64,000 bases of DNA from Polytrichum commune (lineage: Eukaryota > Streptophyta > Polytrichopsida > Polytrichales > Polytrichaceae): positions 31,572,144 through 31,636,143 of the forward strand of contig OX485809.1 in assembly GCA_950295325.1 (NCBI GenBank), in the 5' to 3' direction. The position numbers and the translations under genes are program-made. Below the pieces are notes generated by a model, which saw nothing but the letters and a program-made list of their open reading frames with translations, did not search any database and was not told where the DNA came from. Below are positions 1 to 64,000 of this stretch, piece by piece (positions within the stretch are counted from its first letter, which is position 1; every line of letters begins with the position of its first letter).

Positions 1-1587
1 TTATTTTGCGTAATCCTTCTAGGTTTACTCATAATTGGTTAGTTGGACCGTTCTATTTTGCACCTACATTACTGTGCGCATATTTGTTGTCTCTAGTATT
101 CACCATCATTCCTCCTTGGAATGCATCAATAATAGAGTTGTTGATCCCACCTTCCAATATCCCCTCCAATGTAACTGCATGTCTTATAATGAAAACATCT
201 TCATTGAAGTTGGTTGAAAATTTTCACCGCATGTTTACAAATGTTACCACGCATTCTTATGGGGCAGTCACACTGCGCCTAGATGGAATTTGGACGTCTT
301 ATTGTCCAAATTACGAGGTACGTGTTTACATATTAGACCACCGCAATGTTCTTCTTTTCAAGGTAGATAAAAACGTAATTGTCATGAATTTCACGGGCTC
401 TCATAACACCTCTGGAAACAATCTCTTCAACCTTTGTATTTTTTATCTAACTATATAACTTACATTATATTCCATACCAATAATAAGTCAACACATCATC
501 AATCAGGTTATACGCAAGTTATCACATACGTCTTCTATTTATTTTTTGTTTATTTTGGATCAAAATCGATTATAAATTTGCATGGTATGATTTAATAGCA
601 GCATTAGTGTCATGTCCACAGTAAATAAAATTTTGATTATATGTTCTCCACATTGCAGTCTTGTCATTCCATGTCCGTTCGAAGTAACTGATAACGCCTC
701 TAGCATTTGGAATATTATCATACATGCCAACAATCTTTAGTTTTGTTTATGTCACTGCAGTGTCTCCTTAAATAAGGTCACTTGAGTACATAATGTTCTT
801 CACAACTTTCAAATTTAGATACAAAAGATCTTATTCTTTATATTTTGTATTGCATTTTTTTTTCGAAACCTTCATAACATGCCAAAGACAAGACATGATG
901 GAAATTTGATACCAAACAATTTTACAAATATAGTAGGGATAGTGAAATTAGATCACAAAATTTACTGAATTAACGTAAAGGATTAATGTAGACAAATTTA
1001 TATGTAAGGAGCATGATAACAATGATCATTTAGACTATGACATTCAACTCGGCGTGTACATTGCCAACAATTACCGATCTTAGTTTCCAATCAAGCTAGA
1101 GATCACAACGATGAATAGTTAATTTTTTTAGCCATAGTTAAATATTTTTTACCTTTTATTTTTTTATTATAACAAAGGTATTTGAAATACAATTCTCCCA
1201 TTTGTCAAACACTATGATTGTATATAGCAGATACTGCAAACAAAAAAATAACACATAATGAGGGCAATACTGAGAAGGTGCGGACATGTGCTAGAACATT
1301 GAATACACGCTAATAGGTATGACAAGTCTAATCATTATCAAATGTAATAATAGTCATATAAAACCTTAATTTCCTTTGTTCCAAATGTTGCGTCTATTGC
1401 AATTAGCCTCTAGTGACCATTTCGCAATATCATCTCTAAATGTCATGATGTTTGAATGGCCACGTGAAATGATATTTGTTTTCCTCATCCGGCAACATTG
1501 TTGTTTTATTTACATTAATATTTTCAAACCCTAACTCCAAATTCATAATAAATAAAGTGTCTACGACATGGCAAACACTGACACATT
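1..1587. other. AT-rich DNA, no gene seen
   Basis: I see no protein family, splice-consistent exon chain or RNA gene here. The longest open stretch (6-458, plus) begins at TTG and reads as an unremarkable hydrophobic mix, so I do not call it. The DNA is AT-rich and probably old repeat debris. Confidence 0.5.
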
Positions 1588-1595
1588 ATCTGGTT

Positions 1596-2085
1596 CACGG
1601 GTAGATCACTCTAAGGCATTTTTGTGCACCACGTGCGGCTAGGGGGTTTTTTTTGGGGGGCTATTTACCTTCAAGGGTTGAATTAAAGCCTCCCTATAAT
1701 TACTTAAATTTCAAAAATGGCCCATTTGTTTGCACCCTTCCATTACTTATATTGTCCAAGTCACTGTAATTTTTTGTACTCTATATTTCTTTTAAGTAAT
1801 TTTGGACAGACGGAAATCCCAATTATCATCCATCCCCGTGAGTCCTAAACTATACCATACTAAACATACCTTCTAGGATCCTTATCTTCAGCCCCTATAT
1901 TAATTTTACAAAAAAATAATGGCCCACGTTTTATGTCCATCTAACTTACTTATAATGGGATTGTCTACATTTAATGGCCCCTTCATTATTTGGAATTCCT
2001 TTATAATTTTTATTTCAAATGATTTTAATCCTCTCTATATTATGCCGCACGTCGTTTTTAAAATGCACTAAGTGATCTACCCGTG
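1596..2085. mobile_element. hAT-type MITE, uninterrupted copy
   Basis: A 490-bp non-coding element is bounded by the 15-bp inverted repeat CACGGGTAGATCACT, found at 1596 and as its complement ending at 2085. The flanks are ATCTGGTT (1588-1595) and ATATGGTT (2086-2093), an 8-bp target duplication with one mismatch, as expected for an aged hAT insertion. The same element recurs at 50080-52211, where two other elements have inserted into it. It encodes nothing and would need a hAT transposase from elsewhere. Confidence 0.88.
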
Positions 2086-2093
2086 ATATGGTT

Positions 2094-4115
2094 TCGTAAT
2101 AGCGTGTGGCTATCCGTACTACACATCAATATCAACCCAACATGATCCTGAGCATTTCCACTAACATTGTCCTAAACATGTCTTTCTCATCACCATCACT
2201 CCCTGCATACACCCTCACCACTACAAGATTTGAAAGTTTATGCAACCGATTCCTCAATTCAACCAAATCTCTTATCTTCACTATCTTATTAGCCGGATGA
2301 GCCATAATTCCAAAATGATCCGGCAAATCCAAAGTAAGTATCATGAAGCATGTTTGTAGCAACCCTTCTTAGTTTCCCTTAACTATTTTGGTTATTTTTC
2401 AATTCTAGCAAGGGTTACGAGTGTTAACCCTTCGCATTCCGCCATGCTAATTGTTAGCTTCCAATATCACAAATATTTTAGCCCATAGGTGGGAAACCAA
2501 CCCTCCTACTATTGTATTTAGGATTCTTCCCTTAATCGGTAACCAATGCTTAGATGTGCACTTTCATATATGAAAATCCAATCTTTAGTTGATCATCGCC
2601 TTGCCAGAACAACACTATAACAGCCAGAACCATACTAAGCAATTATGCCCCCACGTTCAGCCTTGGGTGGGTTCGGCTGGCCATGCTGCCTCAACCATAT
2701 AAGCCTCTAGGATTTTTGGCAGGGCCCCTACCCTACCATCAAGAAACCTTTTGTCTTTCTACCAAGAGTTGGGGCCAAGAAGACATTTGCCCTTAACTGT
2801 TGGGACTGGAAGCTCCCAACATCTTCAAACCTCCATAACTTTGTTTTGTAGTCTCCTCTTCTAACAAGCAACCACTCCATTGTCATTTATGCTTCATGTA
2901 GATACCGATGGACTCCTTGTTTGCCCCATTCGGGCATGTATTGAAGAAGTTGTGCATGTTCAAACCTTGGTAGTCCCGGGAGTCACTCCCGGGCCACTAT
3001 TGTACTAGGGCGATGTCTTGGGACAACGCCCCACTTAAATTGCCCGTATCTCTTAGCTCACACCTCCGATTGAGGTATTCTTGAGCATTCTATAATCCGC
3101 ACGTCATAAGCTACGCATAGCTTATGACATTACCTTCGTGACTCTTAACCCCTAAGTGCCCAAGCCTTTCGGAATGCACTTTTCCTAAGAAATATGTGCA
3201 TGACTTTAATACAATCCCCAATGGAGGAATTTGTCTTTTATCCAAAATCTAACCGTATAGATGTTTAAAAAATTTGTTTATTAGTATGCATACCAATTTT
3301 GAGACCGAGATTGCATAAGGGTTGTGAGATTCAAACAAGAGAAATGTATACATTCTTCTTTTTGTATGCCGCCCCTTCCCACAATGTTGGTATGATTTGC
3401 TCATAAGTGTTTTTAGGAGTTTGAGGTGACACGAACAACTCCAACATGTGAAAGAATACAAAAATGTGATTCCAAAGACCTTATGTATGCATATAGAGCT
3501 ATCCCAATCATTTCGCAATCCTCCTTGCAATTCTTGAAATGCATTTTCTTTATTTTAACACTTGACGATTTGATATTGCAAATTACTTCACATTGGTATT
3601 TGTATATACTAATATTCGACGGTAAAAAATACGGAATTTTTTTAGTCTTTCCACTACAACATTTTTCAAAAGAAATGAATAATGAGAACTCTTTGGATGT
3701 AAAAAACAAGTACAATAGTCCAATTAGCTGAAACATTGAGGAAATAGTAAAGCATTTTTTCCACCCATTCCCTACATCACGGGTGCGACCCCACTCCACT
3801 TACAACGTACCTTCTCCAACCTACCACCTAATTGTCCCTATCCACTAATTGAAGTGCATATATATTCTAAAAGTGACCCCGCTGCTCCCGGCCCCGCCAT
3901 GGAGGATACTGCCAAAAAAAACCATATGAATCAACATGCCATAACTTCTTTAAAAAAAATATTTTAGTATGAAATTCTTTTAGGCCGGTAGGTATAATGT
4001 TTGTGCACGTTTTCCAATTGGAGAATCCCCCCAAAAATCACTATTCCTCTAAACCCTCAAAAAACCCTATAACCCCTATAATATTACATATAACTATAAA
4101 TCCTTCTAACTTTTG
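2094..4115. other. No gene recognised
   Basis: Several short open frames (for example minus 2132-2362 and minus 3413-3799) overlap each other on both strands and match nothing I recognise. The region is probably degraded repeat sequence upstream of the piggyBac relic. Confidence 0.4.
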
Positions 4116-5819
4116 CATGTGAAAAATATTACCTGCAATAAAAAAATGGACGGTGAACCGCCTTCCAACACTCTCCAATGTGATTATGGTACCCAGGGCA
4201 ACATGGGCAATATGTTTAACACCGTATATGACACTCACAATATACTTTGCAAAGATGGCTCCACATGGTCATGTGCAAAAGTCCTTCGTGGCGATTGAAA
4301 CGAGAAGTGTACTTGCGGGATTGGAGGTGATGTGATGCTAAAACCTTTGCCAAACGGAATTGAAAGGATTTGTGACTCAAGGTTTTGATTCTTATAATCA
4401 AAGACTGGTGAGAGTGAAGTTTCCACATGTTCACCACCGTGGTGTCCAAGAAAAAAAAAACCTATGCCACCACTTGTGAGTGCGAACTTGGTAAGAATAT
4501 TCGTCCCTAAGTTGGTCGGCGACATCCACCCCTCGTATGAACATGATGTAGTGGAAGTGCATGAGAGATGTCTCGACCACCTTTCGTAGATATCCCACTC
4601 GTTGCTCAATAACTGGACACTCTTCACCGACCCCGTGGATTGGTGGTGCCACCGTAGACATAACAAGAACCAGTTTTTTGTCAACCCACACTATGACGTT
4701 AAGTTGTTTAGATTTATGCATTCTCCATTTCAAATGCCCTTGAGTGCATTTTGTATAAAGTGATTTCTTGGCCAATGCCGTTGGGAGGCTAATGCGATCG
4801 GCCCTAACCGTACCCATTGCATAAGTGTTTTTACCCAAAAGATCCATAAATAAAGGCACCGAGAAAAAAAAAATTGTTCATGACCACTATATGGTCCCTA
4901 TTTTCCAATTCACGTAATAATCTATGTACCATATTTGCATCTTGCATAGCCTCACCCCTTTTAGAACCTTTGATCCGGGAACCCCCTTCTTGGCTCCACA
5001 ATAAACCTCAAACGTCCATACATACCTCGCTTCTGAATCCGTAAGGCACCAAACTTTTATTTCCCATTTAATTGGTTTCTTGGGCATGTATTGGCGAATG
5101 TCACAATAGTTACCTTTGAATTGTATCATCATTTCGTCTATTATCACATTGTCCCCTAAATTCCACATATCCTTGCACCGATCCCTAATCTCATCTAATA
5201 GCGATTTCAATTTTACCAACTTGTCAAATTCGACACTTATTCGGTCCATGGTTGCTCCATGGTCATTATGCACATATAAACATCGTATAATATGCTCATA
5301 ATGGTTTCGTGTCATAGTAGAAGATATAACCGGGCACTATAAAAAGTCACACAATTTCTTCCAATAACCTCGCACATTTGGTTCAATTTTGATCCCCATG
5401 TATAAAGAAATAGCAAAAAATGCCCTCAACTCCGGCGGATGTAATGCAAACCACGTTTCTCCACCCCGCAACTTTTTGGAGTTGCACTTGGACCGTGGGT
5501 TTATCTCAGAAGCATATCTATTAGTCTCCACACATATCTTACGCAAAGTCCGAGGAGTCCAAAATTTATGGAATAATGCATATAAAGTGGGCATTCTGTT
5601 GGAAGGGTATGGCAAGCTTGGCATTGGACCGCTAAATGCAGCAGGTGCAGGATCAAAAGTGGAAAATGTCTTTTGCCACAAATCATCACTGTAAAAAATT
5701 TTCAACCCTGGTAATTTTATCTGTCCCTTCTCCATTCTACCCACAACTTCACTGTCCACAAATTTACCCTCTCTTCCACATGTTGCTAGCACCACAAAAA
5801 CATATCCTATGATAAACAT
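4116..5819 (-). pseudogene. piggyBac-type transposase, dead copy
   Basis: Three minus-strand frames in order (about 5819-5340, 5315-4890, 4860-4430, with a further piece to about 4130) cover most of a piggyBac transposase of the DDE_Tnp_1_7 type. Landmarks are an N-terminal block ending in AFFAISLYMGIKI, the catalytic block IIDEMMIQFKG with first Asp, then KPIKWEIKVW, TYAMGTVR and RGVDVADQLR with third Asp, and a Cys/His-rich tail. Family members run to about 550-600 residues, so the copy is nearly full length. It is broken by at least two frame changes, one in a T-run near 4875. The motif that should read MDNFF reads MNNFF, so the second catalytic Asp is Asn. I could not find TTAA-flanked termini. 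Confidence 0.88.
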
Positions 5820-5929
5820 ATGGTTTTAGGATATCCAAAGGGCTCTTTATTTAGAAAAAAAAGAATAACAAAGAAATGCACAATTTGGTTCTCCTGCTCA
5901 CTGCCTTCTCACATGCAATGATCGGGGAG

Positions 5930-6070
5930 AACTGGCAGGTATTTACATATGAATTGGTTGAGTTCTAGAAATAACCGGTTGAAATTCTAGACTGCAGAAA
6001 AATTACTATCATCTTGGAGGAAATTTATAGAATATACCCCAATTTAATAAAGGAAAACCGGAGGATGTGA
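5930..6070 (-). repeat. Sequence shared with intron 2 of the 15.5-kb transposon's transposase
   Basis: About 120 bp here align by eye with 24545-24680, with shared strings such as GTTGAG, ATAACC and GGTTGAA and the same order throughout. In the large transposon this stretch lies in intron 2 of the transposase gene, just after exon 2. A strong minus-strand donor (GTAAGC) also sits next to it here, near 6208. I infer an old relic of a related element, but the neighbouring exon does not clearly match. Confidence 0.5.
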
Positions 6071-6554
6071 ACATGTAACCGGTTGGACTTGCAAACACTA
6101 GGATCTCAACCGGTTATCCCCAAAAATCTACCCGATCACTGCTCACTGGCTAAATAAACAAAAATAAATAGAAATATCAAAATAAAATAAATATAAGAAA
6201 CGAAAGCTTACCAACAGCCGTTGGCATTGCATGTCGTTGCTTCGCGCCAATTCGCTTGCGGTGTTGGCCACGCGGTGTGCTGGCCAACGCCATTGCGCTC
6301 CGAGACTCCGAAGTCTCCACCCCAACGCCTACATGTGGAGACACATGCGGCGACGACATCAACTCTTCTTCGCCCATCCGACTCGCAACCCCAACATTCT
6401 CGACACGAGCAGGTAAGTTCATGTCTCGCTCCTCTCTACCTGCTTTCGTTTTCTGCAATTCGACACATGTGCCAATGTAAATGATAGCTTCTTTGAGTTG
6501 GTGCAAGAAAAGCAATTTGAGACTTGGTTGGTGTTTGGATGTCTGTGTGTGCAG

Positions 6555-6764
6555 GTTGCAACCTCTTTCAAGGCCGCCGCGATTTCACTTATGCCTGCAG
6601 GTTGTTGTTAATCACTTCAATTAGATCGACTTAGATGATGATTTGGTCTGAACCATGATTCTATGTGCGCAGGTATGGACCTCTGTTCAAGACCCACATC
6701 TTCGGTGAACCCGTCCTCATTGCCTCCGGCACAGAGGATGTGAAGCTGGTGCTCTCGCTCTTTT
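6555..6764 (+). pseudogene. Cytochrome P450 fragment, two exons
   Basis: Exon 6555-6600 (NLFQGRRDFTYACR) and exon 6673 to about 6764 (YGPLFKTHIFGEPVLIASG and onward) join in frame across a GT-AG intron. The text matches the N-terminal part of a microsomal P450, just after the membrane anchor, where the Tyr-Gly-Pro-x-Phe-Lys-Thr-His block lies in CYP85-clan enzymes. The heme-binding Cys, I-helix and ExxR motif are all absent, so it cannot be an enzyme. Similarity stops abruptly near 6764. A donor-like CAG|GTAAGT at 6412/6413 may mark a preceding exon. It is most likely a captured fragment like those in the 15.5-kb transposon. Confidence 0.72.
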
Positions 6765-7167
6765 GAAGCGCCTCAATGAGGCTTCTGTCCGCATGATGCT
6801 TGCGTGTGTTTTGAGGATATTCTGTTGCCATGTCTCTTTGTTCCTCTCCATGGTCTGGCCACACTTCTTTCCTCAAGGTGTCTCTCACGGCCTCCAAAAA
6901 TCCATGCACATGTCTCTCCTTCCACCCTAAAATGTGAGCTACTTGTTGATAGTACCTAGATCTAAAGGCTCTATTCCTTGGTATAGTGCCGATCTCTTGC
7001 CACTTCTTTGGCTTGGGCAACTTTGCAAGATAGTTTGAATCCAATGCTGCTAGAATAACTCTCTCTTGTTGTACACTTGCACCTTGCAACCTTACCCAAT
7101 TTCGAACTATGTCTACTGGTCCTCCGATGTAGCAAAGAGAGATAGGAGGGTTTGGAATGTCGTCCAT
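6765..7167 (-). CDS. Unidentified ORF, probable transposon gene piece
   Basis: An open minus-strand stretch starts at the ATG at 7167 (MDDIPNPPISLCYIGG) and reads about 130 residues. It is rich in Trp, Arg and Lys, with normal-looking protein composition (for example YYQQVAHILGWKERHVHG). I do not recognise a family. Beyond about 6765 the frame reads antisense through the P450 fragment, so the genuine part probably ends there. A second minus-strand open stretch (6515-6210) ends at a donor-like GTAAGC and could be another exon of the same gene. Confidence 0.35.
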
Positions 7168-7249
7168 TGTGACAAATTTGTATGGTAATTGAGACCTGTG
7201 AATTGGAATTTGAATGGTTCAAACATATATACACGTTTTTTGCATTCAA

Positions 7250-8284
7250 CCCATCACTAACCGTTATCTTGCATAATGTTGGTGTTTTTTATGAAATTCC
7301 TTACTGATTTGTTAGTTGAACCACTTTGCAACGTTGTGTTGGTATAAATTTTCGCATGTTTTCTCATTTCAATCCGTTGTGAGCACCGCCATTTTCATGT
7401 CTTCATGTTGTGAAAGCAATAGAGGCAGTTGGAAGTGATGAGGTGGCCGCCACCCCTTGCCACAGTGGCTACAGTGCATTTTTTTTTCATTTAGGAGGTT
7501 GCAAGCATGGAGTGATCTCATTGGTTACAAATTCATGATTTTCCGCGCCAAACGAAGCGCCATTTTCTCCAATCAAGGGCCCATTACTTTCCACTTTACC
7601 AAGAGCCAAGCCCATTGCCCCCACAATTTTTTTTTACTTGACCGCTCAATGGATGGGAAATTCTCATTGGTTCTCCGATGCTGCCCTCTTCTACTAGTAG
7701 GACATATATGCCTTTGCGAACCTCTCTAAAATTGAATATTTACTCTTTTTGGTAAAAAATGCCTCAATCCAAAAGTTGCCCTTCCATACTGCCCGCCAAA
7801 AAAATTTACACGGTCAAAGGAATTTAACTGCCCACACACAAACGAGCCAAAAATTTTGGTCGACCATATATGGTCGCTCGGGCAGTTAGGGGTTAATCTC
7901 CGTAAATGAGAGGCATTTCCAATGCTCGGGGCCCTCACCCACACTAGGATCACTTGGGCCCTCTCACCAACGGTGCCATAAGTCCCGGGTGTCACTCCGA
8001 GGTCTCCCTTGTGCCCATGGTATTTCGTGCATTTCTCATCAAGAGATGCGCAACAAGGTTGCTTTAAGATTCATACACCCTCGATCGTTGACATTAGGAA
8101 ACTTCGTCAAATCAATAGCGAACCATCTAGCAATTGCATATTTGGTAGAAAAAGACATTTAATTTTTTTCAATAAGTTAAATAAAGAAAAAACAAACAAC
8201 AAAAGGTTTAAATCATAATTATTTATGATTGGAAGAAACCCACAAAAAATCATAGACATGGTTGGATTGGCCTTGCAAATAACC
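7250..8284. other. No gene recognised
   Basis: No exon chain or known motif is seen. The minus frame 7726-7995 and plus frame 7457-7729 are short and have no recognisable content. Confidence 0.4.
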
Positions 8285-9360
8285 AGGATTAGAAGAAGTT
8301 ATTAGATCTTAAAGAGTCTTGGATTTTGGGACTAACAACACATTTTTGCCCACAAAAAATAATTAAGGCCGATCCACAAATAAAAAACACTTGTGGATTA
8401 GCCTTGAAATGGCTACTACAAAGCATATATCAAATGACATGATTGAACAACATTTAAATAAGTAATTTCGCTTTGAAACTTTTTGAAATTTTTAACCATA
8501 ATTATTTTTTGCATAAAGAATCGAATAATAATAAGAACACCGATAGATATGCCTTGAATTGACTACCGCAATGCATGTATATTAAATGTCCTAATAGATC
8601 ATCATTTGGATAAATAACTTCACTTTGAAAGATTATGGACTTTTTCATCACTATCAATCTTTTGTAAATAATATTTTTGCATAAGGATTCAAACAACAAT
8701 AAAAAAAATACCAATGCATTTTTTTTAAATGACTACCACAATGCATGTATCACATGTTTAAATTGATTCATATTTTGACAAGTAATTTCATTTTGAAGCA
8801 TTATGGGTTTTTTTAATTATAATATTTTTGTTGATAATTTATTCTACATGAAGAATTATATAACCACCAAGACACCAATGGATTTGCCTTGAAAATGCAA
8901 CTACAATACATGTATCATATGTCGTCATTGATCAACATTTGGATATGTAATTTTCTTTTACAAGGTTTTGATTTTTTTTTAACTAGAATAATTTTTTTGT
9001 TAATAATTTTTTTACATGAGAATTCATACAACGACCAAGACTCCAATGAATTAGCCTGAAAAATGCGACTACAATGCATATATCACATGTCCTGATTAAT
9101 CAACACATGGATAAATAATTACCATTTTGAAGATTCTAGATTATGTAAACCAAAATTAATTTTTGTTAATAAAATTTTCTACATAAAGAATCATACAACG
9201 ATTAAAGTAAGTATGCATTCCCCTTGAAATGACAACCATAATGCATATATCATATGCCTTGATTGAAGAACATTTGAATATAATATTTTACTTTAAAAGA
9301 TTTTGAGTTTTTTTAACCATAATTATTTTTTCGTTAATAATATTTTCTCCATAAGAAATC
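8285..9360. repeat. Diverged tandem repeat, unit about 167 bp
   Basis: Six diverged copies can be followed by the anchor AATGCATGTAT or close variants at about 8420, 8570, 8740, 8904, 9072 and 9240. Spacing is 150-170 bp, mostly 164-170. Each unit also carries a block like GCCTTGAAATGAC before the anchor and an AT-rich block resembling TTTTTAACCATAATTATTTTT after it. The unit is close to one nucleosome repeat, as in many plant satellites. The copies differ markedly, so the array is old. Confidence 0.75.
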
Positions 9361-9374
9361 AGACCACGGCCTAA

Positions 9375-9440
9375 TTTGCTTCTCAACCTGTTTCTTCGCA
9401 TTCTTTTGGTTTCTAAATAATTTCTTCTTGCAGAATTGGA
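9375..9440. repeat. 50-bp segment duplicated at 11396-11448
   Basis: A run beginning TTTGCTTCTCAACCTGTTTC and ending near TAAATAATTT occurs here and again at about 11396-11448 with very few differences. On the minus strand the second copy lies in a Lys/Glu-rich open stretch, so both may descend from one old transposon gene. Confidence 0.6.
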
Positions 9441-10036
9441 AGAAAGACAGCTACAAATGACGCCCTTTGGTAAGGATCATCTGGAATAAAGAATAATTCA
9501 TTTCATATTTGTTGTGCATTTTCAGGTGGACTTCACATGTGTAAGATATGCTTGTTGGTGATGATCATCAACACATGGGGACTCAAGATTTAAGACCTCC
9601 GGGTCCACATACATGGAGGGCTCGCTTGGGGGGGGGGTAGTCATTGGTTGGAGTAGCAATATACGTGCGAACAAATGATAGGGTATTTTAAAAACATGGG
9701 GCAAAAAATTATAAATGGACTTAAGAGTAATATAGGGTATCAAAAATGACACTGGACATCTTTAAAGTACTATAGGGTATGGAATAATAGGTAATTTGGA
9801 ATTATAAGTAATGCAAGCCATTTTTCTATTAACCCAAAGTAGAAATTTGCATAATGATAGCATGTGAAAAAAAAAATTGAAAGTAATACCCCCTTATAAA
9901 ATAGTGGTTGTTCGCACCTACATCCTTAACTTTTTAACACACTGCCCCCCCCGAGAGGGCTCGTCGTCGAGCTCCAGAGCCGACATTATATCAAATTCCA
10001 TGTTTATGATGTGGCACGCGATGTGGATTATCTACC

Positions 10037-10240
10037 TTGAGAGACTTGGCATATGCAAGAGGGAGAGTAGGTAAAGATAATTTGCAATGCTTTCATTTGC
10101 ATTTTTTCTTGTTGTATTACTGTCATTCAGCTCATGAGAGTCATTTGTATGTGAACCAGGTAGATATTGTAGACCACTCTAGTGAGAGTAGAGAAGCATA
10201 TGCTCTCCTAGTAGATTTGGCCTCTAGAAGTATATAGCAA
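10037..10240 (+). pseudogene. Transposase C-terminal relic (integrase type)
   Basis: The plus-strand translation VGKDNLQCFHLHFFLLYYC, followed by HSSESREAYALLVDLA, matches the end of the transposase at 25294-22438 (VGKDVLQCFHLHYFMSHYC, then HSAESLEAFHLLVSL). The agreement runs to the stop codon in both, so this is the last part of the same final exon from a diverged second element in the opposite orientation. The catalytic core is not visible upstream. Only this tail remains. Confidence 0.72.
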
Positions 10241-11345
10241 ATATATATGAAAAATCCAATCAAAGACCAACGTACTTTGAATCAAAAAATTTTGATGTTT
10301 CTAAAATTAGTTATGAATTTCCGAAGTTGAAATAACATGGGTTCTAAAGTGCTGCTCTTCACCATGGGTACATCTAAACATTGTGAAGTGTCCCTTAGTC
10401 CCTAATATCGTTCCCAATTAGCATGCAATTTCAAGTCAACTACAAGGATCCGCACATCCATTGCAATATTTGTTGCGATGCAAGTTGCAAATTATAAGAT
10501 AGAGAAGGCTGACTGGCAGTGTTGTGGGTAAGAATTTAAAAAAAAAATGATTACACCGAAGCACTTAAGTTGTAGACAATTGTACAATTGTTGAGAGCAA
10601 GATAGGCAACGGAAGCAAGTGATGAACTTCCGGTGATCCCAAAGGAAGGCTGGCAGTTGGCAAATATAAAGCTAACAAATGGGTCGTGGAGGTACTGATA
10701 TAGGGTGTTATGATGGAGGCAAAGCCAAGGGAAAAGTAAACATTAAAGTAAAATTAAAAGTGAATGTAAAAGTAAAATCCGAAAGGTCAATGTACCTAGT
10801 TCTGGATGAAGTATGCCACGTCACATATTCATCCTTGGATGATGCACTCTTATCTTTCATGCGATCATCTACGGATGACATGCTTTCATCCAACGTTCAT
10901 TGTGTGGGAGGCTCACACGATCTCATCCATGTGGATGAAAAACCTCGTCAGCCCTGACGGAAGTTTTCTGAGGAGGGGGAGTCGCAGAGTGAAGGATTTC
11001 GGAGAGTGGAGGATTGGAGAGCTCCAGCCCTTATATTGTTTCACTTTAAATGTAGGTTTTTTCTATGAGTTTCTGTTGTTTGGTTTATTCTGTGGTACTG
11101 AATTTTACATAAAGTGCTAATTAGATATAGTTGCTTCGCCACAAAATTGCACTAGCATCTTCGTTTGGAGGTTAGACTTCCTTGCAATTTACTTGTCCTC
11201 TTTTGCTTTGGAGGTCTTATTGTTGCTGGCAGTGGTACCCTTGTTAGAAATATATGACAACATGCATTAGAGTCTGAAGCTGAAGATACAATATAGACAA
11301 CTAAAGGTAAAATATGAGGTGCCGTTTTTCTCTTTCGCCCCTCCA
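10241..11345. other. No gene recognised
   Basis: The stretch contains AAAGTAAA/AAATTAAA-like short repeats near 10730-10790 and open frames without recognisable content. Nothing is supportable as a gene. Confidence 0.4.
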
Positions 11346-11349
11346 TCTT

Positions 11350-12216
11350 CTTGATTTCTAGGGCAACCTACTTCGCATATTTTTTTCGGCCTTCTTGGTT
11401 TGCTTCTCAACCTGTTTCTTCGCATTCTTTTGGTTTGTAAATAATTTTGACTTCAAAGCGTTCGCAAACATCTTCTCCACCTCCTTCTTTGCTTCCTTTG
11501 TCCTATTTATTGGTCCGTACTTGCACAGGAATCTATTGAAAAGCCATATAAATCCATCATAATGGTTTACAAAAATAGTCCAATATCTTAAGATACCCTA
11601 TACCCTAAACCGTATTCATCAAAATGCAAACTCCAAGTTACCAAAACTGGCATGGTGCCAACATGACAGGGTATAACTTACATAATTTTTTTTTGTAGGA
11701 AACTACCTTCTTTTGCATTCTTTGCAATACCTTCCTTGTGCCCTAAACTAGGAACCTCATTGAATGCGCATAGGAAATCTCGCATACTCTGTTCACCAAC
11801 AACAAAATCCTAGAGCCTATCCCACGGAATGATGGCCTTGCATATATCCCTACTCTTGCCTTGTCTTTGGTTGGTTTTCTCCTCCCAAAAATGTCATGTC
11901 GAAGAACCCGGGGGGTGGGATCTGGAACTTTGCTTGCAGATTTTCAAGAGTGACATCCTGCATCCTAAACCTTTCTTGTGCTCTGGATTTCAAACTCGTA
12001 TTGCTGTCTTTATGTGCGATTGTACCTGCACAAACCTCCAGCTTGGAAACCAGTGCCTCTCCATCCCGTAAATTCTCCGTGTCGCTTCTTTTACGACAAA
12101 TCTTAAACTTTCCTCAAAGAAGACATGTTCAACTACCAAGTCCATAATATCAACCTCCATGGCGAGCTCCCATGACAACGTTCCTCCAAACGCCTTTGCT
12201 ACAACAGCATGACGCC
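11350..12216 (-). other. Coding-like minus-strand pieces, unidentified
   Basis: Minus-strand open stretches read like protein: about 12216-11990 (RRHAVVAKAFGGTLSWELAM and onward), about 12000-11850 (VTLENLQAKFQIPPPGFFDM) and about 11530-11380 (a Lys/Glu-rich probable coiled coil, EAKKEVEKMFANALKSKL). I do not recognise the family. It is probably an old repeat-derived gene. The 15.5-kb transposon begins at 12223, within or next to this locus. The GC-rich DNA just beyond its far end (27755-28060) may be the other side of the same locus. Confidence 0.35.
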
Positions 12217-12222
12217 TAGAAC

Positions 12223-12432
12223 TAGGGTGTACCAAAAAGGCCATGTCTTGTCAACTGTGCAAAAGGCCGGGCCACCCGTGGTCGAGGCCGGGGTACCTGT
12301 GCTCCGGGGTAATGCCCTTGAGGTCGAAAATTTACGACCTGCCCGCTCCAATTTATCATCCATTCAGTTTTTTGTCATTCGTTATGCAAGCCACGGGAAC
12401 CGCATCGGCTGCCGCACTCGTCTTGCCGCACT
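12223..12432 (+). repeat. Left terminal inverted repeat of the 15.5-kb transposon
   Basis: The repeat begins TAGGGTGTACCAAAAAGGCC and ends near GCCGCACTCGTCTTGC. It aligns with the complement of 27510-27748 over its whole length with scattered differences and one extra GGCCGGGCCACCC-like block in the right copy. It is GC-rich, unlike the interior, with repeated GGGCCACCCG/GGGGTACC motifs that could be transposase binding sites (inference). Confidence 0.88.
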
Positions 12433-12590
12433 CCTCGTCTTCTCTTTGGACACTTCTCTCTAGGGTTACGGTTTCAGATCCCTTGTGTCCCATTGCGAAC
12501 GCTTTCAAGTTTTCCTTCCCAATCGCATGAGCAGGAGGGTTTGGCGCCTTCAGAGTCGGAAAACTGGTGTCTTGCGCAATCTTGCTTGCA

Positions 12591-13051
12591 AAACTGTTGA
12601 TGAAGTGAAAAAGTTGTGCCTACACTGTCGAAAAAGTGCCAAGAGTGAAAGAGTGTTATTTCACTATAATGGTCATGGTGTCCCCAGACCAACAATCAAT
12701 GGCGAGATTTGGTTGTTCAATAAGGTGATCAGTGATTCCACCTTAAGATGTACTTGTTGGAGTTCTCTGTTGTTGGACTTTTATTAAGGAACAACTCCTG
12801 CGATATGGGGTTAGGGTGCCTTGGTATTGTCTGAAGAGGTCTTTCACTTTGGTCATGCTCATTTTGTTTTGCAAAGACGTGTTCCTTCCTAGCTAGAATG
12901 GTTGCATAACTCTGGCAATAATGGATGTATGCAGCACTTCACACAGTACATACCATTGTCAGTTTACGAGTTGGAGTCGTGGCTTGGAAATCCTTCCAAC
13001 TATGTGTTTGATTGCTCGGCAGCAGGCATGATTGTAAATGCTTTTTGTGAA
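12591..13051 (+). pseudogene. Captured RAPTOR fragment, two exons
   Basis: Exon 12591-12724 reads [20 protein letters not shown] and on to GEIWLFNK. Exon 12935-13051 reads [16 protein letters not shown] and then [15 protein letters not shown]. They join in phase 0 across a GT-AG intron. This is the conserved N-terminal caspase-like domain of RAPTOR, the TOR-complex-1 scaffold. RAPTOR is over 1,200 residues long, and only about 80 are present with no promoter, start or later WD40 part. Upstream similarity stops at about 12590, 160 bp inside the terminal repeat. The piece has the opposite orientation to the transposon genes. It is a captured fragment, not a gene. Confidence 0.88.
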
Positions 13052-13524
13052 GTGAGTTTCTTCAACCATTAACATTTAGAGCTTTGAATGGAACTTCTTT
13101 AGCAAGTTTTAAAGCAATATTTTGTTAATGAGTTCAAAAAATAGGAGATGTTAGCATCGCAAAGATGTGCGAGCTCGTCAGTTGCTTCGTCAGTTGTGTG
13201 TGTGTGTGGGGGGGGGGGGGGCTAACCCTAGCAATGTAAGCTGGGCGGAGGAAACCCTATGTCTCTCTGAATAGCATTGGTTCGTGCAGTTCTTGGATTT
13301 TAAGCTAGCCGGGAAATTTGTGACAAGTAAGATCCACCTTCTAATATAAGTTTCAGAAGTTACAATTTTTACTAAAATGTGGTAGATTTGTGACCTAAGT
13401 TGGTTTCATTGGCCTTCTTTTTTGTGGAGTTCCTTGGAAAGGTTTGAGGGATTTGAAGATTCATTCAATATACTTCTGTCACAGAGCAACTTGTAAGTAA
13501 CACTTCTTCTCTATGCATGTGCAG

Positions 13525-13671
13525 AAAGCTAAGCCAAAGATGGGCATGGTTGAGAGTGCAAAGTTTTTGTTGACATCACGGTACATTCGGGATCTTGCTA
13601 CTCTGGTGGTTGCTTATGGAATCAGTATCAATCTGGTTGAGGTCACATGGAACGGCAAACTGAAAGCGCAG
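13525..13671 (+). pseudogene. Captured plastid ATP/ADP translocase (NTT) exon
   Basis: A single 147-bp exon lies between GCAG and GTACAT. It reads AKPKMGMVESAKFLLTSRYI, then RDLATLVVAYGISINLVEVTW. This is a highly conserved internal segment of the plastid-envelope nucleotide transporter, which exchanges cytosolic ATP for stromal ADP. The full protein has about 12 membrane spans and 600 residues, and no other NTT exon is visible. It keeps its reading frame and both splice sites, so it could be spliced into a chimeric transcript, but it cannot transport on its own. Confidence 0.85.
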
Positions 13672-13859
13672 GTACATGCACTTATTTCACCCAGGCCAAT
13701 ACTTTCTTGGAAAGCACAAGTATTGCCTCGTGTGTTTTTTGGAGCCTGTCATGCAACCCTAGTACATAGCAGTGCTGAATATAAAGGATATGTTGAATGA
13801 ATGGGACTCTATAGTTGGAGATGGAGACTGTGGTACAACGGTGAGAACTTGCAATGTGT

Positions 13860-14130
13860 ACTATGGATTTAGTTTTGTAGAATGCCACATATTCTTCTAG
13901 ATGTGGTGGCGTGGCCAAAAAATTCTTTGCCTTCCCCAAGAGTTTAGGGTAATGGGTGTGATATACCTCAAAAACATGCTTGCTGCATTCTTGGTTTAAG
14001 CGATGGAAGCAATGCTGACGTGCTCCATCGTGAGCTAGTGCTAGAAGAACTTGCTCTTTCAAATATTTATGTGGTTGCTTGCAATTTGTTACCACTCCCC
14101 ATGCCAAGTCTGGAATGTCAGCATTCCTTT
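13860..14130 (-). CDS. Unidentified minus-strand ORF in the transposon
   Basis: About 90 residues read like protein (ADIPDLAWGVVTNCKQPHKY, later RLNQECSKHVFEVYHTHYPK), downstream of the HECT gene on the same strand. The full open frame runs 14194-13682. I do not recognise it. It may be a terminal exon of a transposon gene or another captured piece. No clear start codon or splice pair was found. Confidence 0.3.
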
Positions 14131-14211
14131 TTGTGAAGTAATTTGGGTTTTTGCTCTGGACATTTTTGACTGAGTGGTTGATTACGATGTACAAATCATT
14201 TGATGTTTGTA

Positions 14212-14590
14212 GATGTCCACAGGAGCAAAAGCAATACTTGAAGACGTTGGCAAGCAGTAAGTACTTCTAGAGTTGTTTCCTGTTTGCACTGTTGTTTCCT
14301 TTTTGATATCTTAAAATTACAAACTAGGATTTCTTAACAAGTGAACAATTTTTTTGAATAAAGTACCTATTAACACATGTACGTAAAAAACGACTCCCAA
14401 TAATCTGAATCTTTGTATGGGTCTTTACTGCTGATATGCAATCAATTCTGCGCTCTCTTATTACATGTTATCGAGAAGTCCTTTTTCTCCCAACATTTTT
14501 GCTATAGGAAGCAAATATTAATTGCAAGATATCTGTTTCTTTCAATTTGCAGCTACCCTCTCAATGATGCCGCTGCCACTTTACATTAAC
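14212..14590 (+). pseudogene. Two captured exon-like pieces, source unknown
   Basis: After TTTGTAG, exon 14212 to about 14256 reads MSTGAKAILEDVGK and ends at GTAAGT. After TTTGCAG, about 14553-14590 continues in frame as YPLNDAAATLH before a stop. Both have good splice borders and codon-like composition, but I cannot name the parent gene. Confidence 0.35.
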
Positions 14591-14704
14591 TGGGGTGCTC
14601 AATAAGAAGAGCAACAGGTGCTCTTTCAGAAATTCGATCAAAAGCACATCTGTGAGGGATCTGCAAGGTTTTTATTAATGCCAAAGAACATGTGCAATTT
14701 TTCC

Positions 14705-14800
14705 AGTAGTCCACCTGCAATTGAAAGACTATCAGGAGGGCTATTTCAAGAAGTCGTCATCACCAACACGATCCCGGTCAAGGAGCAAAACTACAAAAAC
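14705..14800 (+). pseudogene. Captured PRPP synthetase fragment
   Basis: The plus-strand text SPPAIERLSGGLFQEVVITN, followed by TIPVKEQNY, is the near-C-terminal block of class I ribose-phosphate pyrophosphokinase, which makes PRPP for nucleotide, histidine and tryptophan synthesis. Similarity ends abruptly at about 14795, before the conserved LSVANLLGETIWRVH-type ending. The intact enzyme is about 310-400 residues and only some 30 are here. It lies just downstream of the HECT stop codon, on the opposite strand. Confidence 0.82.
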
Positions 14801-16417
14801 GCTACAATTACCGTGGAAGTGGCAAAAAACGCATCCCATGGGCTACATTGTTCGAGGTAACTTGTCACATATTACCAAATGACCTATCCATGATACTGTA
14901 GCATATTTTGCGGTACATTGTGTCAATGTCCTTGTATAGTGGAAGGTGGAGCTTTTCAAAGCATGTTGATGAGGAGATGAGAGGGTCATTTGTCCTATCT
15001 AGGAATTCGATACTCACTACCTTGCTTCCAAAGTACTCGTTCCCAGTGATGAACACAGCAAGTCTTGATCGTTCACTGTACGTCATTTTATGATCACATG
15101 CTCTGAACATGTTTTCCAAATCTCTAGGAATTGTGCTAGAGAAATTGCACATGGCGAGGAACTCAGATGCCTCCATAGCATTCTTGGCACTGAATATTAC
15201 ACGCAAGGTGTATGCTGTAAGGGTGTCCAAAGACTCCGTCATCCTTTGCTTCTCCGGAATAGATGTGTTTGCCTGTTCAACTGCAAGGTAAAAACCCTCC
15301 CTCATAGCTTTTCCAATTTCTAGTCTCCCATTAAATAGGTGACTGAAAATAATGCTTCCCAGCTTGTCTTCCACTTGCTGTTGCCAAGTTGCCTCTTCAA
15401 GTGTAAATCCACTAAATGTCCACCCAAGGTCTCCTAGCAGATTATCTTGTAATTCCTTGATCAATTTTGTAGCAAATTCAAGGCTAGTCCTTAGAGGAAC
15501 TACAAGGGACCATGTTGCTCCCCAACCAAGGCGGAAGTCCCTTTCCAATGCTTTGCGGGTATCTGGGCAAACTGAAGAGGATAAATTTGTTGATGTAGGC
15601 ACTTCATTGCAAAGCATCAGAAGCGTTGCAAATGAAAACGGTCTGCTCACTTCAATGCCATGCAATGTGAGCAGGTAAATCAAGTGCCCAACCATGCGAG
15701 CCAAATCAAGTTGAATGTCTGGTCTGACAATGGCAACATCGACCTTGGGGTAAAGGATCTTTCCTGCCATGTCATCTGGATACTCGAAAATAGCATTGTA
15801 GTTGAAGGAGCTCCCCCAAAATTGCTTCCAGCAGTTGCTCAACCATGAATTTGTCAACCCAGAAAGGTCAACTGCAGTTTCTTTAAATCCCAAGGTATGG
15901 ATTGAATCCACTTATGGCTTGTAGAAATATTCCTTAGTGCTTGAAATCCAATCCCAATGTCTTGTAAATGCTTGAAGTTCTTTGCCTTGTGTAACCTACA
16001 CATACCACAAATAAGAATGATGAAGTCGAAAAGTTTTGGACTTTAGAGTTGAAATGGTATCAATGTCCTGATGTGTGTTACAGTCAAACTTTAAATTGTG
16101 CCCTGAAAAACATTTGTCATTCAAAATCATCACTGTATGTTATATCCCAACTAATTTCCAATCCTTATGCACTCAGTATGAGGAAATTGCACCGAAGGGC
16201 TATATGGGCAGTCCACTTACTGTGATTTCATTAGATGTTGCACAACTTACTGCTTTGAATGTGGGTCAAAGTTAGCCCTCATATTTTTAGAGCTACACCT
16301 AGTGAATACTCTGCTGGTTATGTCTGTTTTATGTGTTTTATTTTTACCCGACCTTTTAAAAACATGTCAAGTAATTTAACTTCTGGTTGTCATGCGTGTT
16401 TGTCTGTTTGGTTGCAG

Positions 16418-16516
16418 CTTATTTCAGCCATAAGTGGAGGAATTATCGATCTTTCATTTGATGATGTGGGATATGCATGGCAAATTTTAAATTGTTTATG
16501 TACTTTGGCATATTCT
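16418..16516 (+). pseudogene. Captured GDP-mannose transporter (GONST-type) exon
   Basis: A 99-bp exon lies between TTGCAG and GTAAGC and reads LISAISGGIIDLSFDDVGYA, then WQILNCLCTLAYS. This matches the conserved internal segment of plant Golgi GDP-mannose transporters, which carry the sugar nucleotide from cytosol to Golgi lumen. Only one exon out of a roughly 330-residue, ten-span protein is present. It sits in the region between two HECT exons on the opposite strand, so it may lie inside an intron of that gene. Confidence 0.78.
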
Positions 16517-17361
16517 GTAAGCTGCATACTACTCTTCTAGAAATTTGGAAATTATGCTTTTAGTTTTGATTGAATTGGTTAATTATGGAGTAACTTTCTA
16601 TACTTCAAAAGTTTCTGGACTGTGGTGACTTTGCAAATTATTGGTGTTTATTTGAGGTTAGTTTGTAATTGCTTAGATTTTTAACATCTTAGAAATTACT
16701 GTGCTATCTATACCTTTAGGGCTTGCCTTAATCCTCATCTTTGAGAGCGATGTATTGTCAATGTAAGTTGCCCCACCAATCTCATTTCTCTTGCTTGACA
16801 AACTTAAAAAGAATTTGGGCTCTGTTAATGTGTTTCTGCCAGACCTAGTCATAACTTGAGAGATTGCTCATCCTACACTTCATGTTTTAATACCTGTATC
16901 TGAAAGTTGGAATTCGTCCAAAAAAATAAAAAATAAAAAAATAACCTCAATGGGTGTAGCTCTGATGCTTCCTAAGGCATCCTGAAGTGGTTTAAAAATC
17001 TGTGATGACATGTAGAGGCGTTGATATGCAAGGAGAGTTTTATCCACATTTTCCCTTTGTTCAAGTAGCTCAATCTCTTCTTCAGGGCCATCTACACCAT
17101 GATAACACATTCTTCGGAGTTGTTGAATTGTGAATGCAGAGAATGCTTCATTACGTATGAAGCTCTCAATGCATGGATCAGTTGGAGCTTCAGTCTTGTT
17201 GAAATCCGGTCCGCCATAAATTTCAGCAAAAGCCTTCGCATGCTCTTTCTCAGGACCAAGTGAGCATCTCTCAATAGCATCCTCTAGCAAATCCCAATCC
17301 ATCCAAAATCTTCTTGCTTGAAGTTCAAATTCAATTTTGAAATCCGTATCACTATACATTG

Positions 17362-17974
17362 GGGTGCAAGCACGGTAAAGTGGACAACTCCTGATCCATG
17401 CCTAGTGTTAAGTGAAAGTGATTCAATTTTATGTACTAACTTTGAATTTTGTGAAGAAATAAACCATAGACATTTAAAAAAAATCTTGCTCTACAAAGCC
17501 AAGCAATTTATGATGACAAAAATAATTCCAAGAAAAGTCTACCTATTTTAGAAGACGGTGCAAGTGGCGTGCAAGTAGGTGATATTGAATAAGTGATTGT
17601 CTAAAATTTGTTTAAAATATGATAAAATTACATTAAATTGATGGTTTTTTACAAAGTTTTGTGGTGATGCCTTCAAGTAGATAATGAATTCAAGGAATAT
17701 AAAAAAATTCTAACTTCAAAATAGTTAAGGTCATGAAATCAACATCCAAAACCAAACTCAATCATTTGTTTTTGAGCATCACTTTTGATGCTAAGTATTG
17801 AAGATCTCAACTTGATATTCTACATTTGAGTATTTAACACAACAATAGAGGTCATCATAAAAAAAATTCCAATTTATATAACTCTTTGCTACTACTTTTA
17901 GGCCTTTGACCAAAAAAATTATGGTTTTAGTATACCAGAGCACTTTTTTGGTCCACTTTACCATGCTTGCACCC
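17362..17974. mobile_element. 613-bp MITE inserted in a HECT exon
   Basis: The ends are an inverted repeat of about 24 bp starting GGGTGCAAGCACGGTAAAGT (left) and GGGTGCAAGCATGGTAAAGT (right, complement), with one mismatch. The flanks carry ATTG on both sides (17358-17361 and 17975-17978), or ATT if the extra terminal G is counted as part of the element. The interior is non-coding and AT-rich. On the minus strand the HECT-gene text stops at one border and resumes at the other, so the MITE entered a coding exon after the host transposon had formed. Confidence 0.8.
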
Positions 17975-18989
17975 ATTGATATTGAATTGTGTTGAGTAAG
18001 TTTGGAAAGAATCGATTCAGACATTGATATCCCACGCCTTAGTTGTCTTCGCTTTTGCAGATTCATACATGCATCAAAGACCTCTCCACTGCTGTTTGAA
18101 TTTTGAAGTACATCCTTGCAGAAATCCTCAAAAGTAGACCAAAAAACTTGGGAGGTACGTGCTGAAGCCTCTCTTTTGTCAATTTTTTCCTTGAAGTCCA
18201 TGGATTCGTAGTATGCAATGTGACAATCCTCCCAAACAATTGCTAATTTTTCCAACTCTGTGAATTCTTCGTCCAGATGCAACGCGGGTACCAAAGTTGG
18301 ATGTGGTGGACTTGTAGGTGCCCTGGATGGAGAAACAAACAAACAAGAAATTAAATTATGTGGTCAAAGAGAACCGTTGATTCTGCAGCAGGCAAGATAT
18401 ACATATTTACAGAATTTGCAAATATCATGCGAGGGTACTTCCATGTAATATCTATCCATTTATTGCTATTCCAACATTGTATAAATGGAGGCAATTGACT
18501 TGTCAATATCAGTTTCTCTACTTGTTGATTTTGCAGGGTTTGGATATGTGGAGACTGTAGACTCTGTTCTTGTCTGAAAGATAAGTTGGTGAAAAAGGTC
18601 ATTATACTAAATTGTATGTCCACTATAGTGGATGGATCAACTGTAAGTTAAATGAAAACAAGAAGTTGAGGTTTCAACTTTTTAAGTTCAAGAGATCTCT
18701 TGTGATAGGCACACACCATTCATCATCAACATTGCTTGTAGCCGATATCCAAGTGTTTTACATGATTGTTTTAAATTGCTCATTCCAATCACTTACCCAT
18801 ATTCCAGATCCCTTCTAACAATGCTGATGACTCTGGTGGGATTCTGGTTTTGAGGAGAGAAGCCAACTGCCTCATGAGTCATAACCCTTGACGTTATCTC
18901 TGGCTGACCTGCAAAAATCCAGAATGTACTGACACATTATTATGCCTATCATATGATTTGCAGTTTCCAATTTCTAAGTGGAATGCACC

Positions 18990-19135
18990 TGCCACACCTT
19001 AACCTTTTGCTTGCATGCTGGCAGGGCCTCGCAAACTTTGCTTTTTGCGACAAAAAATTGACTGGTGCCAACTTGAAGTACATTCTTAGTGTTGGGCCTA
19101 CATTTGTCATTATGAAATTCATCCAGTGTGAGTAG
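18990..19135 (+). other. Exon-like membrane-protein piece, source unknown
   Basis: After CTGGCAG at about 19022, the plus strand reads GLANFAFCDKKLTGANLKYI, then LSVGPTFVIMKFIQ, to a possible donor. The second half would be a membrane span. It looks like one more captured exon, and I cannot name the source with confidence. It overlaps the region between HECT exons. Confidence 0.3.
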
Positions 19136-20104
19136 TTTATACAACCCAGTGTGATTAGAATGATTTTATACATGAATAACTACTTATAGGACATAAGTTC
19201 TGACTTTTTCTAAACCTGTGGGATGACAGTCATACTAGCTAAAAATTGCAAGCCAGGTAATGTGGATACAAAGTCAGTTCTAACAGCCCCGGATTGTTGA
19301 TTCTTAGGAACAAACTTATGTGGGACGAGGTATGTACGAGAGGACTGCAGATTATGCAATTGCGATGCAGGTGAAGGTGAGGCATCTGAAGGCGAAGCTG
19401 AAGGAGGGACCCATCCGGCTGGTAAGTACACAATATTGGTATTTGCACTTAACTTCCCGTAGAGAGCATTTGCATCCTGTGTATACATCTCCAATTGATA
19501 GGCCCGTTCTGTTCCTACTCCATTTCTTTTTTTGGTGCGCTTGAGGAAAGTGCCTGTGACGTGTGGATATGGGGATTGCATGTTTTGGTAGGCAGGTAGC
19601 CTCCCAAAAACCTCTGCAACATGCCATTCGACGCTATGTGGGGGAATGGCAAGGGATAGTTGACTCCGGCCCACCTTTTGGTCTCCGGTAGAGAGATTAC
19701 CACAGACTCAACATGTGGAGGCCAATGAGTGACGGTTGCCACTCTAGTCGGTGACAAACGTATTCCTTCAGGTGCACCTAAAAATGTGCGTGTAATGAAC
19801 TTTGCAGGGGCTTCGAGGGAAGGCGCTACTCCTGGTTGAAGAGGTGCCATTGCCGGTAGCGGAGTGGTTGCCACTGAAGTTGTTGAAGAGCTGCTGCCTA
19901 GAGAGGAGCGCGGGCGCCGGTGTGTTCCAACCTTGGGTGGGTAAGAGAAGCCTCCAGCCCTCTCTACAATGGCTCTTGGAAATGTTGTCATTCTGGCAGG
20001 TGTTGTGGCAGGTGTTGTGCTTGTGACGGACCGAGGAGACTCATTGCTATCCATCTGCATACGCATGAATAATTTTACAACAAGAGAAACATATTAAATG
20101 ACAA

Positions 20105-20995
20105 ATATAGGCCTTCACTCTCAAAGACACCTGAACTAGTACGTACTGTTAACTATATGTATCACCTTTTGCAGGATCAGGCAATTAGGGTTTGCAACTT
20201 GCAGTCAATGGTGGTAATACAATTCAATACCGCATTACTACGCTTAATGATCATGTAGGGGTGTCACAACTAACAGGCATAGATAGTCACCTCTCCCTTC
20301 TGAAGCAAATGACAGAACATTGCACACCCTTTTGTTTTTTCTGTTTGAATTGATCTGATGACCAATTCAGGATCACAAATCTTGTGTTTATCTCAATACG
20401 GTTTGACTGTTGTAAAGTAGCACACTGTACTTCGGTATGTATGATGCACACTGATACGTCCCTTTTGTCTTTGGTACCTGTGGGAGGTAGGTATGAGTAT
20501 ATGTATGGGCTAAAGCGCTTCTGTTGTAAGTTCTCAGGTCTTCACTCTCAAAGACACCTGAACTAAGTACATACTGTTACCTGTATGTTTTACCTTCTGC
20601 AGGGACGAGGCAATGGGGATTTACAATTTGCAGCCAATGCTGATGACATCGTTCATGACCATATTACTAAGCTTATTGATTATGTAGGGGTATCACACTA
20701 ACAGACATAGTGAATTCTCACCCTTAAGGTAATGACAGAACATTATACAGGCCCAGAAGAGTCCTGAGATTTTTGGCTAGATTTCTTATTTTACTCTTCT
20801 ATTGCAGCAGAGGTTGCCTGATTGAAATTCCAGTACACTATAGATTCCTGATAGTGTACTGATATTTGCTGATAGTGTATATTGCTGTTGTAGGTAGGCA
20901 TGGGTAAATTGTATGGGCGAAATGTTTCTGTGGTGACTTCTACAGGCCTTCACTTACACACACCTGAACTAGTACATAATGTATGCATACATCAA
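20105..20995. repeat. Tandem duplication, unit about 430 bp, two and a fraction copies
   Basis: A block beginning AGGCCTTCACTCTCAAAGAC at 20110 returns at 20535 and, in part, at 20943. Each of the first two copies also has a CTGCAG or TTGCAG acceptor-like site followed by a similar GGCAAT...TTGCAG...TTATTGAT segment, and then GTAGGGGTGTCACA-like text. Divergence is moderate. The array sits between the transposase and HECT genes and may be the HECT promoter region (inference). Confidence 0.7.
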
Positions 20996-21189
20996 TTTCT
21001 CCCTTACAGAGTACATATGGCAATGTACTTCTCACGTATATATTCATCACCTTCAACATACACAGAGGTATGAGAAACATGACACCGCCAACTGATAAGA
21101 TTCACCAAAGCTTTGAAATGAAGCAATGAAATGAAATGAAACACACACACCTGCATGAAGCAAGCTCCAGCTACTCTGCCCCGCTGCTT

Positions 21190-22437
21190 CAATAAACGTA
21201 GGACTATTGATAATCAGTCATGACTGCTCGCGAACCCAAGTCCTTCAAAAATTCGGATTCAATCTTGGGCTCGCATCCAGTGTGAGAAATTCCACACTTC
21301 AATTCAGCCTCTTGACCTCAAACTCAAGTCAAACCACTAGCACGAGTACCAATCTTTGAGCATCGGAATGGTGCAATTGTTGAGACGAACAAGATCAAGA
21401 ATATGGCCCTATTCACACTATCAACATCAAGAATATGACTGACTTTGGCATACCCTACATCCGCATTAAATGGAACTGACATTAATTCGAGCTAGTAACC
21501 TCCGAATTTTTTATTAAAAGAATTCACTAATAAGATCATATATATATATATATTCTATTATCCTAAAGTAGTGTGTCATTTACTAATATTAAATAATAAA
21601 TGTACCCGTTAGGATGATAAATACTCTTCTTAATTTTGGTTATTACTTATTGAAATCACATTGATAAGAGATTACTTTTTTTTGCAGAAAACTAAGAGTA
21701 CTTAAATCTCAATACCCAACATTCAACATTCAACATTCAACATAACATTATGTTAAACTTGTGGCGGAATTACATGGTTAAAGTAAAGGTCGAGGCGAAA
21801 GCCATCACGGAGATATCTCGTAATAAATCTAATAATTGCTTAACACGAGCCTGTTTTCCAAATGTTTAACATGACTGCCACATTGTCGCATGAGGATATA
21901 TGCCTCCTTGGGAGGAGGGCTTGGTTAGTTTGTTTTTAGCCCCTATTATTTAGTTAGCTTGTTTATTTTTGAGTTTCCTTTTGTTTAGGACAAGGTAGGT
22001 TAGATATTTAATGGCATTTTGGTGTAATTCTTTCATGAGACTTTTAATGCTTGATTCTAATAATTGCTCATACATACTAGGCTAATAGGCTAAGGACAAC
22101 CTTAGATTGACTGAAGCTTAGGAAGCTTCAAAATATTCATATTCATTTATGAGATCTCGGATATTCACAGTTTTGGTATAACTTTCTCTTGGCCACTTTC
22201 CTATCAAATTGGTTGTCATTCTTGGTGAGGCAAGTCACACTATAAGTTAGAATGCAAGATATGTTTGCAAACCCTCTCAAATAATGCATTGACAATAAAT
22301 TTTCAATTTGTCTTTTGCAAAAGAAAAGTAGCTTTGAATTGATAGCTTTGAATTGAATTGAGTTTGTATATTTAAGACAAGTTCCTTCACGTCTTTGTTA
22401 TCAAATATTAAGCTCAATAGTAAGAGCATTGATGAAT
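21190..22437. other. Transposon interior without recognised gene
   Basis: The stretch between the tandem duplication and the transposase stop is AT-rich, with a TA microsatellite at about 21538-21552 and ATTCAACATTCAAC short repeats near 21720. No captured exon is recognised. Confidence 0.45.
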
Positions 22438-25294
22438 CTATAAAGAGACCAGTAAATGAAAGGCCTCTAAACTTTCAGCAGAATGTTCTAGTGGGACAAG
22501 GTGGCCTACAAGAATGCCGCTATCTTGAGATAGATAGCAATAGTGCGACATGAAATAGTGTAAATGGAAACATTGGAGTACGTCCTTTCCAACCTTGCCT
22601 ATGTTGTATACTGAATCCCGAAGAGCGACGAGAAATGGTGACAAATCTAGGATGTCAAACAAAGTGGGATCCGGAGCAGTTCTACGAGCTACCCAAGTTC
22701 GTAGACCTTGTGGACCCAAATCTTGCGAGCCAATGTGTTCTTGATTGTCTTGGACATGTCTGTCTTCGATGTGTGATGTCCACCTATTGAACCACAATTG
22801 AGAAGCCAAATTTCAGTGACAGAACCACAAAGAGATGATTTCTAAGAGAAAATTGAATGGAGTTTTGTGATCTAATTGAGCTCACCCATGAAGACGCTCA
22901 AATTCCTGAAAGTATCTTGCCGGTACATGAGAGGGACGAAACCTTCCTTGTCCATTGATGAGACGGACTCGGTGGAGGTTCCAAATGCCGATCCACTCGT
23001 TTACAATCTCTTGTAAAATTGGGATGTAGACAGCCTGGAAAGAAGCCCTCTGATACGGATCGTCCGGTATGAAATGTCCTTGCTGAACCATATCCTCAAT
23101 AGCATTCTTCTGAAACCAAATTACTTTCTCCCATAGCAACCTCCACCAGTGCTCGATTCGTTGATTGTGAACAAACGAACCAACAAGGAACGGATTCCGA
23201 GTTCCAGAGCGTACTTCTAGCATGTATCTGCGGATCAAAGCGTGCTCTGCAGCAAAGTCAGACCTCACTCGCAAAGGAGGACCAAATTTCTGAACCGCTT
23301 CAGAAAACGGTTCAAAGAGGGTTTCTTGGTGCTTGTTTGATGCAACTTTCGCATATAGCACATAATGTGAAGCCCCGTCGATGCAACCGTGTATGCGAAT
23401 CCCAAACATGACCAATTTGTCATAAGCTGGAGAAAAGAACAAAAAAAAGAACAAGTTAGACCAATGCAACAGTAGAGAACTAAACATTTGGCAACTGGAG
23501 GAGCACCCATTTTTTCAAATGTAAGGTATGCCGCCCTAAAACCAAGAGAATGTACCACATGCATACATTTGGATTATAGGATTATGGTTATAGGATTCTG
23601 TTGGTTTTAGGGTAGCATACCTTATATGTTTCAAGTGCCATTTATTATACATGTCAAAGGTCTACAAATTCCAACTGCAGAGTCGAGCTATCATTGAAAG
23701 ATTTAGAAGAATACAGAAGTCAAGTTCCATCATGTTCACTTTCTGTTGGGTCAATCCCTTTCGTGCACACTTTTTTTAAAAGCCAATTTGCTATTATGAC
23801 ATAATGGATGGGTCACACTGCTATGTTCATGAAGTGGTGTGATATTTGTATCTGAAACGCTGCAAATTGAAGTCAGGCTCTCTCTCTCTCTCTCTCTCAG
23901 ATGAGGTAATATCTTCCAGCTGGAAGTGATTCACCAGTTTCAAATAAATTAAATCGTTATTCGACCTTTTTCTGTTTAATTTGTTTTTAAGCGCTACCAG
24001 CATTATGCATCCTCGGCAATCGTCCTGAAATGGAATAATATGCAAATCTATCACATCGTATATTTTGCAGAACTTTCAGTGACGTAGGATAATTTTTCCC
24101 AGTGATACATGTCAAGTACCCATGGCTCTCATATCCTTGTAGTGAATTGAAGGATGCATTTGGCAACTGGAAGGTTCCATACACAAAGGGTTTTTCTATG
24201 GTCTATTTATTGATAACATGGTCAATTTAGATAAAGAGTACTGCGGTGATGCGCAATAGATGTTCTTTAATTAATTCTCTGTTTTGTGTTCTTCACGCCA
24301 TTGTGTGTGAATTGAAACTTTTATTTATAGCTCAAGGAAAACAGTACACTGCCATCACCTGGGAGGTGGACTACCAAAGTGAAATAAAACTGCACCTAAA
24401 TTAACATATAAATTTAAATAATTAACTGCACCTAAATTTGTAAAATAACAAGATATCTTACATCAGGTTTTTCTGACACTAACTAATCAAACTGCACCCA
24501 CTCCCGCCCCCCTTCCCTTGACGCCAACATTGCTGGAAGCCATGTCCGGGAAGAACCAGCGGTTAGTTGCAGATGAACTCGTTGAGTTCAAGACATAACC
24601 AGTTGAAGTTCAAGACTTCAGGAATTGTACCCATCATTTTAGAGGAATCTATATAATACACCTAAAATGAATGAAAGCGCAAAATACATTGCAGCTGAAG
24701 CCCTGGTGTACACCAAAAACAAACAGAACGGAAAATTAAAGACGACATAAGCAAAAACTTACAATCGATGTGCCAAAGCGCCATGGGAATAGTGACATTG
24801 TATTGTCGCCGAACGATGGGCAATGCTCTCCTTCGCCTACTGTAGTGAGCCTCTGTCCCCCAAAATAAGAAATTTGTTATAATGCTTTAAGAATGTTAAT
24901 GAAAGGAAATGTCACTACTCATCAAGTAGATAAAAAGAAATATAGTTTTAGATTTTGTACCTGATATCATCTCAAGGGCCCTCGCTACTGTGCGACGAGG
25001 TGCTCTAATTTGCACACGTGCAAGAGTGGCCCTCACATGCCGAATGCCCCAATTTGCCCCATGCTCTCTAATGGGAAGGGCAGCATCAATGGTGTTCGAC
25101 ATCTCTGAGGTTGTGAAGCGGTGATAGACTCGAAACTTGTACCCCATGGCTTTTGACATCATCCTCTTGAGCTGCCGTGAATCGGAGATGTTCAAGGATT
25201 CCGCAATTTTTTTGAATGGAGTCCCTTCATTCAGCATGGTATTCACGTACTGAACCAAGTCTGCTCTTGGCGGAGCCAAATTCTGGTCTGCCAT
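22438..25294 (-). CDS. DDE integrase-like transposase, four exons, open
   Basis: Exons 25294-24961, 24852-24763, 23426-22886 and 22783-22438 join with GT-AG introns in compatible phases to 437 codons including the stop (436 residues), with no internal stop. Exon 1 (from ATG, MADQNLAPPRADLVQYVN) ends in a helix-turn-helix-like block, WGIRHVRATLARVQIRAPRR. The core follows: WHID with Asp141, IHGCIDGASHY, VRSD with Asp198, and NQRIEHWWR with Glu233. The last two are separated by 34 residues, fitting a D,D(35)E retroviral-integrase fold. The C-terminus contains GKDVLQCFHLHYF. The protein should bind the terminal repeats and catalyse excision and insertion in the nucleus. The closest type I know is the integrase-core family of animal IS3EU elements. 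A second copy of its tail lies at 10037-10240. Confidence 0.88.
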
Positions 25295-26229
25295 GGTTTT
25301 CGTATTTCTTCGTCACCACTCTACGATACAAATTCCAATTTACAGGTGCACAGGTTTTGTCAGAAACCGCCATTCAAATATCACCATCTAGAAATCAAGG
25401 TATGGAATATTGGCTGCCCAACCTTCCTTAAGGACCTGAAGAAACCCTAAATTGCTTTCTAGCCATTTGAGTAACGATCCTACAATTAAATGTAATCCCC
25501 CAAAAAAATATCCTCATAAGTATTCATTTTCAAACAACACTTTCAGATTAAGGTAACCAGTAAATCATAAACAATATTCAAGAGACATTGTTGATCCAAA
25601 GCTTGGGAAAGGTTGTATTCTTAAGACAAAGCTATGAAAATGATAGAATTGCACACTAGAGTGTGAAATGACCGTTAGGAAAATACCAACATGAAGAACG
25701 TGCTCATTTGAAATTAGAGGATTGGGTGCGGAGGAGAGAACCCTAAGCAGAGAGATGTGAACAGAAGTTTGGCGAATGAACTGAATGTGAGAAATACAGA
25801 TTATCAATGTCACAAATGAGACATTGTCTAAAATAAGATTTCAAACTTTGTGAGCCTCATAACAATTATTTAAGATTATCCTGCGCCCGTTAAGTGTTGG
25901 ACTCCCAAGATTTTCGAACCCGGACCCAATAATCCCACCCTTATGCCACAGAAGTTGATGTGCATGCTGAAAATGTCACCAAGCATAGAGAACTGGTTCA
26001 ATGGCATTGTCACGAACTTTTGTTTGATTTAGAGATCAATCGAACAGTTTTTCCATTTGAGGAATAGACAACTGAGATAGAAGCCCTTTCCCAAAAGATC
26101 ACAATTACATAACTGCATTGAGAAATGGCTGTAGTAGCATCAAGGTTATTAAAACTCAATTGGGAGACCAACCTTGTAGGTAGGCAACATTGTCAAGCAT
26201 CTGATATCTTAAACAACTCGATGTCTCAG
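25295..26229. other. Transposon interior, upstream of the transposase
   Basis: No gene is recognised. The region just above 25294 would hold the transposase promoter; I see no decisive TATA element. Short open frames have no recognisable content. Confidence 0.4.
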
Positions 26230-26303
26230 GTTGCTGCTGGGGAAGTTTTGTGTGACATTGAAACTGATAAAGCTACTCTTGATTTAGAGTGCATGGAAGA
26301 TGG
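26230..26303 (+). pseudogene. Captured lipoyl-domain exon (pyruvate dehydrogenase E2-like)
   Basis: After GTCTCAG the exon reads VAAGEVLCDIETDKATLDLE, then CMEDG, and ends at GTATGT. The ETDKAT block contains the lysine that carries lipoate in the E2 (dihydrolipoamide acetyltransferase) subunit of pyruvate dehydrogenase. Flanking residues agree best with E2 of the pyruvate complex, plastid or mitochondrial. Only part of one lipoyl domain is present, so it has no independent function. Confidence 0.85.
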
Positions 26304-26720
26304 GTATGTTTCTTTCTAGGTTTCTATGAAATCTCTTACCTCTTGTTCTTGGCTTTTAGTAATAAATTTGCATCACGAAGTTGCACATGGTTGTTGTTAA
26401 GAGAGTTGCATGCAATTTGTTATCCTCATACAATATTGTTGCAAATGTTCATTTTTGTCTTTGATGGTAAATGTATGGTAAAATATTAATCTCTTATTCA
26501 TGACTAGAAGCATAGGACATTTCTAGAGCTTCAATGTAGAATTGCTCTGAACCTACTAAAATCATTCCCTGTCTGGCTCCATGGCAAAGTCATGGATATA
26601 TTCATTCAAACAGATGCTCAAATTTATTGCACATGTACCCTTTGAACTTCAACTCCCAACCATTATATATATCAGGACGCAGGAAAATCATGCAGAGGTT
26701 TGACCAATTTCAGAAATTAC

Positions 26721-26919
26721 CTGGACCAAGCCTAGATTTCTTCAACTTCTTCTTCTCCTTCTGCTTCTGTCGTTTAGCCCGTTTCTTAGCAGTGCGCTCC
26801 TCAGCAACAATTATGCGCTCTTCCCTTCGTTGCAGAAACTCATGCTCAACTGTCCTCTTCAAATAATCTGCTTCCATGCGTGACAGACGATCTTGCTCTC
26901 TCCTCCTCATCTGCCGGTA
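26721..26919 (-). pseudogene. Captured PRKRIP1-like exon
   Basis: A 199-bp minus-strand exon lies between GAGCAG and GTAATT and reads YRQMRRREQDRLSRMEADYL, later AEERTAKKRAKRQKQKEKKK. The Arg/Glu-rich helix followed by a TAKKRxKRQKxKEKK tail matches the conserved centre of PRKRIP1 (DUF1168), a spliceosome-associated protein with a long helix. It lies on the minus strand, unlike the other captured pieces, and upstream of the transposase start. Confidence 0.68.
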
Positions 26920-27509
26920 CTGCTCACAACGTGAACCTCTTTCAGAACACTTTCGCACCATCAACCATTTCTTCCATTACTAGTCATTGAACATACACAC
27001 TTCGCCTCAGTTCCGTCCTCACATGAAACAACACATCTCTCCCATATGCAAGCACTTGAACTGCTTCCAAGGTCCAAGATTGAATAAACAAAGTGAACTC
27101 TTCCCAGCTCGTATTCCATTTTCCCCTATTTCGCATGCCAAGAAATCCTAAAATTACACCGTCAGAGGAAGGAAACTGAAATTCCGTCCTCATGAAACGT
27201 CCACATCCCTCCCCTATGCAAGCACTTGTGTAAGTGTCCTAACTACCGTAGTTCAAGGTTTGGTATGACCATAGCTCAAGGATTCATCTTCCATCTCCCC
27301 TATGCCAACACTCGAGCTGCTTCTAAGTTCCAAAATCAAATAAACAGAGTGTCACCTCTTCCCAGTTCTTTATCCCACATTGCCTTGTAGTGATTTCTAA
27401 GAAACCCTAAAACACTTAGAATACACCATCAAGAAAGCAATTGTGGAAGCAACAAAGCCGTACCTGATGAAAATCGCTAGAACCAGAACCGGCTGAACTT
27501 CCTGAGGTG

Positions 27510-27748
27510 TTGCGGAGTGCAGCAAGACGAGTGCGGCACCCGAAGCGTTTCCCCGCGGCTTCTTTAACGAATGAAAAATAAATTAACGGATGATAAGTTG
27601 GAGTGGGCAGGTCAAATTTTTCCGCTTGCAAGGGCATTACCCCGGAGCACGGGTACCCCGGGCTCAACCACGGGTGGCCCGGCCTTGACCGCGGGTGGCC
27701 CGGCCTATTGCAGGGCCTGTGCTTACATGGCCTTTTTGGTACACCCTA
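27510..27748 (-). repeat. Right terminal inverted repeat of the 15.5-kb transposon
   Basis: This is the complement of the left end: read on the minus strand from 27748 it starts TAGGGTGTACCAAAAAGGCC and ends near GCCGCACTCGTCTTGC at 27510. It carries an extra GGCCGGGCCACCC-type block relative to the left repeat. The right TAGAAC target copy follows at 27749-27754. Confidence 0.88.
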
Positions 27749-27754
27749 TAGAAC

Positions 27755-28106
27755 ACCTCTTTTGCACGCACAGGTGCTCCACGGCGGAGGAGTTCGCCCG
27801 TGGTACGTGGGAGGGAGAATGCCCGAGCTAAGGTTCAGGGTGGCGCAGGGGGAGCAGTGCTGGACGGTCGGGGACGGTGACACGAAGGTGGCGACGAAGG
27901 AGGGGGCAAATCTGGGGTCCGGGTGGCGAAGGGTCTCGGAAGGGGGCCAAGAGGGGGCTGCCCGGCCATCGATGCTCAGCCCGGGAGGCCTCCGAGAAAG
28001 GCTCGTAGCACTACAATACAGAGATCCACTTCGAAGGGGATGCTGGGTAGTTGCAAAAGGATTATGAGTGGTTTAAATTTTGCTGCTGCTCTGGGAGATT
28101 GTCGCT
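27755..28106. other. GC-rich segment between the transposon and the DUF924 gene
   Basis: This is the most GC-rich stretch in the window outside the terminal repeats, with many CpG dinucleotides (about 27830-28000). It may contain the DUF924 promoter, or be the far side of the repeat-like locus split by the transposon. No clear TATA element and no recognised protein are seen. Confidence 0.35.
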
Positions 28107-30323
28107 ATGGCGATGACAATGGGTGCTCGCCTCCCAGTTCGGTTTCTCTACTACTCCTCGCACTCACTCTCTCGTCTCAGCTCTTGCACCAGTTTTCAGA
28201 ACAATCATCGAATTCGACTGCCATTTCCTGACTTTTCTGCATCCACACCAGGAATTTTTGGGTGCACATACCACTGCGGTTCTACTTTCGATGTGGGTCG
28301 CGTAAAGAAATGGAATTTGCATAATTTGTGGTGCAAAAACACTCTCCGTCTCTTCAAACGCGATGGACAGGTGCATCTGTGCCTGGCGAATGAAACGTTA
28401 CATTTCAGCACCCTGCATGGATGCAATCAGGGTTTTGAAAACCCTAATCAGAACAGCACCAGGCACATGAGGGCGGTAGCTTTGTCAGGAAGCGTCCAGC
28501 TCTCAACTGTTGAGTCTGGGAATATGGTGTCACCTGACGATGTTCTGCAGTACTGGTAAAGTTCATAATTATCCAATCCATGAAGGCTTGCCAACTCGAA
28601 ATGGCGACCAACATGTAACTAAATGTTCGTCAACATTTCTTGTTTTTGGCGGATGGTGACCATTTCGAGTTGATCACCATCGAGTGAGCTTCTTCAAATA
28701 CAGTTCACGAATCATGTTGAAGTCCGAATCACGTAATTGGCCTCTAGGAGGTTTAATACTGAGTGATACTTATGATTCCTTGTTAGTGGGGCAGGTGAGC
28801 GTTGCGAGACATCTTGATAGGACAGATTAAACCAAGTGTGCCAGTATTTGATTTGGTATTGTTGGAATGAATCCAACCCGCTTCAGATGTTTTTACAGAT
28901 GACTTTTGACATGACAAGTAAAATATGGCACCAGCGTCGGCGGATTCCACAAAGTTTTGTTTTGTTTTGTTTTACATGTGGAGTTTGCCTTCCTCACGTG
29001 GGCAAGGTACCCCATCTTGCTTCTGAACTCTACATGGGATACTTGGCAGGTTCGAGGACGTAGATATTGCCAAGAAGAAGTTCTCCAGAGCGATTTGGTT
29101 TTCTGGAGGAGAGGCTGTGGATACAGAGGTGAATGGGGCTAAAGTAGAAAAAATTGATGTTTATGTTAAAACAGAAACTCTTATTACCATTATTAGGAAA
29201 CTTGAAGAAGCATCTGAATGAGATTCTCCATGTCTCCACACCGTGACAAGTGTTTCTGAATTCCAAGAGGTTATGCATTACAACTAAGATTCCTCATTGC
29301 AGATCAAGGAGAGATTTGGTCACAGTTTGGAGCTGGCGAGCAAGGGGGAGCTAGATCACTGGAAATCGACCGCACGGGGTAGAGTTGCGCTGGTGATTTT
29401 GCTCGACCAATTCTCTCGTAACATTTATCGAGACACACCTCGCGCGTTTGCTCAAGACGAGGTTGCATTAGACATTTCCCTGGACACCATCAACAAGGTG
29501 AGTGAATTACCTACTCGGCTCAGGAAATTTCAAAGTGAAAGATTGGCAATAGAGTCGAAACAGAAGTTATTGAGCCTTGGAGTTAATGTCTTATCTATTT
29601 TGTCCATGATATTATTGGTGACATGGATATCCGGAATATCACAGGATTTGCAGGAGATTGCATGGTTAACTATGGTATGTCTTGGGGATTACTGTTTACA
29701 AATTATGAGCTACTCTTGAACATGTTGTCTCCGTTTAATCTCAGGGATTGGATAAACAGCTGAATTCCTTGGAGCGATATTTCTTGTACATGCCATTGAT
29801 GCATTCAGAGCGGTTGGAAGTGCATGAGAAAGCTTATCCCTTATTTCAAAGCAACGCAGATTCTCAGAAGGAAGATCCAGAGTTTTATGAGTTTCTGCTA
29901 AGGGCTGTTATATTTGAGGTGAGCCATGACTACAAATTAGACACACTGACATTTATTTTAGAAATTCTTAGGATCAAAGCTCATAATATGCTGCATAATT
30001 CGTGAATTTGAATAATTAACAATCACATTCAACATGAAGATATCATAAATTGAACAACGCTTATAAAAATATGAAGCTCCCACTATGCATGACACACTTT
30101 TTCATAGTGACCAGAATTCTGAGATGCACAAAAGAACCTCTTGCAGACTTACATTCTTAAATGTCACTCAGCACGGAATTGTATGTTTCTGCAGAGAGCT
30201 CACAAAACTGTCCTGATCAAGTATGGAAGGTACCCATCGCGGAATGTACTTTTGGGTCGCAAGAGCACCCCTGAAGAACAAGAATATCTTGCAAGCGGTG
30301 TTCTTTGGCCAGTGTCTCAGTAA
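28107..30323 (+). CDS. DUF924 family protein with predicted organelle transit peptide
   Basis: Exons 28107-28555, 29050-29128, 29303-29497, 29745-29918 and 30195-30323 give 341 residues with consistent GT-AG borders. Residues 1 to about 135 (MAMTMGARLPVRFLYYSSHS) are Ser/Arg-rich with few acids, like a plastid or mitochondrial transit peptide. The DUF924 body starts at about VSPDDVLQYW and continues with FSRAIWFSGGEAVDTE, LVILLDQFSRNIYRDTPRAF, YFLYMPLMHSE and KYGRYPSRNVLLGRKSTPEE. The family is common in bacteria, is all-helical and resembles TPR folds; its biochemical role is not established. The ATG at 28107 is chosen as the first one in the exon. The gene looks intact. Its start lies about 360 bp from the end of the 15.5-kb transposon. 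Confidence 0.88.
28592..28672. repeat. Hairpin in intron 1 of the DUF924 gene
   Basis: CAACTCGAAATGG (28592-28604) is followed 55 bases later by its exact complement CCATTTCGAGTTG (28660-28672), with some further pairing inward. It could be a small foldback element or a structured RNA. The stem is too short and its loop too wide for a confident microRNA call. Confidence 0.5.
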
Positions 30324-30454
30324 TACCATAGGCCTGCAACTCAAGAGTGAAGTGAATCTATATATGTTAGCCTCTCTCTTCTCTTGTCATGTACTTGATA
30401 CTATATTTAACAAATTTTCCATGTCCAAGATGTCAAAATCAACTAAAATTTAGG

Positions 30455-31010
30455 TCAGCGTGTTGAATTTGAGAATTAAAGGCAAGAAAAGGTGTGCGAC
30501 GTAATGAGGGTCATGCCATTGTAGTAGCTTTCAGCAAACAGACCTGACAGAGTAAGAGGGACGAGTAGGTATTGCCATTTCCATTTGAAAGTAAAGGAAC
30601 AACGTAAGTCTGATAAATGAGACGGCTGTAGTGAATCCCACAATGCATTCAAACAGTGAGAATCAAACAGTGCTCTTCTCTTCTCATCTCCTTGATGTAT
30701 ATTTGACAAGTTGTCCATCTCCAATATGTCAAATTTAACCATCAATTATGTCAATGTGTTGAATTTGAGAATCAAAGGCAAGAAAGGTGTGCATGATAAC
30801 GGTCATGCCATCATAGGGGCGTTCAGCAAACAGAACTGACAGACGAGTATTGCCATTCCCCATTTGAAAGCTTGAGTGTGAGGGAGCAATGTAAGTCTGA
30901 TGAATTTGTTGAGACGGCTGCAGCAAATCCCACTTTGCATCCAAACAGTGATGGGTACAGCCGAAGAGTGCATTAGATGCAGTTGTAGAGAAAAATGGCA
31001 GTACATAATT
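30455..31010. repeat. Tandem duplication, unit about 296 bp
   Basis: A block beginning GTGTTGAATTTGAGAAT at about 30460 repeats at about 30756. Shared landmarks include AAAGGCAAGAAA, GGTCATGCCAT, TTCAGCAAACAGA and GAGACGGCTG. The copies differ at many positions. It lies between the converging ends of the DUF924 and H2A genes. Confidence 0.8.
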
Positions 31011-31055
31011 TAGGTGAGTCAGTAATCAAGTGGGAATCAAGTGTTTAGAATGTTC

Positions 31056-33256
31056 TCAGTGTCGGTGGCCATGGCTTTGGCCTTTCTTCAAATGTTTTTT
31101 CGAGTGGTGGTGACCACTGCCATGGCTGCCATCAGGCTTAATGAGCGGCCCAAGAGTCACTTTCTTGGGCAACAACACACCATGGATGTTTGGCAGCACT
31201 CCGCCATGGGCAATCGTCACGCCAGCCAGCAGCTTGCTTAGCTCCTCGTCATTCCGGACGGCGAGTTGGATGTGACGAGGGATAATGCGAGTCTTCTTAT
31301 TGTCTCGGGACGCATTGCCAGCGAGCTCTAGCACCTGCATTGTCCAACCATGACAATGGATCATCAGGTCACAAACTGTGCACATCAACATCTATTGACA
31401 TCTACAGACATTTTTCTCAGAGGCCTGAGTTGTTTTTCAATGCATTGGGTCACAAACTGTGCATATCAGATTCCATTGACATTGACATTGACAGATATTT
31501 CTTTCGCGGCCTGAGATGTTTTTCAATGCTTCAAGTCACAAATTGTGCATGTCAACGTCTATCGACATCCACAGACATGTTCCTGGAATCCTAAGATGTT
31601 TTTCAATGTATTGTGTCACAAACTCTGCTTGATTGCATCTACTGACATCTTTCTGGAAGCCTGAGATGTTTTTCAATGCTTCAAGTCACAAATTGTGCAT
31701 GTCAACGTCTATCGACATCCAGACATGTTCCTGGAATCCTAAGATGTTTTTCAATGTATTGTGTCACAAACTCTGCTTGATTGCATCTACTGACATCTTT
31801 CTGGAAACCTGAGATGTTTTCCAAGCAAGTCTTCAGGGTGTCGAGAGCTCTCACCAGAGCCACAAGGGAACTCAATATACTATAGCTGAAGGGATGTCCG
31901 TAAGTTTTGTCAGGAAAGGTTTTCCCACACGATCACATGATATGACAACTTCGCTAACTGGCTTCTTTAAAATGTTACGCAACATTCTGTTCACTCTATG
32001 AACGCTATTTCTGAGATGATGGAACAAACCCTAACCTCTCAGATGGGTTAATTTCACCTCTACAGGGTTGCAGGCTTGAGAATCCGATGTGCTCATCGTT
32101 AATCTGGTGAGCATGATAACTGCGCTAATCGAGAGGAGCACAATTCAGGAAAAATGAGGAATCGAAGAGATCGACAACTCTAATAACAGGGGTCTACGTA
32201 CTACTGCCACCTGCCTGCTGATGGACAGCATTACTCCCTGCATTTCTCGGGTAGGTCGACTATGGCGCTTACCCTTGTAGCAGCCGGATCAATCTACACA
32301 TAGCTAAAGCGCAACTTCTATCTCACAAACAAAATTGAAGACAGACACATGACACAATCTTTGGGACATGAAGGTTTAATCATGTTAACCGTGCAACCAA
32401 CCATGACCACCAATTGTGATTACAATTGCAGGCACAGTGATGATCTCTACACATTTGCAACACCTCTTCCCACTACTTCCCTAATCTGGGAGAAACACCA
32501 TGGGTAGGTCGTCCATGCCGCTCATGCTTGTAGCGGCCGCATCAATTTACATATTGGTAAACTGCAACTTCTATATCGCAAAAAAATATGCAGTTAGACA
32601 TGTGACACGATCTTTGGGACATGAAGGTTTAATCATGTCAATCCTGCAATCGACCATGACCACCACTCATGCATTGCAATGCAAAGTGATGGTCTCTCCA
32701 CATCTGCAACACGATCTACACCATCCCACTACTTCCCTAATCTGGGAGAAAAAACACCGGTAGGTCGACCATGCCGCTCATGCTTGTGGCAGCCGGATCA
32801 ATCTACACAGTGCTAACTTCTAACCCGCCAACAAAAATGGAGACATACACTTGACACGACCTTTGGGACATGAAGAGCACAAACGTTTAATCATGTCAAT
32901 TAATCTTGCAATCAACCATGACCACCAATTGTGTATTGCGATGCAAAGCCTATGGTCTCTCCACATCTACAACGCAATCTGCACCATCCCACTATTTCCT
33001 TAATCTGGGAGAAACGCCAGTTGCCAATGCTACCTAAGACTCGGTGGAAGGAGTCTGTATTCTAATTGTGATTTACCTCTGCAGCAAGGTACTCCAGGAC
33101 CGCAGCCATGTACACGGGCGCACCAGAGCCGACCCGGGCGGCATACTTGCCCTGCTTCAGGTAGCGAGCCAATCTACTCACGGGGAACTGCAATCCGGCC
33201 CTGGCTGATTTGGACACCGATTTCTTCCTGGACGCCACATTCACGCCTCTCCCCAT
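31056..33256 (-). CDS. Histone H2A variant with histidine-rich C-terminal tail
   Basis: Exon 1 (33256-33077, from [15 protein letters not shown]) and exon 2 (31334-31056) join at the conserved AAE|VLELAGN position to 152 residues. The histone fold is complete: [60 protein letters not shown] and [17 protein letters not shown]2A pairs with H2B in the nucleosome. After LLPKK-type text the tail is unusual ([20 protein letters not shown]), with eight His. It has neither the SQE[FY] end of H2A.X nor the SPKK motif of H2A.W. The single 1.74-kb intron is almost filled by two minisatellites. An intron implies polyadenylated, possibly replication-independent expression (inference). Confidence 0.93.
31395..31835. 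repeat. Minisatellite in the H2A intron, unit about 75/148 bp
   Basis: Copies of a block with GTCACAAACTGTGCATATCA, then GACATC..., then GAGATGTTTTTCAATG recur about every 75 bp, and a higher-order unit of about 148 bp is repeated nearly exactly at about 31530-31680 and 31680-31828. The near identity indicates recent duplication. Confidence 0.85.
32240..33020. repeat. Three tandem units of about 255 bp in the H2A intron
   Basis: Each unit runs from a GTAGGTCGACCATGCCGCTC-like start, through GCAGCCGGATCAATCTACAC, CTTTGGGACATGAAG and AACCATGACCACCA, to CCCACTACTTCCCTAATCTG. Starts are at about 32250, 32502 and 32760. Units differ by small indels and point changes. Confidence 0.85.
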
Positions 33257-35542
33257 GGCTATTAAATCAATTGGTTTACTCCACAAAAATCAGCAAATTA
33301 TCAATCAAACCCGGTTCAACAAAAAGTACAAAATTCCTGCCTCTCACTACAACAGTAACTGCAGGTGTGATTACCACACCACCGGTTGAATCAAGGAGCG
33401 AGGAGATTGGTTTGTTTCAGGCTGGCGATGGCTATGGAGATAGCGGAGGAGGTGGTTGGGCTGCCAACGGTTATCCTTCAGCAGACAGAAACACCATGCT
33501 TCATACACGCCCATCCGGATATCTCAGGGATACATGAGTACAGTTGTGGCCTTGACGGGTATAAACATATGTCCCAAGATCGCAGGATGTCGTCCTCTGT
33601 ACGATGATGAAGTCTGTACACGTCACCACGACGCGCACCCGTCGAATTTGCTGACTTGGTAGCTTACGGGGCTGCCACGTCGTCCTGGAGCCTCTCTGCT
33701 TGTACTGAAAAGTAGCTTTAGCATGGAGGCCATGTGGATTCCGGCAGCTCAGCCACACTTCCTCATATAGGGCTTCACTCTCGGTGTATTCCAACCTTGA
33801 TCGCTGGAGATATCAGTGGCCGTAGATTTGTTGTTCTGAAATTCTCCACACTTTTTCCAATTTTCTCTGGAAAGCTTGTAAATTTGCTTATCAGAAGCAA
33901 ACGTCTCTCTGGACTCACAGGTTTCAACTTAGTGCTGGTCTGCTATGTACACTGGTATGTGCAATTAGGTTGCCTTCGCAAATAGGTAACTGCTTCATCC
34001 ATGCAAATTACCTTGAGTCAAAATCAGATTGCGTAATTTTATAACATAGTTTCTCAATCCATATACAATAGCAAGCACACCACCCCTGTATATATATATA
34101 TATATATAATAAACAATATAAATATATTGTATTATTGTGGTAAGGGCATGTTCACACGTTGTACACCAAACGCAAACTTAAAAGGGTGCTAAATCGAGTA
34201 ACATTACTTTAAAGGGGAGTAGTCTCATTATATGTTCCACACATTCATTCTATATGAGATTCATAAATTGTGGGTCCCGTGATCAAAACTAATTCTTATA
34301 ATACACCAGGCTTTACATAGAAATAGTTGAAGCTAAGATCCTATTTGGTCAAAGATTGTGAGATATTGATAATTGATTCCCTTATAAAGGAGTTAAAATT
34401 TGGACCGCAATAAACCCAAGCTATTCTGGCTTGGGAGAGCTTTGTGGGCCCTCCCAATAGTACAACAACAGTTGGGCTTGATGCGTGGGTCCAGCTCTTG
34501 GGCTAATGCCGACACTATGATAATCCCATTGCGGGCCTTTGTATTGATAACAATTGAACATGCTCTAACAAGATATCCAAAATAATGTGGATTGTTGATA
34601 AATGAACGCGGTGCAACCTAATTGCACATTTTAGTCTAGGTGAATGTCTAGAACTATCAATAATCAACATCAAATAATATTATCAAAGAACCTACCCATC
34701 AGTATCAAAACCATAATGTATATTGGTCAAAGGCTCATGTTTGGTGGACATGTCAAGGTGAGAAAATCTTTGCATACCCGACTCATTATTTGGGTCAATG
34801 GCTTTCTAAAGCATATGGATATGAAGCCGATTTCACCAAGGTATGAAGGTTCTTACATGGTATGTAGACCTGTATAATAATGAAAGAAAGAAACAAAAAC
34901 GACGATACTCATCACGACACTGCTGTCAACATCTGAAGCAATTTCGGTTTTTGTGATTCGCAAGCTTAGATTTACCAGAAGATATCATCAGTTTTAGGAT
35001 TTTGATTCCAAAGCTCTTCGAAGAGACATCTGAAGAAGAGTTGAAGAACGCTTGGGCTAAGCAACGACTGCGATTCATCGTCGTCATCTTCATCACCATC
35101 TGGTAATGCAGAAAGCTGGATAGAGCTTTCCTCGTGGCAAGCTTTCGATGCCGATGGATGTCAATCACCTTGCATGCAGGGCATGGCGGCAGGTTACATG
35201 CATGCTACACAAGTCTTCTCATGATTGTTAGAGCGTCACGTGGTAGCAACTGGGATCAATTCCTAAAAAACCCCATTTGATTCAGCTTCCTCCTGTAGGT
35301 GCGGTACTGCTGAGTAGGGTTCAACGTTTTCAATTGCATCTTCTTAACATATGAGTGCCCGATTCATGTAAGGCCATTGTTCGGCTCGTTTTATATTTAG
35401 AGTACATTGTACGCGCCTTCTCTAAATGCCAGCTTGTTGACATCTTGTTGAGAAATTTTCTTTGAATTTGAATCCCGTCTCAAAGTCAGCTTCTTCTCCT
35501 ATCTTCAGGTACCGGTTTCTGTGTTTGAGAAATTTCAGTGGG
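33257..35542. other. Intergenic DNA between H2A and the FAD-Rieske gene
   Basis: This divergent intergenic region must hold both promoters. A (TA)n microsatellite lies at about 34088-34109. No further gene is recognised, and the overlapping frames at 33270-33800 have no known motif. Confidence 0.4.
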
Positions 35543-38500
35543 ATGCTAGCCGCGAGGGGGTCTTCGTTATGCTCACGGTTCCATTCACAGAAGCAGCTCG
35601 CTCCGATCTGCAGGAGCACTGGGGTTACGGTAAGGCATTCATTTCTTCTTTTCAAATCACTTGAGTGTTGATCGGATTTGCGTCTTCAAAAATGTGTTGC
35701 ACTAGCAAAACTATGATGAAACATCAACAAAAGCCGGATCGAAAGTTGGACCTCCTCTTACTTGGTTGATTAGGGTTATCTTGGTAGTGCATATGTGTGT
35801 GTTGATTCCTTAACTGGACACGTAAGCCCCCCAATAGTGTTTGACTATCGAGTGTAGAGTAGTCAATAAATCTGGAGACGTAGTCCGATCTTTTCAAAAC
35901 ATGTGTCGTTATGGTGTGATTCCACTTGGCCCTGATTGAAGCGCTTGAAGATAATGGTCGAGGCATTGTAGTGTATTTCCAATGGCCGCTTTATACTACG
36001 TGTATGCATTCGGGATTTGACAATCAGTACACACTTCTGCAGCTGACTTTATCTAATTCTTCCGTTCAAAAGACTCTGACATGCACTACAAATGTTTTCT
36101 CCGGTTTCTTGCTGTGTCACTTTTAAATTGTGTATAGCAGCTGTATTCTGCTCATATGCTGATAGCACTGTGATTTCCAACATCAGGACTTGGCCCAGTG
36201 CAGAACGCTTGAAACAAGCGGACTAAGGAGATTCGTTGTCAAATCACCTCATCTGGGAATGCCTGTGAGTCGACGATTCGCTGTAAGTACTCTATGATTA
36301 CATTCCTCTCAAGCGTAGAATTTGTAACTGCAGTCCCAATTGGACAATCTATTATGTTGATGTTCAGCAATGTATCGTTTGGATGACTTGAGCCATGGCA
36401 CCGTTCTCATTTGCGATCTCCGGTTAATCTACACATATGATCATGGTATTACTTTGAGGATTACAATGAGTCACCGGTCTGATGCTCTTTTTAGTCAAAA
36501 ATCTATATAAGCTCATGAATTATATTAGAGCACTTTCACAAGCATCCACGGGTTAGACTGCTTCTAGTGTTCACGGAAACAACATACATCGCTTTAAAGA
36601 AAAATCTTATGACTGCTGTGACCATGGCCGTGGCCAAAAGTCCATGTCCAGAATCATGGCCGCTGGTGCAGGTTTTCAATCTCTAGCCAAGTTACACATG
36701 TAATCATGTTAATACCCTGATGGTTACAATGAACCATTGATTTGATGCTCTTACCAGTTAGAAATCCAGATAAGCTTGTTAGTCATCAATTATATCAAGG
36801 CAGTTTTACAAGCATTTACAGTTAGACTGCTTCAAGTGTCCACGAAAACAACGAATGTCGATTCACAGAAAATTGCTATGAATGCTGTGACAATGGCCTG
36901 GCTGTAAAACTCCATGGCCGAAATCATGGCCATGTTGGTGCAGGATTGATAATTACACAGTGGATTCAATGCGTTGCTTTCCATCGCTCTGATGCAATCG
37001 CAGGAAATCTGCAACACCGCATAATGTAAGTAGATAAGCTCTATGAGGAAAGATGAATTCCTTAATGAACGGTTGTGCTTCTCAAGCAAGCCTGAAGATG
37101 TTGGTAACCACCTGATTCAAGTGGTCAATTGGATGTGCAGACCATCATGGCCAGCAGTGCACGACCAGTTGTGGAAGTTGCAAACAAAGGAGTAGTTCCC
37201 GGATTACGGCAGACTCTATGGGATCAACAAGACCAGCAAGTGACCTATCCAAAATTAGAGAAGGATGCAAGTGCAGATGTAGTTGTCGTAGGAGCAGGGA
37301 TCTCCGGCTTGAGCATCGCTTGCAATTTAGCTAAGGCGGGCAAGAGCGTTATCGTAATTGAATCTCGAGTAGTAGGTGAGGATTTAACCTAGCTTTCGAG
37401 GATGTGAATCCCGATGGAACTCTTTTTCCTGCTGGATTGAGGAATGATTTGGTAACTTGCAACTTGTGATTTGTCTCAGGTGCCGGTCAGACAGGCAGGT
37501 CTACAGCGCACATCATGCCATGGTTCGATGATTACTATCACTTGGTGGAAAAGTTGCACGGTTTAGAGAAGGCGAAACTTGTCGCCGAGAGTTACTCGAT
37601 GGCCATTGATTGGGTCGAACAGACTGTAAAACAAGAGTCTATTGACTGCAATTTTTCTCGGGTTGACGGATTTCTCTACCCGCATGAAGAATCAAAAGAA
37701 GCACATGACAGATTGCAGAAGGTTTGTTTGTTCTTGCTTCCTTTCCCTGTTAAAACCTCTCATTTTGCTGTTTTCCTACAATTGGCTTGTATTAACACAT
37801 CTATCAAACCCTCCTACTTCAGGAATTTGATGTGTGTAAGAAGCTAGGCCTCGATGTGGAGATGGTGGATCTTGGCAAGGATCCTGGAAGTGGAAGTATT
37901 GGCACAGCTTTGCGATTCCCTGGAGCTGCACAGTTTAATCCTATCAGGTAAGAAGCTGAGTCTAAATCACGCTATCATTTGAACAGGGGATATTGCATTC
38001 ATATGACAATATGCATCAAATGCCTCACTTTCCAGCCTATCCTCCTCCAGAAATTTTGATTTAAATGTGATCGTTTTTTGTGGTGAGCCCTATGGGGGCG
38101 CTATGCTTGTTTTTATTTCGACACCAGTTTCCAATGTTCTTAAACCCTTTTGGTGGTTGTTTCATTGACGGGTTTTTGCTTGAAGGTACTTGAACGGGCT
38201 TGCTAAAGCTATAGCTTCGAAAGGTGGTAAAATCTATGAGACTACAAAGGTGCGCAAGTTTGACAACAATCAAGTCACAACTGCGGATGGCGTTGTAGTG
38301 ACAGCTGGAGCTGTGGTTATGGCCACAAACACACCACTTCATAGGGACCAGCTCATACACACATTTCAACAACCGGAATATTTTTACGCTATTGGACTCA
38401 AGTTGCCGAAAGGATCTGTAAAGTAAGCCAGTTGCAATATGTGATGTCACTTCCCTTTTTCCAATGCACATGTTTTGCAATGAGTAGGAGATTAATTCAA

Positions 38501-40494
38501 GTTGTTACACTAATGTGATGACACTCGTGAACAGGAAAGCTGAATGGTGGGATACAGCTACACCTTATCACAATGTTCGTATAGAGGAGAAGGACGATCA
38601 TGATATTCTTGTCGTGGGTGGTGAGGATCATAATTCGGGTATGAAATTCGAAGATTACCACGATGCTTATAGCAATCTCGAGAAGTGGGCAAAAGCGCGA
38701 TGGACTTCTGCTGGCGATGTGCTTTACAAATGGACTGGCCAGGTGATTGTCAAAGTTTATACGTCTGTGTAATATTAAATAGATGTTGCCTTGCAAGTCA
38801 AGAGGCCTTAAATCCTTAAATCCTAAGTATATGAGGTGTATTCATTAGAGTGTGGATTTTCTTCACTTCTAGAAGTAGGTCATATGTTGAATACAGCACC
38901 GCGCTTACCGTCATGAGATTTGTATAGGCATATGTATTACATGTTGTATTTGACGATTGACTGAAGATGTCTCTGTCGACATGGTAGGTTTATAAGCCTG
39001 TTGGTTATCTACCTTTGATTGGACCTGATCCTTTGGCAAACACAACTGGCGGCATTCTTGCTTACGATCAATTTGTAGTTACAGGCATGATTTCTCTCGC
39101 TCTTACCCTTGGTTCCCTGCTTTTTGATATATAACTGATAGTGTAATAAATAGAACATTGGTCAGATAGAGTGTGTCAAGCCAGTCGGAGGAGGACCTTA
39201 CTTCAGAGCTATGATTTGTTCATGACAATATTTCACAACATGAGATTTTGAAATGCGATTATTGACAAGAATCATTTTATGTTTTGCAGGTGATAGTGGG
39301 CAGGGAATAACATCTGGTACCATAGCTGGGCTTCTCATCCCGGATTTGATAACCGGGAAGAATAATCCTTGGGCTGAGATTTACAGCCCCAAAAGAGGTG
39401 CGCCAGTGTCGTCAGAAACAGTCGCTGGCACAGGTGTACGACTCTGGAATACTGTCGAGGTATTCGTTTTACTTTTCTCTCCGTTCATTTATTCTGGCTA
39501 AGTATGAAAAATGTGATCCTTCATCATTAGAAAATTGGAAGCTGTCAGATCGAAAGGAATTGAAAGTATATGAAATTTACTCTAAATATTGGTTTGTACT
39601 TGGCACAGGGCATCAAGGACTTGCTACCCTTCGCAGGGTCAGATGGAGTGGACATTGAGGATCTAACTCCTTGTGGAGGATGCGTGGTACAGTCAGGTGT
39701 ATCTAAAGTAGCTGTATACAAAGATGAGAAAGGCTGTGTTCATAAATTTTCAGGTACTTATGTTTTCATGAGAGGAACTCATTTTCCTACAGATTTTCTG
39801 ATAGATACCAATAAGGATCATGTACACTCCAGAGGTTTAACGGTTCTGAAAATCAGTGAGAACATTCTGAAGTGATTCTTACACCTTGGAATCTTGATTG
39901 ATTAATCTTGTAAAGTTCGGAGGTTGCCTCACAACTTGAGGTCGAGCTCAAGTTGAGCCTGCAAGTTTGGTGGGCAAAGGTTAAAAGACTCTAGCCCTTA
40001 CATGTGCCTAAGATGGTGGAACTCGGTCTCAAGGTTGGTTCCCGCTTATTTTGGGTTGATTTTCAAGTTCAATCTGGATTGAGGACTTAGCTCCTTGTGA
40101 AGGAACCAATCTCCACCATCTTAAGCACACAGAAAAGCTCATATTCTTTTACCTTGTCTCACCAAATTTGCAAGGTTGAGGTTGAGCTCAAGCTCTGGGT
40201 GGCTGGTCCTTCAGGTCAGCTTGATTGTTGATTTTTGTTTGTTGACCAGTCAGCAACATAGCTGTATTTGGAGCGATCGAGGACACTAGTGGCAGCATGT
40301 AGTAGGTTAAAAGGTTTGTTGACTGATAGGATGTTGCTGATGTCTGCGCAGCTGTTTGCCCACATTTGGGATGTGTAGTCAAATGGAATCCGATTGATGG
40401 CACCTTCAACTGTCCATGCCACGGTTCAATCTTTGATCACAATGGAACTGTAATTAATGGTCCTGCTAACGTAGACCTGTCCCCAGTAGAGTAG
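35543..40494 (+). CDS. FAD-dependent oxidoreductase fused to a Rieske [2Fe-2S] domain
   Basis: Eleven exons (35543-35629, 36187-36282, 37141-37375, 37480-37721, 37823-37947, 38186-38422, 38535-38742, 38988-39084, 39290-39459, 39609-39753, 40352-40494) give 594 residues in frame. The first two and part of the third form an Arg/Ser-rich transit peptide (MLAARGSSLCSRFHSQKQLA). A DAO-type FAD domain follows: Rossmann motif DVVVVGAGISGLSIACNLAK, GAGQTGRSTAH, and C-terminal GDSGQGITSGTIAG. The Rieske domain has both cluster motifs, CPHLGC and CPCHGS. The enzyme should oxidise an amine or amino-acid-like substrate and pass electrons to the cluster; the substrate is unknown. Such fusions are best known from bacteria. 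Intron 8 appears to use a GC donor (39085). The gene looks intact. An alternative start is ATG 37147, which would lack the transit peptide. Confidence 0.92.
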
Positions 40495-41659
40495 AATAAA
40501 TCACAGCCGTTTATGTGTCCAATTCATGGAGAACTTGTAAACTTCTGTAGATGTGCCTGCACTTTCTACGTGTGGAAGAAACTACATATGCTTAGAAAAT
40601 GCCAACTGTCAATGAAAATGTGAGGAAGTGGACGTTCATGAGCAGATGGAACGTTCAAAACAATGTACAATGCCAGATTTTAACTGATGAAGAGGTATGA
40701 ATTTCTTGCCTCGAGCAATTGGAAAGGTGTAAAGTAGGGCCTAATTTGGTTACTTATTTTTAAGCAGACATCTATATTCGAGTGGTAAATGATTAGGTGT
40801 GGATTTAAGAACAGACACCCAAAAGATATGTGATTACAAGAGTTTATAGTAAGTGCTCAAAAGTTGATATTAGACTTGATCTCTAACATGATTGGGGGGA
40901 CCTACTGTATATGACCACTTAATGAGCACAAGAATCTCACTTTCCTAATGAATAAGATATTCATATAAGCTCCAAATGTTATGCAGAAGTGATTATGGAC
41001 ATGATATAGATTCGGTAATCATCTCACAGTGAACTGTGTATTTCATATTTACCAAGTGAAGATTTTTAAGAAACCTGAGTGACATTATTGTGTATAGGCC
41101 TGCCAGTGCATTTTGAAGGGGTTGCTCGCATGTACAAGAAACTACATCTTGTAATTATGTACTTGTTGGGCAGATGTGAGGTGTTATTTTTTCGCAGTAA
41201 ATTCAACTTTGCATACAAACATAGATTCAAGTATATCTTTCTTTCAGGAAGGCAAAAATCCCAGCAACACAGTAACAAAGCAATTTGTATTAGGCTAATT
41301 GTAAGCATGCATCGCACGAACCATACCATGTAACTTGAGTGATGCAAAATATTTGTGTATTAAAAAAGAATGTTTGAACTGTACAATGAACCAATGGCTT
41401 CAAAAAAGTTGCAGGTGTTAATGCTAAGGTTAACACCTACCTTCTTGCCAACTGAGGACCAAAACAGATGCACCTCTCGTATCAAAAAAATTAGAGCCCC
41501 TGATTAATTTTGACATTAACCCAAGAGCATGTGTGCTCAGGGTTATAACAACTGTGAAATGTATCCAACTTTGCAAAAAGTGAAGAACTTCTTGAATCTC
41601 CTGGGTAAAGATCTGCCCGAGTACCTCCCTTGATGTTGTTCACCAGTGCAATCAGAATT
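40495..41659. other. Intergenic, no gene recognised
   Basis: This lies between the convergent ends of the FAD-Rieske and bZIP genes. Short open frames overlap on both strands near 41070-41340 without recognisable content. Confidence 0.4.
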
Positions 41660-43682
41660 TCATGACTTCAAACACTCAGCAAAACTCGATAGCCACTCCT
41701 CCTCAAGAACGTCGGAAACATTGGTGTCAACATTGAGGTCGAGCATCTCAGACTCAAATTGGAGACATAGCTGGTGGAATAAGGCTTGCGGGTCTGTTTC
41801 TGAATATGCCTGCTCCTGGGTGACTTGACTGAAATCTAGAGATTCCAGTGAGGACTTAGGAGATATTTTAGGTATGAATTGCCCATATAAGTTCTTCAGC
41901 TTCACATTGAGACCGTCACTCTGTCACAGTAGCAAAATAAAAATAAAAATTAGGAAACACAGTCACTTCAATCAGATTATGCTACTACAATTGCAATGCT
42001 GATGAACTGAAAGTCCCAGTTATGATTTCTGTCTCTGGAGCAGATCTCACTTGTAAGCACGAGCTACTTCAACGATAGGACAGTCTATATCAATAATGCA
42101 GCGTTGCAATATTACCGGCTCCAATTTGGTGGCAAACATATTTCCTCGTTTGTTTGTTGAGTTTTGCGACGTTGAAGCAGGTGAATAGAGCTCCCTCACC
42201 TTCTCTACCTCCTTGGACAACTCCTCACACCTATTCTGAAACTCTTTCTTCTCTCCTTCAAATTTTTTAGCCAACTTTGTCGCCAAGTTTAACTTCTGCA
42301 GTATCGTTGCATTCTCCAGTCGCAGCCGTGCAGTCTAAGCATTGTGAAGAATCAAACACTTTAGTCTTACCCCACCCAACATTAGAATCACACAAAAGTT
42401 CCTCCCCAACAATTCTCATACTATCATTTCACAAAACAAAGATGAGGAAATTACAAAACAAAAGTAGGAAAGTAACAAGAATGCTGACACACAAGGAAAA
42501 AGCAAGGCAGAAAGTAAGCACCAAAACTTCCAGCTCGTCGAGGCGATCCTGCTTACGTTGGCGAGATCGCTGTGCCGATGCACGGTTAGAAGACATCCTG
42601 CATTCCGCAACAATTAGGTATGAGTAATCTAAACATCAACAAAATTGCTATATCATGTATATCACTCAGTCCCAGTCATCAACAAACAGAGTAAATGAAA
42701 CCAGTGGTTCCTGCTGCACCTTAAGCAGCGACATTAGATTGCTTTCCCTATGTTTTGTTGAAGTTATCTATCCGAGTCATATATGTTTCGCAAATTGATG
42801 AACTACCAGATGTGTAACCTGCTGTGTTGCAAGATCCACACATACCTCCGCCTCATGTCACTGGCATCTCATATATGTCATTGGCATCTCTGAGGCAGGA
42901 GCGTAAAAGTAACAGCCAGTACTGTGTCCTGGCCATTACACAGATTGGCAGCCCACAAACACAGCAGGTCAGGAGTCAGTGAGAATCGTTACTAACTCAC
43001 AAATACCATATTCAAATTTTGTTTCTGAGACATATCTTGTTCATCTAAGACTGACGAAAGTTTTACTTTTGACTGAACAATTTTCCCTAGCACTATCGGA
43101 ACAGAAACTCCAAGGTGTTAATGATGACCTATCTATCTGAGAGTTTCCGAACCTGAAAATCATCAAGATGAATCACCTTCGTTTTCTTCGCTCGTCAATG
43201 ACAGGCTCCTCATCATCGTCGTCCGAGGCATCGTCTGTCACTTTGCGTGTCAGTCGAGTGGATGCTGACTTTCTATAATTTCGAGTTGGCGGTGACGTGC
43301 ATTCTGACGAGTGTGACGAGTCCACGATAAACTTCTTGGCTGTCTTGCCCCTCCTCCGAGCATGTTCCACTCCTGCAGGGCTTGCTGGCATCTCCTCCTC
43401 GACTTTGGTCAGTGGCCCTGTTGGTACCAGTTCGGAGGAGTCAACATTCGCTGTCTCGAGTAACACAGGTTCCACCTTGTTCACTGTGGAGATACCTGTA
43501 CCATCAACCACCATACCCTCATCGTAACCCATGTAGATTGCTGGGTCAATGACATATGAGTAGAGAAACCCAAGCTCACCATTGGGTTGTGCCTGGCGCG
43601 CCTCTCCCCAGCCTCTGTTTACATCACAAGAAAGTTGCAAGCACTTAAGTATTGATTCTACCACTCTCTGGCAGGTCCACAA
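41660..43682 (-). CDS. bZIP transcription factor
   Basis: Exons 43682-43177, 42597-42522, 42334-42051 and 41918-41660 join in frame. The basic region spans the first splice: KRR|MSSNRASAQRSRQRKQDRLD, with the invariant Asn-x7-Arg pair. The leucine zipper follows (LEVLTARLRLENATILQKLN). The acidic, Ser-rich N-terminal exon has a nuclear-signal-like RRRGKTAKKF and an Asp/Glu run before the basic region. The C-terminal exon (LFHQLCLQFESEMLDLNVDT) is predicted helical and acidic. From the first ATG in the exon (43532) the protein is 324 residues. The frame stays open to 43682, so an upstream exon is possible. bZIP dimers bind ACGT-type sites in the nucleus; which plant bZIP group this belongs to I cannot say. 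Intact as far as seen. Confidence 0.87.
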
Positions 43683-46325
43683 AAAATCTAGTCCAACACA
43701 TCACCTTCACTTTCTGCTCCCCGTGCTCAGAAAAATGCTCGAAAAATGCCACCCAACGGAGCTTTGAAGCCCTCTAAACCCTAAACACTAAACCATCAAC
43801 AGAAAATGAGGACCTGTGTACCCATAAACCTCAAACATCACACTTTGTTCTAAACATCAAATTCAACTCACAGTTTCCGGTGGCGAACGACGTTCTTGCA
43901 CATAGCCACCTAATTCAGCCAATTCAATTGATTCATGTCCTGTTTCTCTCCGATTATAAAGGCCTCAGCCATCATTGAACTCTATAGTATGAGAAAAATC
44001 TTTGTCTTCGAAAGTTTTTCTTTCTCAAAAAGTCGTTGGAAGCTGAGCAGAGTCAAAACTTCATATCCAGAACGAAGATATAAAGTGTTAATGGAGCGAA
44101 CACGGACCAGAGCAAAAGCGCACCGACTTGTATGTCTCACAGACAGCAAACGGACCTTCAGGGCGTGCTCAAGAAGAGTCCTACCAGTATAAACAACACA
44201 ATCCCCAAAGCACTCATCTTAACGTGGAATTTCCTAAGTGCCGCACAATTGTGCACCATCGCAAGAATGTTGGCAGTATGACATAGAAATCAGACTGCGA
44301 GCATTCGGGAAAGAGAGTTGAAGTGGGACGATACCCGGAGCGACAAGTGTGTTATAACATGAGGCTCCTGGGAAGAGTCACTACCTCCACCTCGGAATTA
44401 CCAAAACGCACACATCTCTCTCTCTCTCTCAGACGACGTCTCTCATCTCTCATCTCTCTAAGATCACATCAGTTCAGATGCACATACACAGTAGCCTCGT
44501 GGAACCTTGGCTTACATGGATCGGTGATTGCCGCTACACATGAATGAATGGATCGGTAGGTCCAACCCAGGTTCTTCTCCGTACAACGTCCTCCGATAAA
44601 CCTCTCACCACAACTCCTTCACAATCCACCTTGCAGTCCTTTCTGATCTACACAACTCCGAGCCCAACGCCTTTTCTGCCCACTAATCACTAGCTCTACC
44701 TACTCCATCTCCATAAGTTTGTATCCTCCTATGGACTCCTTGACTATCCGGCTTGCGACTTCCGATCAACGACTAACCCAGACAACTTTGCACACTCATC
44801 ACAGGCTCGAATACCGACTCTACCGCGTCCTATAAGAACGGTCCCTATGCTTCTGTTCACACACAATTCTAGAACTTGGACCACTGTACCTGCCTTGGTC
44901 ATCACGTCATGCTGGGTAGAACCTTGGTGACGATTTTTGAGTTCCGAAACAGCGACCAGAGTTTCGTCGCTATTCCAGAAGGTGTGGTGACTCAAATCTC
45001 GATCGTGTCCCCGCGGTCGCCGTCTTCGTGGAAAGAGTCGGTAGAAACCCCTCGAATTTTCCATTCTGCACCTGTCAGAATTGGGATTCGTGAGTGGGCC
45101 CCCACAGTTTCCATGTAACGGCCTCATGTAACGTAAGGCATGACCAGTAGAATCGATTCTGGCGCCACCTTACACTACGTAAACTTAATGAGGTGTAAGG
45201 TATTCCAAATGTGGCTTGAGAAAGATGAATGGAGTAAGCTTTTTAAAATATTTAGGAGTTAGTAGGGGCAGGAAGTCCAATGAGGGACATTCAATGTGAA
45301 CCATGGATAGAAGCCATCTGGACAACCATTCTGTTTCGATCTGTAAGATGATTTCTCGCCATCAACTTGAGATGATCTCCTCTTCTCCATTTAGTAGATA
45401 CAAACATGCTCACAATTTCAGCATAAACGTTGCTTCTACTAGGCTATTGGATTCAAAACAGGAAATTGTTGCACACCTAGATAAGCTCCCAGAGCCTCCA
45501 AGTTCCAAATAGAATGGGACACTGGATTATAGTCAAAGTTCGTCCACCAACACCATATCCAAGATATATGCAGGTGAGCAAGACTAGATTTGCTATGAAA
45601 AACACATGGAACACACTAAACTTGAGTTCCTCCTACATTGCCACCTGCTCCTACATTCATAGTACAAGGTACACATTTCTCCTTATATCTATAATGTCCT
45701 ACTGCCTGCCATCTGCATACTCTGATTCACCTATCTGAGATTAGGCTCCTCTCGAAGGACTTGATTAGAGGTTGACAACTTCTACTCTTGGCGATCAACA
45801 GCCCTGGTCAATATGAAGTACATATCAGAGCGTGACGCATTCATCCCTCACCTATCATCCCCACAATTATGCAGCTCCTGCGGTGATGCCTTTCAGGCAA
45901 CCATAGTGAATGCTTTTGGAGCTCTTCCAATCAGTCTTGGGAGGCAAAGGATGGGGCAAGGTGAATCCTGCAGATATTCTTCTGCAGATACCCAGCATGC
46001 AGGTAAAACTATTGCGTGCTCAAAACTTCACTTACAAACCTCCTCCCAGAAGAGCTATGGCACTCCAGTGGAGTATTGCTCCAGAGAATAAAGTCCAAGC
46101 ATGCTGTACAAGTATACAAGACCTACGGGATGCCTTTGAATGAAAATCACAGCTTATGTAACACTCGTGGCTATCAGGGAATACCCCTTCAACTACACTC
46201 TCAAGATCAAATTCTGCACACATCCATCTTCAGCCATTTTGTGCTCGGCACAAATTTTGGCTGATACTCCTCCAAACAGGTTCTGCTCAAAATGAGAATG
46301 AGACTCCTATTTGAGGGTGACCATC
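43683..46325. other. Intergenic, no gene recognised
   Basis: A CT-rich microsatellite lies at about 44418-44460. The minus frame 44744-45127 is Arg-rich and reads partly like repeat-derived protein, but no motif fixes it. The upstream part presumably contains the bZIP promoter and possibly a 5' exon. Confidence 0.35.
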
Positions 46326-48875
46326 CTACAGATCATCTTTCAGTCCCAGCTCCTCATCAAAAAAGTCATCATCTTCAAATAACTTGACAAAAACAGCCTG
46401 TTGTTCTTCTCGTTGTTTGCGGCGCCATTGACTGTATGCCACAAAGGCAAGGCCACCAAGACACAGTAAAATAAACACAACCAAGACTGCTGTCAGGCCA
46501 CCATGACTTTTAGCTTTATCAGCAGGGACACTGGCAGGGCCAACACCTTCTTCTTGAGCATCTGCAACATCAGAGTGACAAATCAGCACTTTGACCCATC
46601 ATTCATCTACAGTGAAAAATAGTGGTAACATCCTACAGAGCAAACACTCCAAACCTCCACCTTAACAATAGATAACAAAGCGTGAAAAAACACATGATCT
46701 ACTTTGATTCCACTATAATCTACTTTTGAGCTTTCAGAGGTTATAAACTCTGATTATTCAATACTGAAACCTACTTCCCTAATAGCAATATAGCATAAAG
46801 AATCCCCCAATTCCTTCTGGTTGAATTCAACACCATATATTTAGTCCCCTGAACCAATTTGGGGTTCATAGTCTAAATCTAATTCTGGAAGTAAACGAGA
46901 GCAATGCATTTCAATTGTCAGACAGCAACCCTGATCTGAAAGATTTCAACGACAGTTCCAATTATTGAAACTAATAGATGCAAAAAAAAGGAGGTGGTGA
47001 ATGAGGTAGCTGACTTACGGCAATTAGGACACAAAAGGGTAATATTGAACTCTTTCTCTTTGAAATGGGTGTACAGGCCTTCTGGGCTTGGTGTAAATTC
47101 TAACGGACAAAGCTCCCACTCGTCAAATGTGTCATCTGCCTTCAGTGTATCTTTCTCAAACAGTCCACACCGCTTGCATTTTGTTCCCACTAATGTGGTA
47201 AGAGGCTGAAATTATTCCACCAAGCACACTCCACTCAGAAATGCACCTAGCAAGTCTGTACCAAAATTATGAACAAGAGCAGTGCAATAACTTGTATGGT
47301 CGCTATGACACAAGATTGCTCCCTCTCTAAACTATGAATATATATATATATATATATAAAGGCAAGGACATAGACACAGAATAAGAGGCATATGAATGAC
47401 AAACTGACAGAAATTCTTGAAAAATTTGTCCAGAACCTACATGTTCCATAAGAGACACTACATGAACTCCAAAACCGTCTCTGTCCAAAAACACTATCAC
47501 AGTTGCAGAATGAAAATACCTGCCAAGATTCTTGCCCCAAAAATCCATAAACTTGGTCCTTCTCTTTTACATCTGGCAAGTCTACCCTACTTTCGCCCTG
47601 ACAGCGGAAATATACTTCCGGTTTTTGCCCAAACCATTCATGCGTGTTAAAAATCGTCAATGATTGAAGAGTAACATTCCCATCGCCTACAGCACCTGTA
47701 TGGGAGATCACCACGTCAGAATTTCAGGATGGTTTGTGCAATAAGATGTCAAATAGCCTGTTCGATCTTTTCAGGAAGGGGAAAGGTACAAGAGATTAAA
47801 CACTCGAAACCAGAATGAAACGTCCCCCTCCCAAACGCCTTCTAGATAGAAAATTTTAAAAGGCTGGAAACTTTGCACTACGAATATGAGCATTTTGTGC
47901 TTCAGATTGCAGCCTTCAATTCACACATGGAACTAAATGTCACCTGGTGATTCTATGCTCTCAGAATTGCAGCCCTATGCAGTGTAGTAACATGTTCACT
48001 GAGACCCATTCGATTGGGTCCAGACAAAAAACTGCTGAGATCCTCACAATGAGTATTGCCTGTGCGGTTACGTGATCTTAAACCCAAAACAATTCTAAGC
48101 AATCCCCATAACATTCAAGTGAGAGCTTGTCAAAATCATGTATTATGATTTCCAATATGTGAAGGTACCTGAGACAAGGTATTACTTTGATAAAGGTTCT
48201 CCGAGTTCATTATCTCAACTATAGAATTCATCAAATCCGAAACAGGCACATGTAAGATGCCTTCCACCAACGAGATGTCTCCAATCTTTTGGGTTCTCAA
48301 ATTTTGCCATCTCCACCAATCAGTGTGTAAAATAGTGAGCCTGATACTTATCAAATAAACGGAGCAACGTACACTAAAGGATATGCTACAGGAGAGAATC
48401 AAGGTGGTCCAACTCCCCCCTATGGCATTCAACATGCCCTCCCGTGGTTAAAGGCATACAAGTCCATATCTTTTCTAATCTATTCACATCACCTCAGCAA
48501 ACAAGATCAACTACGCAAATCGAGCAACTTCGACATCCTACATAGTGACCCATAAATGCAATCCGCGATCTCTTCCTAAACGTATCATCATCCTCAGCCA
48601 GAAAACAAAATAGCAATTCCACATTCTAAATATCGAAATTCTACATCCAAGACCAACCCTGCCATCAATAAAAACTGTATACATCATCACAAGACTCCGT
48701 TCATGCCATGAAGCCATCGCTCCCAACCTGCCACGACACTTTTAATACCAAACCCTGAAACCCTAACATGGTGGAGTGGAGCAAAATAAGGTGCGGATGA
48801 CTGACCAGAAGCTTGCACGAGGAGCAGAAGAGCGAAGCAATTTAGCCACCAGGAGATGGCGGGCGGCGTGGCCAT
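46326..48875 (-). CDS. Type I membrane protein of a plant-conserved family
   Basis: Exons 48875-48806, 47695-47520, 47205-47019 and 46561-46326 give 222 residues with matched phases. Residues 1-24 (MATPPAISWWLNCFALLLLV) form a signal peptide. The luminal part contains LTIFNTHEWFGQKPEVYFRC, LGQESWQPLT, TKCKRCGLFEKD, TFDEWELCPLEF and LCPNC, with paired cysteines likely to form disulfides or a metal site. One membrane span (TAVLVVFILLCLGGLAFVAY) is followed by a basic WRRK stop-transfer and an acidic tail ending DEELGLKDDL. Uncharacterised plant proteins of this layout are known to me from Arabidopsis; their function is not established. The secretory route is inferred from the signal peptide. 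Intron 1 is 1.1 kb. Confidence 0.88.
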
Positions 48876-50071
48876 AGCCGTGGCTGGAGCGAGCGAGAGG
48901 GAGCCTAGCTACAGGGCATGACGGAAGGCGAGTGTGCCATAGCCAGAGGGAAGGCAAGCAAAGGAAAGCAAAGGAAAAGAAAGGAAAGCAAAGCGACCGG
49001 AGAGAGCGTTTGAGTGCGTGAGTGATGAGTAGTCCTGCCTTGGTTTCTTTGGCGACTCGGTGATTGCTTGCTTGCCCCCCCGCTTTTTTGCCGGGTGACC
49101 CCTCTTACCCGGCCATTTGGGGGCCTTACGCACCTCTAGCTAATGCACCGGCCCAAACGCATTGTCACATGTACCTACTAAGGGCCACTTTATACTTGGG
49201 GCCGAAGTCTAAAAAGATTGGCCCAATAGGATTGCTTGATTTCATCAAATCCGGTTCAAGGGCTTTATATTAGGGTTGGGTCCAAACACCCATTCATCCC
49301 ATGTAGCGCCTTAAGTGACACAATTTTGGTGCCAAGACTTTATTAGGAATGTAGAATGACTAACATATCCTTTCTGATGTTAGAATATGGAACAAAATAT
49401 TTAAGAACTTGCATTAAGTGCGGCTCGCAAGTGAGTCGGTCTTATACATGTTTGCTACTTGATGGATTCATCCTAAATATTTACATGGTGAACCAATAAT
49501 TCTCCTAAAACTATGGCAACATCGTTGAGTGGTTGTAGGTGCCATTTACGCAAGGTGACTACCAACTGTACATTTTGCTGAATCCTAGTTGGAACAAGTA
49601 ATTGTGAATCTTGGTGTTGTGAACAGGGTCCTCGTGTGAATGGACTTCCAACAGCCTCCCTCACACGAGAGATAGTAGTTGTACTCTCCCTATTTGTGTA
49701 GTCATGTCCTTGTACGATGAGGTTGAGAGGTTGCATGCTAGGCAAATTTTCTGTCTAAGCTTATAGGCAATGATGGTTGTCATCCACCATCTATTGCTTG
49801 TTTTGATGAACTTGTTGGTGTTGTTAATGTGCGTTGGTGAGGAGCATTCTTCGTCTCTAATTCCTGGATTGCCTAACAAAATAATTTGTAGGTGTGTGTT
49901 CGCATTGTTTCGACTTAGGAAGGTGATTAAGAGGTGGTTGGCGACACTATGGATGGGTTGTAGCCAAGTTCACAAAGCTCAATGCATTGGGACATCTTTG
50001 TAGTGTGAAGAAAGAAGGTGGAAAACTAAGCACGTTGATGCGATATCACGAAGATTTAAAGGTTTATTCAA
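48876..50071. other. Promoter region and repeat DNA, no gene
   Basis: The first 150 bp are rich in AAAGGAAAGC-like purine repeats and probably form the 5' UTR and promoter of the membrane-protein gene. Farther right nothing is recognised. The outer hAT element begins at 50080. Confidence 0.4.
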
Positions 50072-50306
50072 GGTGTTGCCATGGGTAGATCACTCTAAGG
50101 CATTTTTGTGCACCACGTGCGGCTGGGGGTTTATTGTTTTGGGGCTATTTACCTTCAAGGGTTGAATTAAAGCCTCCCTATAATTACTTAAATTTCAAAA
50201 ATGGCCCATTTGTTTGCACCCTTCCATTAATTATATTGTCCAAGTCACTACAATTTTTTGTACTCTATATTCATTTTAAGTAATTTTGGACAGACGGAAA
50301 TCCCAA

Positions 50307-51381
50307 TTATCATCCCCGGGTACGCAACTCCCGTATTATATGGTCATGATTATAATCACTTATAATGCGTTTTAGTCCAATATTGAGTGATACAATTTGT
50401 TTTAATGTAGGAAACCCTTGTAGCCCTTCTAACAAGGAATCCAAAAATGTAATTTTATATAGGAAATGAATATATTTTGACGCATATAATTGCATTAAAA
50501 ACCTAATTATATGATTTTTTTAATACATGCACCATAGGTCAAACTACCCAACTTTTTGGATTTTTTAATAAAATTTTAACATTGTGAATGACTTATAATT
50601 TTAATGGAAGGCAACTATTCGTGACTTATAATTCTAATTGGAGGCAAATATTTGTGTGGATTTTTTAAAATTATGTATAGGCAACTTACTGGTCTAACTG
50701 TTGGGATAGAAAACTAATGATTTGTGTTAGGATACAGTTGAGGTATGTATTTTTAAGATCATATACATCATATGGTGCCCCGACTACTCAAGGGTATCAT
50801 GGGGTATTTTAAAATATCATGGGTTTCCGGTTTAGGGTTAGGGCTTAGGGTTTGAGGCTTCTATATATTCGCTTTGAAGCTTTTGTGTTCAGTTTTGGAG
50901 CCTTTGTGTCGTTGCTTTGGAGTGTGCTTGTGCTCATTTGGGAGGGTCATCCTTGGCTTAAACAAACACATGGATTGTGAGATGAAGCGTAGAGGCTCAT
51001 GTAGTGGAGGTAGAGATAGGGAGAAGGAATTTGTTACACCTATAATTGCCACAACTCCTTCCAAAAGAGGGAGACCTCGAAAGGACCCTCTATCATTTGT
51101 GAATATCAATCCGACATCTACATTGAATACCCCTCTTAGACGCTCTACAAGATTAAAAAACTAGGTGTTTCAATTGTTTATATACGTCGGAGTTTTTTTT
51201 TAATAAATATGCAACCCGACTTTTTTTTCATCTCATTTATTTAATTTGGTCTTCACCCAACTTTTTGATCATTTTAATTTGATATAATTTGATATAATTT
51301 TTACAAAAGCCGTCCTCTAAGCCGTTTTTAATACGATGCCCCCTGCGTATAATATGGGAGTTGCGTACCCGGGTTATCATC
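50307..51381. mobile_element. 1.06-kb hAT-type element nested in the outer MITE
   Basis: The element at 50315-51373 has 26-bp inverted ends beginning CCCGGGTACGCAACTCCC, with a single mismatch. It is flanked by a perfect 8-bp duplication, TTATCATC (50307-50314 and 51374-51381). The sequence across the empty site agrees with the uninterrupted copy at 1.6-2.1 kb. It contains a short AT-hook reading frame (50970-51164). Confidence 0.93.
50970..51164 (+). CDS. Small AT-hook protein encoded inside the nested element
   Basis: A 64-residue frame starts at ATG 50970 (MDCEMKRRGSCSGGRDREKE) and contains a textbook AT-hook, KRGRPRKDPL, which binds the minor groove of AT-rich DNA. The tail is basic (PLRRSTRLKN). 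The frame is open upstream to about 50874, but the first ATG is at 50970. It may be the remnant 5' exon of a transposase, since such motifs often sit at transposase N-termini, or a small protein in its own right. No promoter or expression evidence is available. Confidence 0.5.
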   Translation: MDCEMKRRGSCSGGRDREKEFVTPIIATTPSKRGRPRKDPLSFVNINPTSTLNTPLRRSTRLKN

Positions 51382-51603
51382 CATCCCTGTGAGTCCTAAA
51401 CCCATTTACATACCATACTAAACATACCTTCTAGGATCCTTATCTTCAAAACCCCTATATTAATTTTACAAAAAAATAATGGCCCACGTTGTATGTCCAT
51501 TTAATTTACTTATAATGGGATTGTCTACATTTAATGGCCCCTTCATTATTTGGAATTCCTTTATAATTTTTATTTCAAATGATTTCAATCCTCTCTATAT
51601 TAT

Positions 51604-52177
51604 GCCGCACGCAGGGTTGTCTATCCCGACGTCATGACGTGTCGTGTCGTGACGGACCCCTCCGTCATGACACAATAGGGTCCACGTAGGGTTAACCTAG
51701 GGGGCAGCTAGTAGGGTGGGTAAAATACTTACCTTCTTGCCAAGGTGGCGTCCTATGTGGCAGAAAAGGCCGACGTGGACGTGGATATGCCTAGCGCCAG
51801 GTAAACCATTTTGCCATTCTGTTATCATTCTGTTAAAATCAAAGTAGTAAAATATGACTAAGGAGTGTGTGGGGCGGACGGGGGACGAGGGTGGGGCGGA
51901 CGGGGGGGGGGGGGGGTGGGAACGGGGGCGGACGGGGGCTAGTAATTTTTTCCCCACTTTACCTCTACTTTGCTGACATGTCATCACACGTGAACATCTT
52001 ACATCCTACGTGTCCGAAATGGGGTAATGTAATTACACACAAAATTCGGTAAAATTCAAGTCCGTCAGGATAAAGACAGCATCCGGCATAATGTCGTGAC
52101 GGATACGTGTCGTGACGGCACGACATTATGCCGAGATTAGCCTCCGTCACGACACAATAGACAACCTTGGCCGCACG
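51604..52177. mobile_element. 558-bp hAT-type MITE nested in the outer MITE
   Basis: The element at 51612-52169 begins CAGGGTTGTCTA and ends TAGACAACCTTG, a hAT-like inverted pair. It is flanked by a perfect 8-bp duplication, GCCGCACG (51604-51611 and 52170-52177). The outer regions have several short GTCGTGACGG/GTCATGACG motifs near both ends, possible subterminal transposase sites. The interior holds G-rich runs (about 51870-51935). Confidence 0.93.
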
Positions 52178-52429
52178 TCGTTTTTACAATGCACTAAGTG
52201 ATCTACCCGTGGGTGTTGCTCTCAGAAGATGTGGGTGTTGTGCTGAAGGCTAGATATCAAAGGATGAAATGAGAAGTTAGTCCTCATGGTAGCTCGGGCA
52301 AGCTGTGTAGTTCCAAAGTGTGGCAAACATCCCAAAGTGGGAGCCCTATTCAAATAAAACAATAGCCTAGTTAGAGTTATTGGGCGATGTCCATGAATCC
52401 CATATATTCTAAGACATGGTTGAACTATC

Positions 52430-52760
52430 TTTGGCCAATAGGCTTGATCAATAAATTCACTCTTTGCTCCACGGTTGGTATGTATGTAACTTTGACTGCG
52501 TTGTAACTCTATGTGCCTGGTCCTCATGTGTAGGACCGGGTTCTTGACCAATCTAACTGCTCCCATGTTATCACAATAAATGTGTGTTGAGTTGTTCTCG
52601 TCGAGCTTGAGTTTGCATAGGAGTGTTCTTACCCATGTTGCTTCCTTGGCCACGTTGGTGAGTGCCATGTATTCCGCTTCCATGGTGGATAGGGCAATAG
52701 TAAATTTTAATTTGCTCCTCCACAACATTGGCGCAACTCCTAACTTGAATACAAATCATG
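52430..52760 (-). pseudogene. Ty1/Copia RNase H fossil
   Basis: The minus strand shows the RNase H block of a Copia polyprotein (motif ALSTMEAEYMALT and, later, IYCDNMGA). It is a short, broken remnant lacking the rest of the polyprotein. The outer hAT element lies immediately beside it at lower coordinates. Long terminal repeats were not identified. Confidence 0.85.
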
Positions 52761-52761
52761 T

Positions 52762-54045
52762 TGTGGAGTGCCACCCGTGAGCAAAGCTAGGACATAAACA
52801 TAAGTCTTAGAATGAGCATGGGCTTATTTCTATGGGAAAAGGGGCTTATATTTAGGCATGTTCACGAAAAAATTGAGGTGACATAAGGATTTCATATTTT
52901 CTTGGGTTGCCCAAGAAATAATTTAATTTTTAAGAGTTACCTGAAAAAAAGTTGGAGGGGTGACCAAAAAATATCCACGGTTGAGTGCATTGTGGTAGGG
53001 AGGTTTTGCAATTATTCATTTACAGAGACCAAAAGACTAGCTATGCTATTACTTGGAGCGGTCTCGGTTACTATGCATATCTTTAGGCTAGGTGGTACAA
53101 TATGTTGCCTACACTTTTGGTATTTTGACATGTCACTAAAAGAGAATGGACTTGAACCCAAAATCCTAAGGATAATGGACAACCTTTCGCGCTAATTAAG
53201 TAACATGGTTCAGGTTTTCTTGATGTATGGTTTGTAGTCGTGAGAGATTCCATTATACACCACATGTGCAACAACAAACTACACACTTTGCATATCAATC
53301 AAAATGATGTCCATACTGCATGAAGGCATTGTATACACATTGTTTGTAGGTGACATTAATTGATACACATAACAAAATTGCCCTACATTCAACATCTCTA
53401 GCACTAAGGTCCAAAACTAAGCTCCCCAACATCCTATCCAACAAAATTTGAGCATCCATATTGGAAGAATTGTTGTAAAATCCCAAATTGTACATTTCTT
53501 GCTCATGGTTGGGGGTTGGGCTCCATATTCTCCCCCAAAACCTACACATCAAAAACAACGTCGTGTATTGTCCAGTGTTGGTTATCTCACTTTGCCTTAA
53601 ATCAAGCAAGCCAATATGGGTGGTTTCTAATTGTCTCACTCCAATTGGTGTTCACAAGACAAAGTTCATTTAGTTGGGTAGTAACCTCATCGAAAGTCCC
53701 TTCTAGAATCACCTTCAAAATGCGCTCCAAGAAGAGATTGTCTCAAAGGGGAGGCAAGATGGACACCATGCCAATACAATTGTCTTGGATACTACCCACA
53801 ACTATAGACAGAGGCACAATCCACTTGAAATGGACATGGCCAAAGGGAATCACAACTCTCCACTTCAAAAGATTGCTAAGCCAATATCCCACAAGTTGTG
53901 GCACCTTTGGTCAAAAGACAACAGTCTTTGATGTCAAAAAATATTATGTTTGATTTTTTAATAGGCCACCTAGAAGCATCAAACAAAACCAAGGCAATGT
54001 GGGTTCCACATGTATAGAGGGATCACATGAACATAAAGGCAAACC
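52762..54045. other. No gene recognised
   Basis: Open frames on both strands (for example plus 53516-53953) overlap and have no recognisable motif. Probably old repeat sequence. Confidence 0.4.
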
Positions 54046-55495
54046 TCCGAGGGGGGGCACTCATAGTCAATTTTTGGAGACACCTGCAACAACCACTTAT
54101 TTTCAAGGGGGGCATTATCTTTAAGAATTAGAATATTAGGAATCCTTAAAGTAGGAAAAAATATAGTGAGCTTAAAATTTTAATACCCTATTGGTAATAA
54201 AAAATAGTCTAAAATGCATTCAATATTAAATACATTTTTTTTATTACAAATTCTTGATAGCCTTTAACTTTTAGCTAAGGGGGGAGGGTGCATTGTGAGT
54301 TGGCATTTTATTAACCGGATTGCATTGTTGTCGTATGGCAAGAAGAAAACACAATAGAAATTAATTACACCAACAAGATTGTAAGGGAGAATGCAAGTAG
54401 AGTGCCATCTTAAAATTTAATGTGTTAAAAAATACGATTGTTCAACATTTGCAAGATTGCAAGAGTTCCTACAACATTTGCAAAAGAATTTCAACATCAA
54501 ATATTATTTCAAATATATCCCTTCGTGTCAGCGTTTAAACATAATGGAGTTCAAAGTTCCTTAATGAAGAGAAACCTTAATGGAATAAAATTGAGCCCTC
54601 CATCTTCTTTGCTGAAGCAAAATGTGGTCCCTTACACATGTTGTATTGCATGGTATTTTTTTAATAATTGGTTTCCAACATTAATTCACCCCCTACATTT
54701 TATATAGAATTCTTCAAAATTTTACCTCAAATATTACATACCTTATATTTTATCGTATGTTATTTCTAAAATATTGCTAGTGCCCCCCCCCCGGGCAAAC
54801 CTTTTGTATCATCCAAGAAAACATGAGTTTTTAAAGATAAATACATAGTGATTGAATGTGCACCCCCCCTCCCCTTGGGGGGGGGGGCACTTGTGGTATT
54901 TTAGAAGTGACGTGTGATAAAATATAGAGTACTTAATATTCATTTGAGGCAAAGTTTTGAAGATTCCTATTTAAAATATAAGAACAAGTTAATGTTGAAA
55001 ACCTCTTATAATTTTTAAAAAAAGAAAATGCAATGTAACATGTGTAATTTGATGTTTGAATTGTTTTATAAATATTGTACGAACTCATGCTATCCTGCAA
55101 ATGTTGGATAGTTGTGTTTCTTAACACACGAAATTTGAAGGTTGCACTCTACTAGCATTCTCCATTACAAGCTTGTTGGGTTGTGTTTTCTTCTTGCCAT
55201 ACCACAACAATGCAATCCCATTGTTAAAATGCCAATTCACAATGCATCCCCCTCCCCCCTCGGCTAAAAATTAAGGCTATCAAAACTTGTAAGAAAAATA
55301 GGGTATGTTATATTGAATGCATTCTAGATTTCTAATTACCAATAGGGTATTGAAATTTTCAACTCAGTAGATTTTTTTCTACTTTAGGGACTCCTAATAC
55401 TCCAATTCCCAAAAATTAGTGGTTATCGTAAATAAGTGGTTATCGTAGGTGTCTCCAAAAGCTTACTATGAGTGCCTCTCCCCCCCCCCCCCGCG
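54046..55495. repeat. Inverted pair of about 0.65-0.75-kb repeats with G-run borders
   Basis: The left arm (about 54046-54795) and right arm (about 54880-55493) are diverged inverted copies. Left GGCACTCATAGT...GGAGACACCT answers right AGGTGTCTCC...ACTATGAGTGCC, and blocks such as TTTTCTTCTTGCCATAC and ATTGCAT...GTTGT also match in reverse. Each arm is bounded on both sides by G/C runs next to CACT/AGTG. The pair is either one foldback element or two head-to-head copies of a short element with GGGGGGCACT-type ends. Confidence 0.75.
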
Positions 55496-55499
55496 GAGG

Positions 55500-56957
55500 A
55501 TATGCCCACATACTTCCAAACTATGAATAACAAGACCCATTTGGCATATACAAAAATGAGAACAATTTATGAGCCCCTTTCTCAAGCACGGAAACACGCG
55601 CAACAAATCTAACTACTTTAGAGATTATGAACTTGTCATAAATGGAATACACAATACCGATGCTAGATGGCAATGCAATTGTGAGCATAAACAAAAATAA
55701 AATTTCAAAATTTGCTTCGTGATTGTCAAATTCGCCAATTAAATGTTTTGTAGGATCTAAACCCACACCAATGGCCAAAGGTTCATGGACACAAGGCATT
55801 TCAAATGGACAACTTGGACGTAAACTACAAGTTTCCCAATTACGCATTGATTTAAAATTCTCGCACTACATTAGTGGATCATGAGCCAACATTTTTGCAA
55901 GTTCTTCTTCACTCCGTTTAGGACTATGGATGCAAATGTCACTGTGTGGATCTGCTCTAAACACAACCAAAAACATGTAATACAAAATGTTTGTATGAAA
56001 TGTATTAACCTTTGCCACCAATACTACGTGAGTGCATCTCCTGATAATTAGGATAATTAGGACAATCTCTAAGGTATTGATTGATTGTTAGCACATGCTC
56101 TATAGTCGGTGTAACATTGTTTTGGTTGGTGACAATGTAAACCTTGCCATCATTGGGTATAGTTCTATCCTCTTCACAATGCTCAAGGACATGAAATGCT
56201 CAAAATTCATCTTCAAGTAGTGCTCTTCAGTTGGTTTGGAATGCCTAATTCTATTGCCTTTGTGCGTTGTGCAATGCCCCGCACTCATTGTTGCATCCTT
56301 AGGGACATGAAACAATGCATGATCAAATCTGTGCAATTCGAACCTTGCATCCACCAAAGAAAAAATCTTGGCATTTGTCAAGTTCGTGCTATTTTTCATA
56401 GTCCAAGTGGACAACACAACTATGTGAGCGTAGAGCAGAGAGCGGAGAGTGGAGATGTGGAGAGCGGAGAGCGGAAAGGAATTAAATTTAGTAAACTTCT
56501 CATACCAAATTTAGAAGTATTAAAAAAGTATCGAAAATTCTCAGTATATTCCAGATTCTCTTTAAAATAGAATAAAATTGTGACCTATTTCCGTGGAATA
56601 TTTAGGTCAAAAAATAAATCAAAAGGCCCTGAATTTGAAAGGATCTCATTACATTTGGAAATCAGGAAGAGATAAAATTAAGATAAAACAGAAAAATATA
56701 TGATAAAACCAATGATGAACCAAGAAAGAACGAATGAGAATAATTATATGGAGGTTGGTATAATTGAAGAATGAGTCAATCAAAATACAAAGGACGATCA
56801 ACTTGCTTCGTTTTTATTCCATCAATTTTGTCTTTGTCCTATGTGTGAGTCAACTCTAGAACTTGGACTCCAACAATTATTGTTTGTGATATTATCTTCA
56901 GCTGTATATAAATGAGGACATAAGTTATACTCGCATCCAATACGGATGTAGAGACAT
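55500..56957. other. No gene recognised
   Basis: The stretch includes a purine-rich GAGCGGAGAG repeat at about 56430-56480. No supported coding sequence. Confidence 0.4.
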
Positions 56958-57500
56958 ATGCACACAATGGGAGAGGAGAGAGACATGTTTGCTGGCCTAG
57001 GATGGGAGAAAGAGATTAGAAGTCTAGGAGATCCCCATGTTCTCTTTAATACATCGTCGAAACATGACATAGGTGTTGGAAATCAACATAGTGATGACTA
57101 CGAGCTCACTCCATTTTCGCAGTCCACACAAGCATGGAGGTGGAGGATGCAGGAGGAGCAGAAACGATATGCAAAAAAAGATAAAAGACGAGGTGATGTG
57201 CAGGAGAAGGAGGAAACAAGGTGCATGAATAGTGAGGCAAATGATGCGGCTAATTTGAATGAAGACAAGGCAATTGACACGGAGCATGAAGTCAAGATGG
57301 TAGGCGAATCTTCGAGGTCTTTGTCGTTTCGCGATAGAATGAGAGGATTATCACCGCATCGTCGTCCATTGAAGGATCAAATGAGGGATAAAACGGTTTC
57401 GTATGTTGATTTGCTTCGACCGGGTCTACCTCCATCAAGAAGGGACGATGAAAAGAAGTCCGAAGCATGTAGGAGGATGGAAACACGGAAGTATAGTTGA
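56958..57500 (+). CDS. Unidentified hydrophilic protein, single open frame
   Basis: An ATG-started frame of 180 residues (MHTMGEERDMFAGLGWEKEI) is rich in Glu, Arg, Lys and Asp, with a probable helical part (WRWRMQEEQKRYAKKDKRRG) and a basic part near RSLSFRDRMRGLSPHRRPLK. I recognise no family. The composition looks coding, but it lies in a repeat-rich area next to a SWIM-domain gene on the other strand. It could be a repeat-derived piece or a small gene. Confidence 0.35.
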   Translation: MHTMGEERDMFAGLGWEKEIRSLGDPHVLFNTSSKHDIGVGNQHSDDYELTPFSQSTQAWRWRMQEEQKRYAKKDKRRGDVQEKEETRCMNSEANDAANLNEDKAIDTEHEVKMVGESSRSLSFRDRMRGLSPHRRPLKDQMRDKTVSYVDLLRPGLPPSRRDDEKKSEACRRMETRKYS

Positions 57501-57671
57501 TAGACATAGTAGGCATGCTTGATACAATTCCGTATTGTAATAAAAGATCTTGAAGGGAATAAAAACAATGCATGGGATTTTATTTATTATAGCAAACAAT
57601 TATGAGTTCACATGATGTTTACAATTGGCACGTCTAGTAGGACACAATGTATTGGTAGGCTGAGATGAATT

Positions 57672-58507
57672 CTAGGAAGTAGAATGTGTCAAAAGACCCC
57701 CTTCAAGGATGAGTTTGACTTCATTGAAGCTAAAGGTCGGGGTGTGAATGAACAAATTCACTTCAGGATCCAAATTAGAAACCTTGATGAAGATGTAATA
57801 GAGATGCTTACAATTCAGATAAGGATTTCGTTTGCGGCCGAACTTGGAAATCATATCCAAGAAGAATGCGCAATTGCACTCTGGAAGAGAACTGACTGTC
57901 ACTTGGTAGATGGGGGGTTGCGGTTCTGCCTTGGACTGCAGAGTGATAATGCAACCAAATCCCGGTTGAGGGATCATTGTTAACTTTAGAACAGTACCAT
58001 GCATAGCTTCAGCAGAGGCAACCATCTGCCTCTGCTTTGCCGAAGGTGCGTTGGTGGATCGTCGAACAACCTTGGACAATCTTGTCGGAGGGATGAAGTC
58101 TGGGTTGTCTGGAATATGGATTCCAAACATATCCAGTGGGGGAGCGGAATTGGTGAAGAGTCGAGTTGGTGTGATGCGTTCCTTTGGTGGGAATTGAAAA
58201 CCTGCGTTTTCAAGCGTGAAGATCTCCGAACGGGTGAGGTTGGTCCCAATCTTGACGGGCCAAATTGGGGGAATAGGAGGTTTTTGATCATCAGCAGAGA
58301 ACGGTATGACCCATTTCCGACGAGGGCCCTTTACACAACGCTCGATGTCATCTGGGCAAAAAACGAATTCCATTCGCTTCTCCGCTTGGAGTGTGTAATG
58401 ATGCCACATACCGGTGTAGGTCGGTGCAGGGACGTTCTTATTATTCGTGATGATTCTTGCGGTGCACTTCTTCTTCGTGCCAGCATGATTAGCCCAACAA
58501 GACTTTC
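57672..58507 (-). CDS. SWIM zinc-finger protein, last exon
   Basis: One long exon opens after an acceptor (CCTCAG|GAAAGTC) at 58507 and reads about 278 residues to the stop at 57672. Near its start is a Cys/His/Lys-rich block (SCWANHAGTKKKCTARIITN), followed by WHHYTLQAEKRMEFVFCPDD. Near the end is a SWIM finger: CNC, about 16 residues, then NCKH. SWIM domains bind zinc and nucleic acid or protein and are common in plant transposases and a few regulators. The 5' exons must lie upstream, inside or beyond the satellite that starts about 100 bp away. I cannot tell whether this is a host gene or transposon-derived. The exon reads intact. Confidence 0.65.
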
Positions 58508-58599
58508 CTGAGGTATGGGGTATGCGGGCAATATGCCAAAGAGAGACATCTACTTTAGTTTCTTATACGGCAGTGACACGCGATTGTGTGGATTCTGGT

Positions 58600-61500
58600 T
58601 TGACATTAGTGTGAAATGGGGCACCCTCTCGGAACCGAGAAGGTGGGCTAGGTGGCCATTATTTGAGATTTCAGATTTCAGGTGTCGAGTTTGGTTTGAT
58701 ATATATCTGAAATGGGCACCCTATTGGTTCCGAGAGGGTTGGCTAGGTGGCCAATAATGATAAATCTGAAATCAGGTACAGTCGAATTAGTGTGGATTTG
58801 GGTTTGACATTAGTGTGAAATGGGCACCCTCTCGGAACCGAGAGGGTGGGCTAGGTGGCCATTATTTGAAATTTCAGAATTCAGGTGTAAAGTTTGGTTT
58901 GATATATATCTGAAATGGGCACCCTCTCGGAACCGAGAGGGTAGCTAGGTGGCCAATAATGATAAATCTGAAATCAGGTGCAGGCGAATTAGTGTGGATT
59001 TTGGTTTGACATTAGTGTGAAATGGGGCACCCTCTCGGAACCGAGAGAGTGGGCTAGGTGGCCAAATAGTGTAGTTTCTGAAATCAGGTGTAGGCGAGTG
59101 TTTGGGTTTTGGTTTGACATTAGTGTGAAATGGGCACCCTCTCGGAACCGAGAGGGTGGACTAGGTGGCCATTATTTGAAATTTCAGATTTCAGGTTTAG
59201 ATTTTGGTTTGATATATATGTGATTTGGGGCACCCTCTCGGAACCGAGAGGATAGGCTAGGTGGCCAAATAGTGTAGTTTCTGAAATCAGGTGTAGGCGA
59301 TTGTGTGGATTTTGGTTTGACATTAGTGTGAAATGGGCACCCTCTCGGAACCGAGAGGGTGGGCTAGGTGGCCATTATTTGAGATTTCAGATTTCAGGTG
59401 TCGAGTTTGGTTTGATATATATCTGAAATGGGCACCCTCTCGGTTCCGAGAGGGTTGGCTAGGTGGCCAATAATGATAAATCTGAAATCAGGTGCAGGCG
59501 ATTTAATGTGGATTTGGGTTTGACATTAGTGTGAAATGGGCACCCTCTCGGAACCGAGAGGGTGGGCTAGGTGGCCAAATAATGTAGTGTCTGAAATCAG
59601 GTGTAGATTTTGATTTGATATATATTTGAAATGGGGCACCCTCTCGGAACCGAGAGGGTGGGCTAGGTTGCCATTTTGTGAGGATTCAGAATTCAGGTGT
59701 AAAGTTTGGTTTGATATATATCTGAAATGGGCACCCTCTCGGAACCGAGAGGGTGGGCTAGGTGGCCATTATTTGAAATTTCAGAATTCAGGTGTAAAGT
59801 TTGGTTTGATATATATCTGAAATGGGCACCCTCTCGGAACCGAGAGGGTAGCTAGGTGGCCAATAATGATAAATCTGAAATCAGGTGCAGGCGAATTAGT
59901 GTGGATTTTGGTTTGACATTAGTGTGAAATGGGGCACCCTCTCGGAACCGAGAGAGTGGGCTAGGTGGCCAAATAGTGTAGTTTCTGAAATCAGGTGTAG
60001 GCGAGTGTTTGGGTTTTGGTTTGACATTAGTGTGAAATGGGCACCCTCTCGGAACCGAGAGGGTGGACTAGGTGGCCATTATTTGAAATTTCAGATTTCA
60101 GGTTTAGATTTTGGTTTGATATATATGTGATTTGGGGCACCCTCTCGGAACCGAGAGGGTAGGCTAGGTGGCCAAATAGTGTAGTTTCTGAAATCAGGTG
60201 TAGGCGATTGTGTGGATTTTGGTTTGACATTAGTGTGAAATGGGCACCCTCTCGGAACCGAGAGGGTGGGCTAGGTGGCCATTATTTGAGATTTCAGATT
60301 TCAGGTGTCGAGTTTGGTTTGATATATATCTGAAATGGGCACCCTCTCGGTTCCGAGAGGGTTGGCTAGGTGGCCAATAATGATAAATCTGAAATCAGGT
60401 GCAGGCGATTTAATGTGGATTTGGGTTTGACATTAGTGTGAAATGGGCACCCTCTCGGAACCGAGAGGGTGGGCTAGGTGGCCAAATAATGTAGTGTCTG
60501 AAATCAGGTGTAGATTTTGATTTGATATATATTTGAAATGGGGCACCCTCTCGGAACCGAGAGGGTGGGCTAGGTTGCCATTTTGTGAGGATTCAGAATT
60601 CAGGTGTAAAGTTTGGTTTGATATATATCTGAAATGGGCACCCTCTCGGAACCGAGAGGGTAAGCTAGGTGGCCAATAATGATAAATTTGAAATCAGGTG
60701 CAGGCGAATTAGTGTGGATTTGGGTTTGACATTAGTGTGAAATGGGGCACCCTCTCGGAACCGAGAGAGTGGGCTAGGTGGCCAAATAGTGTAGTTTCTG
60801 AAATCAGGTGTAGGCGAGTGTTTGGGTTTGGTTTGACATTAGTGTGAAATGGGCACCCTCTCGGAACCGAGAGGGTGGACTAGGTGGCCATTATTTGAAA
60901 TTTCAGATTTCAGGTTTAGATTTTGGTTTGATATATATGTGATTTGGGGCACCCTCTCGGAACCGAGAGGGTAGGCTAGGTGGCCAAATAGTGTAGTTTC
61001 TGAAATCAGGTGTAGGCGATTGTGTGGATTTTGGTTTGACATTAGTGTGAAATGGGCACCCTCTCGATCGGAACCGAGAGGGTGGGCTAGGTGGCCATTA
61101 TTTGAAATTTCAGATTTCAGGTTTAGATTTTGGTTTGATATATATCTGATTTGGGGCACCCTCTCGGAACCGAGAGGGTAGGCTAGGTGGCCAAATAGTG
61201 TACTTTCTGAAATCAGGTGTAGGCGATTGTGTGGATTTTGGTTTGACATTAGTGTGAAATGGGCACCCTCTCGGAACCGAGAGGGTGGGCTAGGTGGCCA
61301 TTATTTGAGATTTGAGATTTCAGGTGTCGAGTTTGGTCTGATATATATCTGAAATGGGCACCCTCTCGGTTCCGAGAGGGTGGGCAGGGTGGCCAATTAT
61401 GATAAATCTGAAATCAGGTGTGGGCTCGAGTTTCTGAATTGAAAGTGTTTTGAACATATTTGATTGTCTGAAATGAGGTTTAGGGTAGGTATTTGGTTAT

Positions 61501-61781
61501 ATATGTGGGGCTATATTTGAGGATTTAAACATTTATTGTAGTTATGAATTTCAATATGTTTGAGTGTGGGACCCTCTGGGTTCCGAGAGGGCGGGCACAG
61601 TGGCCAATTGTGATAAATCTGAAATCAAGTGTAGGCGATTTAGTGTGGATTCTTGTTTGACATTAGTGTGAAATGGGCACCCTCTCGGAACCGAGAGGGT
61701 GGCAGGGTGGCCATTTATGATAATTGAGATTTCAGGTGTAGTTTCGAATTTCAGTTTTGTATCAAAATGGGGTACCCTCTC
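58600..61781. repeat. Satellite array, about 100-bp units each with a perfect hairpin
   Basis: About 30 units of roughly 94-109 bp follow one another. Nearly every unit holds CACCCTCTCGG, then AA (or TT in some), then CCGAGAGGGTG: 11-bp arms around a 2-base centre. A shared GGCTAGGTGGCCA block and an AAATCAGGTGTAGGC-type spacer follow. A higher-order period of 907 bp is visible (for example 58922 against 59829, 59137 against 60044). The units are too alike to be old. The array continues at 63525-63660 beyond an LTR insertion. Confidence 0.95.
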
Positions 61782-63524
61782 TGTGAGGCCAAACCCCCCA
61801 CCCTTAAGCGTCCGTAGTCCGAGTAGTGGGTTTGGGCTCACATTCCTCCGCGGTATTAGATTTGGACTTGGATGAGTCCATAGTGCAAGGTTCACCCTTC
61901 AAGTGGTCTTGGATTTAACTTTGGTCTTTGCTTCCTTTGTCTTGCCATCGCGAGAGTGCTCCACATTCTCCATTAAGTTGTGCACGTGGTTTATTTTTAA
62001 AGAGAGGATGCAAGTGTTAAAAAAAACACTATTCTCTATAGTCAATCTCAAATACATTTACTTGTGAAAGCCACACATAACACTAACTAGCATAATGTAA
62101 CTAACTACTTGTCTATGAGCTAATTAGGTAGGCTATCTACTAAGCTCCTTCATGAACCCATCTCTTTACTTTCTAATTACATAAACCTAGCTCCTTCATA
62201 AACCCAGCTCCTTCATAAACCCAGCTCCTTCATGAACCCAGCTCCTTAGCTTCTAACTAAACAAACCCAGCTCCTTCATAAACCCAGCTCCTTCATGAAC
62301 CCACAACTTTGTAGTTGTAATCCCCAACTACCTCACTAATTATTCAAGCCCTTAACTAATCTTCCTACCTAATTTCCCTAATTCTACTAACAACCCCTTT
62401 CTAATCACACAATTCTTCTCTAATCCTAAAATCCTAGAATCCTAGAGAGGAGAGGGGGAGAGAGAATTTCCTAACTTCACTAAGACTAACTAATCCACAC
62501 AAGTATATTTTTGTACTCATCACAACATCAAGTGCTCAACTCTTAAACATGGAACTTGCAACCACGTGTATTCAAAACATGAACTTAAAGTACCACAAAT
62601 TGGAATCATGAATTAACTTTAAAATCCTTCACGTCAACACTAATTCTACCAAGAGGTCAAGCCCTCTTCAAGGCTAACAAGCCTTGGCTCTCAAACTAAA
62701 AACTAAGCACACACATGTGCTCCAATATGGCTTCCCACACCCACACTTATAACTCGTGGGGTGCCTTGGAGCACAAAGGAAAGAGAGGATGAGTGAGGGA
62801 AGAATGAGGGATTATATAGTAAGCTTGAGGGGGTGAGCACCCTCAAGGCTCACGATAAGCCCTTGAGATTTCCTCCTACTTAGTAGGCGCCAATCCTATC
62901 TTCTAAGCCTTCCTCCCTCAAATGATCAACAAGGATCCTAATTCGAACATTTAACTAGCCTTGGCTTTCTACCTACCACACTTTACCAAACTTGGGATGC
63001 TTCAACCCAAACTTAGCCTCCTTCGCTTTCCGCCGCCATAACTTTCTCCCCTTACTTTCCCAAATCGTCGCTCACCACTTAATTCAAACCACGATGCTTA
63101 ACTCGTGATTTGATTGGTGCTTTGAGAATTTGCTTATCCTCCACCTTGCATTCTTCTTTGGGCCTTCCCCATTAAGTGGCCATGATGAGGTGGTCCACTT
63201 GTGCGCTCCATGTGATCCTCCATTCATCCCAATTCGAATGCACTTGCCTCTTGAGTCACTTTGGTTGTCTCCATCCATTTGTACTAGCCTACTCACTAAC
63301 TACTCAATCCAAGTTCTCCTTACCTATCCTCATTCACTCAAATCCTTCCGAAGGTAAAAACACAATAACAACTCACATCCTAGCCTCTTACAACATGGTA
63401 CTTCTAAGACTAACATTTCACTCTTTTTATATTTTTGTGAAGTAACATGCTACTTCAAAGTGCATCAACTAACGTTTCAAGGGTCTAAGACTAAATGTGG
63501 GCACCCTTTTGGGCTCACACTCTC
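61777..63524. mobile_element. LTR (solo LTR or LTR-only element) inserted in the satellite
   Basis: The element occupies 61782-63519, starts TGTGAGGCC and ends GGGCTCACA (TG...CA with a short inverted repeat), and is flanked by the 5-bp duplication CTCTC (61777-61781 and 63520-63524). No retroviral coding domain and no second copy of the end sequence are seen inside, so a 1.74-kb solo LTR is the simplest reading. It contains a TATATAG element near 62815 and a minisatellite. The perfect duplication suggests a young insertion. Confidence 0.78.
62160..62305. repeat. AACCCAGCTCCTTCAT minisatellite inside the LTR
   Basis: A unit reading CTCCTTCATAAACCCAG or CTCCTTCATGAACCCAG is repeated about six times with short interruptions (TTCTAACTA...). 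Confidence 0.8.
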
Positions 63525-63660
63525 GTACCCAAGAGGGTGGGCTATGTGGGCATAATTTGAGACTTCACATGAGGTGTACATTCGGTTTTTACATAAATTT
63601 GAAATGGGGCACCCTCTCGGTTCCGAGAGGGTGGACAGGGTGGCCATTTCTGGATTGAGG
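63525..63660. repeat. Right remainder of the hairpin satellite
   Basis: Beyond the LTR lie the second half of one hairpin (AAGAGGGTGGGCTATGTGGGC) and one further unit with arms CACCCTCTCGG/CCGAGAGGGTG at about 63610-63633 (TT centre). These units are more diverged than those on the left, as expected at an array edge. Confidence 0.8.
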
Positions 63661-63696
63661 TGATTCGTTGTGTTAAGATGTGTCGTATGTATGCAG

Positions 63697-64000
63697 GCAT
63701 CACAATCACTAGATCTCACTGCATCTCGGCGGGAATCAATGGAGGACCAGGAAGTTCAATTGGTGCCTCCTGTGGTGATTGCTGCGGCTCTTGATGATCT
63801 CTCACAGGAAGAGGTGATTCATTCTTGTAACTTTTGTTGTTAATGTTTTGATTGTTTGTTTGGTTTTGGGGTTAAGTTCTTATTCTTGGATTGACTTGTT
63901 CTCTAGGTTGATGTACCGGCTGTTTCAGACTGCCTACGTCCACTAGCAGAGTCAAATCCAGAGGAGACTGAGCTCTTGGTTCGAAGATCACAGAAGGAAG
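63697..64000 (+). CDS. Two exons of an unidentified gene, running off the window
   Basis: Exon 63697-63813 follows ATGCAG and ends at GAAGAG|GTGATT (SMEDQEVQLVPPVVIAAALD). The next exon starts at 63907 after TCTAG and is open to the window edge (VDVPAVSDCLRPLAESNPEE). Both are in phase 0 and acidic, with normal protein composition. The family is not recognised. A start could be the Met at 63742-63744, or an upstream exon within or left of the satellite. Confidence 0.5.

Follow-up and report, generated by a model that had tools for sequence, protein, structure and literature searches.

A HECT ligase gene and captured host DNA on a DNA transposon of probable IS3EU/GingerRoot type in Polytrichum commune

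We identified in Polytrichum commune a single DNA transposon of 15,526 bp that carries a predicted integrase-type transposase, a gene for a HECT E3 ligase and a patchwork of host DNA. Coordinates refer to the window, the 64,000-nt stretch of contig OX485809.1 that was analyzed. In our reading, the unit is a plant class II (cut-and-paste) transposon that belongs to the IS3EU/GingerRoot type, with a probability of roughly 85%.

The element occupies 12223-27748 and has perfect TAGAAC duplications on either side; when 200,000 pairs of window positions were drawn at random, 6/6 matches arose at a frequency of 3.7e-4. The outer left end, TAGGGTGTACCAAAAAGGCCATGT (12223-12246), has its exact complement at 27725-27748 (24/24), and the subterminal repeats 12263-12434 and 27514-27686 are 85% complementary over 174 aligned columns (E ~4e-46). 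Both features proposed in an earlier sequence-only reading, duplications outside inverted ends and ends alike for more than 200 bp, were confirmed. The interval was inserted as one unit: its ends match, and a 6-bp duplication flanks it. That its ends stem from two separate insertions, or that it is a chimera of two elements, is very improbable: the terminal repeats do differ by about 15% beyond the outer 24 bases, one other two-ended copy (L010) has no duplication, and transposase and HECT show very different divergence between copies, but the perfect duplication, the identical outer bases and a copy (L009) in which left end, HECT and transposase follow one another as in the window all argue for one unit.

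Table 1. Features of the element and its flanks, in window coordinates.
Feature	Positions	Strand	Remark
Target site duplication TAGAAC, left	12217..12222	.	direct reading
Left terminal inverted repeat	12223..12434	+	24/24 at the outer bases, 85% further in
Captured RAPTOR fragment, two exons, intron kept	12593..13175	+	95% to C2:58410159
Captured fragment	13192..13323	.	87% to C6:24112019
Captured plastid ATP/ADP carrier fragment	13316..13777	+	89% to C5:41570175
Captured fragment	13759..14618	.	85% to C7:24865675
Captured fragment	14670..14780	.	89% to C1:14333700
HECT exon of 348 codons with Cys in SSTCFEKL	14868..15911	-	in-frame TAA directly upstream
Upstream HECT-gene coding exon, interrupted by nested element	16955..18310	-	ends approximate
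Nested inverted-repeat element, 613 bp, CAAT duplications	17362..17974	.	inside HECT exon
Probable N-terminal coding part of HECT gene	19213..20093	-	match to sister copy L009
Transposase exon 4 (predicted), conserved tail, open to stop	22441..22783	-	homologues P0003, P0004
Transposase exon 3 (predicted), second Asp (RSD), Glu (QRIE)	22886..23426	-	Pfam rva_4
Transposase exon 2 (predicted), ends WHI(D), first catalytic Asp = D141	24763..24852	-	
Transposase exon 1 (predicted), weak helix-turn-helix	24961..25294	-	HTH_7 E 0.01, below Pfam cut-off
Fragment like lipoyl domain, pyruvate dehydrogenase E2 (weak)	26224..26316	+	Pfam E 0.004, below cut-off
DUF1168 fragment	26737..26919	-	Pfam E 4e-10
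Right terminal inverted repeat	27514..27748	-	contains 21-bp tandem repeat 27648-27706
Target site duplication TAGAAC, right	27749..27754	.	direct reading

The predicted four-exon transposase lies on the minus strand and is open through 436 codons. Run against Pfam, as had been proposed, the spliced prediction matched rva_4 (E 1.8e-39; the ORF of a single exon, PF24764 rva_4, E 4e-33), while the rve profile scored below its cut-off. This bears out the proposed DDE integrase-like enzyme, which shares its strand with the HECT gene. The predicted catalytic residues are D141, D198 and E233, with 34 residues between the second Asp and the Glu. The Pfam scan gave no zinc-finger (HHCC) profile in the transposase, which also had no match among PDB sequences at E 1 or in plasmids. 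A codon-position test was run for exon 3 against two genome copies; between copies, the transposase protein is under strong constraint, and all four predicted exons are open.

TA..TA termini, a duplication of 6 bp and an integrase core lacking a zinc finger agree with the published description of IS3EU/GingerRoot. The superfamily is defined by such a core lacking HHCC, with the first Asp 100-300 residues in (PMC10045372, in part), a range that includes D141. All ten listed ends start TAGGGTGTACCAAAA, the shortened right end of L009 being left out, and a 6-bp target duplication is present in two of the three two-ended copies. Published termini and duplication length thus agree with the IS3EU-type assignment first suggested from the sequence. 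GingerRoot, an element of Selaginella lepidophylla (Cerbin et al. 2019, cited in PMC10045372), likewise lives in a plant, makes 6-bp duplications, has ends that are mostly TA..TA and encodes an integrase-related transposase, whereas a HECT gene or a host-gene patchwork goes unmentioned in the part of PMC10045372 consulted. According to sections of PMC12730594, IS3EU shares with our element TA..TA ends, 6-bp duplications and accessory genes beside the transposase; the fungal families it describes, however, carry TET/JBP and alpha-kinase genes instead of HECT, and rust families end in TAYGG instead of TAGGG.

An exact search for the end pattern in collections of viral contigs and genome contigs returned 0 matches, and of the pattern matches to HECT and to the transposase in viral and prokaryote contigs, none was confirmed. 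Polintons carry DNA polymerase and virion genes beside their integrase. Scanning the entire element in six frames with Pfam revealed no polymerase, virion, ATPase or capsid domains at E <=0.05. It is therefore hardly plausible that the unit is another integrase-bearing element (Ginger1, Ginger2 or Polinton), even though all three use integrase-like DDE enzymes and Polintons also make 6-bp duplications (PMC10045372, in part); the transposase shows no zinc-finger profile, rve itself falls below its cut-off, and Ginger1, with its HHCC zinc finger, makes a 4-bp duplication.

A search of the host genome (408 Mb) with the left end gave 16 matches: two fall in the window, and the other 14 are spread over eight further loci. 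The outer end sequence was found at six of these loci, the remaining two matching only inner parts of the repeat, and both ends at two of the six (L011 and L010). Other copies with the same ends therefore exist; the sequence-only reading had named their absence as grounds for refutation and so withstands its own test. The 6-bp duplications to be sought at such copies were seen only in part: L011 has 5/6 and L010 none. Neither of these two copies shows a transposase match. L009 carries an epimerase fragment (E 4.3e-7) in place of the window's host fragments. Candidate fragments in L010 (HflX-like, E 0.055; Ypi1, E 0.0022, below the cut-off; a SKI3-like reading by eye only) were not used as evidence. 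Some observations sit poorly with the favored reading: L010 has both ends and no target duplication, and the outer portion of the right end is gone from L009, whose transposase exon 3 contains one stop.

The left 2.3 kb of the element is a patchwork matched at 85-95% by five loci elsewhere in this genome, the DNA matches spanning most of 12593-14780. The element has clearly captured host DNA beside one end, with the five loci as putative sources. The ORF 13682-14266 had no match in PDB, nor did the left flank in Pfam in one frame of six. At 26224-26316, the single-domain PDB chain 2dnc_A matched at E 3.7e-4, and the best whole-sequence E value, 7.8e-7, was built from two weak domain matches. 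The sequence-only reading had proposed fragments of at least six host genes; we identified RAPTOR, the ATP/ADP carrier, DUF1168 and, more weakly, pyruvate dehydrogenase E2. The stretch 19213-20093, although coding in appearance, probably does not derive from a host gene, because it resembles an upstream portion of the HECT gene in the sister copy L009 (52% over 62 aa, 30% over 47 aa). Captured or nested DNA makes up a large part of the 15.5 kb, given that the most comparable copy carrying both genes measures about 6.9 kb. Host gene fragments between terminal repeats, in the left region of the window element and as the epimerase fragment of L009, are what characterizes Pack-TYPE elements (PMC8903248, in part). 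Those elements are non-autonomous, however, as L011 and L010 may be by their lack of a transposase match, whereas the window element has its own open transposase of IS3EU/GingerRoot type.

The HECT gene, also on the minus strand as the sequence-only reading had it, matches Pfam PF00632 (E 7e-12) and has the HECT fold with the catalytic Cys in the C-lobe. Against PDB, its ORF matched only SMURF1 (0.0036) and HERC5 (0.0047), and the ORF 19210-19707 matched nothing; an initial structure model built on 8 sequences was of low quality (pLDDT 37). The window copy is broken by the nested insertion, which is missing from the HECT genes of L009 and L011, and by a stop. Between copies, w was 0.29-0.38 when the window gene was compared with those of L009 and L011, and 0.65 [0.30-1.65] between the latter two; a mutation-shuffle test gave P 0.011. 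Because the control frames look alike (antisense 0.37, +1 frame 0.44), purifying selection is suggestive and we do not claim it; constraint on the HECT protein appears weak.

Nevertheless, HECT appears to be a component of the family and not a captured host gene, because the window copy and both other genome copies at 90% identity (L009, without its outer right end, and L011) sit in elements with these ends. The next matches in the same genome drop to a partial copy at 83%, then to relatives at 35-62%, and finally to weak matches at 29-36% (E >=7e-5). In public data the HECT family comprises 34 clusters, some of them parts of a single gene or contig, with no match between E 5.6e-22 and 0.01 in a search that reaches relatives sharing short exact words. 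Set against these observations, the alternative that HECT is merely another host gene carried by accident seems improbable, although host DNA capture by the element is clear, HECT constraint is weak, and a related locus with an end and a transposase (L039) lacks HECT in the 20 kb covered. Also at odds with our overall reading are the broken window gene, the single TAA in the L011 HECT exon, the weak HECT constraint, L039 without HECT and the sub-threshold HTH_7 match.

Between two elements, the HECT exons share 94% identity but the transposases 78%, which indicates exchange of cargo. We regard it as possible, with the odds somewhat against it, that a plant IS3EU/GingerRoot lineage took its own HECT ligase for anti-silencing or transposase control, as a module shared across transposase lineages and even by transposase-less satellites such as L011. 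Among the matches listed from open-licence papers, we found no link between HECT and IS3EU/GingerRoot-type transposons; PMC10045372, PMC12730594 and PMC10853768 contain no instance of "HECT". In fungal IS3EU, a TET/JBP gene moves between element superfamilies (PMC12730594, in part).

Mechanistically, the N-terminal region of the transposase may bind the long terminal repeats, and the enzyme would cut at TA..TA and insert with a 6-bp stagger. Host fragments might enter via template switching during repair of the excision gap or of the element itself. The HECT protein could work in the element's favor, its likeliest roles being ubiquitination of a host silencing factor or adjustment of the transposase level, and the HECT segment may pass between element lineages via recombination or gene conversion.

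The element shows capture at the DNA level: one intron is retained, and five putative source loci are matched in 2.3 kb. This is seen in a superfamily unnamed in the consulted part of the Pack-TYPE survey PMC8903248, which names MULE, CACTA, hAT, Harbinger-PIF and Mariner and contains "Ginger" 0 times. With accessory enzymes such as those of fungal IS3EU (TET/JBP, alpha-kinase), transposons seem to equip themselves against silencing. A HECT ligase on plant elements resembling the same superfamily would extend this idea to protein degradation and offers a testable system.

The unit between the two TAGAAC copies measures 15,526 bp, and the chance rate of six bases matching in register is 3.7e-4, as estimated from random pairs of places in the window. 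The outer 24 bases of the element form perfect inverted repeats, which are followed by a short gap and then by about 174 aligned columns at 85%. Across family loci, all 10 of the printed ends start with TAGGGTGTACCAAAA. At the right end and its flank (27501-28000), G+C content rises to 62%; the remaining 500-base bins printed between 10001 and 30000 have 29-53%. Elsewhere in the window, a 203-bp unit with a consensus that includes the palindrome-like CCTCTCGGAACCGAGAGG is repeated in tandem about 14 times at 58580-61425, and two ORFs resemble, by eye, pieces of a piggyBac transposase (5337-5825) and of a Copia RNase H (52222-52755).

Features of the element and of the DNA nested or captured in it (window positions; C1-C7 are contigs of the host genome)
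Feature	Position	Detail
Target site duplication TAGAAC	12217-12222 and 27749-27754	read in window
Captured RAPTOR fragment	12593-13175	95% to C2 locus
Captured fragment	13192-13323	87% to C6 locus
Captured fragment including plastid ATP/ADP carrier exon	13316-13777	89% to C5 locus
Captured fragment	13759-14618	85% to C7 locus
Captured fragment	14670-14780	89% to C1 locus
Nested 613-bp inverted-repeat element	17362-17974	inside HECT exon; ends GGGTGCAAGC; CAAT duplications
Predicted transposase exons	25294-24961, 24852-24763, 23426-22886, 22783-22441	minus strand

We searched the host genome (407,808,757 bases in 64 contigs, about 406 Mb of them in seven contigs of 42-78 Mb) for further copies. 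Of the 16 matches to the left end, two are the window's own and the remaining 14 are spread over eight loci elsewhere; the outer end sequence is present at six of these eight, and the other two (C1:64274578 and C5:47865240) match inner parts of the left end only. All 10 matches of the right end fell at already known loci. Locus L009 (C2) matches the window's order of left end, HECT and transposase over about 6.9 kb, but its right end is truncated. Both ends are present in L011 (C1; 4,570 bp; duplication ACACTC/ACGCTC), which has one TAA in its HECT exon and no match to the transposase, and in L010 (C4; 2,742 bp), which has neither a HECT nor a transposase match and lacks a target duplication. 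L039 (C1) has one end and a transposase, with HECT absent from the 20 kb read, L037 (C5) the left end only, and L041 (C4) a divergent end and the start of a transposase.

The four predicted transposase exons have GT-AG borders and give 436 open codons when joined. Queried with its first 385 residues, the protein matched rva_4 at residues 129-297 (E 1.8e-39), and its acidic residues D141, D198 and E233 are, following the integrase pattern, the predicted catalytic residues. Eight homologues were found by protein search at E 0.001 or better (39-95% identity in alignment). Exon 3 differs at codon positions 1/2/3 by 20/18/80 from L009 (p 2e-14) and by 19/12/71 from L039 (p 5e-14), and w against L009 is 0.05, compared with 1.21 in the antisense frame; these values indicate that the transposase protein has evolved under constraint. 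Exon 3 of L009 contains one stop. The 102-bp intron between exons 3 and 4 is kept in L039 and in the homologue P0004, while L009:5216-5890 aligns unbroken over its site, which, judging from the alignment, is a clean loss or gain between L009 and the window. Intron 2 contains a 109-bp hairpin (23519-23627; arms of 33 nt, 88% complementary) that is probably a small nested element.

A search of the same genome with HECT gave 20 matches. Besides the window itself, these are two copies at 90%, a partial match at 83%, eight matches at 35-62% and a further eight, all weak, at 29-36%. The window gene and both 90% copies all lie inside elements of this family. Between the window and L009, the HECT exon is identical at 94.5% of bases (dS 0.11), whereas transposase exon 3 is only 78% identical (dS ~1.8); HECT identity is 94% in the last exon and drops to about 90% upstream of it, and protein identity further upstream is 52% and 30%. 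The simplest reading is a transfer of a segment of the HECT gene between element lineages via recombination or gene conversion. The nested 613-bp element is absent from the HECT gene of L009 and L011. Against the window, w of HECT was 0.38 [0.23-0.66] and 0.29 [0.17-0.48] for the two genome copies, and 0.65 [0.30-1.65] between L009 and L011; a shuffle test gave P 0.011, and the antisense (0.37) and +1 (0.44) control frames gave w similar to that of the HECT frame. Between HECT and the transposase, about 215 bp are duplicated in tandem (20109-20744), with the two copies 79% alike.

Of the 10 genome matches of the left 2.3 kb (12470-14780), one is the query itself, three lie in subterminal parts of sister elements, and five of the remaining six tile the region. 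The sixth (C5:26175050; 71 bp, 83%) overlaps the fragment matched to C1. The RAPTOR fragment, whose best match is 'Regulatory-associated protein of TOR 1', the Arabidopsis protein, comprises two exons with the intervening intron retained, so its template was DNA rather than spliced RNA. This match and the plastid ATP/ADP carrier fragment mark the host as a plant, possibly a seven-chromosome moss. The right region contains a DUF1168 fragment and a weak lipoyl exon resembling pyruvate dehydrogenase E2. In place of the window's left fragments, L009 has an epimerase C-terminal exon (E 4.3e-7), also found in L011, and its right end shows an epimerase-like motif by eye; thus, the host fragments beside the ends differ between copies.

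Structure and family suggest that the element would move by cut-and-paste, using a DDE enzyme with a 6-bp stagger. The patchwork and the overlaps between neighbouring fragments suggest capture of host DNA by template switching; two joints overlap, by 8 and 19 bp, and these overlaps are alignment borders and not proven junctions. Alternatively, capture may have proceeded through tandem insertion and re-mobilisation, the route preferred in a Pack-TYPE survey (PMC8903248).

IS3EU/GingerRoot elements are already published, plants included (PMC10045372), as are accessory genes in fungal IS3EU (PMC12730594), with Styx as a further case (PMC10853768). No report of a HECT gene in an IS3EU/GingerRoot-type element was seen among the open-licence papers listed in literature searches. 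By analogy with the TET/JBP genes of fungal IS3EU (PMC12730594), we hypothesize that HECT may act against host silencing or control the transposase.
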